64,000 nt of DNA from Collibacillus ludicampi (GTDB lineage Bacteria; Bacillota; Bacilli; Tumebacillales; BOQE01): positions 2,574,710 to 2,638,709 of the forward strand of contig NZ_BOQE01000001.1 in NCBI RefSeq assembly GCF_023705585.1, written 5' to 3'. Positions within the stretch are counted from its first letter, which is position 1; each line of letters starts with the position of its first letter. Shown one piece after another: positions 1 through 64,000 of this stretch. The translations under genes and the position numbers were made by a program. The notes beneath the pieces are model-generated. The model had not been told where the DNA came from, searched no databases, and saw only the letters and a program-made list of their open reading frames with translations.

Positions 1-2
1 CA

Positions 3-701
3 CTGCAGGAGTATGGCGTCTCTCGGGGAGTCCATATCATCATCTCCGTCCCCGATGGGGAAGAGATTGCCAAAAAAACGTTAAACCCGCGATTAGGCAT
101 TATTGGCGGGATTTCCATTCTGGGGACACGCGGAATCGTCGTTCCTTTTTCCACTGCGGCTTACAAGGCATCGATCGTGCAAGCGATGAATGTAGCGCGC
201 CTCGCTGGGCATAAGCAGATTGTCTTGACCACCGGGGGACGCAGTGAGAAATACGCGATGCGTATGTTTCCGGAGTTCGCGGAAGAGGTTTTTGTCGAAA
301 TGGGGGATTTCGTCGGTTTTTCACTGAAAGAGGCAAAGCGTCAACAGTTTGAAAAGGTATTTCTCGTCGGCATGATGGGCAAGTTTTCGAAAGTGGCGCA
401 AGGCGTGATGATGGTACATGCCAAGAGCGCACCGGTCGATTTTCACTTCCTCGCCGAAGTCGCTCGGGAAGCGGGGGCGGATGAAAGGCTGCTTGAGGAA
501 ATCCGCGGGGCAAACACCGCATCGCAAGTGGGCGATATGATGCGGGAACAGGGATTGATGGGATTTTTCGACCGTCTGGCTTACTATTGCTGTAAAAAAG
601 GACTCGAGCATGTGAACGGCGGTCTTGCGATCGAAACACGTTTGACAACATTGCAGGGTGAGTTCCTGGGGATGGCTACGATAGAGAGGGGATCCTTATG
701 A
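3..701 (+). CDS. cbiD: Cobalt-precorrin-5B C1-methyltransferase CbiD (5' end outside window)
   Basis: C-terminal 232 codons of CbiD, which methylates C1 of the cobalt-corrin ring in the oxygen-independent (anaerobic) branch of cobalamin synthesis. The frame is open from base 3 and carries the family core with NPRLGIIGGISILGT and GIVVPFS near its beginning, so the gene starts before the window. The stop overlaps the start of cbiET in an ATGA (698-701), a sign of translational coupling. Its neighbours (cbiET, ferredoxin, cobalt/nickel transporter) support the B12 role. Confidence 0.93.
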   Translation: MQEYGVSRGVHIIISVPDGEEIAKKTLNPRLGIIGGISILGTRGIVVPFSTAAYKASIVQAMNVARLAGHKQIVLTTGGRSEKYAMRMFPEFAEEVFVEMGDFVGFSLKEAKRQQFEKVFLVGMMGKFSKVAQGVMMVHAKSAPVDFHFLAEVAREAGADERLLEEIRGANTASQVGDMMREQGLMGFFDRLAYYCCKKGLEHVNGGLAIETRLTTLQGEFLGMATIERGSL

Positions 702-1921
702 TTCGAATCATTGGTGTGGGTGATGACGGACACGCTTCATTACCTGCTGCATATTGGGATTATATCCAATCCGCAGATATTCTTGTGGGCGGAGAACGTC
801 AACTTGCAAGCGTTCCTGCATCGAATGCGGAAAGGATTGTTTTGAAAAGCGGGATCAAAGCGACGATCGAATCGTTGCTCCCGCGGCGGAACGAAAACAT
901 CGTCGTGCTCGCCTCGGGCGATCCGCTATTTTACGGGGTAGCCGGATTGGTAGCGAAAGTGGCAGGAAAAGATCATGTTCAGGTACTTCCCAATCTGTCA
1001 AGTATTCAACTCGCATTTGCACGCATCAAGGAATCGTGGCAGGATGCCAAATTATTGAGCTTACACGGAAGAAGCATAAAAGGATTCGCCCAACAGATCG
1101 ATGGTGTGAAGAAGGCCGCGATCCTAACTGACGAGGAGAATTCTCCTGACCGTATCGCGCGCTACCTGCTTGACTTTGGCTTCACAGAATACGAAGCGAC
1201 CGTTCTCGAACATCTTGGCGGGAAAAAAGAGCGCATTCTCTCAGGTTCTCTGACAGAAATCGCAGAGCAAAGGTTCGCATCGCTCAACGTGATGATTTTG
1301 ATGCGAAAGGGCAGCAGTCCGTACTATCCTCTCGGCATTCCGGACGATTTGTTCGCACAAAGGAAGCCTGACCGGGGATTGATCACGAAAAGAGAAGTGA
1401 GGACTGTCTCTCTCTCCTCGCTCGCATTGCGGGAAGACAGCATCGTTTGGGACATTGGAGCTGGAACCGGTTCTGTCGGCATCGAGGCTGCACGTATTGC
1501 TCGCAAAGGTGCCGTGTACGCGATCGAAAAGAATGAGGGCGATGTGCAAAATATTCTTGAAAATATGAAGCGTTTTCGAACCGATATCACCGTCGTTCAT
1601 GGAAAGGCACCTGACGGTCTTGATCAATGGCCGGATCCGGATGCAGTTTTTATCGGAGGATCGGGTGGTGAATTGAGGGAATTGATTTCCCTGTTGGCGA
1701 AACGGCTGAAGCCCGACGGGCGCATCGTCATCAATGCGGCTACGATCGAGAATTTGCATACCGCATATACCGGTTTAAAAGAAGAAGGATTCTCGGTCGA
1801 TGTGACCCAGATCCAGATCAATCGTTCCAAACCGATACTCGACATGACTCGTTTCGAGGCACATAATCCCGTGTATATCTTGACAGCGTTTCGTACAAAT
1901 GATGAGAGTCACGATTCATGA
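698..1921 (+). CDS. cbiET: CbiE-CbiT fusion, precorrin-6Y C5,15-methyltransferase (decarboxylating)
   Basis: A 407-residue bifunctional enzyme. The first ~200 residues are a tetrapyrrole methylase (CbiE: IRIIGVGDDG at the start, ASGDPLFYG near residue 70). The second half is a class I SAM methyltransferase (CbiT) with the SAM loop DIGAGTGSVGIEAA near residue 250. Together they methylate C5 and C15 and decarboxylate the ring side chain in corrin synthesis. In many bacteria these are two proteins; the fusion equals CobL in layout. It overlaps cbiD by 4 bases and the ferredoxin gene by 23 bases, so the genes are tightly packed in one operon. Confidence 0.92.
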   Translation: MIRIIGVGDDGHASLPAAYWDYIQSADILVGGERQLASVPASNAERIVLKSGIKATIESLLPRRNENIVVLASGDPLFYGVAGLVAKVAGKDHVQVLPNLSSIQLAFARIKESWQDAKLLSLHGRSIKGFAQQIDGVKKAAILTDEENSPDRIARYLLDFGFTEYEATVLEHLGGKKERILSGSLTEIAEQRFASLNVMILMRKGSSPYYPLGIPDDLFAQRKPDRGLITKREVRTVSLSSLALREDSIVWDIGAGTGSVGIEAARIARKGAVYAIEKNEGDVQNILENMKRFRTDITVVHGKAPDGLDQWPDPDAVFIGGSGGELRELISLLAKRLKPDGRIVINAATIENLHTAYTGLKEEGFSVDVTQIQINRSKPILDMTRFEAHNPVYILTAFRTNDESHDS

Positions 1922-2090
1922 TACATGCATCGCCTGCCGCCGTTGTTATGTGTACTATCCGGAGGTGTTTATCCGTGACCGGAATGGATACGCACACCCA
2001 AAGCGGGAAGAAGTGGCGGACGAATGGGCGGAAATGGCTTTGGATGCGGCTGAAACTTGTCCTGTAGGGGCGATCGACTGTGAAGAATAA
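1899..2090 (+). CDS. Small single-cluster ferredoxin
   Basis: A 63-residue ferredoxin with a CxxCxxC run (Cys10, 13, 16) and a distant C-P near residue 54, the pattern of a single [4Fe-4S] cluster. It begins inside the end of cbiET and its stop abuts the transporter frame. Position in a cobalamin operon suggests electron delivery to a corrin-ring or cobalt-reduction step; this is inference. Start ATG 1899 or 1902 cannot be separated. Confidence 0.82.
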   Translation: MMRVTIHDTCIACRRCYVYYPEVFIRDRNGYAHPKREEVADEWAEMALDAAETCPVGAIDCEE

Positions 2091-2107
2091 TGGTTGGAGG
2101 GCTACGG

Positions 2108-2896
2108 ATGGAAATCAATTCGCTTATTCTTTTCGTGTTTATCTTGGGTCTTCGCCATGGTTTGGATGCAGACCATCTCGCCTGTATCGACGGACTTACC
2201 CGTTATAATTGGCGCATGAAAAGTCCGTTTGCCCGTTGGGTGGGCACGCTTTTCTCATTAGGACACGGACTCGTAGTCACTGGCGTGGCAGTTATTCTTG
2301 GAATGTTCAGTAAAAACTTTACATTTCCCGCGTATTTTGATACGCTTACAACATGGGTGTCTGTAATCTCCCTTTTCCTGATAGGAACCGTCAATATCTA
2401 TAATCTATTACGTATGCGGCCGACAGAAGACTTTTCCATACGCGGTATCAAGGGGAGATTTCTTCCGCGCTTTGTGCAAGAAACGACCCGGCCGTTTATG
2501 ATCGTCTTGATCGGTGCCATGTTTGCGATGGCTGCCGATACCGTCAGCCAAACAGCCGTTTGGACACTCGCTGCGGGAAATTCCGGCGGACATATGTCAT
2601 TCTTTCTCGGCCTGACTTTTATGCTTGGCATGATGCTTGTGGATACAATCGATTCCTTTATCGCTTTTCGAATGCTCAACCAATCGAAGAAAATCAGCCA
2701 AACGGTTTCGAAAGCACTGGGCTGGGCTATTGTCGTTCTCGCATATGGCGTGTCTTTCTATGAAGCGCTTACATTCTTTTATCCGGAGGCGGAACTTGAT
2801 TTCGAGATCGTCGGGATCATCATCTTCTCTTTGCTCGTTATGGCTTTCGTATGGATGAGTTACCTGGAGAGGAAGGGGGAAGGAACGTGTACTTGA
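2108..2896 (+). CDS. NiCoT-family nickel/cobalt permease (HoxN/NixA type)
   Basis: Integral membrane protein of 262 residues. The signature HX4DH of the NiCoT family is present as HGLDADH at residues 17-23 in the first helix, followed by several hydrophobic segments. A frame is open from 2090, but GGAGGG at 2096-2101 sits 6 bases before ATG 2108, which is the likely start. Position at the end of the cobalamin genes argues for Co2+ uptake to feed B12 synthesis. It is shorter than the usual ~330-350-residue NiCoT proteins. Confidence 0.85.
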   Translation: MEINSLILFVFILGLRHGLDADHLACIDGLTRYNWRMKSPFARWVGTLFSLGHGLVVTGVAVILGMFSKNFTFPAYFDTLTTWVSVISLFLIGTVNIYNLLRMRPTEDFSIRGIKGRFLPRFVQETTRPFMIVLIGAMFAMAADTVSQTAVWTLAAGNSGGHMSFFLGLTFMLGMMLVDTIDSFIAFRMLNQSKKISQTVSKALGWAIVVLAYGVSFYEALTFFYPEAELDFEIVGIIIFSLLVMAFVWMSYLERKGEGTCT

Positions 2897-2922
2897 CCTT
2901 GTTTGAAAACGATCAACCCGTT

Positions 2923-2971
2923 GTTCATCCCTAACCTAAGACGGGGATGAACGATCCTGCTCCGTCTTAGG
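2923..2971 (+). promoter_or_regulatory. Two interleaved inverted repeats between transporter genes
   Basis: GTTCATCCC (2923-2931) pairs with GGGATGAAC (2944-2952). CCTAAGACGG (2935-2944) pairs with CCGTCTTAGG (2962-2971). The two perfect stems interleave and share base 2944, so they exclude each other or form a pseudoknot. No U-run follows. It lies just upstream of the EamA gene. Confidence 0.55.
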
Positions 2972-3008
2972 GGATTCATTGCATTTACCCTAGAACGGAG
3001 GAATTCAT

Positions 3009-3926
3009 ATGGTAAAAAAGCATATATTCGGTTCACTGTATCTGTCATTGGCTGCAAGTATCTGGGGAGGCATGTATGTTGTCAGCAAATATGTATTAAC
3101 ATTCGTGCCTCCATTCACGCTTCTCTGGTTGCGATATGTGATTGCCTTCTTGCTATTAGCCGCTATTCTGTTTTTCTCGCGAGAGTATAAAATCGGCCGG
3201 CGGGATTGGTTCACTGTTGCCGGGATTGGGTTTGTCGGCTATTTCTTGTCGGTCGGAGCGCAATTTGTCGGAACCAAGTGGTCTGATGCACACACGGGTG
3301 CATTGATCACGTCAGCATCTCCCGCGTTCATCCTGTTGTTCGCTCGCCTGATATTGAAAGAGTCACTCACTGTACGGAAACTCTGTGCGCTCATCCTTTC
3401 GACGATCGGTGTGATCATCGTCGTCGGTTGGGGGAGCGGCGAACAAAACAACTTATGGGGTGATCTATTCCTCGTCATCGCCGCTGTAACTTGGGCGTTA
3501 CTGTCGGTTTTCGCGAAACAGGCATCGCAGAGGTTATCATCTCTAGCGGTTACGACATATGCCCTTTTGTTTGCGATTCTGTATACAACCCCCGTAATGT
3601 TCTGGGAACTGTCAAGAGTAGACGTGATCTTTCCTACCCGTCCGCTTCTTTGGTGGGGCATCCTTTATTTAGGGGTCGTTTCTACGGCCGGTGCCTTCTT
3701 CCTATGGAACAAGGGGATGGAACTCATGGATGCGGGTGTGGGTTCTCTCTTTTTCTTCTTTCAACCGCTCGTTGGTTCGTTTCTTGGATGGCTTCTGTTA
3801 GGTGAGCGGTTGGATTGGAGATTTTTTGCCGGAGGTATATTCATCATTGCCGGTGTCCTTTTGTCAAATTTACAAAAAGATAAGAGGTTATATGTGATAA
3901 AAGGGAATCCGGTAGATTGGGAGTAG
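3009..3926 (+). CDS. EamA/DMT-family membrane transporter
   Basis: Drug/metabolite transporter superfamily protein of 305 residues with about ten hydrophobic segments in two EamA repeats (roughly residues 5-140 and 150-290; the second repeat has WAL-S-AKQA and FFFFQPLVG motifs typical of the family). Likely an exporter of a small metabolite at the cell membrane; substrate not predictable. GGAGG precedes ATG 3009. It stands alone and is followed by a terminator. Confidence 0.88.
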   Translation: MVKKHIFGSLYLSLAASIWGGMYVVSKYVLTFVPPFTLLWLRYVIAFLLLAAILFFSREYKIGRRDWFTVAGIGFVGYFLSVGAQFVGTKWSDAHTGALITSASPAFILLFARLILKESLTVRKLCALILSTIGVIIVVGWGSGEQNNLWGDLFLVIAAVTWALLSVFAKQASQRLSSLAVTTYALLFAILYTTPVMFWELSRVDVIFPTRPLLWWGILYLGVVSTAGAFFLWNKGMELMDAGVGSLFFFFQPLVGSFLGWLLLGERLDWRFFAGGIFIIAGVLLSNLQKDKRLYVIKGNPVDWE

Positions 3927-3950
3927 CAGGAGGCGAATGAACGAATCATG

Positions 3951-3991
3951 AGGGCTAACGATCTTTTTTCCGATCGCAGCCCTTCTTTTTC
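3951..3991 (+). terminator. Rho-independent terminator after EamA gene
   Basis: AGGGCT-aa-CGATC pairs with GATCG-c-AGCCCT around a T-rich loop, followed by TCTTTTTC. Confidence 0.8.
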
Positions 3992-4163
3992 ACCAAATAA
4001 TAATTGAATAATTCTTACTTGATTGACACATCCGAAAATATCCCATACGATGTTCTTAGTTGACACCTATTCAACTTCATTGCTCCAATCACCCCTCAAA
4101 CTTTCCTTCCTCTGCTGTGATGTACCTCATCTCTTTATCAATCAAGAAAGGAGCGGGTACATA

Positions 4164-6032
4164 TTGACGTTTGGAACAGTTTCACAACACATATGGAAAC
4201 GGTTCGTGCATGAAGGAGTATTGGATGCTTCACGATTACAAAAACGTATCACGGAATCATGGTTTCGTTGTAAAAACGAGGGTGTCAATCCACACTCGGG
4301 CGTGGGAAAGAAAGTTCTGACCGGTGATACGTTTGATCGAAGAAAAAAACAAAACGCTTTACTTCTAGACATTGCGATTCCCTATGTAGAAAAATTGTTC
4401 GAGTATATCAAAGGTTCCCATTCCGTTGTATTATTGATTGACCCTCAAGGATATGTACTAACCATGAAGGGAGATCAAGAAGTTCTGCGTTTAGCACAAA
4501 CGATCAACTTTGTCGAGGGGGTTCAATGGACAGAAGAGGAAGTGGGAACCAATGCGATCGGGACGGCGTTGATTATAAAAGAACCTATAACGGTAGTCGG
4601 TTCTGAACATTATTCCCTTGCTTCTCATCAATGGACATGTTCTGCCGCCCCCATTTGTGATGAGGAAGGGGTCGTCATGGGAGTGATCAACGTATCCAGT
4701 CCCGTTCAACACCACCACCCTCTTACACTCGCTGCAGTCGTATCGATTGCGTATGCAATCGAACGTGAATGGAAAATTCGTGAACAAAATGACCGTCTGG
4801 AACTGATTCAGCAGTCCTTCGATTTGCTGCAGACAAATATTCCTATGGTGATTTGTAACCGCAAGAAACAGATCGTCTCTGCCAGCCAGGACGTTCGAAC
4901 CGAGGTTCCGCAGTGGGAGATGATGAAAGTTTCGGAACTGCAGGAATTTCGGTACATGGAACGAAGTTGTACCCCTTTGTACTCCCATCGTCACGGCAGA
5001 CACATCGGCTATTGCATTCACCTGAAATATTCAAAGCATAAAGTTCTTACGCATACGAAGAAAATAAAAGAGTCTTCTGTTTCTTTCATTTTTCCGGGAG
5101 AAACGGGAACGAGTGAAGCGTTTCTACGAACATTGCGGGAAGTGGAACGAGTTGCTCATACGGATGCGAATGTTCATATTTATGGGGAGAGCGGAACGGG
5201 GAAAGAGTTGATTGCCCGCGCGATCCATCAAAACAGTGCATATAAAGACGGGCCCTTTGTTGCTGTCAACTGCGGGGCGATTCCCTGTGACCTGATGGAA
5301 AGTGAATTGTTCGGTTACGTAGAAGGTGCGTTTACTGGGGCGCGCCGTCAAGGTCACCAAGGGAAATTTGAACAGGCCAATAACGGAACGATTTTTCTTG
5401 ACGAAATCGGTGAGATTTCCCCTTCCATGCAGGTTGCATTGTTACGCGTCTTGCAAGAGCGGGAGGTTACACCTATTGGCGGCAAAAAAGCGATCCCACT
5501 GAATATCCGCGTGATTACGGCTACTCATCGCGACCTACGTCAAATGGTGCAGGATGGAACGTTTCGTGAGGATCTTTTTTACCGTCTTTATGTTTTTCCG
5601 ATTTACGTTCCTTCTTTGCGAGAACGGAAAGAGGACATTCCTTACCTAATCCGTTATTATTGCAAAAAGAATCACTGGCCTGTGGAAATACCGGATGTCA
5701 TTATGGAGAAAATCATTGACTATGATTGGCCCGGAAATATTCGCGAGCTTTTTAATGTATTGGAACGGCTTCGCATCCTCTCGGGAGGAAATGCACCGGA
5801 TCCTTCTCTTGTCCATCATTTGTTCGTTCATCGTGTGGGTAGGACATCGGTTGCATCATGGGATCTAAGTTTTGCCGAACATCATAAACCTCTTACCTAT
5901 CGCGAAGAATTACAGAAGCGGGAAATCATTCAGGCCCTCGAGAAAACGGGCGGAAACGCTTCCTTGGCAGCCAAATTGCTAAACATTCCGCGCAGCACAT
6001 TTTACCGCAGACTGCAAAAATACCAGTTATAA
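4164..6032 (+). CDS. acoR: Sigma-54-dependent activator, AcoR type
   Basis: Enhancer-binding protein of about 622 residues. N-terminal sensor region with a GAF-like domain, then an AAA+ domain with Walker A GESGTGKE near residue 341 and the sigma-54 contact loop GAFTGA near 388, then a Fis-type helix-turn-helix at the C-terminus (NASLAAKLLNIPRSTFYRRL). Start is taken as TTG 4164 because AAAGGAG (4148-4154) lies 9 bases upstream and the family begins with the W-RF/SW-RC sensor region; the frame is open from 4023 but lacks a ribosome site there. It stands directly upstream of the acetoin-dehydrogenase operon, whose promoter is a perfect sigma-54 site, so it very likely switches that operon on, in known systems in response to acetoin. 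Confidence 0.93.
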   Translation: MTFGTVSQHIWKRFVHEGVLDASRLQKRITESWFRCKNEGVNPHSGVGKKVLTGDTFDRRKKQNALLLDIAIPYVEKLFEYIKGSHSVVLLIDPQGYVLTMKGDQEVLRLAQTINFVEGVQWTEEEVGTNAIGTALIIKEPITVVGSEHYSLASHQWTCSAAPICDEEGVVMGVINVSSPVQHHHPLTLAAVVSIAYAIEREWKIREQNDRLELIQQSFDLLQTNIPMVICNRKKQIVSASQDVRTEVPQWEMMKVSELQEFRYMERSCTPLYSHRHGRHIGYCIHLKYSKHKVLTHTKKIKESSVSFIFPGETGTSEAFLRTLREVERVAHTDANVHIYGESGTGKELIARAIHQNSAYKDGPFVAVNCGAIPCDLMESELFGYVEGAFTGARRQGHQGKFEQANNGTIFLDEIGEISPSMQVALLRVLQEREVTPIGGKKAIPLNIRVITATHRDLRQMVQDGTFREDLFYRLYVFPIYVPSLRERKEDIPYLIRYYCKKNHWPVEIPDVIMEKIIDYDWPGNIRELFNVLERLRILSGGNAPDPSLVHHLFVHRVGRTSVASWDLSFAEHHKPLTYREELQKREIIQALEKTGGNASLAAKLLNIPRSTFYRRLQKYQL

Positions 6033-6068
6033 ACCATGTCATCCCATGTGGCATGGTTTTTTTTATCG
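6032..6068 (+). terminator. Terminator after acoR
   Basis: ACCATG-t-C pairs with G-g-CATGGT around atcccatgt, followed by a run of eight T. Confidence 0.85.
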
Positions 6069-6079
6069 TTTAAACAAAG

Positions 6080-6115
6080 TGAGACAAAATGAGACACATG
6101 TCCCATCCTGTCTTA
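6080..6115 (+). promoter_or_regulatory. Nested dyad, probable AcoR upstream activating site
   Basis: Four heptamers: TGAGACA at 6080 and 6090, TGTCCCA at 6099 and TGTCTTA at 6109. They form two concentric dyads with the same centre (6097.5), half-sites about one helical turn apart. The centre is ~81 bp upstream of the -24 box, the usual place for an enhancer-binding protein. Confidence 0.75.
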
Positions 6116-6177
6116 ACGTGAAACCGATCATAACATACAATCCCGCAAAAAAACTGAAGAAGGTAGAGAATTCGAAT

Positions 6178-6193
6178 TGGCACTAGATTTGCA
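6178..6193 (+). promoter_or_regulatory. Sigma-54 (-24/-12) promoter of the aco operon
   Basis: TGGCAC-N5-TTGCA with GG (6179-6180) and GC (6191-6192) exactly 10 bases apart matches the sigma-54 consensus without mismatch. Transcription should begin near 6204, leaving a ~125-base leader before acoA. Confidence 0.93.
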
Positions 6194-6327
6194 ATGATGG
6201 ATACGTGCAAGGAGGTGAAGCCCCGGAAATGTAGTCAGTTCAACAACGATGGTTTCAGTGATCGAACGAAATCTATGAGTCACTTACCATGTCTGTCATT
6301 ATCAACCAACGATAGGGGGAGACGATC

Positions 6328-7323
6328 ATGAATATGACCGAGGCGCAAAAACAGGAATTATCGCGTGATCAAGCGATTTGGATGTATCGAAAAATGGTGG
6401 AAATCCGCAAGTTTGAAGACCGTGTTCATGAACTGTTTGCCCGCGGGATCTTGCCGGGTTTTGTTCATTTGTACGCGGGAGAAGAGGCGGTCGCTGTCGG
6501 CGTATGCGCTCATTTGAATGAAAAAGACAGTATTACAAGCACTCACCGCGGACATGGTCATTGTATTGCTAAAGAATGCGATCTGAACGGCATGATGGCG
6601 GAAATTTACGGGAAAGTCACGGGGCTGTGCAAAGGAAAAGGCGGCTCGATGCATATTGCCGACCTGGAAAAAGGAATGCTTGGTGCCAATGGAATCGTCG
6701 GCGGAGGTTTTCCCCTTGCATGCGGTTCTGCTTTGACTGCGAAGGTAAAAGGGACGAACGCGGTATCCGTTTGTTTCTTTGGAGATGGCGCCAACAATCA
6801 GGGAACTTTCCATGAAGGAATTAACTTGGCGGCCATCTGGAAATTACCGGTCATTTTTGTTGCAGAAAACAACGGATACGCGGAGGCCACCCCATTTACC
6901 TATGCGTCCAGTTGTACAGATATCGCCCAAAGGGCGACCGGTTATAACATTCCCAGCGTCATCGTGGATGGAAAAGATGTGATGGCAGTATACAAAGCGG
7001 CGCAAGAAGCGGTCATCAGAGCGCGAAACGGAGAAGGCCCCACATTGATCGAGTGTAAAACCTACCGCAATTACGGTCACTTCGAGGGAGACGCGCAAAA
7101 GTACAAGAAGGAAGAGGAGAAACAAATTCATTTGGATGAGAGAGATTCCATACAAATCTTCCGCAAATATCTATTATCTACCAAACTTTTTACAGAACAG
7201 GAACTCGAAAGTATAGATAACGATGTGGAGAAAGCGATTTCAGAAGCTGTGCAATTCGCGGAAGAAAGTCCGTTTCCATCTGCAGACGAACTCTTAACCG
7301 ATGTCTATGTTTCTTACAAATGA
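6328..7323 (+). CDS. acoA: Acetoin dehydrogenase E1 alpha (TPP-dependent)
   Basis: Alpha subunit (331 residues) of the thiamine-diphosphate E1 of a 2-oxo-acid-dehydrogenase-type complex. The TPP/Mg motif starts with FFGDGANNQG near residue 150 and ends with ENNGY near 183. In the acetoin system E1 cleaves acetoin and passes an acetyl group to the E2 lipoyl arm, giving acetyl-CoA and acetaldehyde. Assignment to acetoin rather than pyruvate rests on the AcoR/sigma-54 context and short subunit length. GGGGGAGA precedes the ATG. First gene of acoABCL. Confidence 0.9.
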   Translation: MNMTEAQKQELSRDQAIWMYRKMVEIRKFEDRVHELFARGILPGFVHLYAGEEAVAVGVCAHLNEKDSITSTHRGHGHCIAKECDLNGMMAEIYGKVTGLCKGKGGSMHIADLEKGMLGANGIVGGGFPLACGSALTAKVKGTNAVSVCFFGDGANNQGTFHEGINLAAIWKLPVIFVAENNGYAEATPFTYASSCTDIAQRATGYNIPSVIVDGKDVMAVYKAAQEAVIRARNGEGPTLIECKTYRNYGHFEGDAQKYKKEEEKQIHLDERDSIQIFRKYLLSTKLFTEQELESIDNDVEKAISEAVQFAEESPFPSADELLTDVYVSYK

Positions 7324-7340
7324 TGTTGGAGGTGTAGAAC

Positions 7341-8378
7341 ATGAGCAGAAAAATAAGTTTTTCCGATGCTATCAATGAAGCGATGAGACTGGCGATGCGA
7401 GCAGATGAAAACGTGATACTGCTGGGGGAGGACGTGGCCGGAGGCGCGCAAGTGGATCATCTGCAGGATGATGAAGCGTGGGGAGGTGTATTGGGCGTTA
7501 CCAAAGGGCTGGTACAGGAATTCGGGCGTGAACGCGTTCTCGATACACCGATCAGTGAAGCCGGCTTTATTGGTGCGGCCGTGGGGGCGGCAGTTACCGG
7601 TTTACGTCCGATCGCCGAGCTGATGTTCAACGATTTCGTCGGTTCCTGTCTCGACCAGATCATGAATCAATGTGCCAAATTACGTTACATGTTCGGTGGC
7701 AAAGCGCAAGTTCCAGTAACGATCCGCACCATGCACGGGGCAGGATTTCGTGCAGCCGCGCAGCATTCGCAAAGTCTGTATGCGATGTTCACACACATCC
7801 CGGGAATTAAAGTGGTGGTTCCTTCCACACCTGCGGATGCGAAGGGACTGCTCCTTGCATCCATTGCTGATAACGATCCGGTCGTTTTCTTTGAGGATAA
7901 AACCCTTTACAACATGAAAGGTGAGGTACCTGAAGGGCATTATATCATACCGCTGGGAAAAGCAGATATCAAACGGGAAGGGTCGGATCTTACCATTGTT
8001 GCTATTGGCAAACAGGTGCACACGGCTCTTCAAGCTGCAGAAATGCTCGCGAAAAAGGGAATTGAAATCGAGGTGGTCGATCCTCGGAGCCTCTCTCCGC
8101 TGGATGAAGAGACTATTCTCGCTTCTGTGGAAAAAACGAATCGACTGATCGTCATCGATGAAGCCAACCCGCGTTGCAGCGTAGCTACAGATATTGCAGC
8201 CCTTGTTGCGGATAAAGGGTTCGATCTGCTGGATGGACCAATTAAAAGAATTACCGCGCCGCACACACCTGTACCGTTTTCTCCCGTTCTGGAAGACCTC
8301 TATTTGCCAACACCGGAGAAAGTCATACAAACGGTTTCCGAATTGATCGGTGATGAAACCATAGTCGCAATTTCTTGA
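7341..8378 (+). CDS. acoB: Acetoin dehydrogenase E1 beta
   Basis: Beta subunit of the E1 enzyme, 345 residues, with the transketolase pyrimidine-binding domain (LGEDVAGGAQVDH near the start, RVLDTPISEAGFIGAAVG near residue 65-80) and the C-terminal transketolase domain. It forms the alpha2beta2 E1 with the upstream product; 17 bases separate the genes and GGAGGTG precedes the start. The 693-base gap to acoC is filled by nested inverted repeats, unusual inside an operon whose subunits must be made in proportion. Confidence 0.92.
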   Translation: MSRKISFSDAINEAMRLAMRADENVILLGEDVAGGAQVDHLQDDEAWGGVLGVTKGLVQEFGRERVLDTPISEAGFIGAAVGAAVTGLRPIAELMFNDFVGSCLDQIMNQCAKLRYMFGGKAQVPVTIRTMHGAGFRAAAQHSQSLYAMFTHIPGIKVVVPSTPADAKGLLLASIADNDPVVFFEDKTLYNMKGEVPEGHYIIPLGKADIKREGSDLTIVAIGKQVHTALQAAEMLAKKGIEIEVVDPRSLSPLDEETILASVEKTNRLIVIDEANPRCSVATDIAALVADKGFDLLDGPIKRITAPHTPVPFSPVLEDLYLPTPEKVIQTVSELIGDETIVAIS

Positions 8379-8472
8379 GTCCCCCATACCGCAAGTGGCA
8401 CCATCATTGGATGAAAAGTGTCTTGTGCGGGAAGAGAGATTTAAAGCTGTCAAAAGTAACAGAGTGGCTTTT

Positions 8473-8804
8473 GGGTGGATGGTATCGCTTTGCAGCGAAG
8501 AGGTGAGTGGAAGGTCGTTCCGCTTCCTTTTTAACCGTTAAGAGGTCAAATGCTTTGCGCGTAATAGCGACTTTGAAGGTCGTCTCGCTTCCTTTGGCAC
8601 GTTAAATGGGTATATGCTTGGCGTGAAACAGCGACTTTGGAGGTCGTCTCGCAACATTGGATCATATTCCAAGCGAGACGACCTCCACGGAGCATGAACG
8701 CCAAGCATATGCCCACAATGACGACCTTCACGGAGCATGATCGCAAAGCATATGCCTCAAAGACGACCTTCATCGAATCCAAGCGCAAAGCGATACATCC
8801 ACCC
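8473..8804. repeat. Nested inverted-repeat element A (three palindromes inside one another)
   Basis: A 332-bp structure. The outer arms begin GGGTGGATGGTATCGCTTTG (8473) and end with its near complement at 8804. A second palindrome (about 8549-8756) lies inside it and a third (8608-8713) inside that. The innermost arms are GGGTATATGCTTGGCGT...GGAGGTCGTCTCGC, a 20-base loop, then the complement. Each level has the same plan: outer stem with GCTTTGCG, a conserved unequal internal loop (about 14 against 11 bases), then an inner stem ending GTCGTCTCGC. A left flank from 8397 (GGCACCATCATTGGATGAAA) is shared with elements B and D. No protein-coding sense is apparent. Confidence 0.88.
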
Positions 8805-8868
8805 AAGCATTCATTTTCTAAGTAGCCGTCTATGCCGAAAGCGGCGCCATCAGTGGATGAAAAGTGTC

Positions 8869-8989
8869 TTTGGGTGGGCGTAATGCTTTGCGTGAGACAG
8901 CGACTTTGGAGATCGTCTCGCAACATTGATCATATTCCGTGCGAGACGATCTCCACGGAGCACGAACGCAAAGCATTACGCCCACCAAA
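8869..8989. repeat. Nested inverted-repeat element B (single level)
   Basis: One 121-bp palindrome: TTTGGGTGGGCG then TAATGCTTTGCGT, internal loop, GGAGATCGTCTCGC, 19-base loop, GCGAGACGATCTCC, internal loop, ACGCAAAGCATTACGCCC and ACCAAA. The flank GGCGCCATCAGTGGATGAAA (8843-8862) recurs at elements A and D; the right flank ACTACACATT recurs at element C. Confidence 0.88.
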
Positions 8990-9071
8990 CTACACATTTT
9001 TCAAGATAGATGCAGAGGCGAAGAGGTGAGGCAGTGTATTCACCTCTTTATCAAAAAAGGAGGGACAGAAA

Positions 9072-10352
9072 ATGGCCAATGAAGTGATCATGCCGAAACT
9101 CGGAATGGGAATGAAAGAAGGAACCGTTGTCAAATGGTTAAAAGATGTGGGGGACCCGGTACAAAAGGGAGATGCTGTGGTCGTCATCAGTTCAGAAAAA
9201 ATCGAGATGGAAGTGGAAGCGCCAGATGACGGAATATTATTGGAAATCGTGGTTCCGGAAGGTGAAGTCGTTCCCGTTGGAACGGCGATCGGTTACATAG
9301 GCACGCCGGGAGAAAAAGTGGGAATGGAAGAGAAAAGTCAATCTTCTTTTGCTGCTAAAGAACAAGTGGCGGCAGTAGCCGAATCGACCCAATCGGTTGC
9401 GACCCTGACGCCACCGGTGAAGACAAGTAAAGTAAAAATCACACCCATCGCCCGTAAAATGGCAGAGGCAGCCGGTCTGGATATTGAAACATTGGTCGGT
9501 ACAGGCCCGCAGGGGCGCATCACAAAGGAAGATGTAGAAAAAGCAATCGAAGACCGGACGCTCCTTTCCCAGACTCAGGCGTCGATTCAAGTACAACACT
9601 TGTCACTCGAGAATAAAAGTGCTTTGGCGGATCTTGCACAGGAAATGGAGGAGGATCAAACTCACGCAGAGCGCAATGTTGTCAGCGGTATGAGAAAAGT
9701 GATTGCCGCACGCATGCATGAAAGTTTGCAACAGAGTGCTCAACTTTCCATGACCATGACCGCAGATGTAAGTGATTTGCTCATGATACAAAGACGAGCG
9801 GCAGAAGAAGTGTACAACCGTTACGAACTGAAACTGACCATCACCGATTTTATTGCCCGTGCAGTTGTATTCGCCCTGCAGCAGCATAAACAAATGAACA
9901 GCGCTTGGATCGATGACAGCATCTATACGTATCCGTATGTGCATCTGGGAATCGCAGTCGCCCTTGAGAAAGGGTTGGTGGTTCCTGTGATCCGCCATGC
10001 CGAACGACTTACTCTCATCGAACTGGCGAAAGAGATCAAATCCCTTGGACGGCGTGCACGCAGTGGTCAATTGAATCCTGAGGAAATGAAAGGATCGACG
10101 TTTACCATCACCAATCTGGGCGCCTATGGAGTAGAAGTTTTCACTCCCGTGCTCAATCCGCCGGAAGCAGGAATTCTCGGTGTCGGCGCCATTCAAGATG
10201 CACCTGTGTATATCGGAGAATCTTTACAACGCCGCCATCTGTTGCCATTAAGTTTAACGTTTGATCATCGTGTCCTCGATGGGGCTCCTGCAGCCCAGTT
10301 TCTTGCAACTGTAAAACGTTATCTCGAACAACCATACAGTCTGTTGTTTTAG
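9072..10352 (+). CDS. acoC: Acetoin dehydrogenase E2 (dihydrolipoamide acetyltransferase)
   Basis: Core acyltransferase of 426 residues. Lipoyl domain 1-75 with the lipoylated lysine K43 in SSEKIEME; peripheral-subunit-binding domain near 118-160 (TPIARKMAEAAGLD, GTGPQGRITKEDV); catalytic domain from ~200 with the HxxxDG motif HRVLDG near 399 and FTITNLGAYG. It moves the acetyl group from lipoamide to CoA and forms the structural core. AAGGAGGGAC precedes the start. 15 bases separate it from the E3 gene. Confidence 0.93.
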   Translation: MANEVIMPKLGMGMKEGTVVKWLKDVGDPVQKGDAVVVISSEKIEMEVEAPDDGILLEIVVPEGEVVPVGTAIGYIGTPGEKVGMEEKSQSSFAAKEQVAAVAESTQSVATLTPPVKTSKVKITPIARKMAEAAGLDIETLVGTGPQGRITKEDVEKAIEDRTLLSQTQASIQVQHLSLENKSALADLAQEMEEDQTHAERNVVSGMRKVIAARMHESLQQSAQLSMTMTADVSDLLMIQRRAAEEVYNRYELKLTITDFIARAVVFALQQHKQMNSAWIDDSIYTYPYVHLGIAVALEKGLVVPVIRHAERLTLIELAKEIKSLGRRARSGQLNPEEMKGSTFTITNLGAYGVEVFTPVLNPPEAGILGVGAIQDAPVYIGESLQRRHLLPLSLTFDHRVLDGAPAAQFLATVKRYLEQPYSLLF

Positions 10353-10367
10353 CAAGGAGGGTGAACG

Positions 10368-11747
10368 ATGAGTACCGTAGCCATAATCGGCGGGGGGCCA
10401 TCCGGTTATGTGGCCGCCATTACGGCTGCCCGATTGGGGAAACAAGTGATCCTTATTGAAGAGGCGGAACTGGGCGGAACGTGTTTAAACGAAGGTTGTA
10501 TGCCGACAAAGTCGTTATTGGAAAGTGTAAACGTGTACGACAAGGTGAAACAAGCGGATCGTTTCGGTATTGATCTGCCCGCGGATCAAGTACAACTCAA
10601 CTGGAAGCGGGTACAACAGTATAAAAACAAAGTAGTAAAAAAACTGGTCATGGGTATCGGGTATTTGATGAAGAAAAATCAAATTCGAGTCGTAAGAGGA
10701 AGAGCTTCTTTATTAAACGATCAGCTTCTGCAAGTGGATACAGAAAAAGGAAAAGAGGAAATTTCTGCAGAGCAAATCATTATAGCGACTGGCTCTGAAC
10801 CGATCGCGTTGCCGTTCGCTCCGTTTGATGGCCAATGGATCATCCATAGCAAACATGCTCTCGAGCTATCAGAAATTCCTTCATCCCTTCTCATTATTGG
10901 CGGAGGTGTGATCGGTTGTGAATTTGCTAGTATATTCAGTCGTTTGGGCAGTAAGGTAACAATCATAGAAGCGGCGAGTCAAATACTTCCGCAGGAGGAT
11001 GAGGATACGGCGGCCATTTTGCAGCAACAATTGCAAAAAGACGGTGTCGTCATACATACCTCGGCGACAGTAAAACAAGTGGATCGTCAAACGAAACGAG
11101 TAACCTTGCAGAAAGAAGAGCAGTTGGAGGAGATCACGGCCGATCTCGTTCTGGTGTCGATTGGGAGGAAGCCGCGTGTTACAGAGCTGGGACTTGAACA
11201 GATCGGTGTTCATTATACGTCTCGGGGAATCGAAGTCAACGAACACATGCAGACAAATGTTTCACACATATACGCTTGTGGCGATGTGATCGGCGGTATT
11301 CAACTGGCACATATTGCTTTTCATGAAGGTATGGTGGCAGCTTCGAACGCTTGCGGGAAGACGAAAACGATCAACTATCGCGCGGTTCCGCGCTGTATTT
11401 ACACATGGCCGGAGATCGCTGCAGTCGGGTTGACAGAAAAAGAAGCGAGAGCAGCATACGGGGATATCCGTATCGGTGAGTTTCCTTTTTCGGCTAACGG
11501 AAAAGCATTGATTCATCATGAGCAAATCGGCAAAGTGAAAGTGATCGTTCATCCCGAATTTCAAGAGATTATCGGGCTTTCTATTATAGGGCCGCATGCC
11601 ACTGAATTGATCGGAGAAGGAACGATGATGCTTCATGCGGAGATGACCGTCGATGCAATGGAAGATTTCATCGCCGCACATCCCACTCTCTCCGAAGCCG
11701 TTCACGAAGCTGTACTCAGTGCCGTCGGTCAGGCTGTTCATATGTAA
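10368..11747 (+). CDS. acoL: Dihydrolipoyl dehydrogenase E3 of the aco complex
   Basis: FAD-dependent disulfide oxidoreductase (459 residues) that reoxidises dihydrolipoamide with NAD+. FAD motif GGGPSGYVAA at residues 8-17, redox pair C39/C44 (GTCLNEGC), second dinucleotide motif IIGGGVIGCE near 176, and the C-terminal HPTLSEAVHE with the catalytic His/Glu. Last gene of the aco operon. A second E3 is present in the pdh operon, so each complex has its own. Confidence 0.93.
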   Translation: MSTVAIIGGGPSGYVAAITAARLGKQVILIEEAELGGTCLNEGCMPTKSLLESVNVYDKVKQADRFGIDLPADQVQLNWKRVQQYKNKVVKKLVMGIGYLMKKNQIRVVRGRASLLNDQLLQVDTEKGKEEISAEQIIIATGSEPIALPFAPFDGQWIIHSKHALELSEIPSSLLIIGGGVIGCEFASIFSRLGSKVTIIEAASQILPQEDEDTAAILQQQLQKDGVVIHTSATVKQVDRQTKRVTLQKEEQLEEITADLVLVSIGRKPRVTELGLEQIGVHYTSRGIEVNEHMQTNVSHIYACGDVIGGIQLAHIAFHEGMVAASNACGKTKTINYRAVPRCIYTWPEIAAVGLTEKEARAAYGDIRIGEFPFSANGKALIHHEQIGKVKVIVHPEFQEIIGLSIIGPHATELIGEGTMMLHAEMTVDAMEDFIAAHPTLSEAVHEAVLSAVGQAVHM

Positions 11748-11776
11748 AGCTGGCGTAGTTGAGATGATCGATAAGA

Positions 11777-11915
11777 GAATTGTACGTCCCCCTTGATAGC
11801 CTTGTTCTCTAAGAAGCCGTTAAAGGACTTCACAGCTGAAGATTCCTTGATTCATCATTTCATGTAAGAAAGGCTTAAACGGATCCAACTTCGAATGCCG
11901 TTTTGGACGAGGTCT
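11777..11915 (-). pseudogene. IS21-family transposase (IstA) remnant
   Basis: Translating the minus strand gives an IstA-like stretch: KLDPFKPFLHE, MMNQGIF, CEVL, an in-frame stop, then RLLREQGYQGGRT. That is the helix-turn-helix part of IS21 transposases. Both ends of the gene are gone. The GGTCAATT...AATTGACC pair at about 12030-12081 could be part of an old IS21-type end. Confidence 0.68.
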
Positions 11916-11931
11916 TCAATGATATCACTGT

Positions 11932-12017
11932 CCCACTCCTCAACATAAGTCTCCCTCCGAAATGTTTGGCGACATTCCGAAGGGGACATATTCGATGGGA
12001 GTGGGTCTTTTCTTTTT
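11932..12017 (+). terminator. Two-tier terminator downstream of the aco operon
   Basis: Outer stem CCCACTCC (11932-11939) with GGAGTGGG (11998-12005), inner 13-bp stem (11953-11965 with 11971-11983, 11 paired), followed by TCTTTTCTTTTT. The inner stem may be a relic of the IS insertion. Confidence 0.65.
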
Positions 12018-12137
12018 CGGCTTTACTGGGTCAATTATAGGTCGGCGTTAATATTGTCATTGTACGGAAAATGAATTGACCTGGATGATGAGAAAAATCT
12101 TATCTCTTTTTTCGATATGTTCATCTTAACTATTTTT

Positions 12138-12176
12138 GTATACAAACGTATACGAATATATATAAAATGCTATAAT
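12138..12176 (+). promoter_or_regulatory. Promoter and operator of the toxin-antitoxin pair
   Basis: Two GTATAC palindromes at 12138 and 12148, ten bases apart, with the second in the -35 position, and -10 TATAAT at 12171-12176. Suits autorepression by the antitoxin. Confidence 0.6.
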
Positions 12177-12197
12177 GAATATTAGGAGGGGTGATCT

Positions 12198-12545
12198 ATG
12201 GCTGAAACTTTTCGAAAAGGAAAAATTGAAGACTTTCTATATAAGCTTCGAGTCAGAAAAGCAATCTTGCGTAATCAGTTGAAGGCCAAAGAATTCTATA
12301 CGACTGAGCAATTTATTCAAGGACAAATGTTTGCAGTGGATACGATCATCCAGGAATTAGCAGATGAATTCGATTTACATTTTCCGGAGCGTATCAAGAA
12401 AACTGATGTCATCGAATCGAACGAGATCCCAGAAACAGAATGGATGCATTCAGCGGCAAAAAACCCCGCATTTGACTTTCTCTCTGATCTGGAAGAAGAC
12501 ATTTATACTTTAGAGGATGGGAAAGCAATCCATGATAAGAAATAA
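12198..12545 (+). CDS. Putative antitoxin of a PemK-type system
   Basis: A 115-residue protein of no family I recognise by name. N-terminal ~60 residues are helical and basic and could bind DNA. The C-terminal ~25 residues are acidic and aromatic (FDFLSDLEEDIYTLEDG), the usual shape of an antitoxin tail that wraps its toxin. It overlaps the MazF/PemK-like gene and has its own promoter with a palindromic operator. GGAGGGG precedes the ATG. Confidence 0.65.
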   Translation: MAETFRKGKIEDFLYKLRVRKAILRNQLKAKEFYTTEQFIQGQMFAVDTIIQELADEFDLHFPERIKKTDVIESNEIPETEWMHSAAKNPAFDFLSDLEEDIYTLEDGKAIHDKK

Positions 12546-12879
12546 AATAGTGCTTGTACCCTTTCCGTTCGACGATCTGTCTTCTGTAAAGGTCCGTCCA
12601 GCAGTCTGTTTGACTGAACCGATTGGCCCACACCAGCATGTAATTTTGGCTTTTATCACAAGCAGAATTCCCGATGATTTGCAGACCAGTGATATTGTTT
12701 TGGAACAAGGAACATCAGTTTTTGAACCAACCGGATTAAAAGTAACTTCGACGATAAGACTTCATCGATTGATGACAGTTACCACGTCGTATTTGAAAAG
12801 AGAATTAGGAGAATTAGCAAATTCTACAGTAAAGGAAATTTCAGATCGGTTACAACAGTTATTTGTGCTTGCGAACTAG
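12532..12879 (+). CDS. PemK/MazF-family toxin (endoribonuclease)
   Basis: A 115-residue PemK-like protein. The family signature at the start (VLVPFPFDD, VRPAVCL) forms the first strands of the fold, and ITSRIP and STIRLHRL fit later conserved strands. Such toxins cut mRNA. The start may be ATG 12517 or 12532; either overlaps the antitoxin gene, so translation is coupled. Confidence 0.8.
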   Translation: MIRNKIVLVPFPFDDLSSVKVRPAVCLTEPIGPHQHVILAFITSRIPDDLQTSDIVLEQGTSVFEPTGLKVTSTIRLHRLMTVTTSYLKRELGELANSTVKEISDRLQQLFVLAN

Positions 12880-12959
12880 TGGATGAAAGAAGAAGCTATA
12901 CTAGTATGCGAAACACGCATCAACATTTTTGCTCAGTTAATCTTTCTACTAACAGGGGA

Positions 12960-13150
12960 TTTGAGGATACCGTGATGGCGTTTCATCACTTGTTGTAAAG
13001 AAACGTTATCAGATCTACATTGATGAATCTGTAGAAGACTTAGATCCAGTGAGTATAAGTACTGGACGTCGAGGTCTCCAAATCTTTTTAAAAGGAGTTG
13101 ATCTTGTGAAAGCATGTAAAGCGACCCTCAGTGCTATATCTCGCAGCTAA
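12960..13150 (+). pseudogene. Fragment of a YbaK/EbsC-type aminoacyl-tRNA deacylase
   Basis: Frame ending at TAA 13148-13150 encodes DGVSSLVVKKRY then YIDESVEDLDPVSISTGRRG, matching the C-terminal third of YbaK proteins (GGVSP...KK-YP-YIDES...GGRRGLQ). The N-terminal two thirds, including the active-site lysine, are missing. Together with the IS remnant this marks a decayed stretch. Confidence 0.65.
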
Positions 13151-13197
13151 TTTCCGGAATCTTTCAAGCATTTGCAAAAAAGTTGAGGGAGATAAAT

Positions 13198-13668
13198 ATG
13201 GTGAATCTGAATATTCTTTCTGCGGAGTCTAAAGAGCAACTTGAGCATATACGGAAGCTATTCTTAGAATATGCGTCTTCTTTGGTATTTGATCTTAGTT
13301 TCCAAGACTTTGAAAGGGAGCTCGCTGATCTTCCAGGACAATATTCCCCACCAAACGGTCGCCTTCTTCTAGCAGTTGTGAGTGAAAAGCTAGCGGGCTG
13401 TGTTGCTCTTAGAAAAATCACAGAACATGACTGTGAGATGAAAAGGTTGTACGTTCGCCCAGAATATCGAGGGCAGGATATCGGTAAACAATTGGTATTC
13501 GCCATTATTGAAGAAGCAAGAAAAATTGGTTATTCACGGATGCTATTGGATACAGTACCTTCAATGAAGAGTGCTATTAAACTTTATCGATCTTTGGGAT
13601 TCAAAAGTATCGAGCCATATCGTTACAACCCAATAGAAGGTGCGATGTATTTAGCATTGGATCTATAA
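13198..13668 (+). CDS. GNAT-family N-acetyltransferase
   Basis: 156-residue acetyl-CoA-dependent N-acetyltransferase. The acetyl-CoA motif A is present as RLYVRPEYRGQDIGKQLV near residues 83-100, followed by the LYRSLGFK motif B near 130. Substrate unknown. ATG 13198 follows TGAGGGAGA; an upstream TTG at 13183 lies inside that site and is rejected. Confidence 0.88.
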   Translation: MVNLNILSAESKEQLEHIRKLFLEYASSLVFDLSFQDFERELADLPGQYSPPNGRLLLAVVSEKLAGCVALRKITEHDCEMKRLYVRPEYRGQDIGKQLVFAIIEEARKIGYSRMLLDTVPSMKSAIKLYRSLGFKSIEPYRYNPIEGAMYLALDL

Positions 13669-13699
13669 GTAATTTTAAGGGCTTCTACTAGATCAGAAC

Positions 13700-13731
13700 A
13701 GAAGAGCCAGCCGCTAGGCTGGCTTTTCTGT
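13700..13731. terminator. Bidirectional terminator
   Basis: AGCCAGCC-gcta-GGCTGGCT (13705-13724), followed by TTTTCTG on the plus strand and, read the other way, by a short T-rich stretch. Serves the GNAT gene and the convergent small spore gene. Confidence 0.75.
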
Positions 13732-13750
13732 TCCATCAATAAGTTCACGA

Positions 13751-13870
13751 TCAGGGATCCCCGGCTCCAGCCGCTCCGCCATAATAGCCGGGAACGAGCA
13801 GGAAGAACAATACGAAGATGATCAGGAACACAACTGCCCAGCGAGTGTAAGCACCAAAGATACCGTACAT
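13751..13870 (-). CDS. YjcZ-type small membrane protein (sporulation)
   Basis: A 39-residue protein: short MYG-FG head, one long hydrophobic helix (about residues 11-28) and a glycine/alanine-rich tail. It resembles the tiny YjcZ/SscA-like sporulation proteins of Bacillales, though similarity over so short a length is weak. AAGGAGGGA lies before the ATG and a terminator follows. Confidence 0.6.
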   Translation of the reverse strand: MYGIFGAYTRWAVVFLIIFVLFFLLVPGYYGGAAGAGDP

Positions 13871-13891
13871 GTGATTCCCTCCTTGTGGTGA

Positions 13892-15133
<1,242 letters not shown>

Positions 15134-15146
15134 GAGGGATCAATCG

Positions 15147-16124
15147 ATGGCTCAGATGACGATGATTCAGGCAATTACCGACGCGATGCGGTGCGAGATG
15201 GCGCGCGATCAGACTGTACTCGTGTTCGGTGAAGATGTCGGTAAAAACGGCGGTGTGTTTCGGGCAACGGACGGCTTGCAAAAAGAGTTTGGCGAAGATC
15301 GCGTTTTTGACACGCCTTTAGCCGAGTCGGGGATCGCTGGGCTAGCGGTGGGCTTGAGTATACAAGGGTTTCGCCCCGTAGCGGAAATCCAATTTTTCGG
15401 TTTTGTGTTCGAAGCGATGGACGAAATTTGTGTACAGGCTGCGCGTATGAGATTCCGTTCGGGAGGACGCTATCACTGCCCGATCGTTTTTCGTTCCCCC
15501 TTTGGCGGGGGGGTGAAGACACCGGAACTTCATGCGGATAGTCTGGAAGGACACTTGATACAAACGCCGGGGCTGAAAGTCATCGTCCCTTCCAATCCTT
15601 ATGACGCTAAAGGGCTCTTGATTTCGGCGATTCGGGACAATGATCCCGTTTATTTTCTCGAACATATGAAGTTGTACCGTTCCTTTCGAGGGGAAGTCCC
15701 AGAAGGAGATTATACGGTTCCCATCGGCAAAGCGAATGTCGTAAAGGAAGGAAAAGACGTGACGATTGTCGCGTACGGCGCTATGGTGCATACCTCTCTC
15801 AAAGCTGCCGAAGAATTGGAGAAAAACGGGGTTACGGCGGAAGTGATCGATTTGCGTACCATCCACCCATTGGATATGGATACGATCATTCAATCTATAA
15901 AAAAGACCAACCGTGCACTTGTAGTTCAGGAAGCACCAAAATCATCCGGGGTGGCAGCGGAAGTGATCGCCCGGATCACAGAAAAAGCGATCCTCCATCT
16001 CGAAGCTCCCGTTTTGCGCGTAACGGCTCCGGATACGCCCTATCCTTTTGCCTCGATCGAAGACGAATGGCTTCCTAACCCCGCTCGGGTTATCACCGCC
16101 GTTAAACAACTTCTAGCTTTCTAA
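15147..16124 (+). CDS. pdhB: Pyruvate dehydrogenase E1 beta
   Basis: 325-residue E1 beta with [14 protein letters not shown] and [18 protein letters not shown] near the start, and a C-terminal transketolase domain. It assembles with PdhA into the decarboxylating E1. 13 bases separate it from pdhA. It is followed, as in the aco operon, by a nested inverted-repeat element before the E2 gene. Confidence 0.93.
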
Positions 16125-16173
16125 TTGGGTCTACCAAGCAGAAAGCAGTGCAATAGGAAGAGTGTATAGTGTC

Positions 16174-16400
16174 TTTGGGTGGGCGTAATGCTTTGCGTGA
16201 GACAGCGACTTTGGAGATCGTCTCGCTACCTAATGGACGTTATGGGGGATATGCTTTGCGCGTAATAGCGACTTTGAAGGTCGTCTCGCAACATCTGATC
16301 TTATTCTGTGCGAGACGACCTTCACGGAGCATGAGCGCAAAGCATATACCCACTGAGACGATCTCCACGGAGCACGAACGCAAAGCATACGCCCACCAAA
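16174..16400. repeat. Nested inverted-repeat element C (two levels)
   Basis: Outer arms equal element B (TTTGGGTGGGCG...TAATGCTTTGCGT...GGAGATCGTCTCG at 16174-16225; complement at about 16356-16400). An inner palindrome (about 16244-16351, GGATATGCTTTGCGC...GAAGGTCGTCTCGC) fills the loop and equals the second level of element A. It occupies nearly the whole pdhB-pdhC gap and ends 31 bases before the pdhC start. Confidence 0.88.
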
Positions 16401-16430
16401 CTACACATTATCGGGATAGGAGGTGTTGGA

Positions 16431-17741
16431 GTGGCCGCCTTTGAGTTTAAACTTCCGGATATCGGTGAAGGAATTCATGAAGGAGAAATTGTAAAATGGC
16501 TTGTCAAGCCAGGTGATGTAGTCGAAGAAGATCAACCGATCGTCGAGGTTCAAAATGATAAAGCGGTTGTCGATCTTCCCAGCCCAGTGAAAGGGAAAGT
16601 GCTGGAGATTAAAGTGGCCGAAGGGCAGGTAGCCACCGTAGGGCAGGTGCTGCTCACGTTCGAAGCGGAAGGGGTAGCACCGGAACAGGCGGAACCGGCA
16701 ATCGAGAAGGGGGAACCACCAGCTGCTCCCAATCAAGAGACAGGGACTGTCGCTCAAGTGCAACCACCTGCCCCAACCAGCCAACCGGCGACTGAAGATA
16801 TGACGGGAAAGGAAATTCTTGCGACACCGAGCGTGCGCAAATACGCTCGTGAAAAAGGAGTCGACCTCGCACGGATTGCGGGAACAGGTCCGAACGGGCG
16901 GATCACGCGTGAAGATGTAGACAAAGCGGCAGCTGACATACGGGAGGCTAGGAACGTTTCCGACTCGAAAGAAGCAGAATCAGCACAGGTCGCCACTGCG
17001 GAGGTGGAGAAACCCGCCGCAGATGCAACTTCTATGGAGACAGCGGAAGAACGTGTGCCGTTAAGAGGAATCCGCAGGTCGATCGCCCATGCGATGGTGA
17101 AGTCGAAATATACAGCACCTCACGTGACGATCATGGATGAAGTTGATGTGACAAAGTTGGTGGAGGTACGAAAAAGGGCCAAACCGCTTGCGGAGGAGAG
17201 AGGTATCAAATTGACGTATCTCCCTTTTATCGTCAAAGCGGTCATTGCAGGGTTGCGAGAGTTTCCTGTCCTCAATGCGTCTCTCGACGATGAGAAAGGA
17301 GAAATCATCTTTAAGAAAAATTACCATATTGGGATCGCTACCGATACGGAAAACGGGTTGATCGTCCCGGTCGTGAAAGATGCGGATCGCAAAAATATGT
17401 GGACGATCGCCAAGGAGATTCAAGATTTGGCTTCCCGGGGAAGAGAAGGGAGCTTGGCGGTTCATGAATTGAAAGGGAGTACGTTTACCATCACGAACAT
17501 CGGTTCTGCCGGAGGATACCTGTTCACCCCGATCATCAATTACCCGGAGGTAGCGATACTAGGAACGGGTCGGATTTCCAAGAAACCGATCATTACAGAT
17601 GATGAGATCTCAGTCGCGGACGTACTCGCTCTGTCCCTCAGTTTTGATCATCGCTTGATCGACGGAGCAACCGCTCAACAGTTCCTCAATATGATCAAAC
17701 AATTGCTGTCCGACCCGGACATGCTCGTTCTGGGGGTGTAG
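16431..17741 (+). CDS. pdhC: Pyruvate dehydrogenase E2 (dihydrolipoamide acetyltransferase)
   Basis: 436 residues: lipoyl domain 1-78 with lipoyl-lysine K44 (QNDKAVVD), a Pro/Ala-rich linker, subunit-binding domain near 125-165 ([27 protein letters not shown]), then the catalytic domain with HRLIDG near 406. Acetylates CoA and forms the complex core. Start is GTG 16431 after ATAGGAGGTG. Four bases separate it from pdhD. Confidence 0.93.
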
Positions 17742-17744
17742 GAA

Positions 17745-19157
17745 TTGGTTGTGGGTGAATTTTCACAAGATGTGGATGTCATGGTGATCGGTGCGGGGCC
17801 GGGAGGTTATGTAGCGGCCATACACGCTGCCATGTTGGGAAAACAGGTGACACTTATAGAAAAAGGCGAGCTTGGCGGTGTTTGTCTGAATCGTGGGTGT
17901 ATTCCTTCAAAGGCTCTTATCGCGGCGGCCCATCGCCATGAAATGATCAAACATAGTGAAGATATCGGCTTCTCTGTACAAGGGGTGCACATCAATTGGG
18001 ACAAGATACAGACTTGGAAACAGAGTGTGGTCGATAAACTGACGAGCGGTGTGGGATCACTGCTTAAATCCCGTAAGGTACAGATCCTTGAGGGGGAGGC
18101 GCTGTTCGTCAGTCCAAATGAGATACGCGTTTTCAAAGGATATGAAGTACAGCGTTACCGATTTAATCACTGTATTATCGCTACAGGTTCAAGGCCAGTC
18201 GAGCTTAAAGCGTTTCCTTTTGGCGGACGTATCCTCTCATCGACGGAAGCGTTATCTCTGCAAGAGATCCCCAAGAGCCTTGTCATAATTGGAGGCGGTT
18301 ACATCGGAGTCGAACTGGGACAGATGTTTGCCAAGTTTGGCGCAAAGGTGACCGTCTTGGAAGGAGCGGAAAGGATCCTGCTTGGATTTGACGCGGAGAT
18401 GACTCGGTGGGTGGAACGCAGACTGAAAAAATCAGGTATTGATGTCTATACGAATGCGAAAGCGAAAGAAGCCATTCAACAGGATGATCAAGTAACGGTT
18501 ACTTTCGAGACAGGCAATGAAACGAAGCAAGTCACGGCAGACTACTTGTTGGTAACCGCAGGGCGGGTTCCGAATACAGAGAACCTCGGACTTGATGTGG
18601 CCGGTGTGAAAGTAAATGATCGCGGGTTGATTGAAGTGGACAATCAGTGCAAAACCAACGTCCCGGGAATTTATGCGATCGGGGACATTGTTCCGGGACC
18701 CGCTCTGGCTCACAAAGCTTCTTATGAAGGAAAGATTGCCGCGGAAGTGATTGCTGGCCATCCCAGTATTGTAGATTACAAAGCGATTCCTGCCGTCGTC
18801 TTCTCTGATCCTGGGATGGCTTCCGTAGGCCTTGATGAGAATCTAGCCAAAGAAAAAGGGTATGAAGTGATTTCAGGCAAGTTTCCTTATGCGGCAAACG
18901 GAAGAGCATTATCTCTGCATGACAGCGAGGGATTTGTGAAAATTGTCGCAGAGAAAGAGCGCGGCATTGTGCTTGGGGCCCAAATTGTAGGCCCGGAAGC
19001 TTCCAATCTGATCGCGGAACTCGGTCTGGCCGTCGAGATGGGAGCGACCCTAGAAGATTTGGCACTTACGATTCACGCACATCCCACATTGGGAGAAATG
19101 GTCATGGAGGCAGCGGAAGCGGCGCTGGGGCGCGCGACTCATATCGTCAGTAAGTAA
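17745..19157 (+). CDS. pdhD: Dihydrolipoyl dehydrogenase E3 of the pdh complex
   Basis: 470-residue flavoprotein that regenerates lipoamide. FAD motif GAGPGGYVAA near 16-25, redox pair C47/C52 (GVCLNRGC), NAD motif IIGGGYIGVE near 184, C-terminal HPTLGEMVMEA. TTG 17745 is taken as start because MVVGEF matches the known beginning of Bacillus PdhD; GTG 17751 is the alternative. Confidence 0.93.
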   Translation: MVVGEFSQDVDVMVIGAGPGGYVAAIHAAMLGKQVTLIEKGELGGVCLNRGCIPSKALIAAAHRHEMIKHSEDIGFSVQGVHINWDKIQTWKQSVVDKLTSGVGSLLKSRKVQILEGEALFVSPNEIRVFKGYEVQRYRFNHCIIATGSRPVELKAFPFGGRILSSTEALSLQEIPKSLVIIGGGYIGVELGQMFAKFGAKVTVLEGAERILLGFDAEMTRWVERRLKKSGIDVYTNAKAKEAIQQDDQVTVTFETGNETKQVTADYLLVTAGRVPNTENLGLDVAGVKVNDRGLIEVDNQCKTNVPGIYAIGDIVPGPALAHKASYEGKIAAEVIAGHPSIVDYKAIPAVVFSDPGMASVGLDENLAKEKGYEVISGKFPYAANGRALSLHDSEGFVKIVAEKERGIVLGAQIVGPEASNLIAELGLAVEMGATLEDLALTIHAHPTLGEMVMEAAEAALGRATHIVSK

Positions 19158-19181
19158 TGATACGAAAGAGGAGGGAGTAAG

Positions 19182-19436
19182 ATGCAGGAAGAGCGCTATG
19201 CCGGACAGGGGTATAATAATGAAGCGCTTTTACGCGCGGCACAAGTCGTCGGAGGCAAAGAATCAAAAGAAGTGAATCGCATGACGAAGGATCAGGAACA
19301 TGATGAAGGGGCTCTCATGTATACGTACGTACAAGTGATGGATGCGTACCGAGAGGGGACGGTCGATAATCACATCGATGATTCCAAGAACGGAGTAGAT
19401 TCGATACCCCAAACCGGTTATGAAGGAACGAGTTGA
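19182..19436 (+). CDS. Unknown 84-residue hydrophilic protein at end of pdh operon
   Basis: Small acidic protein of no recognised family, rich in Glu, Asp, Gln and Tyr, with no membrane segment. AGGAGGGAG precedes the ATG and it lies 24 bases after pdhD, before a terminator, so it is probably cotranscribed with the pyruvate dehydrogenase genes. Function not inferred. Confidence 0.65.
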   Translation: MQEERYAGQGYNNEALLRAAQVVGGKESKEVNRMTKDQEHDEGALMYTYVQVMDAYREGTVDNHIDDSKNGVDSIPQTGYEGTS

Positions 19437-19450
19437 AGAACGGTTCACAA

Positions 19451-19480
19451 TGCATCCCCTAGATTCAGGGGATGCAATTT
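19451..19480 (+). terminator. Terminator of the pdh operon
   Basis: TGCATCCCCT-agattc-AGGGGATGCA, a perfect 10-bp stem, followed by ATTTTATT. Confidence 0.75.
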
Positions 19481-19502
19481 TATTGAATACATACAAAGGA
19501 TT

Positions 19503-19531
19503 TTGAAAATTTGGCACGAACATATTATCTA
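19503..19531 (+). promoter_or_regulatory. Candidate sigma-A promoter of the kinase gene
   Basis: TTGAAA (19503-19508), 17-base spacer, TATCTA (19526-19531). Confidence 0.4.
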
Positions 19532-19611
19532 ATGAACAACTATTGATAAGTTCAAATAAGGATGTGATGGCACACACAGCGAGGTTTGATGAGTTGGGAA
19601 GAGGTGATCAC

Positions 19612-20877
19612 TTGGTCATTAAAGATTTCATTATTAATATTTTTATCATTATTATGACGATTATTCCGACATTCTCCTATCATTTTCATAATAGGAAAAT
19701 GGAGCGGGTATCTATCGCGTTATCTTCAGCAATCTCAATTGTCTTATGCATGACATTTCCATCTACCGTGCTCCCGGGACATATATATGATATGCGTTTC
19801 ATTCCTCTTCTGATAGGAATTTTGTACGGCGGCTACAAAACAGGGGTATTCCTGGCAGGGATTTTATTGGGATATAGGTATTATTTGGGGGATGACGGTT
19901 TTTACACGACTCTGTTTTCTTATCCTTGGGTCATCGTACTCACCATTTTCTTCAGTTATCGGTTTCATCAATTCAATCGTTTTTATAAGCAAACCATCGT
20001 GATCGGTCTTACCATGCTGCAAACATCCTTGGTCATCATGATCAGACTCATTCGTTTTGAGGATTATGATAGAAGAATTCTGTCATTTTTCCTCGTTTAT
20101 ATGTTTATGAACGTGTTAGCTGCATGGCTGGCACATTACTTAATCGAAGTGATTTTGGAAAACAAAGTAATGAAGGTTGAAGTGCAGCATGCGGAGAAGA
20201 TGCATGTCATCGGTGAACTAGCCGCTTCGATCGCTCATGAGATTCGCAATCCGATGACAGTTGCCCGCGGATTCATGCAACTGTTGAGTCAACGGGAAAA
20301 AGATGAGCAAAATCGGAAATATATGAATATGGCCATTCAGGAACTCGATCGGGCTGAGTCGATTATTAACGATTATTTGTCGTTGGCAAAGCCTCAATTA
20401 GAGAAGACGGAAACGATCTATGTCGGTCAATTGCTTCATCAGGTTACGAGTGTTATCTCATCATTCGCGTTAATTAATGGAGTCGTCATCCGTACATACT
20501 CACAGGATCATTTATGTATTCGCGGGAATTCACATAAGCTCACGCAGGTATTGATCAATATCACTAAAAACGGAATTGAGGCAATGCCACAAGGCGGTAC
20601 GTTGCAGATCATCGCTTCGAAACATGAGGAATTTATAAGGATCGATGTGATCGATACGGGAGTGGGCATGAGTAAAAAGGAGCTGGGTCGATTGGGCAGC
20701 CCCTTTTATTCGACCAAAGAAAAAGGAACAGGTTTAGGTTTGATGGTCTCTTACCAGATCATCGAATCCATGGGCGGGAAAATATATGTGGAGAGCGAGA
20801 AAGGGAAAGGAACCTGTTTTTCCGTGATGCTTCCCGCGGTAGTTCTCAAGAATGCGAATCACAAAAAAGTGGTTTGA
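19612..20877 (+). CDS. Membrane sensor histidine kinase, KinB-like (sporulation)
   Basis: About 421 residues. The N-terminal ~180 residues hold five to six hydrophobic segments of the 5TM/LYT type (with DMRFIPLLIGILYGGYK). Then the HisKA H-box SIAHEIRNPM, and the HATPase with ITKNGIEAMP, DTGVGMS and GTGLGL. This is the layout of KinB and related kinases that feed the sporulation phosphorelay. No response regulator is adjacent, as for orphan phosphorelay kinases. TTG 19612 follows AAGAGGTGA; upstream ATG 19543 has no ribosome site. Confidence 0.82.
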   Translation: MVIKDFIINIFIIIMTIIPTFSYHFHNRKMERVSIALSSAISIVLCMTFPSTVLPGHIYDMRFIPLLIGILYGGYKTGVFLAGILLGYRYYLGDDGFYTTLFSYPWVIVLTIFFSYRFHQFNRFYKQTIVIGLTMLQTSLVIMIRLIRFEDYDRRILSFFLVYMFMNVLAAWLAHYLIEVILENKVMKVEVQHAEKMHVIGELAASIAHEIRNPMTVARGFMQLLSQREKDEQNRKYMNMAIQELDRAESIINDYLSLAKPQLEKTETIYVGQLLHQVTSVISSFALINGVVIRTYSQDHLCIRGNSHKLTQVLINITKNGIEAMPQGGTLQIIASKHEEFIRIDVIDTGVGMSKKELGRLGSPFYSTKEKGTGLGLMVSYQIIESMGGKIYVESEKGKGTCFSVMLPAVVLKNANHKKVV

Positions 20878-20880
20878 GGG

Positions 20881-20907
20881 AAAGGAAAACCGCTCCAGTT
20901 GGAGCGG
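20881..20907 (-). terminator. Terminator of the tandem-repeat protein gene
   Basis: CCGCTCC-agtt-GGAGCGG; on the minus strand the stem is followed by TTTTCCTTT. Confidence 0.7.
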
Positions 20908-20927
20908 CGAAATCAGGTATATCATTC

Positions 20928-21767
20928 TTAATTATAGTTGGTATAGGAAGGTCCTTCTTCGGATTGTCGGTCTGCTTGCAATGTCTGTTGCAGAGCGCTT
21001 TGATTGACGAAAGACGAACCGGTAGCTCCTTGGTAACCGCGATAACCGGCTTGTACATTATAGTTGGTGACGGAAGGTCCCTCATTGGGAGCAAACTGAC
21101 GGTCAGCGCGCAGAACTTGCTGTAAAGAGTTCTGATTGACAGAGGATTGCGCAGTTCCTTGATAATTTTGTTGATAAGCGCCTTGTGTGTTGTAATTGGT
21201 GACGGAAGGTCCTTCGTTGGGAGCAAATTGTTGGTCGGCACGTAACGTTTGTTGTAAAACGTTTTGATTAACCGAAGACTGTCCCATGGTTCCTTGATAT
21301 TGGCTTTGGTAAGCACCGCCTTGCACATTATAGTTCGTATACGACGGTCCCTCATTCGCATTGGCTTGACGGTCTGCACGCAATACCTGTTGTAAAGCGT
21401 TTTGATTGACGGAGGTTTGACGAGTTCCTTGGTATTGTTGTTGATAAGCTCCTTGTACATTATAGTTGGTGACGGAAGGTCCTTCATTGGGAGCATACTG
21501 TCGATCCGCTTGCATGACTTGGGAAATTGCCCCTGCTGCATAATGAGGCTGTGCAAAACCAGATGGCCCAAACGAAGTTTGGCTCGTTGAGGCAACCGCT
21601 TGTTCGAGACGGTTACAAATTTGGATGATCTGCTGAAGTTGCGATGAAGCATTCGATTCTTGTGAACTCAATTGATTTAAAATTTGGGTGTTTCTCGCTT
21701 CATTTTGTGCGAGGCGTTGCGATAATTGTCGAATTTGGTTTAGATCTTGTTGAATCGAGCTCCACAT
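20928..21767 (-). CDS. Tandem-repeat protein, probable spore-surface component
   Basis: 279 residues, no family recognised. Residues 1-60 are a Gln-rich coiled-coil-like head. From ~80 on there are five copies of a unit of about 44 residues with core VNQNALQQVLRADRQ, then APNEGPSVTNYN and QGAYQQ-YQGT. The last copy is truncated at TNYN. Low-complexity Q/N/Y/G composition without a signal peptide is typical of coat or exosporium proteins, and the surroundings are rich in sporulation genes. Function is inference. Confidence 0.8.
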   Translation of the reverse strand: MWSSIQQDLNQIRQLSQRLAQNEARNTQILNQLSSQESNASSQLQQIIQICNRLEQAVASTSQTSFGPSGFAQPHYAAGAISQVMQADRQYAPNEGPSVTNYNVQGAYQQQYQGTRQTSVNQNALQQVLRADRQANANEGPSYTNYNVQGGAYQSQYQGTMGQSSVNQNVLQQTLRADQQFAPNEGPSVTNYNTQGAYQQNYQGTAQSSVNQNSLQQVLRADRQFAPNEGPSVTNYNVQAGYRGYQGATGSSFVNQSALQQTLQADRQSEEGPSYTNYN

Positions 21768-21837
21768 AGTCGTACTCCTCCTCGGTATATATGGATTCGA
21801 TTCATAGTTTGTACATTCACTTCAAGACTATGCGTTT

Positions 21838-21900
21838 TTTAAAAAATGAAACGGTCGTCCATGTCTACGATGCGAATGCAATCGTAGAATGTACGACCGT
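21838..21900 (-). terminator. Terminator of the dehydrogenase gene
   Basis: ACGGTCGT (21851-21858) with ACGACCGT (21893-21900) and an inner stem CTACGAT/ATCGTAG. Read on the minus strand it ends in TTTCATTTTTT. Confidence 0.75.
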
Positions 21901-21918
21901 GTAACGAATCTTGACTGA

Positions 21919-22995
21919 TTATGCGAGTGCGGACCAGACTTCCAGTTTGGTTTTCACCCGGCGGATGACTTCGTCGGTGAAGTCGGTGGTGCTCGTGGAA
22001 CCACCTAAATCGGCTGTACGAATGCCTTCAACGATGGCCTCCAACGTACTTTCATAGATCGCACGGGACGCCCGTTCCGCTTCATCCGTATCAAAGTACG
22101 TGAGCAATGCGGCACCGGCTAAGATCATCGCCATCGGATTCGCCACGTTTTTGCCGTAAAGAGCAGGTGCGGTTCCGTGTGGTGCTTCCGCCATCACGAC
22201 TTTAGGATTGTAATTTTCATCGAAAGAGATGAGAAGAGATTCAGAACCTGCAATGGATCCAAACATTTGAAGAACGAGGTCTGAGAGGCAATCCCCATCA
22301 CGATTTAATGCGGGAATCACTAACGGTTCCCCGGATGTGTTCAAAAGAAGAGCATATGTTGCATCGATGAGTTGAGGATCATAGCGTACATCTTTGTTCT
22401 TTTCGGCGGCACGATCCATTTCTTCTTTCAGCATCCCTTCATAGACGGGAGAGACCGTGTATTTCGGACCACCAAACACTTTTGCTTTCATTTTGCGTGC
22501 TTGAATGAATGCAAATTCGGCTACGCCCCGGCAGGTGCGGCGAGTAATCTTTTCTGTGCGGTAAGCGATCTCATCGAGACCTTCGCCTTCTCGCCATTCT
22601 TTGGCACCGTATGCATCATCGACGGCCATGCGGACGACGGAAATCGGTGCGTGCACACCCGGCAACGGATTTACACCCGGAATCCTTCTGCCTGTACGGA
22701 TAATGACCGTACCGTCGATTCCCTTACGCAGAATCGCATTGGGGGAGCCGACATCTCCCTTTGCTTCCGGGGTGATCGTCGCTGCTTTAATGCCATAACC
22801 ATATTGGCACATAGCGGCTGCCGCGTCATGAACCACTTGATTATTGGTTGCACGGCGATTTTCCAAAGATAAATCAAAGTGTTTAAACTCGATATCAACA
22901 CCCGTTACGGAAGGATCGAGCACCCGCAAAGCTTCTTCCAAAAGCTCTTGTCCGGTTTGGTCACCTTCCATAACAACTACCGTTTTCTTTTCCAC
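21919..22995 (-). CDS. Isocitrate/isopropylmalate dehydrogenase family enzyme
   Basis: 358-residue beta-decarboxylating dehydrogenase. Family marks: VVMEGDQTGQELLEEAL at the N-terminus, KAATITPEAKGDVGSPNAIL (substrate/cofactor loop), the R-x-G-R-R arginine region, GGPKYTVSP (catalytic lysine region), NRDGDCLSDLVLQ (metal-binding aspartates) and EAPHGTAP. The substrate-loop residues are unlike the textbook isocitrate and isopropylmalate enzymes as I remember them, so the substrate is left open. An IclR-type regulator lies directly upstream on the same strand, which suggests carbon-source control. Confidence 0.85.
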   Translation of the reverse strand: MEKKTVVVMEGDQTGQELLEEALRVLDPSVTGVDIEFKHFDLSLENRRATNNQVVHDAAAAMCQYGYGIKAATITPEAKGDVGSPNAILRKGIDGTVIIRTGRRIPGVNPLPGVHAPISVVRMAVDDAYGAKEWREGEGLDEIAYRTEKITRRTCRGVAEFAFIQARKMKAKVFGGPKYTVSPVYEGMLKEEMDRAAEKNKDVRYDPQLIDATYALLLNTSGEPLVIPALNRDGDCLSDLVLQMFGSIAGSESLLISFDENYNPKVVMAEAPHGTAPALYGKNVANPMAMILAGAALLTYFDTDEAERASRAIYESTLEAIVEGIRTADLGGSTSTTDFTDEVIRRVKTKLEVWSALA

Positions 22996-23176
22996 TGCGT
23001 ATCACCTCTTGCTTCACTTGATTACCTATATGATGAAAGGTCAATATTTCCCCGATAGTGTGTACATCTGTCGTACAATCCATTACCAAATGCTCTTGAT
23101 TGCCGCTCCTAGCATTGCTCGGCCGGTTTTGTCCTTCTTAGTAAAACGTTTAGGTTTAGAAAACCGATGAAAGCCA

Positions 23177-23929
23177 TTATCTCTTGAGCATCTTCATGAT
23201 CATGTCTGCCGAACGTTTGGCCGCTTCGGCAAAACGCTTCACCGCCTCATTTGTGAAACGCCCTACAGGGCCAGAAACGGATAAAGAAGCAATGAGTGTA
23301 CCATCGCGGTCAAAGATCGGTACGGCTACAGCGGCGGCACCTGGTTCCCTTTCTTCGATAGAGACGGCATACCCGTTTGCACGTGCTTTGTCAAGGGAAA
23401 CCAGGAATTCTTCACGATCCAGGTCACGCGGCCATGATGGGTCGTCGAACAGTTGCAAGACAGATTCCCTGTCATCCCAAGCTAAGAGAATTTTCCCTGA
23501 TGCACCTACATACAATGGCAGGCGTCTGCCAATATTGGCTACCCGACGAACCGGCTGATTGCTCTCGACCGCTTGTATGCGAATCCTCTCATTGCCTGCA
23601 CGAATATATAAAGAAATTGTTTCACCGAGCAAATCACGCAAGCGTGTCATTTCTGGAACGACGATCGATGAAAGATCATCCGATTGATAGACATTGCTGA
23701 CTAACTCAAGTACACTCCAACCGAGGCGATATTTGTCAGTGTGAGGGTGGCGTCGAATAAATCCTTTATTCTCCAGAGAAGAGAGCAGGCGATGAACGGT
23801 GCTTTTATGTAAATTGACTTTCTTGGCGATATCACTCAAACCGAGTTCCGTCTCGGTTCCCGCAAAACAAAGAAGGATATCCAATGCCCGTTCAACAGCC
23901 CGAACCGTTCCTTTTTCCTTATCCGTCAC
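23177..23929 (-). CDS. IclR-family transcriptional regulator
   Basis: 250 residues: winged helix-turn-helix near 20-75 (LSDIAKKVNLHKSTVHRLLS, SLENKGFIRR) and the IclR effector domain near 85-245 (RLPLYVGASGKILLA, ISIEEREPGAAAVAVP-like region, SVSGP). Such regulators act on catabolic operons in response to a small acid. Start GTG 23929 follows AAGGAGGGGG with 5-base spacing; the longer frame to 24055 lacks a ribosome site. Probably controls the adjacent dehydrogenase. Confidence 0.9.
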   Translation of the reverse strand: MTDKEKGTVRAVERALDILLCFAGTETELGLSDIAKKVNLHKSTVHRLLSSLENKGFIRRHPHTDKYRLGWSVLELVSNVYQSDDLSSIVVPEMTRLRDLLGETISLYIRAGNERIRIQAVESNQPVRRVANIGRRLPLYVGASGKILLAWDDRESVLQLFDDPSWPRDLDREEFLVSLDKARANGYAVSIEEREPGAAAVAVPIFDRDGTLIASLSVSGPVGRFTNEAVKRFAEAAKRSADMIMKMLKR

Positions 23930-24100
23930 CGTAACCCCCTCCTTACATAGAACGAGGTTTCGTGCTACGAAACTACGTTCCACTATATAGTATATCATTT
24001 TCCGTAAAAGATAAAGACCTTTTCGATTTTTAGGTGATTGATTCTTCATTTGCACGTAAGAATAAAGTAGACATTCATCATCGAGAAGGGGGACACATGT

Positions 24101-25042
24101 TTGGAAGAAAGGTGGAGAACGCTCGTCAAAGCTTTTTTTGCCGCGAGAAATCGCGCGTGGATCACCGGAGACGTAGAAGAATTACTCTCATTTTCTCTCG
24201 ACGGGCATGTCCGGCAAAGAATCATAAAAGATATACAACTATTGGGGCGTGCAGCGGAACAAAGAGGGTGTACGTATCGGGGAAGCAAAACCCGCCTGGA
24301 AATTCTGCGAGCACACTGTAAAGATCATGAATGTACACTCGATCTTCGCGAACATAAATTATGGTTCTATCAACAGGCAGGAGAAATCGAATCGACCGCA
24401 CGGTCGCAGAACATCCGTCTGCACTTAATAAATGAGGACATTTGGAAAATCCATGACGTACAGATTGAGTTTGAAAACAAACAAACGACGGGTTCCTTGA
24501 TTGCTACAGACGGGCCATCTCTGCTTTATGAAACGAATGAATACCGGGGGACGTATGACCGTCTTCGAGCATTCAAGTACGCGGAACTCTGGTGGAACGG
24601 TTTCAACCCGGGCTATCTCAAATTTCAAGTGGATTGTACAAACTATGTCTCACAAGTGATAGCGGCAGGCGGTTTCCCGATGGAGTTCCATGCGCGCAGG
24701 GATCGGGGATGGTGGTACAGACATAAGGGAGGAACTCATGATACATGGAGTTTCAGCTGGGCGGTTGCCAACGCTTTGCGCTTGTACTTGGAACATTCGC
24801 GCCGAACGCAGAGGGTCGAACACCCTTCCCAGCTCAAAATCGGGGATGTGATCTGTTACGATTGGGATGGTGACGGACGCTGGCAACATAATACGGTCGT
24901 CGTTGATTTTGATAACCAGGGGATGCCGCTCGTCAACGCGCATACGGTCGCCAGCCACCGCAGGTATTGGGACTACCAGGACAGTTACGCGTATACGGAG
25001 AGAACGCAATACCGTTTTTATCACATTCTCGATACGTTTTAA
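24101..25042 (+). CDS. Amidase_6-domain protein, putative Cys-type amidase/peptidase
   Basis: 313 residues. The C-terminal half (about 150-313) matches the putative amidase domain of Bacillales: YAELWWNGFNPGY, the nucleophile motif DCTNYVSQV, GDVICYDWDGDGRWQHN and VNAHT with candidate catalytic His residues. Residues 1-150 form a helical domain typical of the same family. No signal peptide is visible. Likely acts on peptides or cell-wall links. Start TTG 24101 follows AGAAGGGGGA; ATG 24097 is in another frame. Confidence 0.8.
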   Translation: MEERWRTLVKAFFAARNRAWITGDVEELLSFSLDGHVRQRIIKDIQLLGRAAEQRGCTYRGSKTRLEILRAHCKDHECTLDLREHKLWFYQQAGEIESTARSQNIRLHLINEDIWKIHDVQIEFENKQTTGSLIATDGPSLLYETNEYRGTYDRLRAFKYAELWWNGFNPGYLKFQVDCTNYVSQVIAAGGFPMEFHARRDRGWWYRHKGGTHDTWSFSWAVANALRLYLEHSRRTQRVEHPSQLKIGDVICYDWDGDGRWQHNTVVVDFDNQGMPLVNAHTVASHRRYWDYQDSYAYTERTQYRFYHILDTF

Positions 25043-25057
25043 GATGGTTCATGAATG

Positions 25058-25090
25058 GGAAAGAGCCCCGGAAATCCAGGGCTCCTCTTC
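25058..25090. terminator. Bidirectional hairpin between convergent genes
   Basis: GAGCCC (25063-25068) with GGGCTC (25079-25084). CTCTTC follows on the plus strand and CTTTCCC on the minus strand. Confidence 0.55.
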
Positions 25091-25097
25091 AAAGAGG

Positions 25098-25535
25098 TTA
25101 TCGTTTCGGCAAGCGGATCGTCCATACCCTTTTTTGCACGCGCACTTCACGGTTTTGCCATCGAACGGGTTTTTCTATGGGGATGACCCTTTCAAAATGT
25201 TCATAATAACTCTGCCACATCGCACCTTGATCATTGTTGGTTTTGGCTTCTTTTTGTACGGTGCGTCGCAAGCGCAAGTGGCCATCAACAAATTGCGCAT
25301 CGATATCGTTCGGTTGTTCTACATTCTTGAGGAACACGGAAATATGATATGCGTCGTCCGTCTCTTCAACTTTTACCTGGTTGTTAAACTCTTCAAACAC
25401 TTTTTCCAAATGATTGGGATGAAACCACTTCTCTACTTCGTTGAACATCTCTCTTAAAACGCTTTGTGGTTTATTGATTTCAGAAAATTTACTCGGGTAC
25501 GGTTCCCAATTGTCAGGCATTTGATCACGTTTCAT
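25098..25535 (-). CDS. Hsp20/alpha-crystallin-like protein
   Basis: 145 residues with a central domain (VKVEETDDAYHISVFLKNVE...DAQFVDGHLRLRRT) that reads as a divergent alpha-crystallin fold. The usual A-x-x-x-n-G-v-L strand is degenerate. The C-terminal end is basic. A second, clearer Hsp20-like gene lies at 30.6 kb. Its place among spore genes suggests a spore-coat or spore-core role. Start ATG 25535 follows AAAGAGGGA. Confidence 0.6.
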   Translation of the reverse strand: MKRDQMPDNWEPYPSKFSEINKPQSVLREMFNEVEKWFHPNHLEKVFEEFNNQVKVEETDDAYHISVFLKNVEQPNDIDAQFVDGHLRLRRTVQKEAKTNNDQGAMWQSYYEHFERVIPIEKPVRWQNREVRVQKRVWTIRLPKR

Positions 25536-25581
25536 GAAAATCCCTCTTTCCCGGCAAGAAAATCGATCGTTGGGTTTCTTT

Positions 25582-26205
25582 TTATGAATTCTGTGTACGA
25601 CTTTCACGACCCATGTAACTTTCGCGGGCGAGACGGGAAGGGCTTTCTCGCCTGAAACTGTCGCTTTCTTGCAGTCGACTCATACTTTCACTTCTTGCCC
25701 GTGAATGACTTTCGCTCCGGAATTGTGATTGGCTCTCAAGTTCTCTTTTGTTAATTGCCTGTGTCGAACTTTCTTTTTGTACAGCAGAAACGTCTGTAAC
25801 AAACTCTTTACAACCCAGGAATCCCCCGTGTCCTTGTGGCCAATCGATGATATCCGAATAGGTTATGGTTTCGTGAGAATTATCAATCGATCCCTGATTC
25901 CCTAATTTGAAAATTATTGCATCTAGTTTTTCAAGAATTTGATTGACCTCGTCGGAACGGACGCCCATAAATCTCGCTTTTTCCAGAAAGCTTCGTACAT
26001 CTGCCTGAACCTGCTCCACATCGCGTGCATATTCTCTCAACAGTTCGTAGGATTTCGTCATAAACTCGTGTTGATTGAATTGGCTTTCTCTAACAAGCTC
26101 AACCAGGTGTTCGATTTCCACAGACAACCTTTGAAAAGCTTCCGTTTGATGAAACGATTCCGCTTGGCGATAACTTGCATGGGTTCTCCCTTGAACTGGA
26201 TACAC
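25582..26205 (-). CDS. Coiled-coil protein with Arg/Ser/Glu-rich tail, putative spore-coat protein
   Basis: 207 residues, no family recognised. About 25-115 is helical (VEIEHLVELVRESQFNQHEF, then SYELLREYARDVEQVQADVR). The last ~55 residues are almost only Ser, Arg, Glu and Gln in SRSES/RESxSRL-like repeats. Such basic low-complexity tails occur in spore-coat proteins. Start is GTG 26205 because AAGGGAGG lies 8 bases upstream; ATG codons further up lack a ribosome site. Confidence 0.65.
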   Translation of the reverse strand: MYPVQGRTHASYRQAESFHQTEAFQRLSVEIEHLVELVRESQFNQHEFMTKSYELLREYARDVEQVQADVRSFLEKARFMGVRSDEVNQILEKLDAIIFKLGNQGSIDNSHETITYSDIIDWPQGHGGFLGCKEFVTDVSAVQKESSTQAINKRELESQSQFRSESHSRARSESMSRLQESDSFRRESPSRLARESYMGRESRTQNS

Positions 26206-26422
26206 GCACGGTTCCTCCCTTAAAGTTTTCTTCATCTGCCATACACAACATATTTCCCTCACTAGGTAAATGTTCAAAAATTGGGCATCTGCCTTCCAGT
26301 TCTGCCGAAGTAACCAAACGAAGTCAGTGGGGCTTGCAAGATTTTATGTTTTCCTGTGACTTGCAAGAAGGGAGTTCAATTTGTACTCTAAATATAGATT
26401 TGGTGATGAACGGAGGTACATC

Positions 26423-26881
26423 ATGCACATCGTTTTGGTAGAGCCGGAGATCCCGGCGAACACGGGAAATATCTCACGCACATGTGCGGCAACAGGTATC
26501 ACTTTGCATCTGGTGAGACCGCTTGGTTTTTCTACAGATGATAAGCATTTGAAGCGGGCGGGCCTCGATTACTGGCACCTGCTCGATTTACACTATCATG
26601 ACAGCTTCGATGACTTGAAGGCTAAATATCCGAACGGCCGTTTTTTTTATGCAACGACCAAGGCGAAACGTTGGTACAGTGAGTTTCAATATCGTGAAGA
26701 CGATTTTTTTGTATTCGGCAAGGAGACAAAAGGCTTGCCGGATGAACTGATACAAGAGAATATGGATACATGTATCCGCATTCCGATCCGGGCCGATGCT
26801 CGTTCTCTGAACTTGTCCAACGCGGTTGCGATCGTTGTATTTGAAGCGTTGCGCCAACTGAATTTTCCCGGGTTGCGTTAA
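26423..26881 (+). CDS. trmL: tRNA (cytidine/uridine-34 2'-O)-methyltransferase TrmL
   Basis: 152-residue SPOUT methyltransferase. HIVLVEPEIPANTGNISRTC at the start, GKETKGLP near residue 100 and RIPI-ADARSLNLSNAVAI in the trefoil knot are diagnostic. It methylates the ribose of wobble C34/U34 in tRNA-Leu species. Start ATG 26423 follows GGAGGT; the longer frame to 26381 lacks a site. Confidence 0.93.
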   Translation: MHIVLVEPEIPANTGNISRTCAATGITLHLVRPLGFSTDDKHLKRAGLDYWHLLDLHYHDSFDDLKAKYPNGRFFYATTKAKRWYSEFQYREDDFFVFGKETKGLPDELIQENMDTCIRIPIRADARSLNLSNAVAIVVFEALRQLNFPGLR

Positions 26882-26904
26882 TTTCCCAATGAGAGGAGTC
26901 GATT

Positions 26905-27747
26905 TTGTATATGAGCAATCAACAAATTCCAAGGACGCCGTACGCAATCATAGGCGGATCGAGCACTTTTTCCATACGGTTTCCGGAAGATCTTGAATTA
27001 CCCGATTGTGAAATACTTGCTGACGGTCTTGTTTTTGACACGCCCTATGGGACAAGCCCGAAATTCAAGTTGTTTCGTTTAGGAGACAAGGAGGTTCTCA
27101 CCGTCAAAATGCACGGTTGGCGGCCGAATGAAGTGACTCGTGCAGTCGCTTCCCAACAGTTGTTCTGGGTATTCGCCCAGGCAGGTGTTAAGAAGATCTA
27201 CGCGGAAGGTGGGGTCGGCGCCATCAACCATCTCTTGCGTACGCGAGATATCGTTGTTCCGACCGACTACATCGATCGCTCGATGAGAGTGGATGTCGGT
27301 TTGGGCGGCCCATACCTTCTCATCATGAGGCAGCCGACTTGTCCGCACGGACGCAAGCGGTTGGTTCGGGCTGCAGAACAAAACCCGATCGGCCGTGTAT
27401 TTGATCGCAGCATTTATGCCAATACGGACGGACGTCATTTCGAATCGGTAGCCGAGGTACAAGCATTGAAAATCCTCGGTGCCGATGTCGTCGGTCAGAG
27501 CATGTGCCCGGAAGTGTATCTTGCTCGGGAAATAGGGGCATGTTACGCGCGTCTCGACATGGTCGTGAATTATGCCGAAGGGATCGTGAAAGATTGGGAG
27601 CATGAGGTGCTGAAAGATATTTTTTACAACGAATCGAAGGCGATCGCTCGCATGCTCATCGACGCGATGAAGGATACACCTCTGAGCGAAGACTGCGGTT
27701 GTGCCGATCTGCGAAAAGATACATTGCTGCGCGATAACGAAGGGTAG
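26905..27747 (+). CDS. Nucleoside phosphorylase family protein (MTAP type)
   Basis: 280 residues. Family marks of PNP/MTAP phosphorylases: AIIGGSS at the start, the conserved MHGWRPNEVTRAVASQQ region and a mid-sequence IYAEGGVGAIN-like loop, and GQSMCPEVYLARE (substrate-binding Met/Glu region). Such enzymes split methylthioadenosine or a purine nucleoside with phosphate. Exact substrate not assigned. Start TTG 26905 has the better spacing to GAGAGGAG; ATG 26911 is possible. Confidence 0.82.
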   Translation: MYMSNQQIPRTPYAIIGGSSTFSIRFPEDLELPDCEILADGLVFDTPYGTSPKFKLFRLGDKEVLTVKMHGWRPNEVTRAVASQQLFWVFAQAGVKKIYAEGGVGAINHLLRTRDIVVPTDYIDRSMRVDVGLGGPYLLIMRQPTCPHGRKRLVRAAEQNPIGRVFDRSIYANTDGRHFESVAEVQALKILGADVVGQSMCPEVYLAREIGACYARLDMVVNYAEGIVKDWEHEVLKDIFYNESKAIARMLIDAMKDTPLSEDCGCADLRKDTLLRDNEG

Positions 27748-27753
27748 AATACA

Positions 27754-27797
27754 GAAAGCCAGCGAAAAAGGATATCCTCTTTCAGCTGGCTTTTCGT
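27754..27797. terminator. Bidirectional terminator
   Basis: AAAGCCAGC (27755-27763) with GCTGGCTTTT (27785-27794) around an inner AAAAAGGAT/ATCCTCTTT stem. U-runs form on both strands. Confidence 0.85.
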
Positions 27798-27802
27798 ATC
27801 GC

Positions 27803-28033
27803 TTAACGAATTACACCGACAGCACCGGTAGGACCGCCTGGACCTGATGGTGCGAATACGGTTTCCGGTGTTACCCCTCGGGTGAACGTGACGGCTCTCG
27901 GAGTAATTCTTTCAGCATCCCCGAGAATCACCGTGCCGGAGTTGGATACGGAGTTCACTTTCAAATAAGAAATCAGAAGATCCCCGTTTGTAATATCCAT
28001 TTTGATTCTGGCGCGATGCCTGCGCCTGCTCAT
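27803..28033 (-). CDS. GerPD/GerPE-like spore germination protein
   Basis: 76 residues. The core LKVNSVSNSGTVILGDAERI matches the small beta proteins of the gerP set (L-VN-VS-S-s-v-IGD). The N-terminus is Arg-rich and the C-terminus is Gly/Pro-rich. GerP proteins help germinants pass the spore coat. AGGAGGGG precedes the ATG. Last of three gerP-like genes read leftward. Confidence 0.72.
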   Translation of the reverse strand: MSRRRHRARIKMDITNGDLLISYLKVNSVSNSGTVILGDAERITPRAVTFTRGVTPETVFAPSGPGGPTGAVGVIR

Positions 28034-28045
28034 CGAATTCCCCTC

Positions 28046-28309
28046 CTATGGATTGGGTAGCTGTTCACCATATATGTTGAGATCATTGTTATCGGTATCA
28101 CGCTGATTTGCATAATGCAGACGGGTCTTGGTAGGAGCGGCGCGTTCCATCGTCGTGAAACTGGGGGCTCCGCGAAACCCACCTACTGCACGTGCGATCG
28201 TAAAGGGAGAGACAGTACCTACGTCTCCCACCTGCACGACACCTCCGAAAATGATCCCTAAACAAGAAAAATGCTTGACGAAGACACGTTTGGTTCTACT
28301 TTTTTTCAT
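28046..28309 (-). CDS. GerPA/GerPF-like protein with altered N-terminus
   Basis: 87 residues. GGVVQVGDVGTVSPFTIARA and the closing NQRDTDNND segment follow the GerPA/GerPF pattern, but the usual MPAIVG-F start is replaced by a basic stretch and the ribosome site is weak. It lies 8 bases after the next gerPF-like gene, so translation may be coupled. The family usually has 70-75 residues. Confidence 0.65.
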   Translation of the reverse strand: MKKSRTKRVFVKHFSCLGIIFGGVVQVGDVGTVSPFTIARAVGGFRGAPSFTTMERAAPTKTRLHYANQRDTDNNDLNIYGEQLPNP

Positions 28310-28317
28310 ACACCCAT

Positions 28318-28533
28318 TTAAAAAGCTGTCCGTTGGTTTGCATCATTGACATCTTGGTCATTTGTATTTGTGGTATTGAGAATGGACATCGTTCGCGCGA
28401 CATCTCCCGTATTGAACGCTCCGGAACCTACATATGTTTTGGATAATGTTTTGGGAACGATATAAGCGGAATCGCCTGTCTGCAGAACTCCCCCTACAGT
28501 AACCACTTTAAACGCTCCGACGATCGCAGGCAT
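28318..28533 (-). CDS. GerPA/GerPF-family spore germination protein
   Basis: 71 residues with the full family pattern: MPAIVGAFKV, VGGVLQTGD, KTLSKTYVGSGAFNTGD and NTTNTNDQDVNDANQ. A coat-associated protein needed for germinant access. AAAGGTGGTG precedes ATG 28533. First of the leftward gerP-like set; divergent from the gene at 28899. Confidence 0.88.
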   Translation of the reverse strand: MPAIVGAFKVVTVGGVLQTGDSAYIVPKTLSKTYVGSGAFNTGDVARTMSILNTTNTNDQDVNDANQRTAF

Positions 28534-28644
28534 ATCTTCACCACCTTTGTTGATTGTGATAATAGTGTACGATCTAAGAGGTTAAAAGGTACCAAAAACG
28601 CCTAAGTTGCGTACATTGAAGAGAGCTATCTTGAATACTCGTGC

Positions 28645-28767
28645 TTGGGTGGGTGTATCACTTTGCGCTTGGGTTCGATGAAGGACGTTCCGCTCGGATT
28701 CTTAACAGTAGTTGCGGAACGACCTTCAACTCACCTCTGCGCTGCAAAGCGATACAACCCACCCAAA
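28645..28767. repeat. Nested inverted-repeat element D (single level, inverted relative to A)
   Basis: Arms TTGGGTGGGTGTATCACTTT...GAAGGACGTTCCGC, 20-base loop, GCGGAACGACCTTC...GCAAAGCGATACAACCCACC. Same subtype as the outer level of element A but reversed: the shared flank (GAGTGGCTTTT, then GGCGCCATCA/GGATGAAAAGT) lies on the right here, to 28833. It sits between the divergent gerPF-like genes. Confidence 0.85.
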
Positions 28768-28898
28768 AGCCACTCAGTTTCAAAAGGCAACCTTAAACTT
28801 CCGCATAAGAAACTTTTCATCCTCTGATGGCGCCGCCGCTTGCTGCAAGGGTGGCTACCTTTAGGTGAAAGCAGTGTCATAAAAAAGGTGGTGTGCAA

Positions 28899-29117
28899 GT
28901 GCCTGCCATCCTGGGAACGTTTAAAGTGGTCAACGTATCGTCGGGCGGGGTCGTTCATATTGGTGACGTGGGTGTTATTGCTCCAAAAGCCGCATCGAAA
29001 ACATACGCCGGTTCGGGTTCGTTTAATACGGGAGATTTTCCAGCTACTTATAACGTCGTCAGTTCAACGAATACGAATGATCAAGATATTAATGATGAAA
29101 ACATGGCCGGTTTATAA
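28899..29117 (+). CDS. GerPA/GerPF-family spore germination protein
   Basis: 72 residues. The family pattern runs PAILGTFKVVNVSSGGVVHI, KAASKTYAGSGSFNTGDF and TNTNDQDINDENM. Start is GTG 28899, since family members begin M-P-A-I; AAAAAAGGTGGTG lies 6 bases upstream. Probably cotranscribed with the GerPD-like gene 16 bases on. Confidence 0.88.
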   Translation: MPAILGTFKVVNVSSGGVVHIGDVGVIAPKAASKTYAGSGSFNTGDFPATYNVVSSTNTNDQDINDENMAGL

Positions 29118-29133
29118 AAAGAGGTGCACCTTT

Positions 29134-29379
29134 ATGAAAGTGAAACAACAAATTATGATCGGAAACCTGCGAGTGAACTCCATCTCGAATGCATCGATTC
29201 TCCAGATAGGTAGCAGCGGTATGATTTACACGAAAGTAAGGGATGTTAGAGAATACTATCCTGCCGCACCGGTTCCGGCGGGAGAAGGATCTGCAGAAAA
29301 CGGGACTCCGTCATCCCCTGCTCCCGTATCACCGGAACTGCTTCCCACTCCGGAACCGCCTGAACAAGGGGATGGATGA
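29134..29379 (+). CDS. GerPD-like spore germination protein with Pro-rich tail
   Basis: 81 residues. Residues 8-32 (MIGNLRVNSISNASILQIGS) match the gerP small beta unit. The last 40 residues are Pro/Glu/Ala-rich and likely disordered. AAGAGGTG precedes ATG 29134. A strong terminator follows. Confidence 0.72.
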   Translation: MKVKQQIMIGNLRVNSISNASILQIGSSGMIYTKVRDVREYYPAAPVPAGEGSAENGTPSSPAPVSPELLPTPEPPEQGDG

Positions 29380-29382
29380 TGG

Positions 29383-29437
29383 AAAAAAGATACATCCTTT
29401 CGCGTTTTTCTTAAGCAAAAGGTGTATCTTTTTTTAT
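29383..29437 (+). terminator. Terminator after gerP-like pair
   Basis: AAAAAAGATACATCCTTT pairs with AAAGG-TGTATCTTTTTTT around a 17-base loop, ending TTTTTTTATT. Confidence 0.85.
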
Positions 29438-29506
29438 TTCAGGGAAAGTATAACCTATGGTTTCCTTTCCACCGTAATGAGAATGTAGAGTGGGAGGTGT
29501 AACAAA

Positions 29507-30175
29507 GTGTTCGCCATTCTCGGATGTTTTCTCTCATTGTTCTTGATGGCACATCCTGTATATGCCTCAACCTTCAAAACACCGGTGATCGTAATCGACC
29601 CGGGACATGGCGGGATCGATGGCGGAACGCAGAATGCGGACGGTACTGTGTTGGAGAAAGACTTGAACCTAATCATTGCCAAAAAATTAGCCGACCAGTT
29701 AAAAAAACACGGGTTAACCGTGGAGTTAACCCGAGAGAAGGATGAAGATGTGACGAAATATGCTCCTCATGACCGCGGCTGGGGGAGACATAAACGCGAT
29801 CTCTTCGGGCGAGTTGAGTTTGCCAGGCAGAAACAAGCGACAATCATGATCAGTCTCCATGGCAACCACGGTACGAACAAAAGTCGTGGGGCTGTGGTCT
29901 TTTACCAATTATCGTCACCCGAAAGCTATCTTTTGGCTTCCGAACTGCAGACACGTTTAAATCGATTGACTCAATCGTTTCATTCTCCCGAGAAAGGAAA
30001 AGAGTTCTACATCATCAGGAAACCCGAGATTCCAAGTGTTCTCGTGGAGTATGGATATCTATCGAACCCCAATGAATTCGCCAATCTTATGGACGAGAAA
30101 TACCAGCAAAAGATGGTGGAAACATTAAAAGAGGGCATCCTGCATTTTATGATCTTCTATCACCTTCCAAGATGA
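29507..30175 (+). CDS. N-acetylmuramoyl-L-alanine amidase, CwlD-like
   Basis: 222 residues. Signal peptide or anchor ~1-20 (GCFLSLFLMAHPVYA), then Amidase_3 with the zinc and catalytic residues: VIDPGHGG (His), VLEKDLN (Glu), SLHGNH (His) and VLVEYGYLSN (Glu). CwlD makes muramic lactam in the spore cortex. Length and context of spore genes fit CwlD, but other amidases of this family are alike. GTG start after GGGAGGTG. Confidence 0.85.
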   Translation: MFAILGCFLSLFLMAHPVYASTFKTPVIVIDPGHGGIDGGTQNADGTVLEKDLNLIIAKKLADQLKKHGLTVELTREKDEDVTKYAPHDRGWGRHKRDLFGRVEFARQKQATIMISLHGNHGTNKSRGAVVFYQLSSPESYLLASELQTRLNRLTQSFHSPEKGKEFYIIRKPEIPSVLVEYGYLSNPNEFANLMDEKYQQKMVETLKEGILHFMIFYHLPR

Positions 30176-30462
30176 GGTACGGGTTTGAATAATCCCAGTC
30201 CATACGTTCGATCCAAACAGTCGGCATAAGCACGAGCTGCTTCAATATAGCGAGTCTGGAGTTGATTGCAAGCTTCTGTTTTCGCTCCTTCCCCCTGGCA
30301 AATCGTAAGGTATTGAGCCAAATGGTTAGCGGTTAGCCACTCTTGAAAGCAAGGATCCATCTGTGCGAGAGGGGGAGGCGAGAGAGAAGCAAAAAAAGGA
30401 TCATTGAAGAATATTCCCGTTACAATTCGTGTACGTCCGGGACGAGTGGGCAAGCGTGCCAT
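30160..30462 (-). CDS. Unknown 100-residue Cys-containing protein
   Basis: No family recognised. Pro/Arg-rich head, then a helical part with four spaced cysteines (PCFQEW, LTICQGE, EACNQL, DCLDRT), a spacing like that of helical-hairpin coat proteins. AAGGAGGTG precedes the ATG, so it is probably real. Its 3' end overlaps the amidase gene by 16 bases in convergent orientation. Confidence 0.6.
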   Translation of the reverse strand: MARLPTRPGRTRIVTGIFFNDPFFASLSPPPLAQMDPCFQEWLTANHLAQYLTICQGEGAKTEACNQLQTRYIEAARAYADCLDRTYGLGLFKPVPHLGR

Positions 30463-30557
30463 TGAGAAACACCTCCTTCCCAGGATACCCTATGCGGGGA
30501 AATCAAGCACCGTGAATGGGCGACCTGCATACGGTAAAAGCAGGAGGTGACCCACGA

Positions 30558-31076
30558 ATGAATGATAATCCTTTTGAACCGTTGAAGAATTTGGGACACA
30601 TGACGGAACAGCTGAGACAAGTATTCGGCGATGATTTTGTGAGCAAACTCATCCAGATCCCTCAACCCAACTTTCCGATGATGAACCACATCCCGTTCGG
30701 TTCGGACATATTCAATGGACAAAAAACGAATCAATGGCCGAGGATCGATGTCTTTCATACCCGTTCGGAGGTGGTGGTCGTTTCGGAAATCCCAGGCTTG
30801 CAGAGCGAGTCGGATGTGAACTTATATGTAGAAGGGCGTCAACTGAAGATCAGCGGAAGTTTACCGTCTCGATATGGACATATTGGAAGGGATCGATTTA
30901 TTTTATCCGAGATTCGCTATGGAGCGTTTGAGCGAGCAGTGAACCTTCCTTTTCCCATCCGTTCCGATCGAATGAAGGCAAGGTATCGGCAGGGAATATT
31001 GGAGGTACGTCTGTTAAAAGATCAAAACGATCAGAGTTGGAAAAAAGGACAGCATGTTCCGATCCTCTTTGAATGA
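30558..31076 (+). CDS. Hsp20/alpha-crystallin-family protein
   Basis: 172 residues. The alpha-crystallin domain spans about 65-160: IDVFHTRSEVVVVSEIPG, VNLYVEGRQLKISGSLPSR, ERAVNLPFPI and YRQGILEVRLLK (the A/R-x-x-x-G-I-L-E-V strand). A small chaperone-like protein; coat proteins of this fold occur in Bacillus spores. AGGAGGTGA precedes ATG 30558. Linked with the GerPC-like gene 13 bases on. Confidence 0.82.
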   Translation: MNDNPFEPLKNLGHMTEQLRQVFGDDFVSKLIQIPQPNFPMMNHIPFGSDIFNGQKTNQWPRIDVFHTRSEVVVVSEIPGLQSESDVNLYVEGRQLKISGSLPSRYGHIGRDRFILSEIRYGAFERAVNLPFPIRSDRMKARYRQGILEVRLLKDQNDQSWKKGQHVPILFE

Positions 31077-31089
31077 GGAGGACTGCTTC

Positions 31090-31470
31090 ATGGTAGATCC
31101 CTGGAATTTCGAATTGATCGCGATTAAAAAGCGTCTGTATGATATCGAAGAACAGGTTCACAAGAAATCGACACCCGTTCGAGTAGATAAAGTCGAATAC
31201 CGCATCGAGAATCTTATCGTAGAGAAACTGGATAACGGTACACTGGACTTGGGGGTACATTTGGGGAATGAGGTAGGCAGGGGGATTGGGAAAGGAGATG
31301 ACAGCAAAGGAAATGAATGGATGCTACCCGCACAACCTGCCGATCTTATAGAAGAACTGCAACACGTGAAGAAGCGAGTTGAACTTCTTGAGATAAAGAT
31401 GAGGAACATCGAAATGAGGGTGGAACACCTTACACGCTCGGTTGAATATCTGGAGGGGTTACATTCGTGA
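31090..31470 (+). CDS. GerPC-like protein
   Basis: 126 residues. RVDKVEYRIENLIVEKLDNG then TLDLGVHLG matches the GerPC core (V-KIEYKFDQLKVETLEGTLNIGL). A second coiled coil closes the protein (DLIEELQHVKKRVELLEIKM). Shorter than the usual ~200-residue GerPC. GAGGAGG precedes ATG 31090. Its stop overlaps the next gene in GTGA. Confidence 0.72.
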   Translation: MVDPWNFELIAIKKRLYDIEEQVHKKSTPVRVDKVEYRIENLIVEKLDNGTLDLGVHLGNEVGRGIGKGDDSKGNEWMLPAQPADLIEELQHVKKRVELLEIKMRNIEMRVEHLTRSVEYLEGLHS

Positions 31471-31613
31471 AAATCAAATACCGAATTACCCATCTTATTG
31501 TCAATACGATGGATCATTCCAGTCAGATACGCATAGGAGCCCAGGAACATCAGGAGAAGAAAAAGGAAGAACATATAAAGGAAGGGAAGAAAAAGCGCCG
31601 CACTTCATTCTGA
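31467..31613 (+). CDS. Very small GerPB/PD-like protein (48 residues)
   Basis: Starts at GTG 31467, overlapping the GerPC-like stop, with TGGAGGGG 9 bases upstream. The first 26 residues (KYRITHLIVNTMDHSSQIRI-G) fit the gerP beta unit I-x-L-x-V-N-x-x-x-x-S-S-x-I-x-I-G. The tail is Lys/Glu-rich. A terminator overlaps its end. Confidence 0.62.
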   Translation: MKIKYRITHLIVNTMDHSSQIRIGAQEHQEKKKEEHIKEGKKKRRTSF

Positions 31614-31636
31614 TAGGTTCGGCGCGTATTTTTTCT
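31595..31636 (+). terminator. Terminator of the Hsp20-GerPC operon
   Basis: GCGCCG (31595-31600) with CGGCGC (31620-31625), then GTATTTTTTCT. Confidence 0.65.
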
Positions 31637-31642
31637 AAAAGG

Positions 31643-32218
31643 TTAAGAAAAACGGGTTAATCCTTGAAAAATAAACGGATGCAATAGCTCTTCCATCTTT
31701 TCCACATCAATGGTCTGCCCGCCCAATATCACGTGCAACGCAGGGATTGAGAGGCTGCCGAATATCGCCCATGCAACCATTTCCGGGTCACCGACTTGAA
31801 ATTCTTTCTCTTCCATCCCTTGACGGATGAAAGATTCAATATATTTTGTATAATCACGGAGCAATCGGCGAAAACGCTTTTGTCTCTCGTGTTCACCCCA
31901 CGCTTCCCGCAAAAGGATAATACAGAAATCTTTATACACCGAAAAGAAAGCAAGTTGCTCATGGATCGTGACGGCGATCTTCTCTTTTCCGCTCATTTCA
32001 GGCGTGATCTTCTTTTGAACCGCTTCTTTCAAAAGTTCCATCCCTTCTTGAACGAGGAAGAGAAAGAGATCTTCCTTGCTTTTAAAATGGTAATAGATCG
32101 TGCCTTTCGCTACATTGGCTCTTGTAGCGATATCGTCCATCGTCGCTTTGTCAAACCCTTTTTCCGAAAAAACATCGACCGCCGCCTGAAAGATCCTGCT
32201 GGATTTACTCATTCGCAC
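31643..32218 (-). CDS. TetR/AcrR-family transcriptional regulator
   Basis: 191 residues. N-terminal helix-turn-helix with IFQAAVDVFSEKGFDKATMD and IATRANVAKGTIYYHF, then a helical ligand domain. The closest memory is the FadR/YsiA group that controls fatty-acid degradation, but this is not proven. Start GTG 32218 (AAGGTGA upstream) or ATG 32212. Confidence 0.9.
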   Translation of the reverse strand: MRMSKSSRIFQAAVDVFSEKGFDKATMDDIATRANVAKGTIYYHFKSKEDLFLFLVQEGMELLKEAVQKKITPEMSGKEKIAVTIHEQLAFFSVYKDFCIILLREAWGEHERQKRFRRLLRDYTKYIESFIRQGMEEKEFQVGDPEMVAWAIFGSLSIPALHVILGGQTIDVEKMEELLHPFIFQGLTRFS

Positions 32219-32441
32219 GCGCTTTTCACCTTCACTCTGAACTCATCAGCTCTACAATCTACAGTAAACAGCAAAAACGGAGGAGTCAACTGTCGAATGA
32301 GCCTGGCATAGATATAAAATACGGAACAGATCTTTTCTCAACATGAGGTACTAACTACCTGTTCTTTAGAATAATGTAGGAAAAAAAGGAGTACCCGGCA
32401 CAGTTCAAGGGCACGGGCCCGAACGAAAAGGGGGAGAAATG

Positions 32442-34340
32442 ATGGACATTGTAAGTCGTTTAAGCGCCTACCGGGCAAAAGAAGAATCATTGGCCTGGGA
32501 AGGTACATTTCTAGACTATCTGGAAATCGTCCGTAAAAATCCCAGAGTCGCTGACACGGCCCATTCCCGTATTTATGATATGATCGCATCTGCCGGGATC
32601 GAAACCACTAAAGATGGTAAAAAAAGATATAATTTCTTTTCTAAGGAAATTTATGGTTTGGACGAAGCGATTGAGCGCCTCGTGGAAGAATATTTCCATT
32701 CAGCGGCAAGACGACTTGACGTGCGCAAGCGGATACTCCTTTTGATGGGGCCTGTTAGTGGTGGGAAATCGACGATCGTCACGATGTTAAAAAGAGGATT
32801 GGAGCAATTCACACGAACGGAAGCGGGAGCTTTATACGGAATTAAAGGTTGCCCGATGCATGAAGAGCCGTTGCATCTGATTCCCGTAGAATTGCGTCCC
32901 GAATTCGAGAAAGAATTTGGTGTACGCATTGAAGGAAGTTTATGTCCATCCTGTCGTTTGAAATTGCAAATAGAATATAACAACCAGATTGAAAACGTTT
33001 TGGTTGAACGAGTGATCTTTTCGGAAGAAGACCGCGTCGGCATAGGAACATTTTCTCCGTCGGATCCCAAGTCGCAGGATATCGCCGATCTCACGGGATC
33101 CATCGACTTCTCGACGATTTCCGAATACGGATCCGAATCAGATCCGCGCGCTTACCGGTTCGATGGAGAATTGAATAAAGCGAATCGTGGACTGATGGAG
33201 TTTCAAGAGATGTTAAAGTGTGACGAAAAGTTTCTCTGGCATCTGCTTTCCCTCACGCAGGAAGGAAATTTCAAAGCCGGCCGATTCGCGTTGATATCCG
33301 CCGATGAGATGATCATTGCACACACCAACGAAAGTGAATATAAAGCGTTTATTTCCAATAAGAAAAATGAAGCGTTGCAGTCCCGCATGATTGTCATGCC
33401 TATACCCTATAATCTGCGCGTTGGCGATGAAGTAAAAATATACGAAAAATTGGTCAAACAGAGCGATCTGAAGGATGTGCATATCGCCCCGCACGCATTG
33501 CGTACGGCATCGATTTTCTCGGTCTTGACGAGATTGAAAGAATCGAAAAAACAGGGTATGGATCTTGTGAAAAAAATGTACCTGTATGATGGGGAATTGG
33601 TCGAGGGATATAAGGATAAAGACGTTCAGGAATTACGATCGGAAGCGCCGGATGAAGGAATGAGCGGTATTGATCCGCGCTATGTGATCAATCGTATTTC
33701 GAGTGCTCTGATTCGTCGCGATACCCCTTGCATCAATGCACTGGATGTCTTGCGGGCATTGAAAGAAGGGCTTGATCAACACGCTTCTATTACCAAGGAA
33801 GACCGTGAACGTTTGCTCAATTTTATCTCGATCGCACGAAAAGAATATGATGAAATCGCGAAGAAAGAAGTACAGAAAGCATTCGTCTATTCGTATGAAG
33901 AATCGGCCAAAACATTGCTCGAAAACTATCTCGACAACGTTGAAGCGTATTGCAATTGGCAGAAGCTGAGGGATCCGATCACGGGAGAAGAGATCGACCC
34001 AGATGAAAAATTGATGCGTTCGATTGAAGAACAGATCGGAATTTCAGAAAACGCGAAAAAAGCGTTCCGTGAAGAGATCTTAATCCGGATTTCCACATAT
34101 GCGCGAAGAGGGAAAAAATTTGATTACAACTCCCATGAACGATTGCGTGAAGCGATTGAGAAGAAACTTTTTGCCGATCTTAAAGACGTCGTGAAGATCA
34201 CCACATCAACGAAAACCCCTGATGCGACACAGCTCAAGAAAATCAATGAGGTGACTGCAAGACTGATCGATGAACATGGGTATTGCCCCGTTTGCGCGAA
34301 TGAGCTATTGCGTTATACAGGCAGTCTTCTCAACCGTTAA
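32442..34340 (+). CDS. prkA: PrkA-family AAA+ serine kinase/protease
   Basis: 632 residues, the length of Bacillus PrkA. AAA domain with Walker A MGPVSGGKST near 101-110, a mid-section zinc-type CPMHEEP...LCPSCRLK, and the C-terminal PrkA domain ending in CPVCANELL. In Bacillus it is made in the mother cell and supports sporulation; both kinase and protease activity have been reported for the family. ATG 32442 suits GGGGAG better than 32439. First gene of prkA-yhbH-spoVR. Confidence 0.95.
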   Translation: MDIVSRLSAYRAKEESLAWEGTFLDYLEIVRKNPRVADTAHSRIYDMIASAGIETTKDGKKRYNFFSKEIYGLDEAIERLVEEYFHSAARRLDVRKRILLLMGPVSGGKSTIVTMLKRGLEQFTRTEAGALYGIKGCPMHEEPLHLIPVELRPEFEKEFGVRIEGSLCPSCRLKLQIEYNNQIENVLVERVIFSEEDRVGIGTFSPSDPKSQDIADLTGSIDFSTISEYGSESDPRAYRFDGELNKANRGLMEFQEMLKCDEKFLWHLLSLTQEGNFKAGRFALISADEMIIAHTNESEYKAFISNKKNEALQSRMIVMPIPYNLRVGDEVKIYEKLVKQSDLKDVHIAPHALRTASIFSVLTRLKESKKQGMDLVKKMYLYDGELVEGYKDKDVQELRSEAPDEGMSGIDPRYVINRISSALIRRDTPCINALDVLRALKEGLDQHASITKEDRERLLNFISIARKEYDEIAKKEVQKAFVYSYEESAKTLLENYLDNVEAYCNWQKLRDPITGEEIDPDEKLMRSIEEQIGISENAKKAFREEILIRISTYARRGKKFDYNSHERLREAIEKKLFADLKDVVKITTSTKTPDATQLKKINEVTARLIDEHGYCPVCANELLRYTGSLLNR

Positions 34341-34343
34341 TTT

Positions 34344-34385
34344 GCCGGGCCCGGCTTTCGCATGTGCGAGCCGGCCTCTTTCTCC
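34344..34385 (+). terminator. GC-rich hairpin after prkA
   Basis: CCGGCT (34351-34356) with AGCCGG (34369-34374), flanked by further G/C pairs and followed by CCTCTTTCTCC. It may reduce read-through from prkA to yhbH. Confidence 0.45.
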
Positions 34386-34552
34386 ATATAGGCAGATTGA
34401 AATAGGGTTGAATCCTTCACTGATGGAGTCGCTTGAGGCATGTGATGCTACTTCCTGGAAATTATAAAAAAATTCCGATAAGTCCTGTTGTTCGTCTCAA
34501 ATGAAGCCTTGTACGCATAAAATAGAGTAAACAAGGGAAGGAGGGAACGATC

Positions 34553-35716
34553 ATGATGAACACTCCTGGATTTATTCTTTCCAAGGAGGATTGGTCGCTT
34601 CATCGTAAAGGCCACCAGGATCAGTTGCGACATCAAGAAAAAGTAAGAGAGGCGATAAAGAAAAATCTAGCAGATCTTGTAAGTGAGGAAAGCATCATCA
34701 TGACTGACGGCAAGCAGATTATCAAAGTGCCTATCCGTTCCCTGGATGAATATCGTTTTCGCTATAATTTCAATAAACAACAACATGCTGGACAGGGCAA
34801 CGGAAAATCATCGGTCGGTGATGTGATTGCCCGGGACGGCGGAGATGCACAGGCGGGACCGGGGAAAGGCCAGGGAGCCGGTGACCAACCGGGTGAAGAT
34901 TATTATGAAGCGGAAATCTCCGTTGAAGAATTGGAAAATATCCTCTTTCAGGATCTAGAATTGCCTAACTTGCAACGCAAAAAGCAGGATCAGTTGCAAA
35001 CAAATGATATACGTTTTAATGATGTGCGCAAAAAAGGCATCATGAGCAATGTAGATAAGAAAAGAACCATCATGGAAACATTGAAACGCAACGCCTTGAA
35101 CGGCAAACCGGGTCTGCACGGAATCTCCCCTGATGATCTGCGATACAAGACATGGGAAGAAGTCAAAGTCCCTCGCAGTAATGCTGTCGTATTGGCGATG
35201 ATGGATACGTCAGGTTCGATGGGGACATTTGAAAAGTATATCGCGCGCAGCTTCTTTTTCTGGATGGTTCGCTTCTTGCGGACGAAATACGAACATGTCG
35301 ATATCCAGTTTATCGCCCATCATACGGAAGCGAAACTGGTATCGGAAGAAGATTTTTTTACAAAAGGGGAAAGCGGGGGAACTATCTGTTCCTCGGCGTA
35401 CGCACTGGCTCTTGAACTGGTGGATAAACGTTATCATCCTGACCAATTCAATATCTATCCATTCCATTTCTCGGATGGCGATAACTTGACATCAGATAAC
35501 GAAAAATGTGTGCGTATCGTTAAACAATTAATGGAAAAATGCAATATTTTTGGTTATGGCGAAGTGAATCAATACAACCGCAATTCTACGTTGATGAACG
35601 CATTCAAGCATATTCATGATCCTAAGTTCAGAAGCGTGCTGATCCGGGAAAAAAGTGAAGTGTATAAAGCGCTGACAACCTTCTTTACGAGCGATACCAA
35701 ACAACAGGTATCGTAA
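34553..35716 (+). CDS. yhbH: YhbH-family sporulation protein (UPF0229, VWA-like)
   Basis: 387 residues. Gly-rich linker near 75-115, then a von-Willebrand-A-like domain with the metal site DTSGSMG near 218. It is the partner of PrkA in a widely conserved trio (yeaG-yeaH-ycgB in enterobacteria, prkA-yhbH-spoVR here). In Bacillus it is a mother-cell sporulation protein. GGAAGGAGGG precedes the ATG. An octamer CATAAAAT 29 bases upstream could be a sigma-E -10. Confidence 0.93.
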
Positions 35717-35728
35717 GGGGGAACGGGT

Positions 35729-35971
35729 ATGACGAAAGAGGAAATCAAGATATTGGAAAAGTCAATCGAGCAAATGATGGAAATCGCCCGTTCGTTCGGG
35801 CTTGATTTTTATGATATGCGTTTTGAAATTTGCCCGGCTGACATTATTTATACGTTCGGGGCATACGGTATGCCTACACGTTTCAGCCATTGGTCATTCG
35901 GAAAGACAAATAACCTTTCAAATGAAAAAAATCAAACGTTCCAGAAGATCTCCGGATCCCGGTCAGGATGA
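35729..35971 (+). pseudogene. spoVR: spoVR 5' part, interrupted by the prophage
   Basis: Residues 1-59 (ending [18 protein letters not shown]) are the N-terminus of SpoVR, a ~470-residue stage V sporulation protein. After K59 (codon 35903-35905) homology stops and the frame runs 21 codons into phage DNA. The remaining ~410 codons must lie beyond the right end of the window if the gene can be rebuilt. GGGGGAACGG precedes the ATG, 12 bases after yhbH. Not a random decay: no other damage, and a site-specific recombinase lies at the break. Confidence 0.9.
35894..35931. other. Probable left attachment junction (attL) of the prophage
   Basis: The change from SpoVR codons to foreign sequence falls at about 35905, and the recombinase stop codon is at 35932-35934. 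The crossover is therefore within this stretch. The exact core cannot be set without the right junction. Confidence 0.7.
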
Positions 35972-37359
35972 AGAATGATTCTATCGATGGCTGCGCGTAA
36001 GATTGCTTGTTGTTCGTCTAAAGTCATAAAATCCCAGGATTGACCAATCATTTGGAGATATTCGATTACTTCCCCTGTACGATCCCTGCTTGGTAAATCA
36101 TCTTCGATTTCTTCGATACGCAATAAGAGCTTTTTCTTTTCTTCTTCAAGTCCCCTGATTCGACTTTTCAATTGAATAGGATCAAGCATTCCTTCTTCAA
36201 ATGCGTCATACCAACGTTCCAATTTGCGTTCGACAACTTCAAGTTTTTCTTTTAGATCGTCCAATAAGCCTTCAGTACCATTTGAATCTTCTTTGTTGGC
36301 CAAAATCTCATCCTTAACATCTTCAGGTTTAAGAGCGAGCTCCTTTAAACGCTCAATCACCCATTTTTCAAGTACGTCTTTCTTTTTGAAATCCAAAGAA
36401 CAAGGTGGTTCGTCGCTTGTCCTATTTTTTGGTCTCTCATTTTTAGATTTACAAACATAATACTCATAAGAATAGCGTTTTTGACCTTTCCTGCTGTTTT
36501 TGAAGATGTGTATGACTGGTCCTCCGCATACGCCGCAACGAAGTAATCCGGAGAGCAAATAAGTTCCCATTGGCGTTTTACCGTCCAACCTCCGTCTCAT
36601 TTCCTCGTGTACCATTCTCCAAGTTTCCAAACTGATAATTGCCTCATGTTTTCCTTCAACCAAATCACCAAGCAAATTCATTCTACCTGTGTATATCGGG
36701 CGCATAAGAATCTCACGGACTCTAGTATGGTCAATACAAATATCATTTGTTCGAGCGGCAGCCCACTCAGCAATCGAATTGTATGAATGTCCTTGCAGGT
36801 ACATTTTGAAGATGTTCCGAACGATGTCTGCTTGTTCAGGATTGATGATTAACCTTTGCGCTTCTTTGTCCCACTCATATCCAAATGGAACGCGACCACC
36901 ATACCAAAGTCCTTTGCGGATCCGCTGGCGACGTCCTGATGTGGTCCGTTCAATGATAGTATCTCGTTCCAACTGAGCGAAGACAGCGAGGATCCCGAGC
37001 ATGGCTTTACCTAGTGGGGTCGATGTATCGAAAGGTTCTGTAGCCGATTTGAAGGCAACGCCGTTTTTATCAAATACATCTTCCAAAAGATAAAGCACGT
37101 CCTTTTGTTTTCGGCCGAGACGGTCCAATTTGTACACAATAACCGTTTGTATCTTCCCTTGCTGAATATGTTTGATCATACGTTGAAGAGCGGGGCGGTC
37201 CATATTTGTTCCGGAATAACCATCGTCAATATAAAGACGATATTCGTTCCAACCCTGTGATTTGCAATATGCGATAAGTCGTTCTTTTTGATTCTCTATT
37301 GAAAATCCGTGCTCTGCTTGTTCGTCAGTACTTACACGAACGTAAATAGCAATTGTCAT
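35932..37359 (-). CDS. Large serine recombinase (prophage integrase)
   Basis: 475 residues. N-terminal resolvase domain with [11 protein letters not shown] (catalytic Ser10) and [12 protein letters not shown] (catalytic Arg region); recombinase domain ~155-260 ([30 protein letters not shown]); zinc ribbon with CGVCGG and later cysteines near 285-345; long C-terminal coiled coil that controls direction. This is the class of SpoIVCA and SprA, which excise elements from sporulation genes. ATG 37359 follows AAAGGGTGATG. It ends at the junction with spoVR. Confidence 0.95.
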
Positions 37360-37433
37360 TCTCATCACCCTTTATGGGAAATCATACCGTTGCATTGTTG
37401 GTATTTATAAGTAAGATTAGAATTAACATGCTA

Positions 37434-37461
37434 ATTATATGCTTATAACTGTTTTTATACT
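37434..37461 (-). promoter_or_regulatory. Candidate sigma-E-like promoter of the recombinase
   Basis: On the minus strand CATATAAT (-10; sigma-E consensus CATACANT) with GTATAAA about 12 bases upstream (-35, ATA core). TATAAT within the -10 would also serve sigma-A, but no TTGACA-like box is present at 17 bases. Leader of ~60 bases. Confidence 0.4.
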
Positions 37462-37534
37462 GTCGTTTTTATGTCGATTTGCGGAAGGTGGTGGTAATGT
37501 AGTACGTTCGTCCTGATGGGAGGGCGAACAAATT

Positions 37535-37738
37535 ATGACAGATGAATTGCTAGATTTCAAACAAGCTGCAGAGTTTCTCAGAGTTAGCGACAAAGTTTTG
37601 ATGAAACTTCTACAGGAAGAAAATGTACCAGCACGAAAGATCGGTAATCAATGGCGTTTTAGTAAGCAAGCTTTAATTAATTGGATAGCGGAAGGAAACT
37701 CAAGAGATTATACAAAGAAAATGCGCGATGATACATAA
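37535..37738 (+). CDS. Excisionase-family helix-turn-helix protein
   Basis: 67 residues of the excisionase/HTH_17 type: LLDFKQAAEFLRVSDKVLMK then IGNQWRFSKQALINWI. Encoded divergently from the serine recombinase, 175 bases away. Such a protein may be the recombination directionality factor, or only a regulator. GGGAGGG precedes the ATG. Confidence 0.8.
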   Translation: MTDELLDFKQAAEFLRVSDKVLMKLLQEENVPARKIGNQWRFSKQALINWIAEGNSRDYTKKMRDDT

Positions 37739-37778
37739 CGAAAGCGTTTGAATACCTTCCAAATTACAATAAATCACA

Positions 37779-37832
37779 TTGACAAATTCAAGCAAATATC
37801 CGATTATCAAATTAAAATACGAACGTACGTTC
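37779..37832 (+). promoter_or_regulatory. Promoter with LexA (SOS) box
   Basis: TTGACA (37779-37784), 17-base spacer, GATTAT (37802-37807). GAACGTACGTTC (37821-37832) is a perfect palindrome matching the Gram-positive LexA core GAAC-N4-GTTC and sits just after the expected transcription start. Confidence 0.72.
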
Positions 37833-37856
37833 TCGTTGTTTTGGAAGGTGACCAAG

Positions 37857-37961
37857 ATGAGTAAGGGTGTAGTTACAATCTCGAGCCAAGAGAGTAAAAA
37901 GGATTTAGTTCTTTTGCTTGAATTTTTCAAGAAAATAACAACAAAAGTCACAATTAAATAG
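37857..37961 (+). CDS. 34-residue micro-protein under a LexA box
   Basis: ATG 37857 follows GGAAGGTGA at good spacing. The product is short, Lys-rich (about 9 Lys) with an amphipathic middle (KKDLVLLLEFFKKI). No family recognised. The SOS box and its place between integrase and repressor point to a part in prophage induction, for example antirepression or excision; this is inference. Confidence 0.6.
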   Translation: MSKGVVTISSQESKKDLVLLLEFFKKITTKVTIK

Positions 37962-38047
37962 AAGATCTTCTTATAAATATTCTTCTTACTTAAAATATCT
38001 ACTAATGTATCATTTCAGGATATTAATGCAAGAATCTAAGCAGGTTA

Positions 38048-38422
38048 TTACCTGCTTTCTTGTTGTCGTTTACTTTTTAGAAATTCTACATATTTAAGTA
38101 TATCGTCTACATCCTCTTCTGTAGCATCCGGAAATTCGAAGAGCTGTTTTATTTTCTCGATAGGCATTTCCCCGATCGAATCATATAATTTTCTTTCACT
38201 TTCTGTTAGAACAACTTCAGGATGATCCACGCGTCCGAACAAATAATCTATTGAAACACCGAAGAAATCTGCGATTTTTTGAATTACATCATAATCTGGA
38301 TGTCTTCGACCCAGTTCATATTGAGCATAAGTTGAACGAGGAATACCAAGCGCTTTTGCTATGCCTTCCTGGCTTATTTTCTTCTCCTTTCTTAATTTAA
38401 CAAGTCTGTTGTAAAGCATCAT
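38048..38422 (-). CDS. CI-like phage repressor (XRE family)
   Basis: 124 residues. Helix-turn-helix at 3-60 (LVKLRKEKKISQEGIAKALG, IPRSTYAQYELGRRHPD), then DYLFGR and an acidic helical C-terminus. No LexA-type peptidase domain is present, so induction does not run by self-cleavage; an antirepressor or ImmA-like partner would be needed and no ImmA gene is seen next to it. AGGAGG precedes ATG 38422. Divergent from the Cro-like gene. Confidence 0.85.
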   Translation of the reverse strand: MMLYNRLVKLRKEKKISQEGIAKALGIPRSTYAQYELGRRHPDYDVIQKIADFFGVSIDYLFGRVDHPEVVLTESERKLYDSIGEMPIEKIKQLFEFPDATEEDVDDILKYVEFLKSKRQQESR

Positions 38423-38482
38423 ACCAACCTCCTGGTTCAAATTGGTAACAACATTTTAGTTGCGAAAGAGAACAAAAAGTAG

Positions 38483-38541
38483 TTGACTGATGCGATAAGC
38501 AACATTATAATGAAAACAAAATCATGTTGCGTTTCGCATCA
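38483..38541 (+). promoter_or_regulatory. Rightward lytic promoter with two operators
   Basis: TTGACT (38483-38488), 17-base spacer, TATAAT (38506-38511). Operator 1 TGATGCGATAAGCAACAT (38488-38505) fills the spacer. Operator 2 ATGTTGCGTTTCGCATCA (38524-38541) is its inverted copy (16 of 18 bases). Confidence 0.78.
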
Positions 38542-38557
38542 AAAAGGTGGTGAAATC

Positions 38558-38743
38558 TTGAAAAGAACTTGGCTTACCACTGCAAGGACTGAGCGCAACT
38601 TGACTCATCAAGAGTTGGCTGATATGGCTGGTATCAGCAGATCTTACTATACTCAGATCGAGTCAGGTTTGAGAAATCCTAGCGTGGAGGTAGCTAAGAA
38701 AATAGCAGATGTTCTGGGTTTTAAATGGACAATTTTTTTTTGA
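38558..38743 (+). CDS. Cro-like XRE-family regulator
   Basis: 61 residues, nearly all helix-turn-helix (TWLTTARTERNLTHQELADM, AGISRSYYTQIESGLRNPS). Start TTG 38558 after AAAAAGGTGGTG; the longer frame runs through the promoter and is rejected. First gene of the rightward early operon. Confidence 0.83.
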   Translation: MKRTWLTTARTERNLTHQELADMAGISRSYYTQIESGLRNPSVEVAKKIADVLGFKWTIFF

Positions 38744-38850
38744 ACAATAATGTCTCGAATCGCAACAAAAACTCCATAAAATGATTATTTCCAATTAAAA
38801 AAATAGTTATACACAAGAACCATTGATCTGTATGTAAGAATACCTTATTT

Positions 38851-38867
38851 TGTTGCGTATTGCAACA
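38851..38867 (+). promoter_or_regulatory. Third operator-like palindrome
   Basis: TGTTGC-GTATT-GCAACA, a perfect dyad with the same half-site and 5-base spacer as the two operators at the lytic promoter. Confidence 0.6.
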
Positions 38868-38985
38868 CGAACAACATGCGAACATAATGTGAATTTTAAC
38901 TAAATATGGGGTGATTATACATGAGTTTTATTACTACATGATCGTTTACACCCTCTCATACCTTTGTATAAAGGGAGGGAAGGCC

Positions 38986-39168
38986 ATGAAATATGTGAAT
39001 CTGAAGCCAGAAGCACATAGGTTAATCGCGAAGATTTGCGTACAAGCAATACTTCGCGCTCAAAGGCAAGGAATTCTCAAAAAGAGTGTAGTTGAAGAGG
39101 TTGCTGTGTCCTTCCAAAAAGATTTAGACGAAAGGAGGGAAACTCATGAACCGGATCTACAAGTCTGA
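38986..39168 (+). CDS. Unknown small phage protein (60 residues)
   Basis: Helical, basic protein of no recognised family. AAGGGAGGGAAGG precedes ATG 38986; an upstream in-frame extension to 38911 lacks a ribosome site. Overlaps the next gene by 23 bases. Confidence 0.6.
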   Translation: MKYVNLKPEAHRLIAKICVQAILRAQRQGILKKSVVEEVAVSFQKDLDERRETHEPDLQV

Positions 39169-39358
39169 TGACCAACGCCTAGTGGAGATCACCTCAGAAC
39201 ACTCGAGGCTTTCTGCCGAATACGGCGCAAGAGGTACAACTTCTGAAAGAAAAGAGGAAATCCTCGTACGAATAAACGAACTGCGTGCCGAAAGATCGGC
39301 CATCTTGCAAAAGCAAGCCGCCTATAAGGCGGATGGACAAGCCTGGAAGGAGGTTTGA
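39146..39358 (+). CDS. Unknown small coiled-coil phage protein (70 residues)
   Basis: Charged helical protein (ERKEEILVRINELRAERSAI) with no recognised family. AAAGGAGGGAAACTC precedes the ATG. Part of the early operon. Confidence 0.6.
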   Translation: MNRIYKSDDQRLVEITSEHSRLSAEYGARGTTSERKEEILVRINELRAERSAILQKQAAYKADGQAWKEV

Positions 39359-39361
39359 AAC

Positions 39362-39505
39362 GTGGACGTTCTTACTATCATCCTCATACTCCTGATCGCT
39401 ATGTTATCTGGAGTTGCTTATACATCTGGGAATTACCTTGTGGGTATTTGTTGCCTTTCATTTTCAGCGATCTTCGCAATCGCTATGCTGGCTAAACCAG
39501 AATAA
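39362..39505 (+). CDS. Small membrane protein (47 residues)
   Basis: GTG start after GGAAGGAGG. Two hydrophobic segments (about 3-20 and 26-43) with a short Gly/Asn turn make a hairpin membrane protein. Family unknown. Confidence 0.55.
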   Translation: MDVLTIILILLIAMLSGVAYTSGNYLVGICCLSFSAIFAIAMLAKPE

Positions 39506-39520
39506 AGAGGTGGACAAGCA

Positions 39521-39685
39521 GTGTACGAAACAGCAGAAGAGATTCAGCGTCATATCGTTCAGCTCGAGGAGTTTCTTCGAAAAACAACGTGTGTTCCTGA
39601 GCGCGTGAAGCGTGAGGTTCAAGAGGAGATCTCAGACTACAGGATGCAGTTATTCCACAAGAGGCACGAGTTGATGAACTTATGA
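39521..39685 (+). CDS. Unknown small helical phage protein (54 residues)
   Basis: GTG 39521 after AAAGAGGTGG. Amphipathic, charged helices, one cysteine. No family recognised. Continues the run of tiny tightly spaced early genes. Confidence 0.52.
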   Translation: MYETAEEIQRHIVQLEEFLRKTTCVPERVKREVQEEISDYRMQLFHKRHELMNL

Positions 39686-39834
39686 ACGATTTCAAGAGGT
39701 TATCAATAAAAAGAGGCCCGATGCGCCTACATCGAGCCACCCAGTTGAGGGTAAGGGAAAACACTTGTAATTAGATCGTAACAGAAAAACAGAGAAAAAT
39801 CCACTTAGATAAGTCTTTGAAAGGGGGTGAGTCG

Positions 39835-40053
39835 ATGTACTACGGATATTGCAGGATCCCACATTCTGCAGGAGGTGGTTGGACGTCAGCAGTTGAGTTA
39901 GAAACTCCGCAAGATGTTTGGTCGTATATCAATCTACAAAAGACTTTGTTTCCTGAAGTCCGAATAACGGACGTAGATGATTACATCGTTGCACATGCTC
40001 AAGCTGGCCGAATCGTTTTTCCACATAAATGGGCGGAAAAGGAAAAGGCCTAA
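39835..40053 (+). CDS. Unknown small phage protein (72 residues)
   Basis: Starts at ATG 39835 after AAAGGGGGTGA. Tyr/Trp-rich N-terminus (YYGYCRIPHSAGGGW) and a closing basic stretch. No family recognised. A hairpin (TAATCGT/ACGATTA) covers its end. Confidence 0.6.
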   Translation: MYYGYCRIPHSAGGGWTSAVELETPQDVWSYINLQKTLFPEVRITDVDDYIVAHAQAGRIVFPHKWAEKEKA

Positions 40054-40195
40054 TCGTCTAGCACACGATTAAGCCCCTACTCCGTGGATGAGAGAATTAA
40101 GTTTACTAACTTATTCTACCACAGATATCAAAAATTTATACATCCGAAAGAAAGAACGAGCTGTCCAAATGTTGACCATGTGAGGTGAAGAAGGG

Positions 40196-40384
40196 ATGAA
40201 ATTAAAAATCCCATTTCACGTTTACGAATGTGCCGACTGTGTCGCCACATTTGCAGTCGAAGCACACGAAGATATTGATCATTCCGTGATAGTATGCCCG
40301 ATGTGTAATCAAGAATCAACATTTAGCGGCGTTGCGGACAATGTTCTGGTTGAATTCGAGTCAACTAATCAAAACGAAGATTGA
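40196..40384 (+). CDS. Zinc-ribbon-like small protein (62 residues)
   Basis: Two CxxC pairs (CADC near 12-15 and CPMC near 34-37) suggest a zinc ribbon. GAGGTGAAGAAGGG precedes the ATG. Role unknown. Confidence 0.6.
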   Translation: MKLKIPFHVYECADCVATFAVEAHEDIDHSVIVCPMCNQESTFSGVADNVLVEFESTNQNED

Positions 40385-40394
40385 GGCGGTTCGA

Positions 40395-40526
40395 ATGCAA
40401 AATCGATCAGAACCGAACTGCATCGTGTGTGCTAATGAACTTACTGACGAAGACCGTTTTGAGGGTCTTTGCAATACATGTGCCAAGAAAGAGGGGATTT
40501 TGTATGAACATCACATTGAATATTGA
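40395..40526 (+). CDS. Zinc-ribbon-like micro-protein (43 residues)
   Basis: ATG 40395 after GAGGCGG. Two CxxC pairs (CIVC and CNTC) 18 residues apart. Overlaps the next gene by 23 bases. Confidence 0.52.
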   Translation: MQNRSEPNCIVCANELTDEDRFEGLCNTCAKKEGILYEHHIEY

Positions 40527-40914
40527 AGCAAGTAGTCCAGCGGAGTTACAGGAGGCTATTACCGGACTAGCGGGTATCGTTGGTGGAGCAGTTTCACCTC
40601 AACCGGACGCACCAACAGTTTCCACTCAGGAAGAGCCGGAGAAGCCAAAACGGACTAACAGAACAACGACTAAACCGGATAAGCAGCAAGATCCTGAACC
40701 AGCGAACGAGCCAGAAGATAAAAACGCTGAATCGCCTGAGCCTGAAAATGTTCCCACAGTCGTTGAGCTCCGCGCCAAAGCACAGGAGAAGGGTAAAACA
40801 CCGGAAGGCAAAAAAGCGATCAAAGCGTTGCTGGAGAAATTCGAGAGCAAGTCTATTTCCGATATTCCGGAAGAGAAAAGAGCTGCCTTCCTGGCTGCAC
40901 TGGAGGAACTATGA
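40504..40914 (+). CDS. Phage protein with acidic/Pro-rich linker (136 residues)
   Basis: A short N-terminal part, a disordered Glu/Pro/Lys/Thr-rich middle (~40-85), and a C-terminal helical domain with a KTPEGKKAIKALLEKFESKS pattern. Similar proteins often lie before DUF2800 genes in Bacillales phages, as here. ATG 40504 follows AAGAGGGG. Overlaps the DUF2800 gene by 4 bases. Confidence 0.62.
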   Translation: MNITLNIEASSPAELQEAITGLAGIVGGAVSPQPDAPTVSTQEEPEKPKRTNRTTTKPDKQQDPEPANEPEDKNAESPEPENVPTVVELRAKAQEKGKTPEGKKAIKALLEKFESKSISDIPEEKRAAFLAALEEL

Positions 40915-42107
40915 GCACACCAGCACATGCAGAACGCTCTCACGCCTTGCTGAGTGCGTCGAAGGCAGCGCAGTGGATAAATTGCCCGCCTAGCGCCCGG
41001 CTGCAGGAGGGCATCCCTGACAAGCGGAGTGAGTACGCCGATGAGGGCACTGTCGCCCATGAGTTGGCCGAAATCAAATTGAGACGCCGTATCCTTCCGT
41101 GTGATTCCAAAGAGCGGGATCGCCTGGATAAAGCGCTGGAGGAGATCAAAGCCAACAAGTTTTACGGCCCCGAGATGGAGAACGCCATCCAGGAGTATGT
41201 GGAGATCGTTTGTGAGCGCTTCATGGAAGCGAAGGCAAGATCCAGTGACGCGATAGTACTACTGGAGGAACGGTTGGACTTTTCCGAGTGGGTTCCTGAC
41301 GGTTACGGTACCGGGGACGTAGTGTTGATCTCTGACGGCGTGCTGGAGGTCATTGACCTCAAATACGGAAAAGGAGTTCCGGTCAGCGCCCAAGGCAATC
41401 CGCAGATTCGTCTCTACGCACTTGGCGCATGGTGGTCGCACAACTGGCTCTACTCGATCCATGAGGTTCGCATGACTATCATTCAACCTCGTCTGGACAA
41501 CATCAGCACTGCCATTATGCCTCTCGATGAGTTGATCGAGTGGGCGGAGACTGTCGTAAAGCCTTCTGCGGCGCTAGCCTTCGCAGGAGAGGGCGAATTC
41601 AAGGCAGGAGACCATTGCCGCTGGTGCAAGGTCAAGGGAAACTGTCGAGCCAGAGCGGAGGAGAACATGAAGGCACTCGCATACGAATTCAAAGATCCGG
41701 CGTTGATGACTAACGAGGAAATCGGCTCCATCTTATTCATCGCCGAACAGCTCCAGGCTTGGGCAAAAGATGTTCAGGACTACGCCTTTGAGCAGGCCAA
41801 GGCCGGTCAGCGAGTTCCGGGGTGGAAGTTGGTAGAGGGACGAAGTAACCGGCAGATCACCGACAAAGATGCCGCCCTAGCTGTCCTCAAGGCCGCCGGA
41901 TTGGAACAAGAAAAATACCTAAAAGTGGATCTGCTCGGCATCAGTGAGCTGGAGAAGCGGATCGGAAAGAAAGAGCTGGCGGCTCTGATTGGCGACTGGA
42001 TTGTCAAGCCGCCCGGCAAACCGGTACTCGTTCCGGAGACGGACAAGCGTCCAGAGCTGAACAGCATCGAGCAAGAATTCTCGAGCGAGGATTTCGAGTT
42101 GGAGTAA
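40911..42107 (+). CDS. DUF2800 protein, RecB/Cas4-like phage nuclease
   Basis: 398 residues. SHALLSASKAAQWINCPPSA and DEGTVAHELAE open the protein; VLEVIDLKYGKGVPV carries the D...(x)K part of a PD-(D/E)xK site; three cysteines (CRWCKVKGNCRARA) plus the N-terminal one match the Fe-S cage of Cas4/AddB-like nucleases. Probably prepares DNA ends for phage recombination. Paired with DUF2815, as in many phages. Confidence 0.85.
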   Translation: MSTPAHAERSHALLSASKAAQWINCPPSARLQEGIPDKRSEYADEGTVAHELAEIKLRRRILPCDSKERDRLDKALEEIKANKFYGPEMENAIQEYVEIVCERFMEAKARSSDAIVLLEERLDFSEWVPDGYGTGDVVLISDGVLEVIDLKYGKGVPVSAQGNPQIRLYALGAWWSHNWLYSIHEVRMTIIQPRLDNISTAIMPLDELIEWAETVVKPSAALAFAGEGEFKAGDHCRWCKVKGNCRARAEENMKALAYEFKDPALMTNEEIGSILFIAEQLQAWAKDVQDYAFEQAKAGQRVPGWKLVEGRSNRQITDKDAALAVLKAAGLEQEKYLKVDLLGISELEKRIGKKELAALIGDWIVKPPGKPVLVPETDKRPELNSIEQEFSSEDFELE

Positions 42108-42207
42108 GTTTTCTTTTTCAATTGAGTACATTGGACAGACTCTCCCATTATAGCCTACGCCAATGTATTCCGTAATATACTTATCAAATCAAGGAGGCAA
42201 ACAGATT

Positions 42208-42804
42208 ATGGCAATCGACAACAACGCAACGAAAGTAATCACGGGAAAAGTACGACTCTCTTATGTGCATATTTTCGAACCGCAAATCACCGATGGCGGC
42301 GATGAGAAATACAGTACGGCAATCCTGATTCCGAAGTCCGACAAAGAGACGCTGCGCAAGATCAAAGCAGCGGTTGAGGCGGCGAAAGAAATCGGAAAAA
42401 CCTCGAAGTGGGGCGGGAAGATCCCGGCCAACCTGAAGTTGCCACTTCGCGACGGTGACGAAGAGCGTCCAGACGACGAAGCATACGCTGGCCACTACTT
42501 CCTGAATGCTACGAGCAAACAAAAGCCAGGCATCGCAAAGCCGCTCGGTAAAGGTCCGGACGGTAAGATGAAGTTCCAAGAGATTACGGACAGCACAGAA
42601 GTATACAGCGGATGCTATGCGCGGGTCAGCTTGAACTTCTATCCGTTCGACGCGAAAGGTAACCGCGGTGTCGCGGCTGGTCTTAACAACGTTGTGAAGG
42701 TGCAAGATGGTGAGTTCCTAGGTGGCAGAGCAAGCATTCAGGATGAATTTGCGGATGTGGAGTTCGACGACGATCTCGACGACGACGAAGATTTCTTAAG
42801 CTAA
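42208..42804 (+). CDS. DUF2815 protein, likely ssDNA-binding protein
   Basis: 198 residues, beta-rich, with VRLSYVHIFEPQITDGGDEK at the start and a strongly acidic tail (about 12 Asp in the last 20), the mark of single-stranded-DNA-binding proteins. It sits between the RecB-like nuclease and the polymerase. ATG 42208 follows AAGGAGG. Confidence 0.82.
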   Translation: MAIDNNATKVITGKVRLSYVHIFEPQITDGGDEKYSTAILIPKSDKETLRKIKAAVEAAKEIGKTSKWGGKIPANLKLPLRDGDEERPDDEAYAGHYFLNATSKQKPGIAKPLGKGPDGKMKFQEITDSTEVYSGCYARVSLNFYPFDAKGNRGVAAGLNNVVKVQDGEFLGGRASIQDEFADVEFDDDLDDDEDFLS

Positions 42805-42869
42805 TCCAAAAATAGGGGATTCGGCAGCGGGTCCCCTTTCTCATCCAAATTATTCGGGGGAGGACGGCA

Positions 42870-43196
42870 ATGAATATCAACGAACTGGTCAAAGAAGCAC
42901 ACCAGATGGCTATAGACAAAGGCTGGTACGAAGAGCCGCGAACGTTCGGCGAGATCATCGCCCTGGTGCACTCCGAACTGTCGGAGGCACTGGAAGACTT
43001 CCGGGCGGGGAGAAGGATCAACGAAATCTACTATGAGGGCGACAAACCGTGTGGCATCCCGATCGAACTCGCAGACGTGGTCATCCGCATCTTCGACACG
43101 TGCGGGTACTACGGCATCGATCTGGAAGAAGCGATCGAAGAGAAGATGGCTTATAACGCAAAGCGGCCAAAGAGACATGGCGGGAAGAAGCTATGA
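42870..43196 (+). CDS. MazG-like nucleotide pyrophosphohydrolase
   Basis: 108 residues. The all-helical MazG metal site appears as HSELSEALED and ELADVVIRIFD (E-x3-E ... E-x2-D). Likely hydrolyses a (d)NTP or a nucleotide alarm signal during infection. Overlaps the polymerase gene by 4 bases. Confidence 0.82.
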   Translation: MNINELVKEAHQMAIDKGWYEEPRTFGEIIALVHSELSEALEDFRAGRRINEIYYEGDKPCGIPIELADVVIRIFDTCGYYGIDLEEAIEEKMAYNAKRPKRHGGKKL

Positions 43197-45154
43197 CGGT
43201 ACTGCAAATCGACCTGGAAACCTACTCTAGCATCGATCTGACCAAATGCGGAGTTTACCGCTACGTCGAGAGTCCTGACTTTGAAATCCTGCTATTCGCT
43301 TACGCATATGATGATGAACCGGTAACCGTGATAGATTTGACCGCTTTTGAAGATTTGCCAGAGCAAGTCCTGCACGATCTGACAAATCCAGCTGTCATCA
43401 AAACAGCTTTCAATGCGAACTTCGAACGGGTTTGTATTGGAAAACACTTTGGAATCTATTGTGATCCCCTCCAGTGGCGGTGTACGGCGGTACATGCGCT
43501 GGCACTGGGGCTCCCAGGACACCTGGAGGGAGTCGCCCAAGTGCTGAAGCTCGAAGCGCAGAAGGACGCCCGAGGTAAAAACCTGATTAAGTATTTCAGC
43601 GTTCCCTGCAAGCCGACCAAGGCAAACGGCGGCCGCACCCGGAACCTTCCACATCACGACCCGGAGAAGTGGCAGCAGTACATCGAGTACAACCGGCAGG
43701 ACGTGGTGGTAGAACGGGAAATCCGGCGGAAGTTGAGCCGGTTCCCCTTGCCCGACCACGAATGGCGGCTGTGGGCGCTCGATCAGCGGATCAACGACCG
43801 AGGCGTCCGACTTGATCCGTTGCTGTTCCGGCAGGCGATTACTTGTGACGCACAATACGAGGAGCGGTTAGTAGCCGAGGCCAGGGAGATCACCGGTCTG
43901 GAGAATCCGAACAGCCTGCAACAACTTAAGGAATGGCTGGCTGATCGCGGTTTAGATGCGTCGGAAGGGCTTTCCAAGGATCACATGCCTGCACTGCTGG
44001 ACGCGGCACCGGATGAAGAAACGCGCCGGGTACTGGAGTTGCGGCAAGAGATGAGCAAGACGAGCGTGGACAAATACAACGCCATGGAACGTTCCATGTG
44101 TGCAGATGAGAGGGCCCGGGGACTGCTCCAGTTTTACGGCGCTAATCGAACAGGCCGGTGGGCAGGGCGTATAGTGCAAGTTCAAAACCTTCCACAGAAC
44201 AAGATCGAGGACTTGGCGCTGGCGCGGGAGACGTTGCGAAGCGGAGATTTTGAACTGCTAGAAATGCTGTACGGATCACCGCCGTTTGTGTTGAGCCAGC
44301 TCATTCGTACCGCATTCATCCCGTCACCTGGCTGCCGATTCATCGTGTCGGACTTCTCAGCGATTGAGGCCCGCGTGGTCGCTTGGCTGGCAGACGAACA
44401 CTGGGTGTTGGACGTATTCCGTAGCCACGGAAAGATATACGAGGCCACAGCGGCGCAGATGTTCAAGGTGCCGTTCGAAACGATCGTCAAGGGACATCCC
44501 AACTATGAACTGCGGGCAAAGGGGAAGGTCGCTACGTTGGCCTGTGGTTATCAAGGCGGCCCGAACGCGCTGATCGCCATGGGGGCGCTCAAAAGCGGCA
44601 TCCCAGAAGACGAACTACCCGGACTGGTCAAGCAGTGGAGACAGGCCAATCCGAACATCGTCAAACTCTGGTACGCCGCCGAAGATGCAGCCGTGACGGC
44701 AGTGAGGGAGAAAACGACAGTAAAACTGGCTCACGGTGTCCAGTACCGATACGAGGCAGGCGTATTATTCGCTGACCTGCCGAGTGGCCGAAGCCTCACC
44801 TACGTGAATCCGCGAATAAAGCCCGATCCTAATTTCGACAAAGACGGTCTGGTGTACGACGGAATGGATCAAGTCAAAAAGAAGTGGATGTCGCAACGAA
44901 CATACGGCGGCAGACTGGTGGAGAACCTGGTGCAGGCCATCGCTCGGGATTGCTTGGCTGTGGCGTTGATGCGGTTGTCCGCAGAGGGATACGAGATCGT
45001 CATGCACGTACACGACGAAGTGGTTCTTGATGTACCGATAGGAGCCGGATCCGTGGAGCATGTGACGTCTGTCATGAGCGCGCCGATCGAATGGGCACCG
45101 GGGCTACCGTTGGCTGCAGCCGGATTTGAATGTGATTTCTATATGAAAGATTGA
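43193..45154 (+). CDS. Phage DNA polymerase, family A
   Basis: 653 residues. 3'-5' exonuclease part with DLETYS (Exo I), NANFE (Exo II) and YNRQD (Exo III); polymerase part with motif A SDFSAIEAR, motif B KVATLACGYQGG and motif C HVHDEVVLD. All catalytic acids are present, so replication is carried by the phage itself. Confidence 0.95.
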   Translation: MTVLQIDLETYSSIDLTKCGVYRYVESPDFEILLFAYAYDDEPVTVIDLTAFEDLPEQVLHDLTNPAVIKTAFNANFERVCIGKHFGIYCDPLQWRCTAVHALALGLPGHLEGVAQVLKLEAQKDARGKNLIKYFSVPCKPTKANGGRTRNLPHHDPEKWQQYIEYNRQDVVVEREIRRKLSRFPLPDHEWRLWALDQRINDRGVRLDPLLFRQAITCDAQYEERLVAEAREITGLENPNSLQQLKEWLADRGLDASEGLSKDHMPALLDAAPDEETRRVLELRQEMSKTSVDKYNAMERSMCADERARGLLQFYGANRTGRWAGRIVQVQNLPQNKIEDLALARETLRSGDFELLEMLYGSPPFVLSQLIRTAFIPSPGCRFIVSDFSAIEARVVAWLADEHWVLDVFRSHGKIYEATAAQMFKVPFETIVKGHPNYELRAKGKVATLACGYQGGPNALIAMGALKSGIPEDELPGLVKQWRQANPNIVKLWYAAEDAAVTAVREKTTVKLAHGVQYRYEAGVLFADLPSGRSLTYVNPRIKPDPNFDKDGLVYDGMDQVKKKWMSQRTYGGRLVENLVQAIARDCLAVALMRLSAEGYEIVMHVHDEVVLDVPIGAGSVEHVTSVMSAPIEWAPGLPLAAAGFECDFYMKD

Positions 45155-45185
45155 TGGTTGAAAATCTGTGAGAGGAGAGGTACGG

Positions 45186-45629
45186 ATGAGAGCGGTTGTA
45201 AGTAAACACAAGCTAGGGTACCCGCGCTTCGGTACGGCGGGTCAAACATACGAGAGCGAATGCACAGTCCGGCAGCTGACGGACGAGGAGCGAGAACGCT
45301 TGGACAAGCTCCTCGGACCACCAAAAAGGCCTCTTCCGAAGTCCAAGATCACCCAATTGAGTAAGTCGGTGGCTCCGCAGTTTGTAGACGAGAACACATT
45401 AAAGTTACCCAATACAGTTTACATCGCGCAGTTCGAGAACCGAAGAACACAAGTCTATCACATCTACCAAGACTGTGGAAGCGGAAAGGGTGCGGAACCG
45501 CGGGACCTAAGCGAGGCAAAGAATATCGGTCTAAGAGTCTGTGCGTTCTGCAAGATCAGATATGTGAAAGAGAAAAGAAAGAGTTCAGAAGGGCCGGACA
45601 AAAGTCCGATTTCCAGAGAGGATGAGTGA
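45186..45629 (+). CDS. Unknown phage protein (147 residues)
   Basis: No family recognised. Basic N-terminal part; C-terminal segment with three cysteines (DCGS and CAFC) in a YHIYQDCG...LRVCAFCKIRY arrangement that may bind metal. ATG 45186 follows GAGAGGAGAGG. Confidence 0.6.
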   Translation: MRAVVSKHKLGYPRFGTAGQTYESECTVRQLTDEERERLDKLLGPPKRPLPKSKITQLSKSVAPQFVDENTLKLPNTVYIAQFENRRTQVYHIYQDCGSGKGAEPRDLSEAKNIGLRVCAFCKIRYVKEKRKSSEGPDKSPISREDE

Positions 45630-45634
45630 TCACC

Positions 45635-45796
45635 ATGCGGCGCGCGAACCGGAGGCGCAGAAGACTGGAGCGCGGCGTGGTAGTCATCTTGGATGTTCGG
45701 ACGGAACGGAAGGCTGAGGAAATCCATAGGCCCGGGAAGCTCGTGGCTGTCGCGGAGTGGAGAAAGGAGATGGGGGTAAGAAATGAATCTCTATGA
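45635..45796 (+). CDS. Arg-rich micro-protein (53 residues)
   Basis: Begins with a run of Arg (9 of the first 13 residues are Arg or Asn) followed by a beta-like stretch RGVVVILDVRTERKAEE. The ribosome site is distant (AGAGG, 13 bases). Overlaps the next gene by 14 bases. Could be a nucleic-acid-binding peptide. Confidence 0.42.
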   Translation: MRRANRRRRRLERGVVVILDVRTERKAEEIHRPGKLVAVAEWRKEMGVRNESL

Positions 45797-46295
45797 TTTC
45801 TACATCACGCCTGATGAATATGAACAAGCGGCTAAGAATGGCATTCGTCCAGCACTTCTGGAAGTACGCATCCGATCACTTGGATGGCCAAAATCCAAAG
45901 CAATCAACACTCCACCACACAAGAAAAAGCGATTAAGTAGCAACTGGATCAAGCTAGCAGAGCAAAACGGCATCTGCTACAGCACTTTCAAACATCGCGT
46001 AAATCAACTTGGGTGGGATCCAGAACGAGCAGCCACGCAGCCTCTCCAAGATCGGAGAGCACAAGCGAAATACGCATACGAACGAAGCAGAAAATATCCT
46101 GCGCAATACTTGGAACTAGCTAGACAAAATGGAATCAATGAAAGGACGTTCCACCGACGGATAAAGTCAGGATGGGATATCGAGAAAGCAGCAACACGAC
46201 CGCCGATGACCGGCAGAGAATGCGGACTACTAACAAAAGAAAAAAGAGAAAAAGAACTTCAGTTCATTTTCCAGAGTAAGAAATTCAAAAGGTGA
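45783..46295 (+). CDS. Phage protein with three repeated helix-turn-helix-like units
   Basis: 170 residues made of three copies of a ~35-residue unit at about 11-45, 57-90 and 105-137. The shared pattern is A-x-x-N-G-I, F-x-x-R, then GW-(D)-x-E-K/R-A-A-T. The pattern looks like a repeated homeodomain-like DNA-binding unit. GGAGATGGGGG precedes the ATG. Function not known. Confidence 0.65.
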   Translation: MNLYDFYITPDEYEQAAKNGIRPALLEVRIRSLGWPKSKAINTPPHKKKRLSSNWIKLAEQNGICYSTFKHRVNQLGWDPERAATQPLQDRRAQAKYAYERSRKYPAQYLELARQNGINERTFHRRIKSGWDIEKAATRPPMTGRECGLLTKEKREKELQFIFQSKKFKR

Positions 46296-46300
46296 CTTTG

Positions 46301-46420
46301 ATGAATGACATTTATGTCGTCATGGCCGCGAAACGTACATTCTCGCTGTCGGGGACGAGCGGATTTGGAAAGCGGATCGCGGGGAGGTGCGGAAATGTGG
46401 ATGCTCAGAGTAGAGTTTGA
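46301..46420 (+). CDS. Micro-ORF, possibly frameshifted (39 residues)
   Basis: AAAAGGTGA precedes ATG 46301 and the first part (NDIYVVMAAKRTFS) reads well. In another frame the next bases read as LAVGDERIWKADRG, which also looks coding, so one gene may have been split by a frameshift. Confidence 0.35.
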   Translation: MNDIYVVMAAKRTFSLSGTSGFGKRIAGRCGNVDAQSRV

Positions 46421-46559
46421 TCATTATCCGAAACCGAAGTTTGCACGTAGCAAGTATTCAAACCCCTTCTTCTCAGTACCAAAATTCATCCTGTATTGGA
46501 ATCCTTATCCCTACTCTTGGATGTGGTCATATGGCAAGAAAGAAAAAACAATTAGCTGA
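46395..46559 (+). CDS. Unknown aromatic-rich small phage protein (54 residues)
   Basis: ATG 46395 after GGGGAGGTGCGG. Rich in Tyr, Trp, Phe and Pro (YWNPYPYSWMWSYGKKEK). No family recognised. Confidence 0.52.
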   Translation: MWMLRVEFDHYPKPKFARSKYSNPFFSVPKFILYWNPYPYSWMWSYGKKEKTIS

Positions 46560-46600
46560 AGTGTGGATACATGAATTTCTGACGAAAGGAGGGCGCTTTC

Positions 46601-47974
46601 TTGGGGACATACGAATCTTTCATTCAAAACAAACGAGCTGTCATGCCGCCATCCGGTTTCCATGTCGATCGGGACAAGCTTCACTCCAGTCTATTTGACT
46701 TCCAGCGTGATCTGGTCCGCTGGGCGCTACTGCGAGGGCGTGCGGCAATCTTCGCTGGTACAGGACTCGGAAAAACACGCATGCAGATAGAATGGGCGAT
46801 GAACGTCCATCGGATCACTGGCGGTGACGTCCTTCTTCTTGCACCGCTGGCTGTCGCTTCTCAAACAATCCGCGAAGGCGCGGAGTTAGGATACGAGATC
46901 CACATGTGTCGGAGTCAAGACGACGTGAAGCCAGGGCTGAATATTACAAATTACGAGATGCTACATCATTTCGAACCGGTATTATTTGAGGGTGTTGTCC
47001 TGGATGAGTCGTCGATCCTCAAGTCGTTCACCGGTAAGATACGGACAGAGCTGATTGAATCCTTTGCTTTCACTCCGTACCGGCTTGCCTGCACAGCGAC
47101 GCCGGCGCCAAACGACTTCATGGAGATTGGAAATCATGCGGAGTTCCTGGGCGTCATGAGCCGGACGGAAATGCTCTCCATGTTCTTTGTCCATGACGGC
47201 GGGGAGACGCAGAAATGGCGACTAAAGGGGCACGCAGAGGATGCATTCTGGCGGTGGGTGGCCTCCTGGGGCGTGGTATTGGAGAAACCATCTGATCTTG
47301 GATACCCGGATGACGGATACATCCTGCCACCGCTGAACATATACGACCATGTGATTGAAGTTGAGGGAGAGCCGGCGAAAACGCTATCACAGAGGCAGCG
47401 GGCCCGCAAGGAAACAGTAGCAGAGCGGGTGGCGGCCTGCGCGGAAATCGTCAATGCGACGGACAAGCCTTTCCTCGTCTGGTGCGATTTGAATGTCGAA
47501 TCAGAGATGCTCGCGGCCGCCATCCCCGACGCGGTCGAGGTGAAGGGATCGGACAAGCCATCTCACAAGGAGAAGGCAATGCTTGACTTCGCAGCTGGCA
47601 AGATCCGTGTTCTGGTCACCAAACCCTCGATCGCCGGGTTCGGGATGAACTGGCAACACTGTGCTGACATGGCTTTTGTCGGATTGTCTGACAGCTTCGA
47701 ACAGGTATTTCAGGCAATTCGGCGATGTTACCGATTCGGCCAAAGACAGCCCGTGAACGTGCATATGATCACGTCTAGCCGGGAGGGCGTCGTGGCCGAA
47801 AACATCAAGCGAAAAGAAGACGATTTTCGGAAGATGGTGTCTGAAATGATCAAATACACCAAGGACATCACATCCGAATCGATCCGATCGACAGAACGAG
47901 AAGTTGCTGAATACGTTCCCAAGCAACCGATCATTATCCCTTCGTGGTTAAGGAGTGAAAGGTTTGCAAGCTGA
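46601..47974 (+). CDS. SNF2/DEAD-type phage helicase (first)
   Basis: 457 residues. Helicase motif I GTGLGKT near 50, motif II DESS (variant of DEAH) near 135, motif III TATPAPND, motif V/VI region ending in QAIRRCYRFGQRQPVN. TTG start after AAAGGAGGG. Likely remodels DNA-protein complexes in replication or recombination. A second, different SNF2 protein lies at 53.0 kb. Confidence 0.88.
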   Translation: MGTYESFIQNKRAVMPPSGFHVDRDKLHSSLFDFQRDLVRWALLRGRAAIFAGTGLGKTRMQIEWAMNVHRITGGDVLLLAPLAVASQTIREGAELGYEIHMCRSQDDVKPGLNITNYEMLHHFEPVLFEGVVLDESSILKSFTGKIRTELIESFAFTPYRLACTATPAPNDFMEIGNHAEFLGVMSRTEMLSMFFVHDGGETQKWRLKGHAEDAFWRWVASWGVVLEKPSDLGYPDDGYILPPLNIYDHVIEVEGEPAKTLSQRQRARKETVAERVAACAEIVNATDKPFLVWCDLNVESEMLAAAIPDAVEVKGSDKPSHKEKAMLDFAAGKIRVLVTKPSIAGFGMNWQHCADMAFVGLSDSFEQVFQAIRRCYRFGQRQPVNVHMITSSREGVVAENIKRKEDDFRKMVSEMIKYTKDITSESIRSTEREVAEYVPKQPIIIPSWLRSERFAS

Positions 47975-48587
47975 TAAAAACAACAGCAGAAAAGGCGGAT
48001 ATATTGAGACGTTGACTGGAATTAAGTTCTATCCGCTCGATCCTCGGCCAGATGATTTTTCTCTGGAAGATATATGCCATGCAGTAAGTAGAGAGCAGCG
48101 CTTTGGTAATCATACCGAAGCACGTTATAGCGTAGGCCAGCACCTGCTCATGTGCGCAAAGTTCGCCAAGGATATGGGATTTAGCCCTTACGTTCAGTTT
48201 TTATGTGCTACTCATGATCTCCCCGAGGCATACGTGCGTGATTTACCCAGGCCGATTAAACAGTCATTCAGCAAGTACCAAAACATGGAAAAACGCATAC
48301 TCCGTGTTCTGTGGCATGAGTATTTCGGAATTCGCAAACCTACGAAAGAGGAGATCAGTCAATTAAAGTTCTGCGACAATTCGGTGTTGATGTCTGAGGC
48401 ATTCGAGCTGGGGATCAACAAAACAGATTGGGTAAATGTCTCTGAAATAGTAGGCGGATACGTCGATCACTCTGAACCGACAGACCAAGAGGTTAGAGAT
48501 TCACTGAAAATATTAATTATGAAATTACTTGAGCAGTTAAAGGGCGGTGGATCGCATGCAAGTAAACACGATCGACCAAGTCATTGA
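47964..48587 (+). CDS. HD-domain phosphohydrolase (YfbR-like 5'-nucleotidase)
   Basis: 207 residues. HD metal site H...HD...D appears as YSVGQHLLMCAK, LCATHDLPEAYVRDLPRPIK. This fits 5'-deoxynucleotidases (YfbR type), which would adjust nucleotide pools. TTG 47964 after AAGGAG suits better than GTG 47955. Confidence 0.82.
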   Translation: MQADKNNSRKGGYIETLTGIKFYPLDPRPDDFSLEDICHAVSREQRFGNHTEARYSVGQHLLMCAKFAKDMGFSPYVQFLCATHDLPEAYVRDLPRPIKQSFSKYQNMEKRILRVLWHEYFGIRKPTKEEISQLKFCDNSVLMSEAFELGINKTDWVNVSEIVGGYVDHSEPTDQEVRDSLKILIMKLLEQLKGGGSHASKHDRPSH

Positions 48588-49536
48588 ACAGGATTTCGCG
48601 ATATACAACGGTGACTGCGTGGAGATCACACGCGGTCTACCGGACAATAGCATTCATTACAGCATCTTTTCTCCACCGTTCGCTTCGCTTTATACCTACA
48701 GCAATAGCGACCGAGACATGGGGAACTGCCGGAATGACGAGGAGTTTTTCGAGCATTTTCGCTTCTTGGTTCGCGAACTGTACAGGGTGATGATCCCGGG
48801 GCGGTTGGTCAGCTTCCATTGCATGAATTTACCAACATCGAAAGCCCATCACGGTTACATCGGAATCCGGGACTTTAGAGGCGATTTAATCCGCGCGTTC
48901 GAGGCAGAGGGATTCATCTACCATAGCGAGGTTTGCATCTGGAAGGATCCGGTCGTCGCTCAGCAACGGACCAAAGCACTCGGTCTGCTCCATAAACAAG
49001 TTGTCAAGGACAGCGCGATGAGTCGACAGGGCATTCCGGATTATCTTGTCACCATGCGTAAACCTGGCATCAATCCGGAGCCGATTTCGGGGGAGTTCGA
49101 GGAGTTTATAGGCGAAGGACTAGACGTAAGCCGAGAGGCGTATGAAAGGCACGCGGCCGAGGTCCGGGCTGCCGGAAAGGAGCCATGGCCGTTTGAAATG
49201 TGGCGCTCCGTTTTCATCTGGCAGAAATATGCGTCGCCCGTTTGGATGGACATTAACTCAAACAACACGCTCCAGTACCGATCCGCGCGTGATGAGAAGG
49301 ATGAAAAACATATCTGCCCGCTGCAGCTCGACGTGATCGCTCGCGGCGTGGAACTCTGGAGCAATCCAGGTGATGTCGTATTCTCGCCATTTGCCGGCAT
49401 TGGTTCAGAAGGTTACCAGGCAATTAAAATGGGGCGCCGGTTTATAGGGATCGAGCTCAAGGAGAGCTATTACCGGATCGCTGTGAACAACCTTCGGATG
49501 GCGGTGGATGAAGCATTTGAAGAGCTACTGGGGTGA
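48556..49536 (+). CDS. Phage DNA methyltransferase (beta class, SPPF)
   Basis: 326 residues. Motif IV is SPPF near 42 and the SAM motif FAGIGSEGYQAIKMGRRFIG is at the C-terminus, the beta-class order. SPPF/SPPY is seen in N4-cytosine and some N6-adenine enzymes. No restriction enzyme is adjacent, so a solitary phage methylase that guards against host restriction is likely. ATG 48556 follows AGGGCGGTG. Confidence 0.88.
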   Translation: MQVNTIDQVIEQDFAIYNGDCVEITRGLPDNSIHYSIFSPPFASLYTYSNSDRDMGNCRNDEEFFEHFRFLVRELYRVMIPGRLVSFHCMNLPTSKAHHGYIGIRDFRGDLIRAFEAEGFIYHSEVCIWKDPVVAQQRTKALGLLHKQVVKDSAMSRQGIPDYLVTMRKPGINPEPISGEFEEFIGEGLDVSREAYERHAAEVRAAGKEPWPFEMWRSVFIWQKYASPVWMDINSNNTLQYRSARDEKDEKHICPLQLDVIARGVELWSNPGDVVFSPFAGIGSEGYQAIKMGRRFIGIELKESYYRIAVNNLRMAVDEAFEELLG

Positions 49537-49547
49537 GGTGGACAGAC

Positions 49548-49775
49548 GTGAAATTTAGAAAGTGTCGCAGTGGGTGGCATCCTCCTGTTTATAGAGGAAA
49601 AAAGCACGGTATTTTGATCACCGTCGATAGGTCAGAGCATGGCTGGTACTTTTATGGCGGCGGTCATAATTCACTACGTAGCGGAATTGGATCTTTTCCA
49701 ACTAAGGAGCAAGCTTTCGAAGCAGCAGAAAAATGGTGCGATATGAAAGCTAAAAACCGACACAAAACTGATTGA
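49548..49775 (+). CDS. Unknown phage protein (75 residues)
   Basis: GTG 49548 after GGGTGAGGTGG. Trp/Gly/His-rich N-terminal half (CRSGWHPPVYRG, GWYFYGGGH) and a C-terminal helix ending in basic residues. No family recognised. Confidence 0.55.
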   Translation: MKFRKCRSGWHPPVYRGKKHGILITVDRSEHGWYFYGGGHNSLRSGIGSFPTKEQAFEAAEKWCDMKAKNRHKTD

Positions 49776-49797
49776 CATGGAACGGGGAGGCGAAACC

Positions 49798-50067
49798 ATG
49801 GATTACGAGACACTCGGTCGAGAAATTGGCGCTCTGGTCAACGAGAAAAACGCTGCCTATGGCGATTCCTTCGCCAAGTGCGGAGAGTTTCTCAAGCTGT
49901 TATACCCGGACGGGATCCAGCCAGAGCAGTACACGGATGCGCTATGCTTAGTCCGCATTTTTGATAAGCAAATGCGGATCGCAACGAATAAGGGTGCTTT
50001 CAGTGAGTCTCCTTACCGGGATATCGTTGGATACGGACTGCTGGGAGTGGCAAAGGACGAGGCATGA
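49798..50067 (+). CDS. Nmad1/DUF1599-type small protein
   Basis: 89 residues. NEKNAAYGDSFAKCGEFLK and LVRIFDKQMRIAT resemble the nucleotide-modification-associated domain 1, often found near phage replication genes. GGGGAGGCG precedes ATG 49798. Confidence 0.65.
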   Translation: MDYETLGREIGALVNEKNAAYGDSFAKCGEFLKLLYPDGIQPEQYTDALCLVRIFDKQMRIATNKGAFSESPYRDIVGYGLLGVAKDEA

Positions 50068-50080
50068 AGGAAGTGGCGAT

Positions 50081-52435
50081 ATGCACTACATTGAGCTCGA
50101 CATTAGTTTCGGCAAACACCGCGCCGACACCAACTGGAAACCAGAATACTTAACATGGGAGGAGTTTGTCGACAGACTCCGGAAAGTACGCCGCACGTCC
50201 GAGACTATGGCTGAATACGACCGCATGAGCAACAACGCCCGCGGCAAGATCAAAGACGGGCCCGCTTTCGTAGGCGGGCTTGTCCGGGGCGGCCGGCGCA
50301 AGAAAGAGAACATCGACACGCGCAGCCTGATCACGCTGGACGCCGACCATGCTGATGACGACTTTCTATTCGCTACAGAACTCGTCCTCGGTGGCTGCGC
50401 ATACGTCGTGTACTCCACGCATAGCCATCGGCCACATAAGCCGAAGTACCGCCTTATTGCACCGGCAAGTCGGACGATGAGCCCGGATGAATACGCCGCT
50501 GTAAGTCGAAAAATAGCGGAACAGATCGGCATGCATTACTTCGACAAAACGACGTTTGACGTCCATCGGCTTATGTATCTACCCAGCTGCAGTAAAGATG
50601 CGGATCCGGTCCTGGAAGTTTACGAAGGTGATCCTGTGGACGTTGATGCGGTACTGGCGGAGTACGAGGATTGGCGGGATCCGCTGCAATGGCCACGGCA
50701 TCCAAATGATAAGGTACAACGGCAGCCGGCAAAACGCATGGAAGACCCGCGGTCAAAGGAAGGATTGGTCGGCGTGTTTTGTCGTTGCTACACGATCAGT
50801 GAAGCGATAGCGACGTTTCTACCGGACGTCTATGAGTCGGTAGCCGACAGCCTGACGCGATATACCTATGTCGGCGCCACGGGACACGGTGGACTTGTAG
50901 TTTATGACGACGACACGTTCGCTTACTCGCACCATGAGAGCGATCCGATCAGCGGCAGAGAAGTCAACGCTTTTGACTTGGTTCGGATACACAAATTTGG
51001 GAAGCTGGATGACAGAGCCAGCGAGAAAACAAATATCACCAAGCTGCCAAGCTATACGGCCATGCTGGCATTTGCGGCACAGGACCCGAAGGTAAAGCGG
51101 CTGATCATGATCGAAAGACAAAAAGAATTCGAGGAAATGTACGGAGAGGGCGGCGATTTAGAGGACGATGAAGATGACGCGTGGATGGAGAAGTTGGAAC
51201 GCCACCATAAAACTGGAGAGATCCTGTCAACACCAAGCAATATTGAAATCCTGCTCTCTCATGGGGAATGGAAAGGTGTTTTAGCATATGACGCATTTGG
51301 TAACACGGAGGTAATTAGAAAAGATTTGCCATGGAGAAAACGAGAACGTAGGGATGTGGATTATGAGCCATGGTTAGCCGAAGATGACCGCAGACTACGG
51401 CACTGGTTGGGAAAAAAATATAAAATCCGCGGGGCAAACGTGATCATTGATGCATTTACGGAGGTAACCCGCAAAAATCGTTTCCATCCGATCAAGGAAT
51501 ACCTTGAATCTCAATTTTGGGACGGTGTTCCGCGTTTGGAGCGGTTGTTTATCGATTATCTGGGGGCGGAAGACAATCACTATGTCCGACAAGTCACACG
51601 AAAAATGTTGGTCGCCGCCGTCAAACGACTTTACGAGCCAGGTTGCAAATTTGACCAAATGCTAGTTCTCATCGGACCACAAGGAGCAGGAAAAAGTAGT
51701 TTGCTTGCCAAGCTTGGCCGGAAGTGGTTTTCGGACTCTTTACGGACATTCGAAAACAAGGAAGCAGGTGAACACCTGCAGTCTGGCTGGATCTTCGAAA
51801 TCGGGGAGCTTTCTGCTATGAAAAAGTCCGAGGTCGAAGAAGTGAAGGCGTTTTTGTCCAAAACGGAGGATCGGTATCGTGTGGCTTATGACAGGCAGGT
51901 TTCCGAATTCCCAAGGAAATGCGTCTTTTTCGGAACGACGAATACCCGAGATTTTCTCAGGGACTCCACAGGAAACAGACGGTTTTGGCCGGTTGACGTT
52001 CATCCGGAAAAAGCCAAGTACAACCATTGGACTCATCTGACTGATGAGCTTGTAGGGCAAATATGGGCTGAAGCGCTGCACTTATACAAGGCGGGCGAAC
52101 CCTTAGAACTGGATGAGGAAGCAAATACGGAGGCGATACGACAGCAAGCCCTTCACATGGAGACAGATCCACGAGAAGGCATCATTCAGGAATGGCTCGA
52201 AACGCCCATAAAAGACGAATGGGGAGAAAACAATGGGGAAGAAGTTTACCGAACGCGTGTGTGTGCAGCGCAAATTTGGGTGGAGTGCTTAGGCAACAAA
52301 AAAGGATCTATGCGACCTTGGGAAGCAAAGGAGATTTGCGACATTTTGCGACGCATCCCGGGGTGGGAAGAGAGAAAAGGTAAAGCGAGAGTCGGGGAAT
52401 ACGGTGTTCAAAGAGTGTTTGAAAGAGTGCAATAA
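50081..52435 (+). CDS. Phage primase-helicase with VapE-type ATPase domain
   Basis: 784 residues. The N-terminal third has primase-polymerase-like traits (ITLDADHADD, STHSHRPHKPKYRLIAP). The C-terminal half is the virulence-associated-E helicase domain with Walker A GPQGAGKSS near 532, ELSAMKKSEVEEVKAFLS, and FGTTNTRDFLRDSTGNRRFW. This is the replicative primase-helicase of many Bacillales phages. ATG 50081 follows AAGGAAGTG. A cluster of repeats lies directly after it. Confidence 0.9.
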   Translation: MHYIELDISFGKHRADTNWKPEYLTWEEFVDRLRKVRRTSETMAEYDRMSNNARGKIKDGPAFVGGLVRGGRRKKENIDTRSLITLDADHADDDFLFATELVLGGCAYVVYSTHSHRPHKPKYRLIAPASRTMSPDEYAAVSRKIAEQIGMHYFDKTTFDVHRLMYLPSCSKDADPVLEVYEGDPVDVDAVLAEYEDWRDPLQWPRHPNDKVQRQPAKRMEDPRSKEGLVGVFCRCYTISEAIATFLPDVYESVADSLTRYTYVGATGHGGLVVYDDDTFAYSHHESDPISGREVNAFDLVRIHKFGKLDDRASEKTNITKLPSYTAMLAFAAQDPKVKRLIMIERQKEFEEMYGEGGDLEDDEDDAWMEKLERHHKTGEILSTPSNIEILLSHGEWKGVLAYDAFGNTEVIRKDLPWRKRERRDVDYEPWLAEDDRRLRHWLGKKYKIRGANVIIDAFTEVTRKNRFHPIKEYLESQFWDGVPRLERLFIDYLGAEDNHYVRQVTRKMLVAAVKRLYEPGCKFDQMLVLIGPQGAGKSSLLAKLGRKWFSDSLRTFENKEAGEHLQSGWIFEIGELSAMKKSEVEEVKAFLSKTEDRYRVAYDRQVSEFPRKCVFFGTTNTRDFLRDSTGNRRFWPVDVHPEKAKYNHWTHLTDELVGQIWAEALHLYKAGEPLELDEEANTEAIRQQALHMETDPREGIIQEWLETPIKDEWGENNGEEVYRTRVCAAQIWVECLGNKKGSMRPWEAKEICDILRRIPGWEERKGKARVGEYGVQRVFERVQ

Positions 52436-52436
52436 G

Positions 52437-52586
52437 ATGTTGCCTGAAGATGTTTCCTTAGTTGATTTTGTACGGCAACATACGGAAACATCGGCAACAC
52501 GAATAGTTGCCACAGTTGCCGAGGTGTTGCCGAAAAACATACCGGTACGGCAACACCAAGAACCTGCACCACAATTGCGTTTCTAG
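52437..52586 (+). CDS. Doubtful 49-residue ORF within iteron cluster
   Basis: Begins one base after the primase stop but has no ribosome site. Its length is filled by GTTGCC/GGCAAC repeats, so the open frame may only reflect the repeat array. Confidence 0.25.
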   Translation: MLPEDVSLVDFVRQHTETSATRIVATVAEVLPKNIPVRQHQEPAPQLRF

Positions 52587-52720
52587 CTATATGTTGCCGT
52601 TGTTTCCTTAATCTTAATAGAAATAATAGATGTTTAAATAGCAATGCGAATCAAATAGTAAATCCTATGCTAAACGCATTTTGAGCGCATATACGCGCGC
52701 GTAGGAGAACGTAGGCAACA
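52438..52720. other. Candidate phage replication origin (iteron-like array and AT-rich tract)
   Basis: Nine copies of TGTTGCC or AGTTGCC in both orientations within 283 bases: 52438, 52474, 52493, 52505, 52514, 52525, 52549, 52592 and 52714. A strongly AT-rich stretch (about 52600-52680) lies beside seven of them. Directly after the primase-helicase gene, a common place for a phage origin. Confidence 0.6.
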
Positions 52721-52739
52721 ACCTAAAAGGAGGTCAAAC

Positions 52740-53030
52740 ATGCGAGAATCATCCCTTGAACGCCGTCTAGTTCGGGAAGTCGAACGGATCGGCGGGCGGG
52801 CCCCGAAATGGGTGTCCCCGGGAAATCGTGGCGTGCCCGACCGAATCGTCATCCTCCCGGGTGGCAGGACCGTATACGTCGAGATGAAAGCACCGGGAAA
52901 ACCGCTGAGCTCATTGCAGGAGCGATGGTCAAAGATCCTGCGAGGCTTGGGGCACCGGGTCTACAAAATTGATTCACACGACGACATTGATAGATTCATA
53001 GCGGAGGTGAGCCAAGAGCGTGGAGTATAA
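52740..53030 (+). CDS. VRR-NUC domain nuclease
   Basis: 96 residues, a stand-alone VRR-NUC (PD-(D/E)xK fold): LERRLVREVERIGGRAPKW, NRGVPDRIVI and VYVEMKAPGK hold the D...ExK site. Acts on branched DNA. AAAGGAGGTC precedes the ATG. Overlaps the SNF2 gene by 11 bases, a pairing common in phages. Confidence 0.9.
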   Translation: MRESSLERRLVREVERIGGRAPKWVSPGNRGVPDRIVILPGGRTVYVEMKAPGKPLSSLQERWSKILRGLGHRVYKIDSHDDIDRFIAEVSQERGV

Positions 53031-54405
53031 ACCGCACAAGTACCAGGAATATGCTACACAGCGAATCTTGGACACGCCATATATAGCCCTGCTGCTTGAG
53101 ATGGGCTTGGGCAAAACGGTAAGCACACTAACTGCAATCGACTTGCTGCTGAATGACTACTTCGAGGCTAACCGAGTCTTGGTGATCGCGCCGCTTCGCG
53201 TGGCGGAAGACACCTGGCCGCGTGAAATCGAAAAATGGGACCATCTCCGACACCTTCGGATTTCGAAAGTGCTGGGGAGTGCGGCGCAACGACGTAAGGC
53301 GTTGAAAGCGGATGCCGACATTTACGTGATCAATCGGGAAAACGTCGAATGGCTCGTGAGCGAGTACGGCAGCAAATGGCCTTTTGACACCGTGGTAATT
53401 GACGAGCTATCCAGTTTCAAGAATCATCAATCCAAGCGGTTCCGGGCTCTCCGCCGCGTGCGGCCGATGATAAAACGGGTGATCGGACTGACTGGGACAC
53501 CTGCACCGAACGGTCTTATAGATCTTTGGCCTCAAATCTACTTGTTGGATCAGGGGGAGCGCCTGGGAAAAACGGTCACTGGATACCGAGATCGGTATTT
53601 CGTCCCTGCTGAACGTGACGGCCATATCGTCTACAAGTGGAAGCAGAAAAAAGAGGCCGAGCAGCGGATCTACGAAGCTATTTCCGACATTGCGGTGAGT
53701 ATGAAAGCCGAGGACTGGTTGGAGTTGCCACCAAGGGTGGATCGAACAGTCTCGGTTCGATTGTCCGATCAAGCGAGGGCGCTGTACAAGAAGCTGGAAC
53801 GAGATTTGTTGTTACCGTTCGCCGATGCGGACGTGGTCGCAAATACTGCCGCAGCCCTATCGAACAAGCTACTGCAGATGGCGTCAGGAGCGGTGTATGA
53901 CGAGGATCGCGGTGTCAAGTTGATTCACGACGCGAAGCTTGACGCGTTGGAGGACATCATTGAGGCGGCAAACGGTAAGCCTGTCATGGTATTTTACAAC
54001 TTCAAGCATAGCTTTGATCGGATCATGCAGCGCTTCCCGCAAGCCCGAACGCTTCGGAAGGGAAAGGACGGAAATGAGGATATTCGAGCCTGGAACAACG
54101 ATGAAATACCCATCCTGCTGCTGCATCCGAAATCCGCGGGGCATGGCCTAAACCTCCAAGAGTCTAGCTGTCAGACAGTTGTCTGGTTTGACCAGATCTG
54201 GAGCCTGGAAGAAGACCAGCAGGCAAATGCCAGGGTGCATCGTCAGGGTCAGACGCGACGAATCGTCGTGATGCGGCTAGTGGCTGAGGGTACGATCGAC
54301 GAAGATGCTGTAGCTGCACTGGAACGAAAAGCTACCGGGCAAGAGGCACTGATGCAAGCTGTGAAGGCGAGAATAGCAAGATTGAATGAGAATGGCGGTG
54401 AGTAG
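53020..54405 (+). CDS. SNF2-family phage helicase (second)
   Basis: 461 residues. Motif I MGLGKTVSTL near 28, motif II DELSS (DEAH-like), motif III LTGTPAPNG, motif V HGLNLQE, motif VI DQANARVHRQGQTR-like region. GTG 53020 after GGAGGTGAG. Probably works with the VRR-NUC nuclease on replication or packaging intermediates. Confidence 0.93.
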   Translation: MEYKPHKYQEYATQRILDTPYIALLLEMGLGKTVSTLTAIDLLLNDYFEANRVLVIAPLRVAEDTWPREIEKWDHLRHLRISKVLGSAAQRRKALKADADIYVINRENVEWLVSEYGSKWPFDTVVIDELSSFKNHQSKRFRALRRVRPMIKRVIGLTGTPAPNGLIDLWPQIYLLDQGERLGKTVTGYRDRYFVPAERDGHIVYKWKQKKEAEQRIYEAISDIAVSMKAEDWLELPPRVDRTVSVRLSDQARALYKKLERDLLLPFADADVVANTAAALSNKLLQMASGAVYDEDRGVKLIHDAKLDALEDIIEAANGKPVMVFYNFKHSFDRIMQRFPQARTLRKGKDGNEDIRAWNNDEIPILLLHPKSAGHGLNLQESSCQTVVWFDQIWSLEEDQQANARVHRQGQTRRIVVMRLVAEGTIDEDAVAALERKATGQEALMQAVKARIARLNENGGE

Positions 54406-54406
54406 A

Positions 54407-54940
54407 TTGAATCAAAAACTTCTGGAACAAGTTGCAAAAATATCAGCTGAAACAGCCGTTCAAGCGGCCATGGAATACCTTGAAAAAGAGAAGCAGAAGC
54501 AGCAGAAAGTGAAACGCGATTGGCGGCTTCGTAATACAAAATTACTGCTTAAAAACTATCGGTCTTTTGTAGCGCATAGCGCTGAGGTGAAAGAGGAGTT
54601 AACAGCGCTACAAAGAGCAGAAGCGTTGGAAGAGATATACACAGAAGATCTTGCGGTTGAGGCGATCAAACGAAGCAAGAAACGAACACTGGCAATGGTG
54701 CAATTTATGCAGCGAATGATGGGTGTATATAAGGCAATGTGTGAATCGTCCGGTCAGCCAGAAGATCTTCGACGTTATCATGTTATCCATGCAATGTACA
54801 TTTCTGATGAAAAATTAACGGCAGAACAATTAGCCGAATTTCACAAAATCGAAGTTAGAACGGTGTACAACGATATTAAAAATGCTTGCAAAACCTTGTC
54901 AGTACTGATTTTTGGTGTCGATGGTATTCGATTTGAGTAG
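54407..54940 (+). CDS. ArpU/RinA-like late-gene transcription regulator
   Basis: 177 residues, mostly helical. The C-terminal part (KLTAEQLAEFHKIEVRTVYN) is a helix-turn-helix like sigma region 4, as in ArpU/RinA proteins that turn on phage structural genes. Start TTG 54407 (GGCGGTGAG upstream) or ATG 54392. It directly precedes a candidate late promoter. Confidence 0.75.
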   Translation: MNQKLLEQVAKISAETAVQAAMEYLEKEKQKQQKVKRDWRLRNTKLLLKNYRSFVAHSAEVKEELTALQRAEALEEIYTEDLAVEAIKRSKKRTLAMVQFMQRMMGVYKAMCESSGQPEDLRRYHVIHAMYISDEKLTAEQLAEFHKIEVRTVYNDIKNACKTLSVLIFGVDGIRFE

Positions 54941-54958
54941 TTCAATTTCGTTTCAAAA

Positions 54959-55000
54959 AACGTTCATTTTGCGTTCATTCTACACATGCTAAGATGATAG
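54959..55000 (+). promoter_or_regulatory. Candidate late promoter
   Basis: CGTTCATT occurs twice (54961 and 54972), 11 bases apart, in place of a -35 box, followed by the extended -10 TGCTAAGAT (54987-54995). The direct repeats are a likely site for the ArpU-like protein. Confidence 0.55.
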
Positions 55001-55016
55001 TATCGAAGAATTGTGA

Positions 55017-55049
55017 GAGCCCCACTGACAATGTTGGGCTCTTTTTTAT
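55017..55049 (+). terminator. Terminator just inside the late transcript
   Basis: GAGCCC (55017-55022) with GGGCTC (55036-55041) and TTTTTT. It begins only ~15 bases after the expected start of transcription, so it may act as an early stop that late expression must pass. Confidence 0.8.
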
Positions 55050-55075
55050 TTCCGAATACGGAGGGAGAATCCCCT

Positions 55076-55201
55076 TTGGATAAGATAGAAAAACAACCTG
55101 CCAAGTGTCGAGGGTGCGTCTGGGGGCGTTGGGATGGAGTGAAGCAGTATTGTAGCATGCCCTCCTGCATCCGATATGGCGAAGCGTACGAGAATGGATA
55201 A
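55076..55201 (+). CDS. Cys-rich micro-protein (41 residues)
   Basis: TTG 55076 after GGAGGGAGA. Four cysteines (CRGC, then YCSMPSC) suggest a small zinc-binding fold. No family recognised; such proteins are common beside ArpU genes. Confidence 0.55.
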   Translation: MDKIEKQPAKCRGCVWGRWDGVKQYCSMPSCIRYGEAYENG

Positions 55202-55232
55202 ATTATCCAATTAAAATCAAAATATAATATCT

Positions 55233-55316
55233 ATTATCTTTTGAGTATGGTATACTGAACGTACAATATATAGGCATTTCACGTTCGGTTATAGCGCAAA
55301 AAACTCAAAAGATAAT
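55233..55316. promoter_or_regulatory. Nested inverted repeats before the tyrosine recombinase
   Basis: ATTATCTTTTGAGT (55233-55246) and its exact complement ACTCAAAAGATAAT (55303-55316) enclose GAACGT/ACGTTC (55257-55262, 55281-55286). An extended -10 (TGGTATACT, 55248-55256) lies inside. Probable operator or recombinase-binding site. Confidence 0.6.
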
Positions 55317-55327
55317 GGGGTGACAAT

Positions 55328-56179
55328 ATGCTTAAACGGTATCTGCAAGTGTTGGAGGCTACGGGCAAAAGTCCCCAGACCATAAGAACATACCGTCAGC
55401 AACTACATAAATTCTTTGAATGGCTTCAATCTAACGGTGGTGATCCGAATGAAATCACTCCTATTGATGTTGTGGAGTATCGGAGTCATTTGCAGGAGAA
55501 GGCTCTAAAGCCAGCATCAATCAATACGGCTCTATCTTCGATCGATGCTTACGGCAAGTGGATGGTCGAAGAAGGCATCTGGGAATATAACCCCGCAGCA
55601 AAAGTTAGGAGGGTTGAGCAGGTCCAGGAACCTCCGAAATGGCTGAAGAAGAGTGAAAAGTACCGTGTGATCCGGGCGGCCATGAAAGAGAAGGATAAAC
55701 GGAACACGGCCATCATATTGACGTTTCTGATGGCGGGCCTACGTGCATCAGAATTGATCAATCTCAAGCCCGAAGACGTACTTATAGGGCAACGTAAAGG
55801 ATCGATCATCGTAAGGGCTGGGAAAGGCAATAAAAGGCGCGTGGTTCCGATCCCAAATGATTTACGAGTTTGTCTTGGTGAATACCTGGTCGAACATCAC
55901 GCCACGGGGGAATGGCTCTTTGATAGCCAACGCGGGGAGAAGCTCACATACATTGGGGTGTATCAATTGTGCGCTGCGATCGGGAAAAAAGCAGGCGTGG
56001 AAGGATTGACGCCTCACGTTCTCCGTCACACCTATTGCCATGACCTTGTATCCAAAGGTGTGGGGTTGGAGACGGTGGCTAAACTTGCAGGACACGCTAA
56101 ACTGGAAACGACTTTGATCTACACACAACCTGGAGAAGACGAGCTTCAAAAAGCAGTTGAGAGGCTAAGTTTTACATGA
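55328..56179 (+). CDS. Tyrosine recombinase (XerC/D-like)
   Basis: 283 residues. SAM-like N-terminal domain 1-85 and catalytic domain with R139 (AGLRASEL), H230 and R233 (HVLRHT), H256 (LAGHAK) and the nucleophile Y265 (LIYTQP), so it should be active. It is the second recombinase of the prophage, far from the ends. Roles in dimer resolution or DNA inversion are possible. Confidence 0.92.
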   Translation: MLKRYLQVLEATGKSPQTIRTYRQQLHKFFEWLQSNGGDPNEITPIDVVEYRSHLQEKALKPASINTALSSIDAYGKWMVEEGIWEYNPAAKVRRVEQVQEPPKWLKKSEKYRVIRAAMKEKDKRNTAIILTFLMAGLRASELINLKPEDVLIGQRKGSIIVRAGKGNKRRVVPIPNDLRVCLGEYLVEHHATGEWLFDSQRGEKLTYIGVYQLCAAIGKKAGVEGLTPHVLRHTYCHDLVSKGVGLETVAKLAGHAKLETTLIYTQPGEDELQKAVERLSFT

Positions 56180-56181
56180 AA

Positions 56182-56212
56182 AAACAAGCTGCTAATCTTT
56201 AGCAGCTTGTTT
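56182..56212. terminator. Bidirectional terminator
   Basis: ACAAGCTGCT-aatcttt-AGCAGCTTGT with A-run before and T-run after, serving the recombinase and the convergent small gene. Confidence 0.82.
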
Positions 56213-56368
56213 CAAGGGGTTGGGTTGGTTCTTATCAAGAATCCAGGTCTTGCCGATCTTGACGGCGCGTACCTTACCTTCGGCACAAAGATTTTTAACG
56301 TAGCCGGGTGTTGTGCCCCAAAGTTTCGCGGCTTCTTCAACACCCATGATTTGAGAAAGCGGGTCCAA
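56192..56368 (-). CDS. Small helix-turn-helix protein (excisionase type)
   Basis: 58 residues: GVEEAAKLWGTTPGYVKNLC then AVKIGKTWILDKNQ, the MerR-like HTH_17 fold. Start TTG 56368 after AAAGGAAGGTG. Convergent with the tyrosine recombinase; could be its accessory factor or a local repressor. Confidence 0.72.
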   Translation of the reverse strand: MDPLSQIMGVEEAAKLWGTTPGYVKNLCAEGKVRAVKIGKTWILDKNQPNPLKQAAKD

Positions 56369-56383
56369 ACGAATCACCTTCCT

Positions 56384-56545
56384 TTAATCCGTTTTGCCGA
56401 GATAAGCAGTAACTGAGAGATACCCAACACTTGCAACCAAAATTACATGCTGCCAGAAGCTACCCGATGGAGAGTAAGTCAGCAACAAGGAAGCTGCGAG
56501 TACACCACGCAGAGATACGAGGTTTGATAACTTACCTTTTTTCAT
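56384..56545 (-). CDS. Small membrane protein (53 residues)
   Basis: Basic start (MKKGK) and two hydrophobic stretches (about 12-23 and 30-46). No ribosome site is visible, so coding status is uncertain. Confidence 0.38.
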   Translation of the reverse strand: MKKGKLSNLVSLRGVLAASLLLTYSPSGSFWQHVILVASVGYLSVTAYLGKTD

Positions 56546-56650
56546 GGTACACTATGGAGTAGTTAGGGTGAGTACGGGAGGAGGGCATCCCCCGTACTCT
56601 TGATGCTACTTGCGACGTTTACCTTGCCGGGGACGTCGCTTTTGTTTTTC
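56524..56650 (+). ncRNA. Candidate antisense RNA (type I antitoxin-like)
   Basis: Promoter TTGATA (56524-56529), 18-base spacer, TACACT (56548-56553). A 9-bp hairpin (56570-56578 with 56591-56599) follows. A terminator GCGACGT/ACGTCGC (56612-56618, 56633-56639) with TTTTGTTTTT gives an RNA of ~90 bases from about 56560. It is complementary to the 3' part of the small gene on the minus strand. Confidence 0.5.
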
Positions 56651-56725
56651 TCTCCGCTTGTGCCACCATCCAAGCAGGTCTTTTAAGACCGTGTAGATGA
56701 AGGCGATAAGCGGTAACCACTCCAT
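56606..56725 (-). CDS. Small membrane/basic peptide, candidate type I toxin
   Basis: 39 residues: one hydrophobic helix (about 2-20, WLPLIAFIYTVLKDLLGWW) and a very basic tail (13 Arg/Lys in the last 18). A near-perfect ribosome site (AAGGAGGTGAAT) precedes the ATG. The shape is that of type I toxins, and a convergent antisense RNA overlaps its 3' half. No homologue recognised by name. Confidence 0.58.
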   Translation of the reverse strand: MEWLPLIAFIYTVLKDLLGWWHKRREKQKRRPRQGKRRK

Positions 56726-56750
56726 AGTATTCACCTCCTTGTGAGTTTGG

Positions 56751-56808
56751 ATGCGTTACCGCATCTCTTGATTTAAATATACCATGTGCGTTATCGCATG
56801 TAAATATA
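56751..56808 (-). promoter_or_regulatory. Promoter of the small toxin-like gene with two palindromes
   Basis: On the minus strand TTTACA, 17-base spacer, TATATT preceded by TGG. TGCGTTATCGCA (56787-56798) lies between the boxes and TGCGTTACCGCA (56752-56763) lies after the start point, 35 bases apart. Likely repressor sites. Confidence 0.6.
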
Positions 56809-56860
56809 TTTTCCTCTACTTACAAAAATTTTTTTGATTAGTATAGGGGGTGAGGAAACG

Positions 56861-57517
56861 ATGGAAGAACAAAAAGACAAAGATCACCTTTTGGAATTTG
56901 ACGACGAATTTATCACGGTCGTTAGTGACTATGATGAAGCTGTAAACAGGTCATTGGCTGATGCGTCGCAATCAAATACTGTGACAAATGCTAAAAGAAC
57001 CAGAACCTACCTAAATTCCGAAATCCCTGTACGTCCCTGTACCGATGATTGTCCACACCGCGCACGATGTAAAGATTTCTTAAGAGGGCGGGTTAAAGAC
57101 AAAGACCTCTGTAAGCCTGAGTTGCGACAAATCAAGAAGTGGCAAATCGCTTTTAGAAAAGGGGATCTTGATAGGCTTAAAGACGACGTTGGGACCGTGG
57201 CGGGATCTATGGCGGTCCAGGTTAGTCGTTTGCTGGAGGCGGTCATTGAAGATGGGGTGATCGTAGAGAACGAGAAATACGATCGCTTTGGTAATCTTGT
57301 AAGAGAAAAGGTAGCACATCCCGGATTACAACAAGCGGCCAATATCATGAAGACTCTAGGCATTGACCTAGGGTCTTTTTTGATGACACCAAAAGCTGTA
57401 AAAGATGCGCCGCCACAGGTTCAGGTGAATGTGGGGGTATCTGCGGAGGAAATCCACGCTAGATTCGCGGCCCGATACGGCAAGAAACTCCCAAAGCAGG
57501 AGCATGACAGTTCATGA
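56861..57517 (+). CDS. Terminase small-subunit-like protein
   Basis: 218 residues, no clear family. Placed directly before the large terminase with a 4-base overlap. A cysteine cluster near 52-75 (CTDDCPHRARC, DLCKPEL) may bind zinc or iron; the rest is helical. Position argues for the DNA-recognition subunit. ATG 56861 follows GGGGGTGAGG. Confidence 0.62.
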   Translation: MEEQKDKDHLLEFDDEFITVVSDYDEAVNRSLADASQSNTVTNAKRTRTYLNSEIPVRPCTDDCPHRARCKDFLRGRVKDKDLCKPELRQIKKWQIAFRKGDLDRLKDDVGTVAGSMAVQVSRLLEAVIEDGVIVENEKYDRFGNLVREKVAHPGLQQAANIMKTLGIDLGSFLMTPKAVKDAPPQVQVNVGVSAEEIHARFAARYGKKLPKQEHDSS

Positions 57518-59037
57518 AAGGTCCAACGATCATAACTGAAAAAGAGTTAACTTCGGATGTACTGGCTGAAGTACTGGCAACAGAAAGTGGGTACATTGAG
57601 CTTTTGTCAGATCCGGCTGTAGAGTTTGAGGATTACCAGCGCGAGTTCCTAGAGGCTACGGAACGTTTCCAGATCTACCTGAAAGGTCGACAGCTGGGTT
57701 TCTCTTTCGTGTCAGCTGCTCGAGCGCTTGCAAGATCGCAGAACCTGGACGATTACACTTGCATCATAGCCTCCTACAAGCTGGATGATTCGAAAGAGAA
57801 GATCCGTTACGCAAAGCAGTTGTATGACGCACTCCCGGATCAGTACAAGAAGCGTAAGATGGTAGACAATGCCACGTCATTGGAATTCGTCGATAAATCG
57901 GGACGCAAGTCAACCGGCACCCGGATCATAGCGCAAGGGAAAGGGCCGATCCGCGGTAAAGGATCGAATAACGTCTTGGATATCATCCTGGACGAATTCG
58001 CGTTCTTCGGCAGCTTTGACGCACCAGTGTATACATCGGCCGTTCCCGTTCTTACGCGGGTAAAGCACGGCTCGCTGACAATCATCAGCACACCGCTGGG
58101 TAAGGTCGGCAAGTTCTACGAGATCTGGGACGGAGTGAAGAAGTTCCGGAACTACAAACGACGAACGATCTATTGGTGGGACTTCTCGTTGCTTTGTAAA
58201 GACGTACCGCGCGCACGAAGAGAAGCGCCCGACATGCACACTCTCCAGCGGGTTGAGGAGTTCGGCACAGAGCAGCTACACGAGCTGTTCAACGCTATGG
58301 ATCTCGAATCGTTCCAGCAAGAGTTCGAATGTGCTTTCATTGACGACTCGACGTCATACTTCCCGTTGGCCATGGTGTATGCCTGTGTGATGGATGACGA
58401 AAACGGAGAGCAGGACCAGTTGATGGCCAGAGATTTAAAGGAGCTGCGTGAAAAAACTATCGGCTCACTTGGGGGTGGGTACGATGTAGGTCGCCGTAAG
58501 GATGCTTCTGAATTGGTGAGCCTTGATGATACAGGAAACGGAAAGGTTCTTCGGTACTTGGCGTCCTATAAACAGTCAGATTTTGAGCTGCAAGAGCGGG
58601 AGTTAAGCCGCTTTTTGGAGATCGCAAAACCTCTGCGCCTTTGCATCGATGAGACGGGTATCGGGATGCAGATGGCCGAAGGATTGCGAAAGAAATACGG
58701 CAGCCAGGTAGAGCCGATTCCTTTCACGAATGCGAACAAAGAAGCTATGGCGATTGCGCTTCACAAAGAGTTCGAGAAAGGACGCGCCGGCATCCTGATC
58801 CCGAATGACCGGGATCTTATCAGCCAGATCGTTGCTATCAAACGGGAAGTGACCAGTACCGGTGCTTTCCGGTATTCGGTTGAACGTAACGAGAAGCATC
58901 ACGGGGATAAGTTCTGGGCGCTGGCTTTGGCGAACTGGGCACTACAAGCAAAGGCAAAAGAGATCGTCCTGGAAGAACCGATTACGGTCACTTATGATGA
59001 CATTCTTAATCAGGGTAGTTACTTTGATTATCTATGA
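57514..59037 (+). CDS. Terminase large subunit
   Basis: 507 residues. ATPase part with the Walker-A-like KGRQLGFSFVSAARAL near 50 and Walker B NVLDIILDEFAFFG near 155; the C-terminal nuclease part has GGYDVGRRKDASE (RNase-H-like acid), LCIDETGIG and HGDKFWALALA. Cuts and pumps DNA into proheads. Confidence 0.9.
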   Translation: MKGPTIITEKELTSDVLAEVLATESGYIELLSDPAVEFEDYQREFLEATERFQIYLKGRQLGFSFVSAARALARSQNLDDYTCIIASYKLDDSKEKIRYAKQLYDALPDQYKKRKMVDNATSLEFVDKSGRKSTGTRIIAQGKGPIRGKGSNNVLDIILDEFAFFGSFDAPVYTSAVPVLTRVKHGSLTIISTPLGKVGKFYEIWDGVKKFRNYKRRTIYWWDFSLLCKDVPRARREAPDMHTLQRVEEFGTEQLHELFNAMDLESFQQEFECAFIDDSTSYFPLAMVYACVMDDENGEQDQLMARDLKELREKTIGSLGGGYDVGRRKDASELVSLDDTGNGKVLRYLASYKQSDFELQERELSRFLEIAKPLRLCIDETGIGMQMAEGLRKKYGSQVEPIPFTNANKEAMAIALHKEFEKGRAGILIPNDRDLISQIVAIKREVTSTGAFRYSVERNEKHHGDKFWALALANWALQAKAKEIVLEEPITVTYDDILNQGSYFDYL

Positions 59038-59052
59038 GGAGGATGCATTCCA

Positions 59053-59358
59053 ATGGCCAAAAACATCAATCAAATGATTCGTGAGTTGCAAGATGAACTA
59101 AATGTAAAGATGCAAGCCATCCAGCAGATGGAACAGGAAATCATGCAGAAGCAGCAGGCACTACAGGCAATGATTAACGATTACAACACCCAGAACATTC
59201 GCCTCAACACACTGAAGGAGGTTGCAAACCTCTCCGCTTCCGGGGAGTTGGACTTTCGCCCGGAAGAAACTCCTGCAGCTGATACACAAGGACAAGAACA
59301 TCAAGAGGAACCAGCTCAAACAGAATCGGCTCAACCTACACCGGCATCTCAGTCGTAG
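59053..59358 (+). CDS. Coiled-coil phage protein (101 residues)
   Basis: Long helix (about 3-65) with heptad pattern (IRELQDELNVKMQAIQQMEQ) and a Glu/Gln/Pro/Thr-rich disordered tail. Between terminase and glycosyltransferase. No family recognised. Confidence 0.65.
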   Translation: MAKNINQMIRELQDELNVKMQAIQQMEQEIMQKQQALQAMINDYNTQNIRLNTLKEVANLSASGELDFRPEETPAADTQGQEHQEEPAQTESAQPTPASQS

Positions 59359-59368
59359 GAGGTAGGGT

Positions 59369-60391
59369 ATGAAGCCGATTTTTATTTATCCACCAACCGT
59401 TGACTGGGACCATTTGCACCAGCGGCCCCAGCAGCTATTAAAAGCCCTGACGAGGCAAGGTTGCATATCTGTTTTCTGCAACACGAATATAATGGGAAAA
59501 CGGCCGGCGGGTATTCAATTCATCCATGAGAACCTGATTGTGGCCAGTAATATTGATTTTTACGAAGTGGTTCGTGATATGCGATCCAACTATCCAGGCC
59601 ATCCCATTATCGTGTATTACTCGTATCCAGGGCAGGTTCATATGATTCACCAGGCTGGTGCTGACCTCATTATCTTTGATTCGCTGGACGAGCCTGTGAA
59701 CGAGTTTGCGCATTGGCTGCCTGACTACGAGTACGCGGTGCGCAGTGCCGATCTCGTGATCGCTTCGGCAAAGTCCTTACAACAACGGGCGCAAGCGTAC
59801 CGTTCCGATGAGGTAGTCTTAGTGCCGAATGGCTGTGACTATGAGCACTTTGCAAAGGCGCAGAATCTTTCATCTCCTACATTTAAAACCGAGGGTAAAC
59901 AGGTTGTAGGGTTTGTTGGTGCAGTGGCCACTTGGCTTGACTGGGAGCTTATCAGGAAGATAGCAGAACTCCCACTTGTTGAGCTTGTATTTATCGGACC
60001 ACTATACGGATTGACCTCACCACCTGTACAAGCGTCGAACGTAAAATACATCGGTCATGTGCCATATGAGGAACTACCGAAACACATGGCGGAATTCGAC
60101 GTCTTTATAATCCCTTTTCTGTTAAATGACATGACGAAAGGGGTTAGTCCTATAAAGTTTTGGGAGTACCTCGCGACCGGCAAACCGATTGTAAGTACCG
60201 CTCTCCCAGAAGTGGTAAACAGCGCTCAAGCGACGATTATCGATCACGAGAATTATGCTTATGCTGTGATTCATGACAGTCTGGACGACAGGCTAAGGCG
60301 AATCGAATACGCGAAAGCAAACTCTTGGGATGAGAGGGCTAAAAGGATTGTATCTCAACTGGAGGGGATCATATGGCGAATAACGAGTTAA
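59369..60391 (+). CDS. GT-B glycosyltransferase in the packaging module
   Basis: 340 residues. GT4-like: IYPPTVDWDHLHQRPQQLLK (a start typical of GT4 sugar transferases), GFVGAVATWLD, the sugar-nucleotide region SPIKFWEYLATGKPIVST near 255-275. Would transfer a sugar from an activated donor. Finding it between terminase and portal genes is unusual. GGAGG precedes the ATG. Confidence 0.85.
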   Translation: MKPIFIYPPTVDWDHLHQRPQQLLKALTRQGCISVFCNTNIMGKRPAGIQFIHENLIVASNIDFYEVVRDMRSNYPGHPIIVYYSYPGQVHMIHQAGADLIIFDSLDEPVNEFAHWLPDYEYAVRSADLVIASAKSLQQRAQAYRSDEVVLVPNGCDYEHFAKAQNLSSPTFKTEGKQVVGFVGAVATWLDWELIRKIAELPLVELVFIGPLYGLTSPPVQASNVKYIGHVPYEELPKHMAEFDVFIIPFLLNDMTKGVSPIKFWEYLATGKPIVSTALPEVVNSAQATIIDHENYAYAVIHDSLDDRLRRIEYAKANSWDERAKRIVSQLEGIIWRITS

Positions 60392-60672
60392 AAGTCACGG
60401 TGAAAATTGAAACAAACCTGGATGAGGTGGAAGCACAACTTGATCGAATTTTGGAGAAGTTAGAGAAAGTTAACCAGGTAACAACCAATAATGTAAATCG
60501 TGAAGAACTGATTGAAAATGCTTTGAATCGGTTACCGGCCCATGTTGATACATCCGAAGGGACAATGGTTCGAGTGTTAGTTGAATCCATCGTCAATGCA
60601 GTAGCTGATAGTTTTGAATCCATGAAAGTGGAGGAACACAGATGTCGCGGAAAGTCGCAATCGGCTGTGTAG
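60373..60672 (+). CDS. Small coiled-coil phage protein (99 residues)
   Basis: Helical protein (DEVEAQLDRILEKLEKVNQV) overlapping both flanking glycosyltransferase genes by ~20-30 bases. GGAGGGG precedes the ATG. Function unknown; its place suggests a partner or target of the two enzymes. Confidence 0.62.
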   Translation: MANNELKVTVKIETNLDEVEAQLDRILEKLEKVNQVTTNNVNREELIENALNRLPAHVDTSEGTMVRVLVESIVNAVADSFESMKVEEHRCRGKSQSAV

Positions 60673-61367
60673 TCCGGAATCGCGCCTGGATCTTGCCGCG
60701 ATATCTTGAGGCGCTGGAGAACATCGATTACCCAAACAAGATGTATCTGTTCCTTGAGAACGATAGCGAGGACAGTACGTTGAAAATCCTTGAAGAGTTT
60801 AACGAGAAACATCTTTTAATGAACAATCGAAAAGGAGATTACTGCAACTTAGCCACGCTCAATACGAATGATCCAAATTGGGCTCGTGGTGAGTATGCGG
60901 CCAATCAATATGCGAATCTTGCCTTTCTCCGGAACAACTTCATAGAGATGTTTCTTGGAACCGATGCTGACTATCTCTTGTCGATTGACTCAGATATCAT
61001 CGTACCGCCTGACATCATAAACCGACTCATGGAGTATGCGGATGAAAAAACCATCATAGGCGCAGCCATCTCAAACATACCCGGCAAACCGCTTGACGGA
61101 AAAACGCCGGGTAATTTTATGGTCCGACATCCGAACGGCTATATGGTCCACCCGCCACGATACGAATTGACCGGAGTCATGGATGTGGATGTGGATGTGA
61201 TCGGGGCAGTGTACCTGATCCCGCGTAAGGCTCTTGAAGATGGTGTGAGGTACGGTCCACATCCGCAAGGAGAGGACATACCGTTCTGTGAGCAGGCGCA
61301 AGAGAAGGGTTACAAGCTGAAGGTACTTCTGGATCTTGTTTGTGATCACAGGATGATAAGGGATTAA
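60642..61367 (+). CDS. GT-A glycosyltransferase (family 2/25-like)
   Basis: 241 residues. Begins AIGCVVRNRAWILPRYLEAL, a GT-A nucleotide-binding start; the metal motif DSD is in LSIDSDIIVPP near 110; a late EDIPFCEQAQEKGYKL motif has the catalytic acid region. Resembles phage and anthrose-type GT-A enzymes. ATG 60642 after GGAGG. Confidence 0.82.
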   Translation: MSRKVAIGCVVRNRAWILPRYLEALENIDYPNKMYLFLENDSEDSTLKILEEFNEKHLLMNNRKGDYCNLATLNTNDPNWARGEYAANQYANLAFLRNNFIEMFLGTDADYLLSIDSDIIVPPDIINRLMEYADEKTIIGAAISNIPGKPLDGKTPGNFMVRHPNGYMVHPPRYELTGVMDVDVDVIGAVYLIPRKALEDGVRYGPHPQGEDIPFCEQAQEKGYKLKVLLDLVCDHRMIRD

Positions 61368-61398
61368 ACATTGAAACGAACAGGAAGGGGGTGAGAGA

Positions 61399-63690
61399 TT
61401 GGGAAAAATCACGAACGGCTTACGCAAAGTCCTGACCACGTTCATTAACTGGCTCCCGGAAGGGGCCAACAAACAAAATCCGCATGACGTTGGACATGTC
61501 GCTAAGACGTCGCCGTGGCTGTTCGACTACGACGTTTTCCGGCTTAACTGGGAAAAGGTGACGATCTTACGCGAGATTGATGAAATGCTTCGATCGGATC
61601 CGCGGATTAAGAGGGCGAATCACGTGTTTGCCTCCACAGCCGTCCGTCGCGGTCTAACCGTGAAAGTCACATCCGAAGTGAGCGAAGACTTAGCACAAAA
61701 AGCGCAGGACCTTATCAATTTGCTGATGCGATCGGCACAGATCAACTCAAAACTCTTGCCTTGGGCCAGGTCATTGCTCAAAGACGGGGAATTATATCTG
61801 AATCCGATCATTGATATAAACAAAAGACTGATCAGCGATATAAAAAACCTTCCGGCAATCACGATGCAACGGAATGAGGATATTACAGGTCGCTTCCCCG
61901 ATCTGAACGATGCGTTTCGTCAAATCGACCCTGTATCGCGTGAGATCGTTCATAAGTTCCCCCTTTGGGCTGTAAACCACATTCGGTACGACCACGAGCC
62001 CGGTCAACTATATGGGAACAGCCAGTATCTTGCGTGCAGAGCCATATGGAAGAAGCTCGTGATGACGGAGGAAGACCTTGTCGTCCGGCGGCGTACACGG
62101 GCGGTTCCCCGGCGTTTGCACATCGTAGGAAATAAGGATAATCCGGGAACGTGGGATGAGGTCAAGAAATACAAGGAATTTAACAAGCTGGACAATCCAA
62201 AGAGGTCTACGATCACAACCGACTATTTCGGGAACGGTCTAACGGATATCAAGGATCTGAACGCTGATGCTCAACTGGACCATATTAAGGACATCGAATA
62301 CCTACAGGAACAGCTCATGATGGGTACAGGCGTCCCTCTTCACATACTGGGCTTCGGTAAAAACGTAAACCGGGACATAGTGGAAGATCAGAAGAAACAG
62401 TTTGAAGAGGACGTTCAGGAGCTGCGGGACCTTTTGGAGTATGGCGACGAGGCTCCCTATAGCGGTCTGCGCGCCATTTTTGACCTACAGCTCACTTTGC
62501 AGGGGATCGACCCAAGTCTGGTCAGCTACAACTTCATCTGGTCGGATACGAACAATGATACACTGAACGATAAAGTAGATCGTGTCATCAAACTCCGTTC
62601 TGCGCAGCCGGATCCATTGATCTCTCGGGAACTTGCATTGAACTACATTGCGCGTGACTTTGGTTTAGATAGCCAGGAGTCAGTAAAAGCGGAAATCGAA
62701 AAGATCAAACAAGAGATGGCTGAGGATCGCACAGAACAACAGACAGAAGCCGGTGCGCTAAATCCTATGAAACCCTCGACGTCACCGACAGACCGGTATA
62801 CAACTCAAGCATCAGGTAAGCCGACAACGGACAGTAAGACTTACAACCCTCTTCACGGAGACAAGAAGGTTATCGAGCTGGAAAAGTGGCTCGCCGATGA
62901 AGTCCGTTCTTATTTTCGACGTGTCTTTCGGACCATGAAGAAGAACGGAATCGAGGCGAGGATTAAGAAGCTGCAGAAGCTGAGCCTGGCCATCAAAGAC
63001 AGCACTGTCACCTGCAAACTGTCCGAACGGGATCTAGCTTGGCTCGATCCTCATGGGGGATGTGGTTGCTTCCAGTGCCAGATGATCAACGATGCCGAAG
63101 ACGAGTTTGAACTGAGCGACGTGGTGGAGCAACAGGTGATCGAAGAATTTGACCAGGCTTGGCAAGAACATGAGGATTCCTTGAAGATCACATTGTTATC
63201 CGCCTATGCCGCTTCCGGGAAATTGGCGTTCAACAAGATTGCTGAGGAAGTAGAGGACGAAAATGTTGGGGTTTCTATCTCGTTTGACTTCGTTCACTCT
63301 GGGGTGAAAGAGGATCTGGAACGCTTCGCGGGATATCGGATCAACGGGATCGAGGAAACGACGCGCAATCTGCTTCGAAGGCAACTGGCCAAAGCATACG
63401 AAAACGGGGAGACTGTCAATCAGTGGATTGAGCGTATCCAGAGTGTGCTGGATATCCCGGATTGGCGCGCAGAAATGATTGCTCGAACAGAAATATCCTG
63501 GGCGTTCAACCGCGCGAAACTTGGAGGATATATCGAAGCAGGGGTGTCCAAAGTGAGGTATCTCGCGGTCATTGATAAACGTACTTGCCCCACGTGCAAA
63601 GAAGATCACGAGAAGGAATTCAATATTCATGATGCACCGTCGCTTCCGCGTCATCCGCGATGCCGTTGTACAACCGTGGCCGTTTTTTAG
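61399..63690 (+). CDS. Portal protein fused to MuF-like head morphogenesis protein
   Basis: 763 residues. About 1-450 is a portal (W-L-F-D start, RSDPRIKRANHVFASTAVRR, DGELYLNPIID, GVPLHILGFGKNVN-RD). A disordered linker (~450-490) joins a C-terminal MuF domain ending ARTEISWAFNRAK, KRTCPTCKEDH and LPRHPRCRCTTV. In most phages these are two genes (SPP1 gp6 and gp7). TTG 61399 follows AAGGGGGTGAG. Confidence 0.88.
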   Translation: MGKITNGLRKVLTTFINWLPEGANKQNPHDVGHVAKTSPWLFDYDVFRLNWEKVTILREIDEMLRSDPRIKRANHVFASTAVRRGLTVKVTSEVSEDLAQKAQDLINLLMRSAQINSKLLPWARSLLKDGELYLNPIIDINKRLISDIKNLPAITMQRNEDITGRFPDLNDAFRQIDPVSREIVHKFPLWAVNHIRYDHEPGQLYGNSQYLACRAIWKKLVMTEEDLVVRRRTRAVPRRLHIVGNKDNPGTWDEVKKYKEFNKLDNPKRSTITTDYFGNGLTDIKDLNADAQLDHIKDIEYLQEQLMMGTGVPLHILGFGKNVNRDIVEDQKKQFEEDVQELRDLLEYGDEAPYSGLRAIFDLQLTLQGIDPSLVSYNFIWSDTNNDTLNDKVDRVIKLRSAQPDPLISRELALNYIARDFGLDSQESVKAEIEKIKQEMAEDRTEQQTEAGALNPMKPSTSPTDRYTTQASGKPTTDSKTYNPLHGDKKVIELEKWLADEVRSYFRRVFRTMKKNGIEARIKKLQKLSLAIKDSTVTCKLSERDLAWLDPHGGCGCFQCQMINDAEDEFELSDVVEQQVIEEFDQAWQEHEDSLKITLLSAYAASGKLAFNKIAEEVEDENVGVSISFDFVHSGVKEDLERFAGYRINGIEETTRNLLRRQLAKAYENGETVNQWIERIQSVLDIPDWRAEMIARTEISWAFNRAKLGGYIEAGVSKVRYLAVIDKRTCPTCKEDHEKEFNIHDAPSLPRHPRCRCTTVAVF

Positions 63691-63708
63691 AGACGGCTTT
63701 TTATTTTG
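63678..63708 (+). terminator. Hairpin with U-run inside the structural operon
   Basis: GCCGT-tttttagag-ACGGC followed by TTTTTATTTT, overlapping the portal-MuF stop codon. It would lower expression of the downstream genes. Confidence 0.68.
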
Positions 63709-63730
63709 CTTACGAAAGGGGAGAAAGACT

Positions 63731-64000
63731 TTGCCAAGTCAGTTGTTCACGGACATGTTAGTGGCTCAACCCACTGTTTTAGATTCATCCAGTAAAGATA
63801 AACTGCGTGTCCGTTTTAAAGCAACGCAAGCGAATGTAATCAATTCAAACCGTCGCTTGTATCCGTATGCGGTTTTAAACGATGCGATTCAACGGTCCGA
63901 CGATCGGATCAAGCAAAACCGAATGATTGGAGAGTCACCTCATCCAAAGCATTTTATTGGCAAGGATGGACAGATTGTATTCGATACACGCCTTGAAAAT
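63731..64000 (+). CDS. Prohead protease/head maturation protein (3' end outside window)
   Basis: First 90 codons. INSNRRLYPYAVLNDAIQR and MIGESPHPKHF follow the S80-type prohead protease pattern (NSNGRxYP...GExxHP). Cleaves scaffold and capsid precursors. TTG start at 63731 after AAAGGGGAGAAAG. Runs off the right end. Confidence 0.75.
   Translation, partial: MPSQLFTDMLVAQPTVLDSSSKDKLRVRFKATQANVINSNRRLYPYAVLNDAIQRSDDRIKQNRMIGESPHPKHFIGKDGQIVFDTRLEN

What the first reader, a model, noticed from the sequence alone, without database searches (positions are those of the whole stretch)
8473..8804. Three palindromes nested inside one another (element A)
Each level repeats one plan: stem with GCTTTGCG, unequal internal loop, stem ending GTCGTCTCGC. 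The level-2 unit occupies the loop of level 1, and level 3 the loop of level 2. This looks like repeated insertion of one element into the loop of another, or growth by palindrome extension. I know no described repeat family of this form.
Basis: seen in the sequence. Interest (0 to 1): 0.85.

Follow-up and report, generated by a model that had tools for sequence, protein, structure and literature searches.

The report
Nested-hairpin IS110-type miniature mobile elements
The three-level nested palindrome is one of at least 160 related copies in this bacterium of a small gene-less mobile element whose ends match those of IS110-type (RNA-guided) insertion sequences, and its inner hairpins have been copied from one element's loop into another's like Russian dolls.

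Summary
The nested hairpins at 8473-8804 fold far better than shuffles (z -14.1). They are the interior of a larger element, 8380-8825, followed head-to-tail by a second one (8826-9009). The genome holds at least ~160 relatives, nearly all intergenic and absent from 60 relatives.

All share a grammar: a conserved left end (RRTAG|YCCYCCATGCCGCAAGCGGCRCCATCAGAGGATGAAAAG), a base stem (type P or Q), 0-4 inner layers in fixed orientation, and right end TTTTCAARRTAG. Both ends match those of intact IS110-family elements in a sister family, whose left ends carry bridge-RNA-like guides matching their own target and donor. Insertion lacks target duplication and follows TTTTCAARRTAG, the elements' own right end. 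I read them as non-autonomous IS110-group elements, orphaned here: only truncated IS110 transposases remain.

Nesting is not insertion of whole elements: no left end ever lies inside a hairpin. A 130-bp inner cassette is 97.5% identical across hosts whose outer parts are 79.6% identical. Chimeric arms, unequal arm numbers and arm-corrected perfect palindromes point to loop-to-loop gene conversion or template switching.

I found no earlier description of this architecture; the kind (MITE-like IS derivative) is known.

The parts
8380..8825 (+). Element A: complete P-type element with two inner layers (P2), between the two 2-oxoacid dehydrogenase genes 7341-8378 and 9072-10352
   Evidence: Left end 90% identical to the P consensus; ends TCCCCCATACCGC at 8380 and TTTTCTAAGTAG at 8814-8825; grammar <{()}; flanking genes by Pfam
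8380..8425 (+). Left end (LE) of element A with small stem-loop CCGCAAGTGG; the part homologous to IS110 left ends
8471..8523 (+). Outer (P) left arm
8524..8544 (+). First nesting spacer TTCCTTTTTAACCGTTAAGAG
   Evidence: nested junctions carry such a TTCC-type spacer
8545..8588 (+). Middle layer (I3) left arm
8589..8607 (+). Second nesting spacer TTCCTTTGGCACGTTAAAT
8608..8652 (+). Inner layer (I2) left arm
8653..8672 (+). Apical loop
8673..8714 (+). Inner layer (I2) right arm
8720..8756 (+). Middle layer (I3) right arm
8762..8806 (+). Outer (P) right arm
8814..8825 (+). Right end (RE) TTTTCTAAGTAG, the same motif as the insertion target
8826..9009 (+). Element B: un-nested Q-type element (Q0), head-to-tail with A
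16127..16419 (+). Element C: Q-type with one inner layer (arms 16183-16398); decayed left end, start approximate; just upstream of an acyltransferase gene at 16431
28626..28855 (-). Element D: un-nested P-type element (P0); its first base is taken as the C after GGTAG
34400..34450 (-). Element E: isolated left-end fragment, no hairpin behind it

Best explanation
The feature is the hairpin body of a non-autonomous, gene-less IS110-group element. Level 1: whole elements (left end to right end) spread by IS110-type site-specific recombination, with transposase and guide RNA supplied in trans by an autonomous partner now lost or broken here. They insert in one orientation after TTTTCAARRTAG, a motif that each element recreates at its own right end, so head-to-tail arrays form. 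Level 2: the hairpin layers of the many copies are homologous to each other. Gene conversion or template switching between them, sometimes out of register, copies an inner hairpin (with its TTCC spacer) into another element's loop. That adds a layer in the correct orientation, swaps arms between types, and occasionally gains or loses single arms. Shown: the anatomy, copy number, shared ends with IS110, target motif, lack of target duplication, separate spread of the inner cassette, and chimeric arms. Inferred: mobilisation in trans by an IS110 enzyme, and gene conversion as the nesting mechanism.
For: Ends: an HMM of P/Q left ends hits the exact left end of 5 of 6 intact IS110 elements in the sister family (four at E 1e-7 to 2e-6, one at 0.006). 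In reverse, a sister IS110 left end finds 33 places in the 4-Mb genome, 86-89% identical for the best; all those checked are P/Q left ends. The sister right ends read TTTTC(A/G)GGRTAG against TTTTCAARRTAG. The sister left ends obey bridge-RNA logic: the guide matches its own target (42/50, 3 of 120 permutations as good) and its own donor (46/50, 4 of 120). Integration: the 5' flank of 56 isolated copies reads TTTTCAARRTAG (A at -2 82%, G at -1 77%), the 3' flank has no signal, there is no target duplication, and arrays are head-to-tail only. Minimal IS110/IS1111 ends are mobilised in trans without target duplication in experiments (PMC11187229; PMC11208160). Nesting: 106/106 complete elements have all left arms before all right arms and no internal left end. 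The inner cassette is 97.5% identical against 79.6% for its hosts, 20/20 pairs. P/Q base chimeras (10), unequal arm numbers (e.g. 2 left and 5 right at 708229), mismatched arm types and chimeric junctions (808502) are present.
Against: No intact IS110 transposase was found in this genome: three or four diverged, truncated or stop-containing copies. The right-end homology is only ~12 nt and not significant by itself. Beyond the first ~45 nt the interior shows no similarity to IS110 bridge RNAs, and no guide copy of the target is found inside P0 or Q0, so the elements do not carry their own guide. Nearly every nested junction starts with the same TTCC-type spacer, which would also fit a discrete inserting unit with its own ends. 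No closely related strain was available, so neither an empty site nor a nesting event in progress was seen.
Confidence: 0.68

Rival explanations
1. The inner hairpin with its TTCC spacer is itself a second, loop-targeting mobile unit that inserts into the loops of P/Q hairpins (true insertion into the loop).
For: Nearly all nested junctions begin with a TTCC-type spacer, and I1 keeps TTCCTTTCGGAYGTAAAA on the left and GCTGAAA on the right in hosts of four kinds; orientation is constant.
Against: No inner unit was seen outside a P/Q base. The outer loop is replaced rather than split. P-type hosts keep a P-type spacer whichever inner type they hold. Mismatched arm types and P/Q chimeras show exchange inside the arms. 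I1's right border carries a base that mispairs with the host stem, as a conversion tract would.
Confidence: 0.2
2. Palindrome extension: template switching within one hairpin during replication lengthens the palindrome layer by layer.
For: Two elements are perfect palindromes made by copying one arm onto the other (621824, 2711425). Right arms are tandemly repeated at 708229 and 1005363. Template switching is known to create and maintain hairpins (PMC8794818, abstract).
Against: In nearly all layers the two arms keep distinct internal-loop sequences, so the arms are not complements of each other. The same cassette appears in unlinked elements.
Confidence: 0.08
3. A REP/REPIN or other IS200/IS605-type (HUH, single-strand) element, moved by a Y1 transposase or RAYT.
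For: GTAG-like tag, terminal hairpins, target on the 5' side only, no target duplication, fixed orientation.
Against: No Y1_Tnp gene in the genome; the ends match IS110 elements instead; units are far longer than REPs (20-40 bp per PMC3733652).
Confidence: 0.07
4. A host-selected structured RNA or mRNA-processing element, spread and conserved for function rather than as a parasite.
For: Stems hold with compensatory changes (7 of 47 P0 pairs; the three outer-stem variants match in both arms in 63 of 81 hairpins). Copies lie in intergenic spaces, co-oriented with flanking genes (47 of 60). The P internal loop is nearly invariant.
Against: Species-restricted in the collections searched, with many broken or truncated copies. 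Co-orientation also follows from the target motif and gene orientation. Compensatory changes can come from gene conversion.
Confidence: 0.1

Closest known systems
IS110 group of the IS110 family (DEDD recombinase with bridge RNA / seekRNA), here the intact copies in G002, G006 and G008
   Same: Left-end ~41-45 nt with a CATGCCGC..GCGGC stem-loop; right end TTTTC(A/G)GGRTAG; T-rich target ending in TAG; no target duplication; one orientation
   Different: No transposase gene; no recognisable bridge RNA or guides; interior replaced by nested hairpins; far higher copy number
Prokaryotic MITEs in general
   Same: Small, gene-less, intergenic, high copy, ends shared with an autonomous IS
   Different: No terminal inverted repeats or direct repeats of the classical kind; nested layered interior; related to IS110, a family with which I found no MITE associated in the papers searched
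REP / REPIN / BIME (GTAG-tagged) repeats
   Same: High-copy extragenic palindromes with a GTAG-like tag
   Different: REPs are 20-40 bp and tied to RAYT transposases; here 190-450 bp, no Y1 transposase, IS110-type ends
Coxiella QMITE2 with IS1111 inserted in its REP palindrome (PMC5896051)
   Same: An IS110-family element associated with palindromic repeats
   Different: There the IS inserts into a palindrome; here the palindrome lies inside an IS110-derived element

Membership tests
IS110 family (as a non-autonomous derivative) | Ends homologous to those of an IS110 element | tested here: met
   Left end E 1e-7 to 2e-6 in four intact IS110s and 0.006 in a fifth, reciprocal E 3.6e-8; right end similar over ~12 nt at the right place, not significant alone
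IS110 family (as a non-autonomous derivative) | No target-site duplication, one orientation, sequence-specific target | tested here: met
IS110 family (as a non-autonomous derivative) | DEDD transposase in the element | tested here: not met
   Elements are 190-450 bp with no gene; the genome's IS110 genes are truncated or carry stops. Hence 'derivative', not 'IS110 element'
IS110 family (as a non-autonomous derivative) | Bridge RNA with target and donor guides in the left end | tested here: not met
   Similarity stops after ~45 nt; target 12-mer matches inside P0/Q0 no better than shuffles
IS110 family (as a non-autonomous derivative) | Mobilised in trans by an IS110 enzyme and its RNA | not testable with these tools
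   Needs an experiment; trans-mobilisation of minimal ends is shown for other members (PMC11187229, PMC11208160)
MITE | Terminal inverted repeats and target-site duplication | tested here: not met
   Ends are not inverted repeats of each other; flanking RRTAG copies differ and no duplication is seen
REP/REPIN (IS200/IS605, RAYT) | Y1 transposase (PF01797) in the genome | tested here: not met
   0 hits; control genomes ring
Described RNA families (Rfam 15) | Match to a covariance model | tested here: not met
   No match in the window, also at E <= 1 for 6000-10500

The most novel reading that the evidence does not exclude
The layered hairpins are a recombining set of recognition modules: each layer's conserved internal loop is (or descends from) a nucleic-acid- or recombinase-binding loop of an IS110-type guide RNA, and elements gain or exchange modules by loop-to-loop transfer, so that a non-autonomous element evolves by stacking such loops.
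Probability: 0.12. Interest if true: 0.92.

Novelty: new variant of a known kind. Interest (0 to 1): 0.72.

Why it matters
It would be the first case known to me of high-copy, gene-less derivatives of bridge-RNA (IS110) elements, a family under active study as programmable recombinases, with 100-plus natural donor ends and target sites in one genome. The nested hairpins also give a natural record of how long imperfect palindromes gain, lose and exchange layers in bacteria, testable directly by sequencing sister strains.

Tried and rejected
Rfam (nothing). Y1/RAYT transposase (absent). TnpB (one, on contig 2, unrelated). Reverse transcriptase: two group II intron reading frames, unrelated to these repeats. 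A small conserved ORF read through the left end was rejected because length changes in the LE stem-loop (for example CCGCATGGGCGG) break the frame in some copies. GTAG/CGTC REP superfamilies (PMC3733652): different size and structure. The genome-contig scan gave only single matches in five unrelated taxa, taken as chance; viral contigs gave none. Spacer hairpin CCTTT-N8-AAAGG: pairing not consistent enough to claim.

Full report
What is in the sequence. Window 8473-8804 holds three concentric imperfect stems (z = -14.1 against shuffles). The hairpin is the interior of a bounded element, 8380-8825, and a second element (8826-9009) follows head-to-tail. Two more elements (16127-16419 and 28626-28855) and a left-end fragment (around 34400-34450) lie in the window.

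Genome-wide. The arm GGTCGTCTCGC occurs 258 times in the 4.09-Mb genome (reversed control: 1) and the hairpin core at 102 sites. No other genome of the order or class examined has the core. A scan of ~85,000 species genomes gave five single matches in unrelated taxa, and that scan may leave out the window's own genome. I took 98 non-overlapping stretches (332 kb) around hits and parsed them with profile models of five modules: left end, P left and right arms, general (Q/I) left and right arms. They hold 148 elements or fragments. A P0 DNA search lists about 14 further P0 copies outside those stretches.

Grammar. All 106 complete elements read: left end, base stem, inner layers, right end, with every left arm before every right arm. 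P0 26, P1 16, P2 9; Q0 22, Q1 10; ten have a P half and a Q half; 15-20 of the 106 have unequal numbers of left and right arms. The left end is never inside a hairpin. Layers keep one orientation: left arms carry AGCGACTTT, right arms ACGGAGC. Exceptions are two arms replaced by the complement of their partner (621824, 2711425). Nested junctions begin with a TTCC-type spacer of about 20 nt in nearly all cases; un-nested loops begin mostly with AAC or a close variant.

Ends and target. Elements run from RRTAG|YCCYCCATGCCGC to TTTTCAARRTAG|. The 5' flanks of 56 isolated copies have the consensus TTTTCAARRTAG; 3' flanks carry no signal. The two flanking RRTAG copies differ, so there is no duplication. 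23 clusters are head-to-tail, all in one orientation, 22 of them with near-constant junction spacing, and nearly all junctions join a P to a Q. Elements lie between genes (7 of 108 sites overlap a long reading frame, some of these doubtful) and are co-oriented with the G-rich strand (66 of 86) and with flanking genes (47 of 60); the two biases cannot be separated here.

The IS110 link. A search of the order with the P0 consensus found one foreign hit, at the left end of an intact IS110-family element (Pfam DEDD_Tnp_IS110 and Transposase_20). Six such elements from three genomes of a sister family share the left ~41 nt. The P/Q left-end HMM hits five of them exactly at their termini, four at E 1e-7 to 2e-6 and one at 0.006. 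The reverse search with a sister left end finds 33 places in this genome, best E 3.6e-8, and those checked are P/Q left ends. Their right ends, TTTTC(A/G)GGRTAG, resemble ours. Their left ends behave as bridge RNAs: the putative target guide matches each element's own 5' flank (42/50; 3 of 120 permutations as good) and the donor guide its own right end (46/50; 4 of 120), as described for IS110 (PMC11208160). The MITE-like elements share only the first ~45 nt with them and carry no guide copy, so they would depend on an enzyme and RNA in trans, which is experimentally possible in this family (PMC11187229). This genome holds only truncated or stop-containing IS110 genes.

How nesting arises. The I1 cassette (130 bp from TTCC to GCTG) is 97.5% identical among ten copies. 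The left outer parts of same-type hosts are 79.6% identical, and the inner part is the more similar in 20 of 20 pairs. So the cassette moved between loops after its hosts had diverged. Mismatched arm types (about 8 of 81 hairpins), P/Q chimeras, arms fused between layers (808502), tandem right arms (708229) and the constant orientation are what homologous exchange between layers would give. A self-mobile inner unit is not excluded. Stems are held by matched changes, but gene conversion can do that without selection.

Limits. Organism names are hidden. No second strain was available, so no empty site was seen. ORF context came from a simple stop-to-stop caller. Element counts are lower bounds. 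Literature searches covered open-access papers only; they found neither IS110-derived MITEs nor nested-hairpin repeats of this form.

Noticed in passing
L124 (G000:C1:1732000-1746000), 6191-8745: Two group II intron RNA and reverse-transcriptase reading frames lie next to each other; both frames are short (230 and 229 aa) and look broken.
   Followed up: partly
L137-L144, L175-L183 (sister genomes): The sister IS110 elements insert in T-rich sites ending TTAGAC or TATAGAC; at least two copies sit directly behind a terminator-like hairpin.
   Followed up: partly
L010-L107, arrays: Head-to-tail pairs are nearly always one P and one Q element; same-type tandems are almost absent, perhaps because identical repeats are lost by recombination.
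   Followed up: partly
G000:C1:1724414 and 191362: Short extra copies of the right end (CACTNNTTTTCAANRTAAC) follow some elements, like remnants of lost tandem copies.
   Followed up: no
A1 columns 125-146: The internal-loop strand GAGGTGAGT of P elements is invariant in 24 copies while the left end varies, suggesting either a binding site or strong homogenisation.
   Followed up: no
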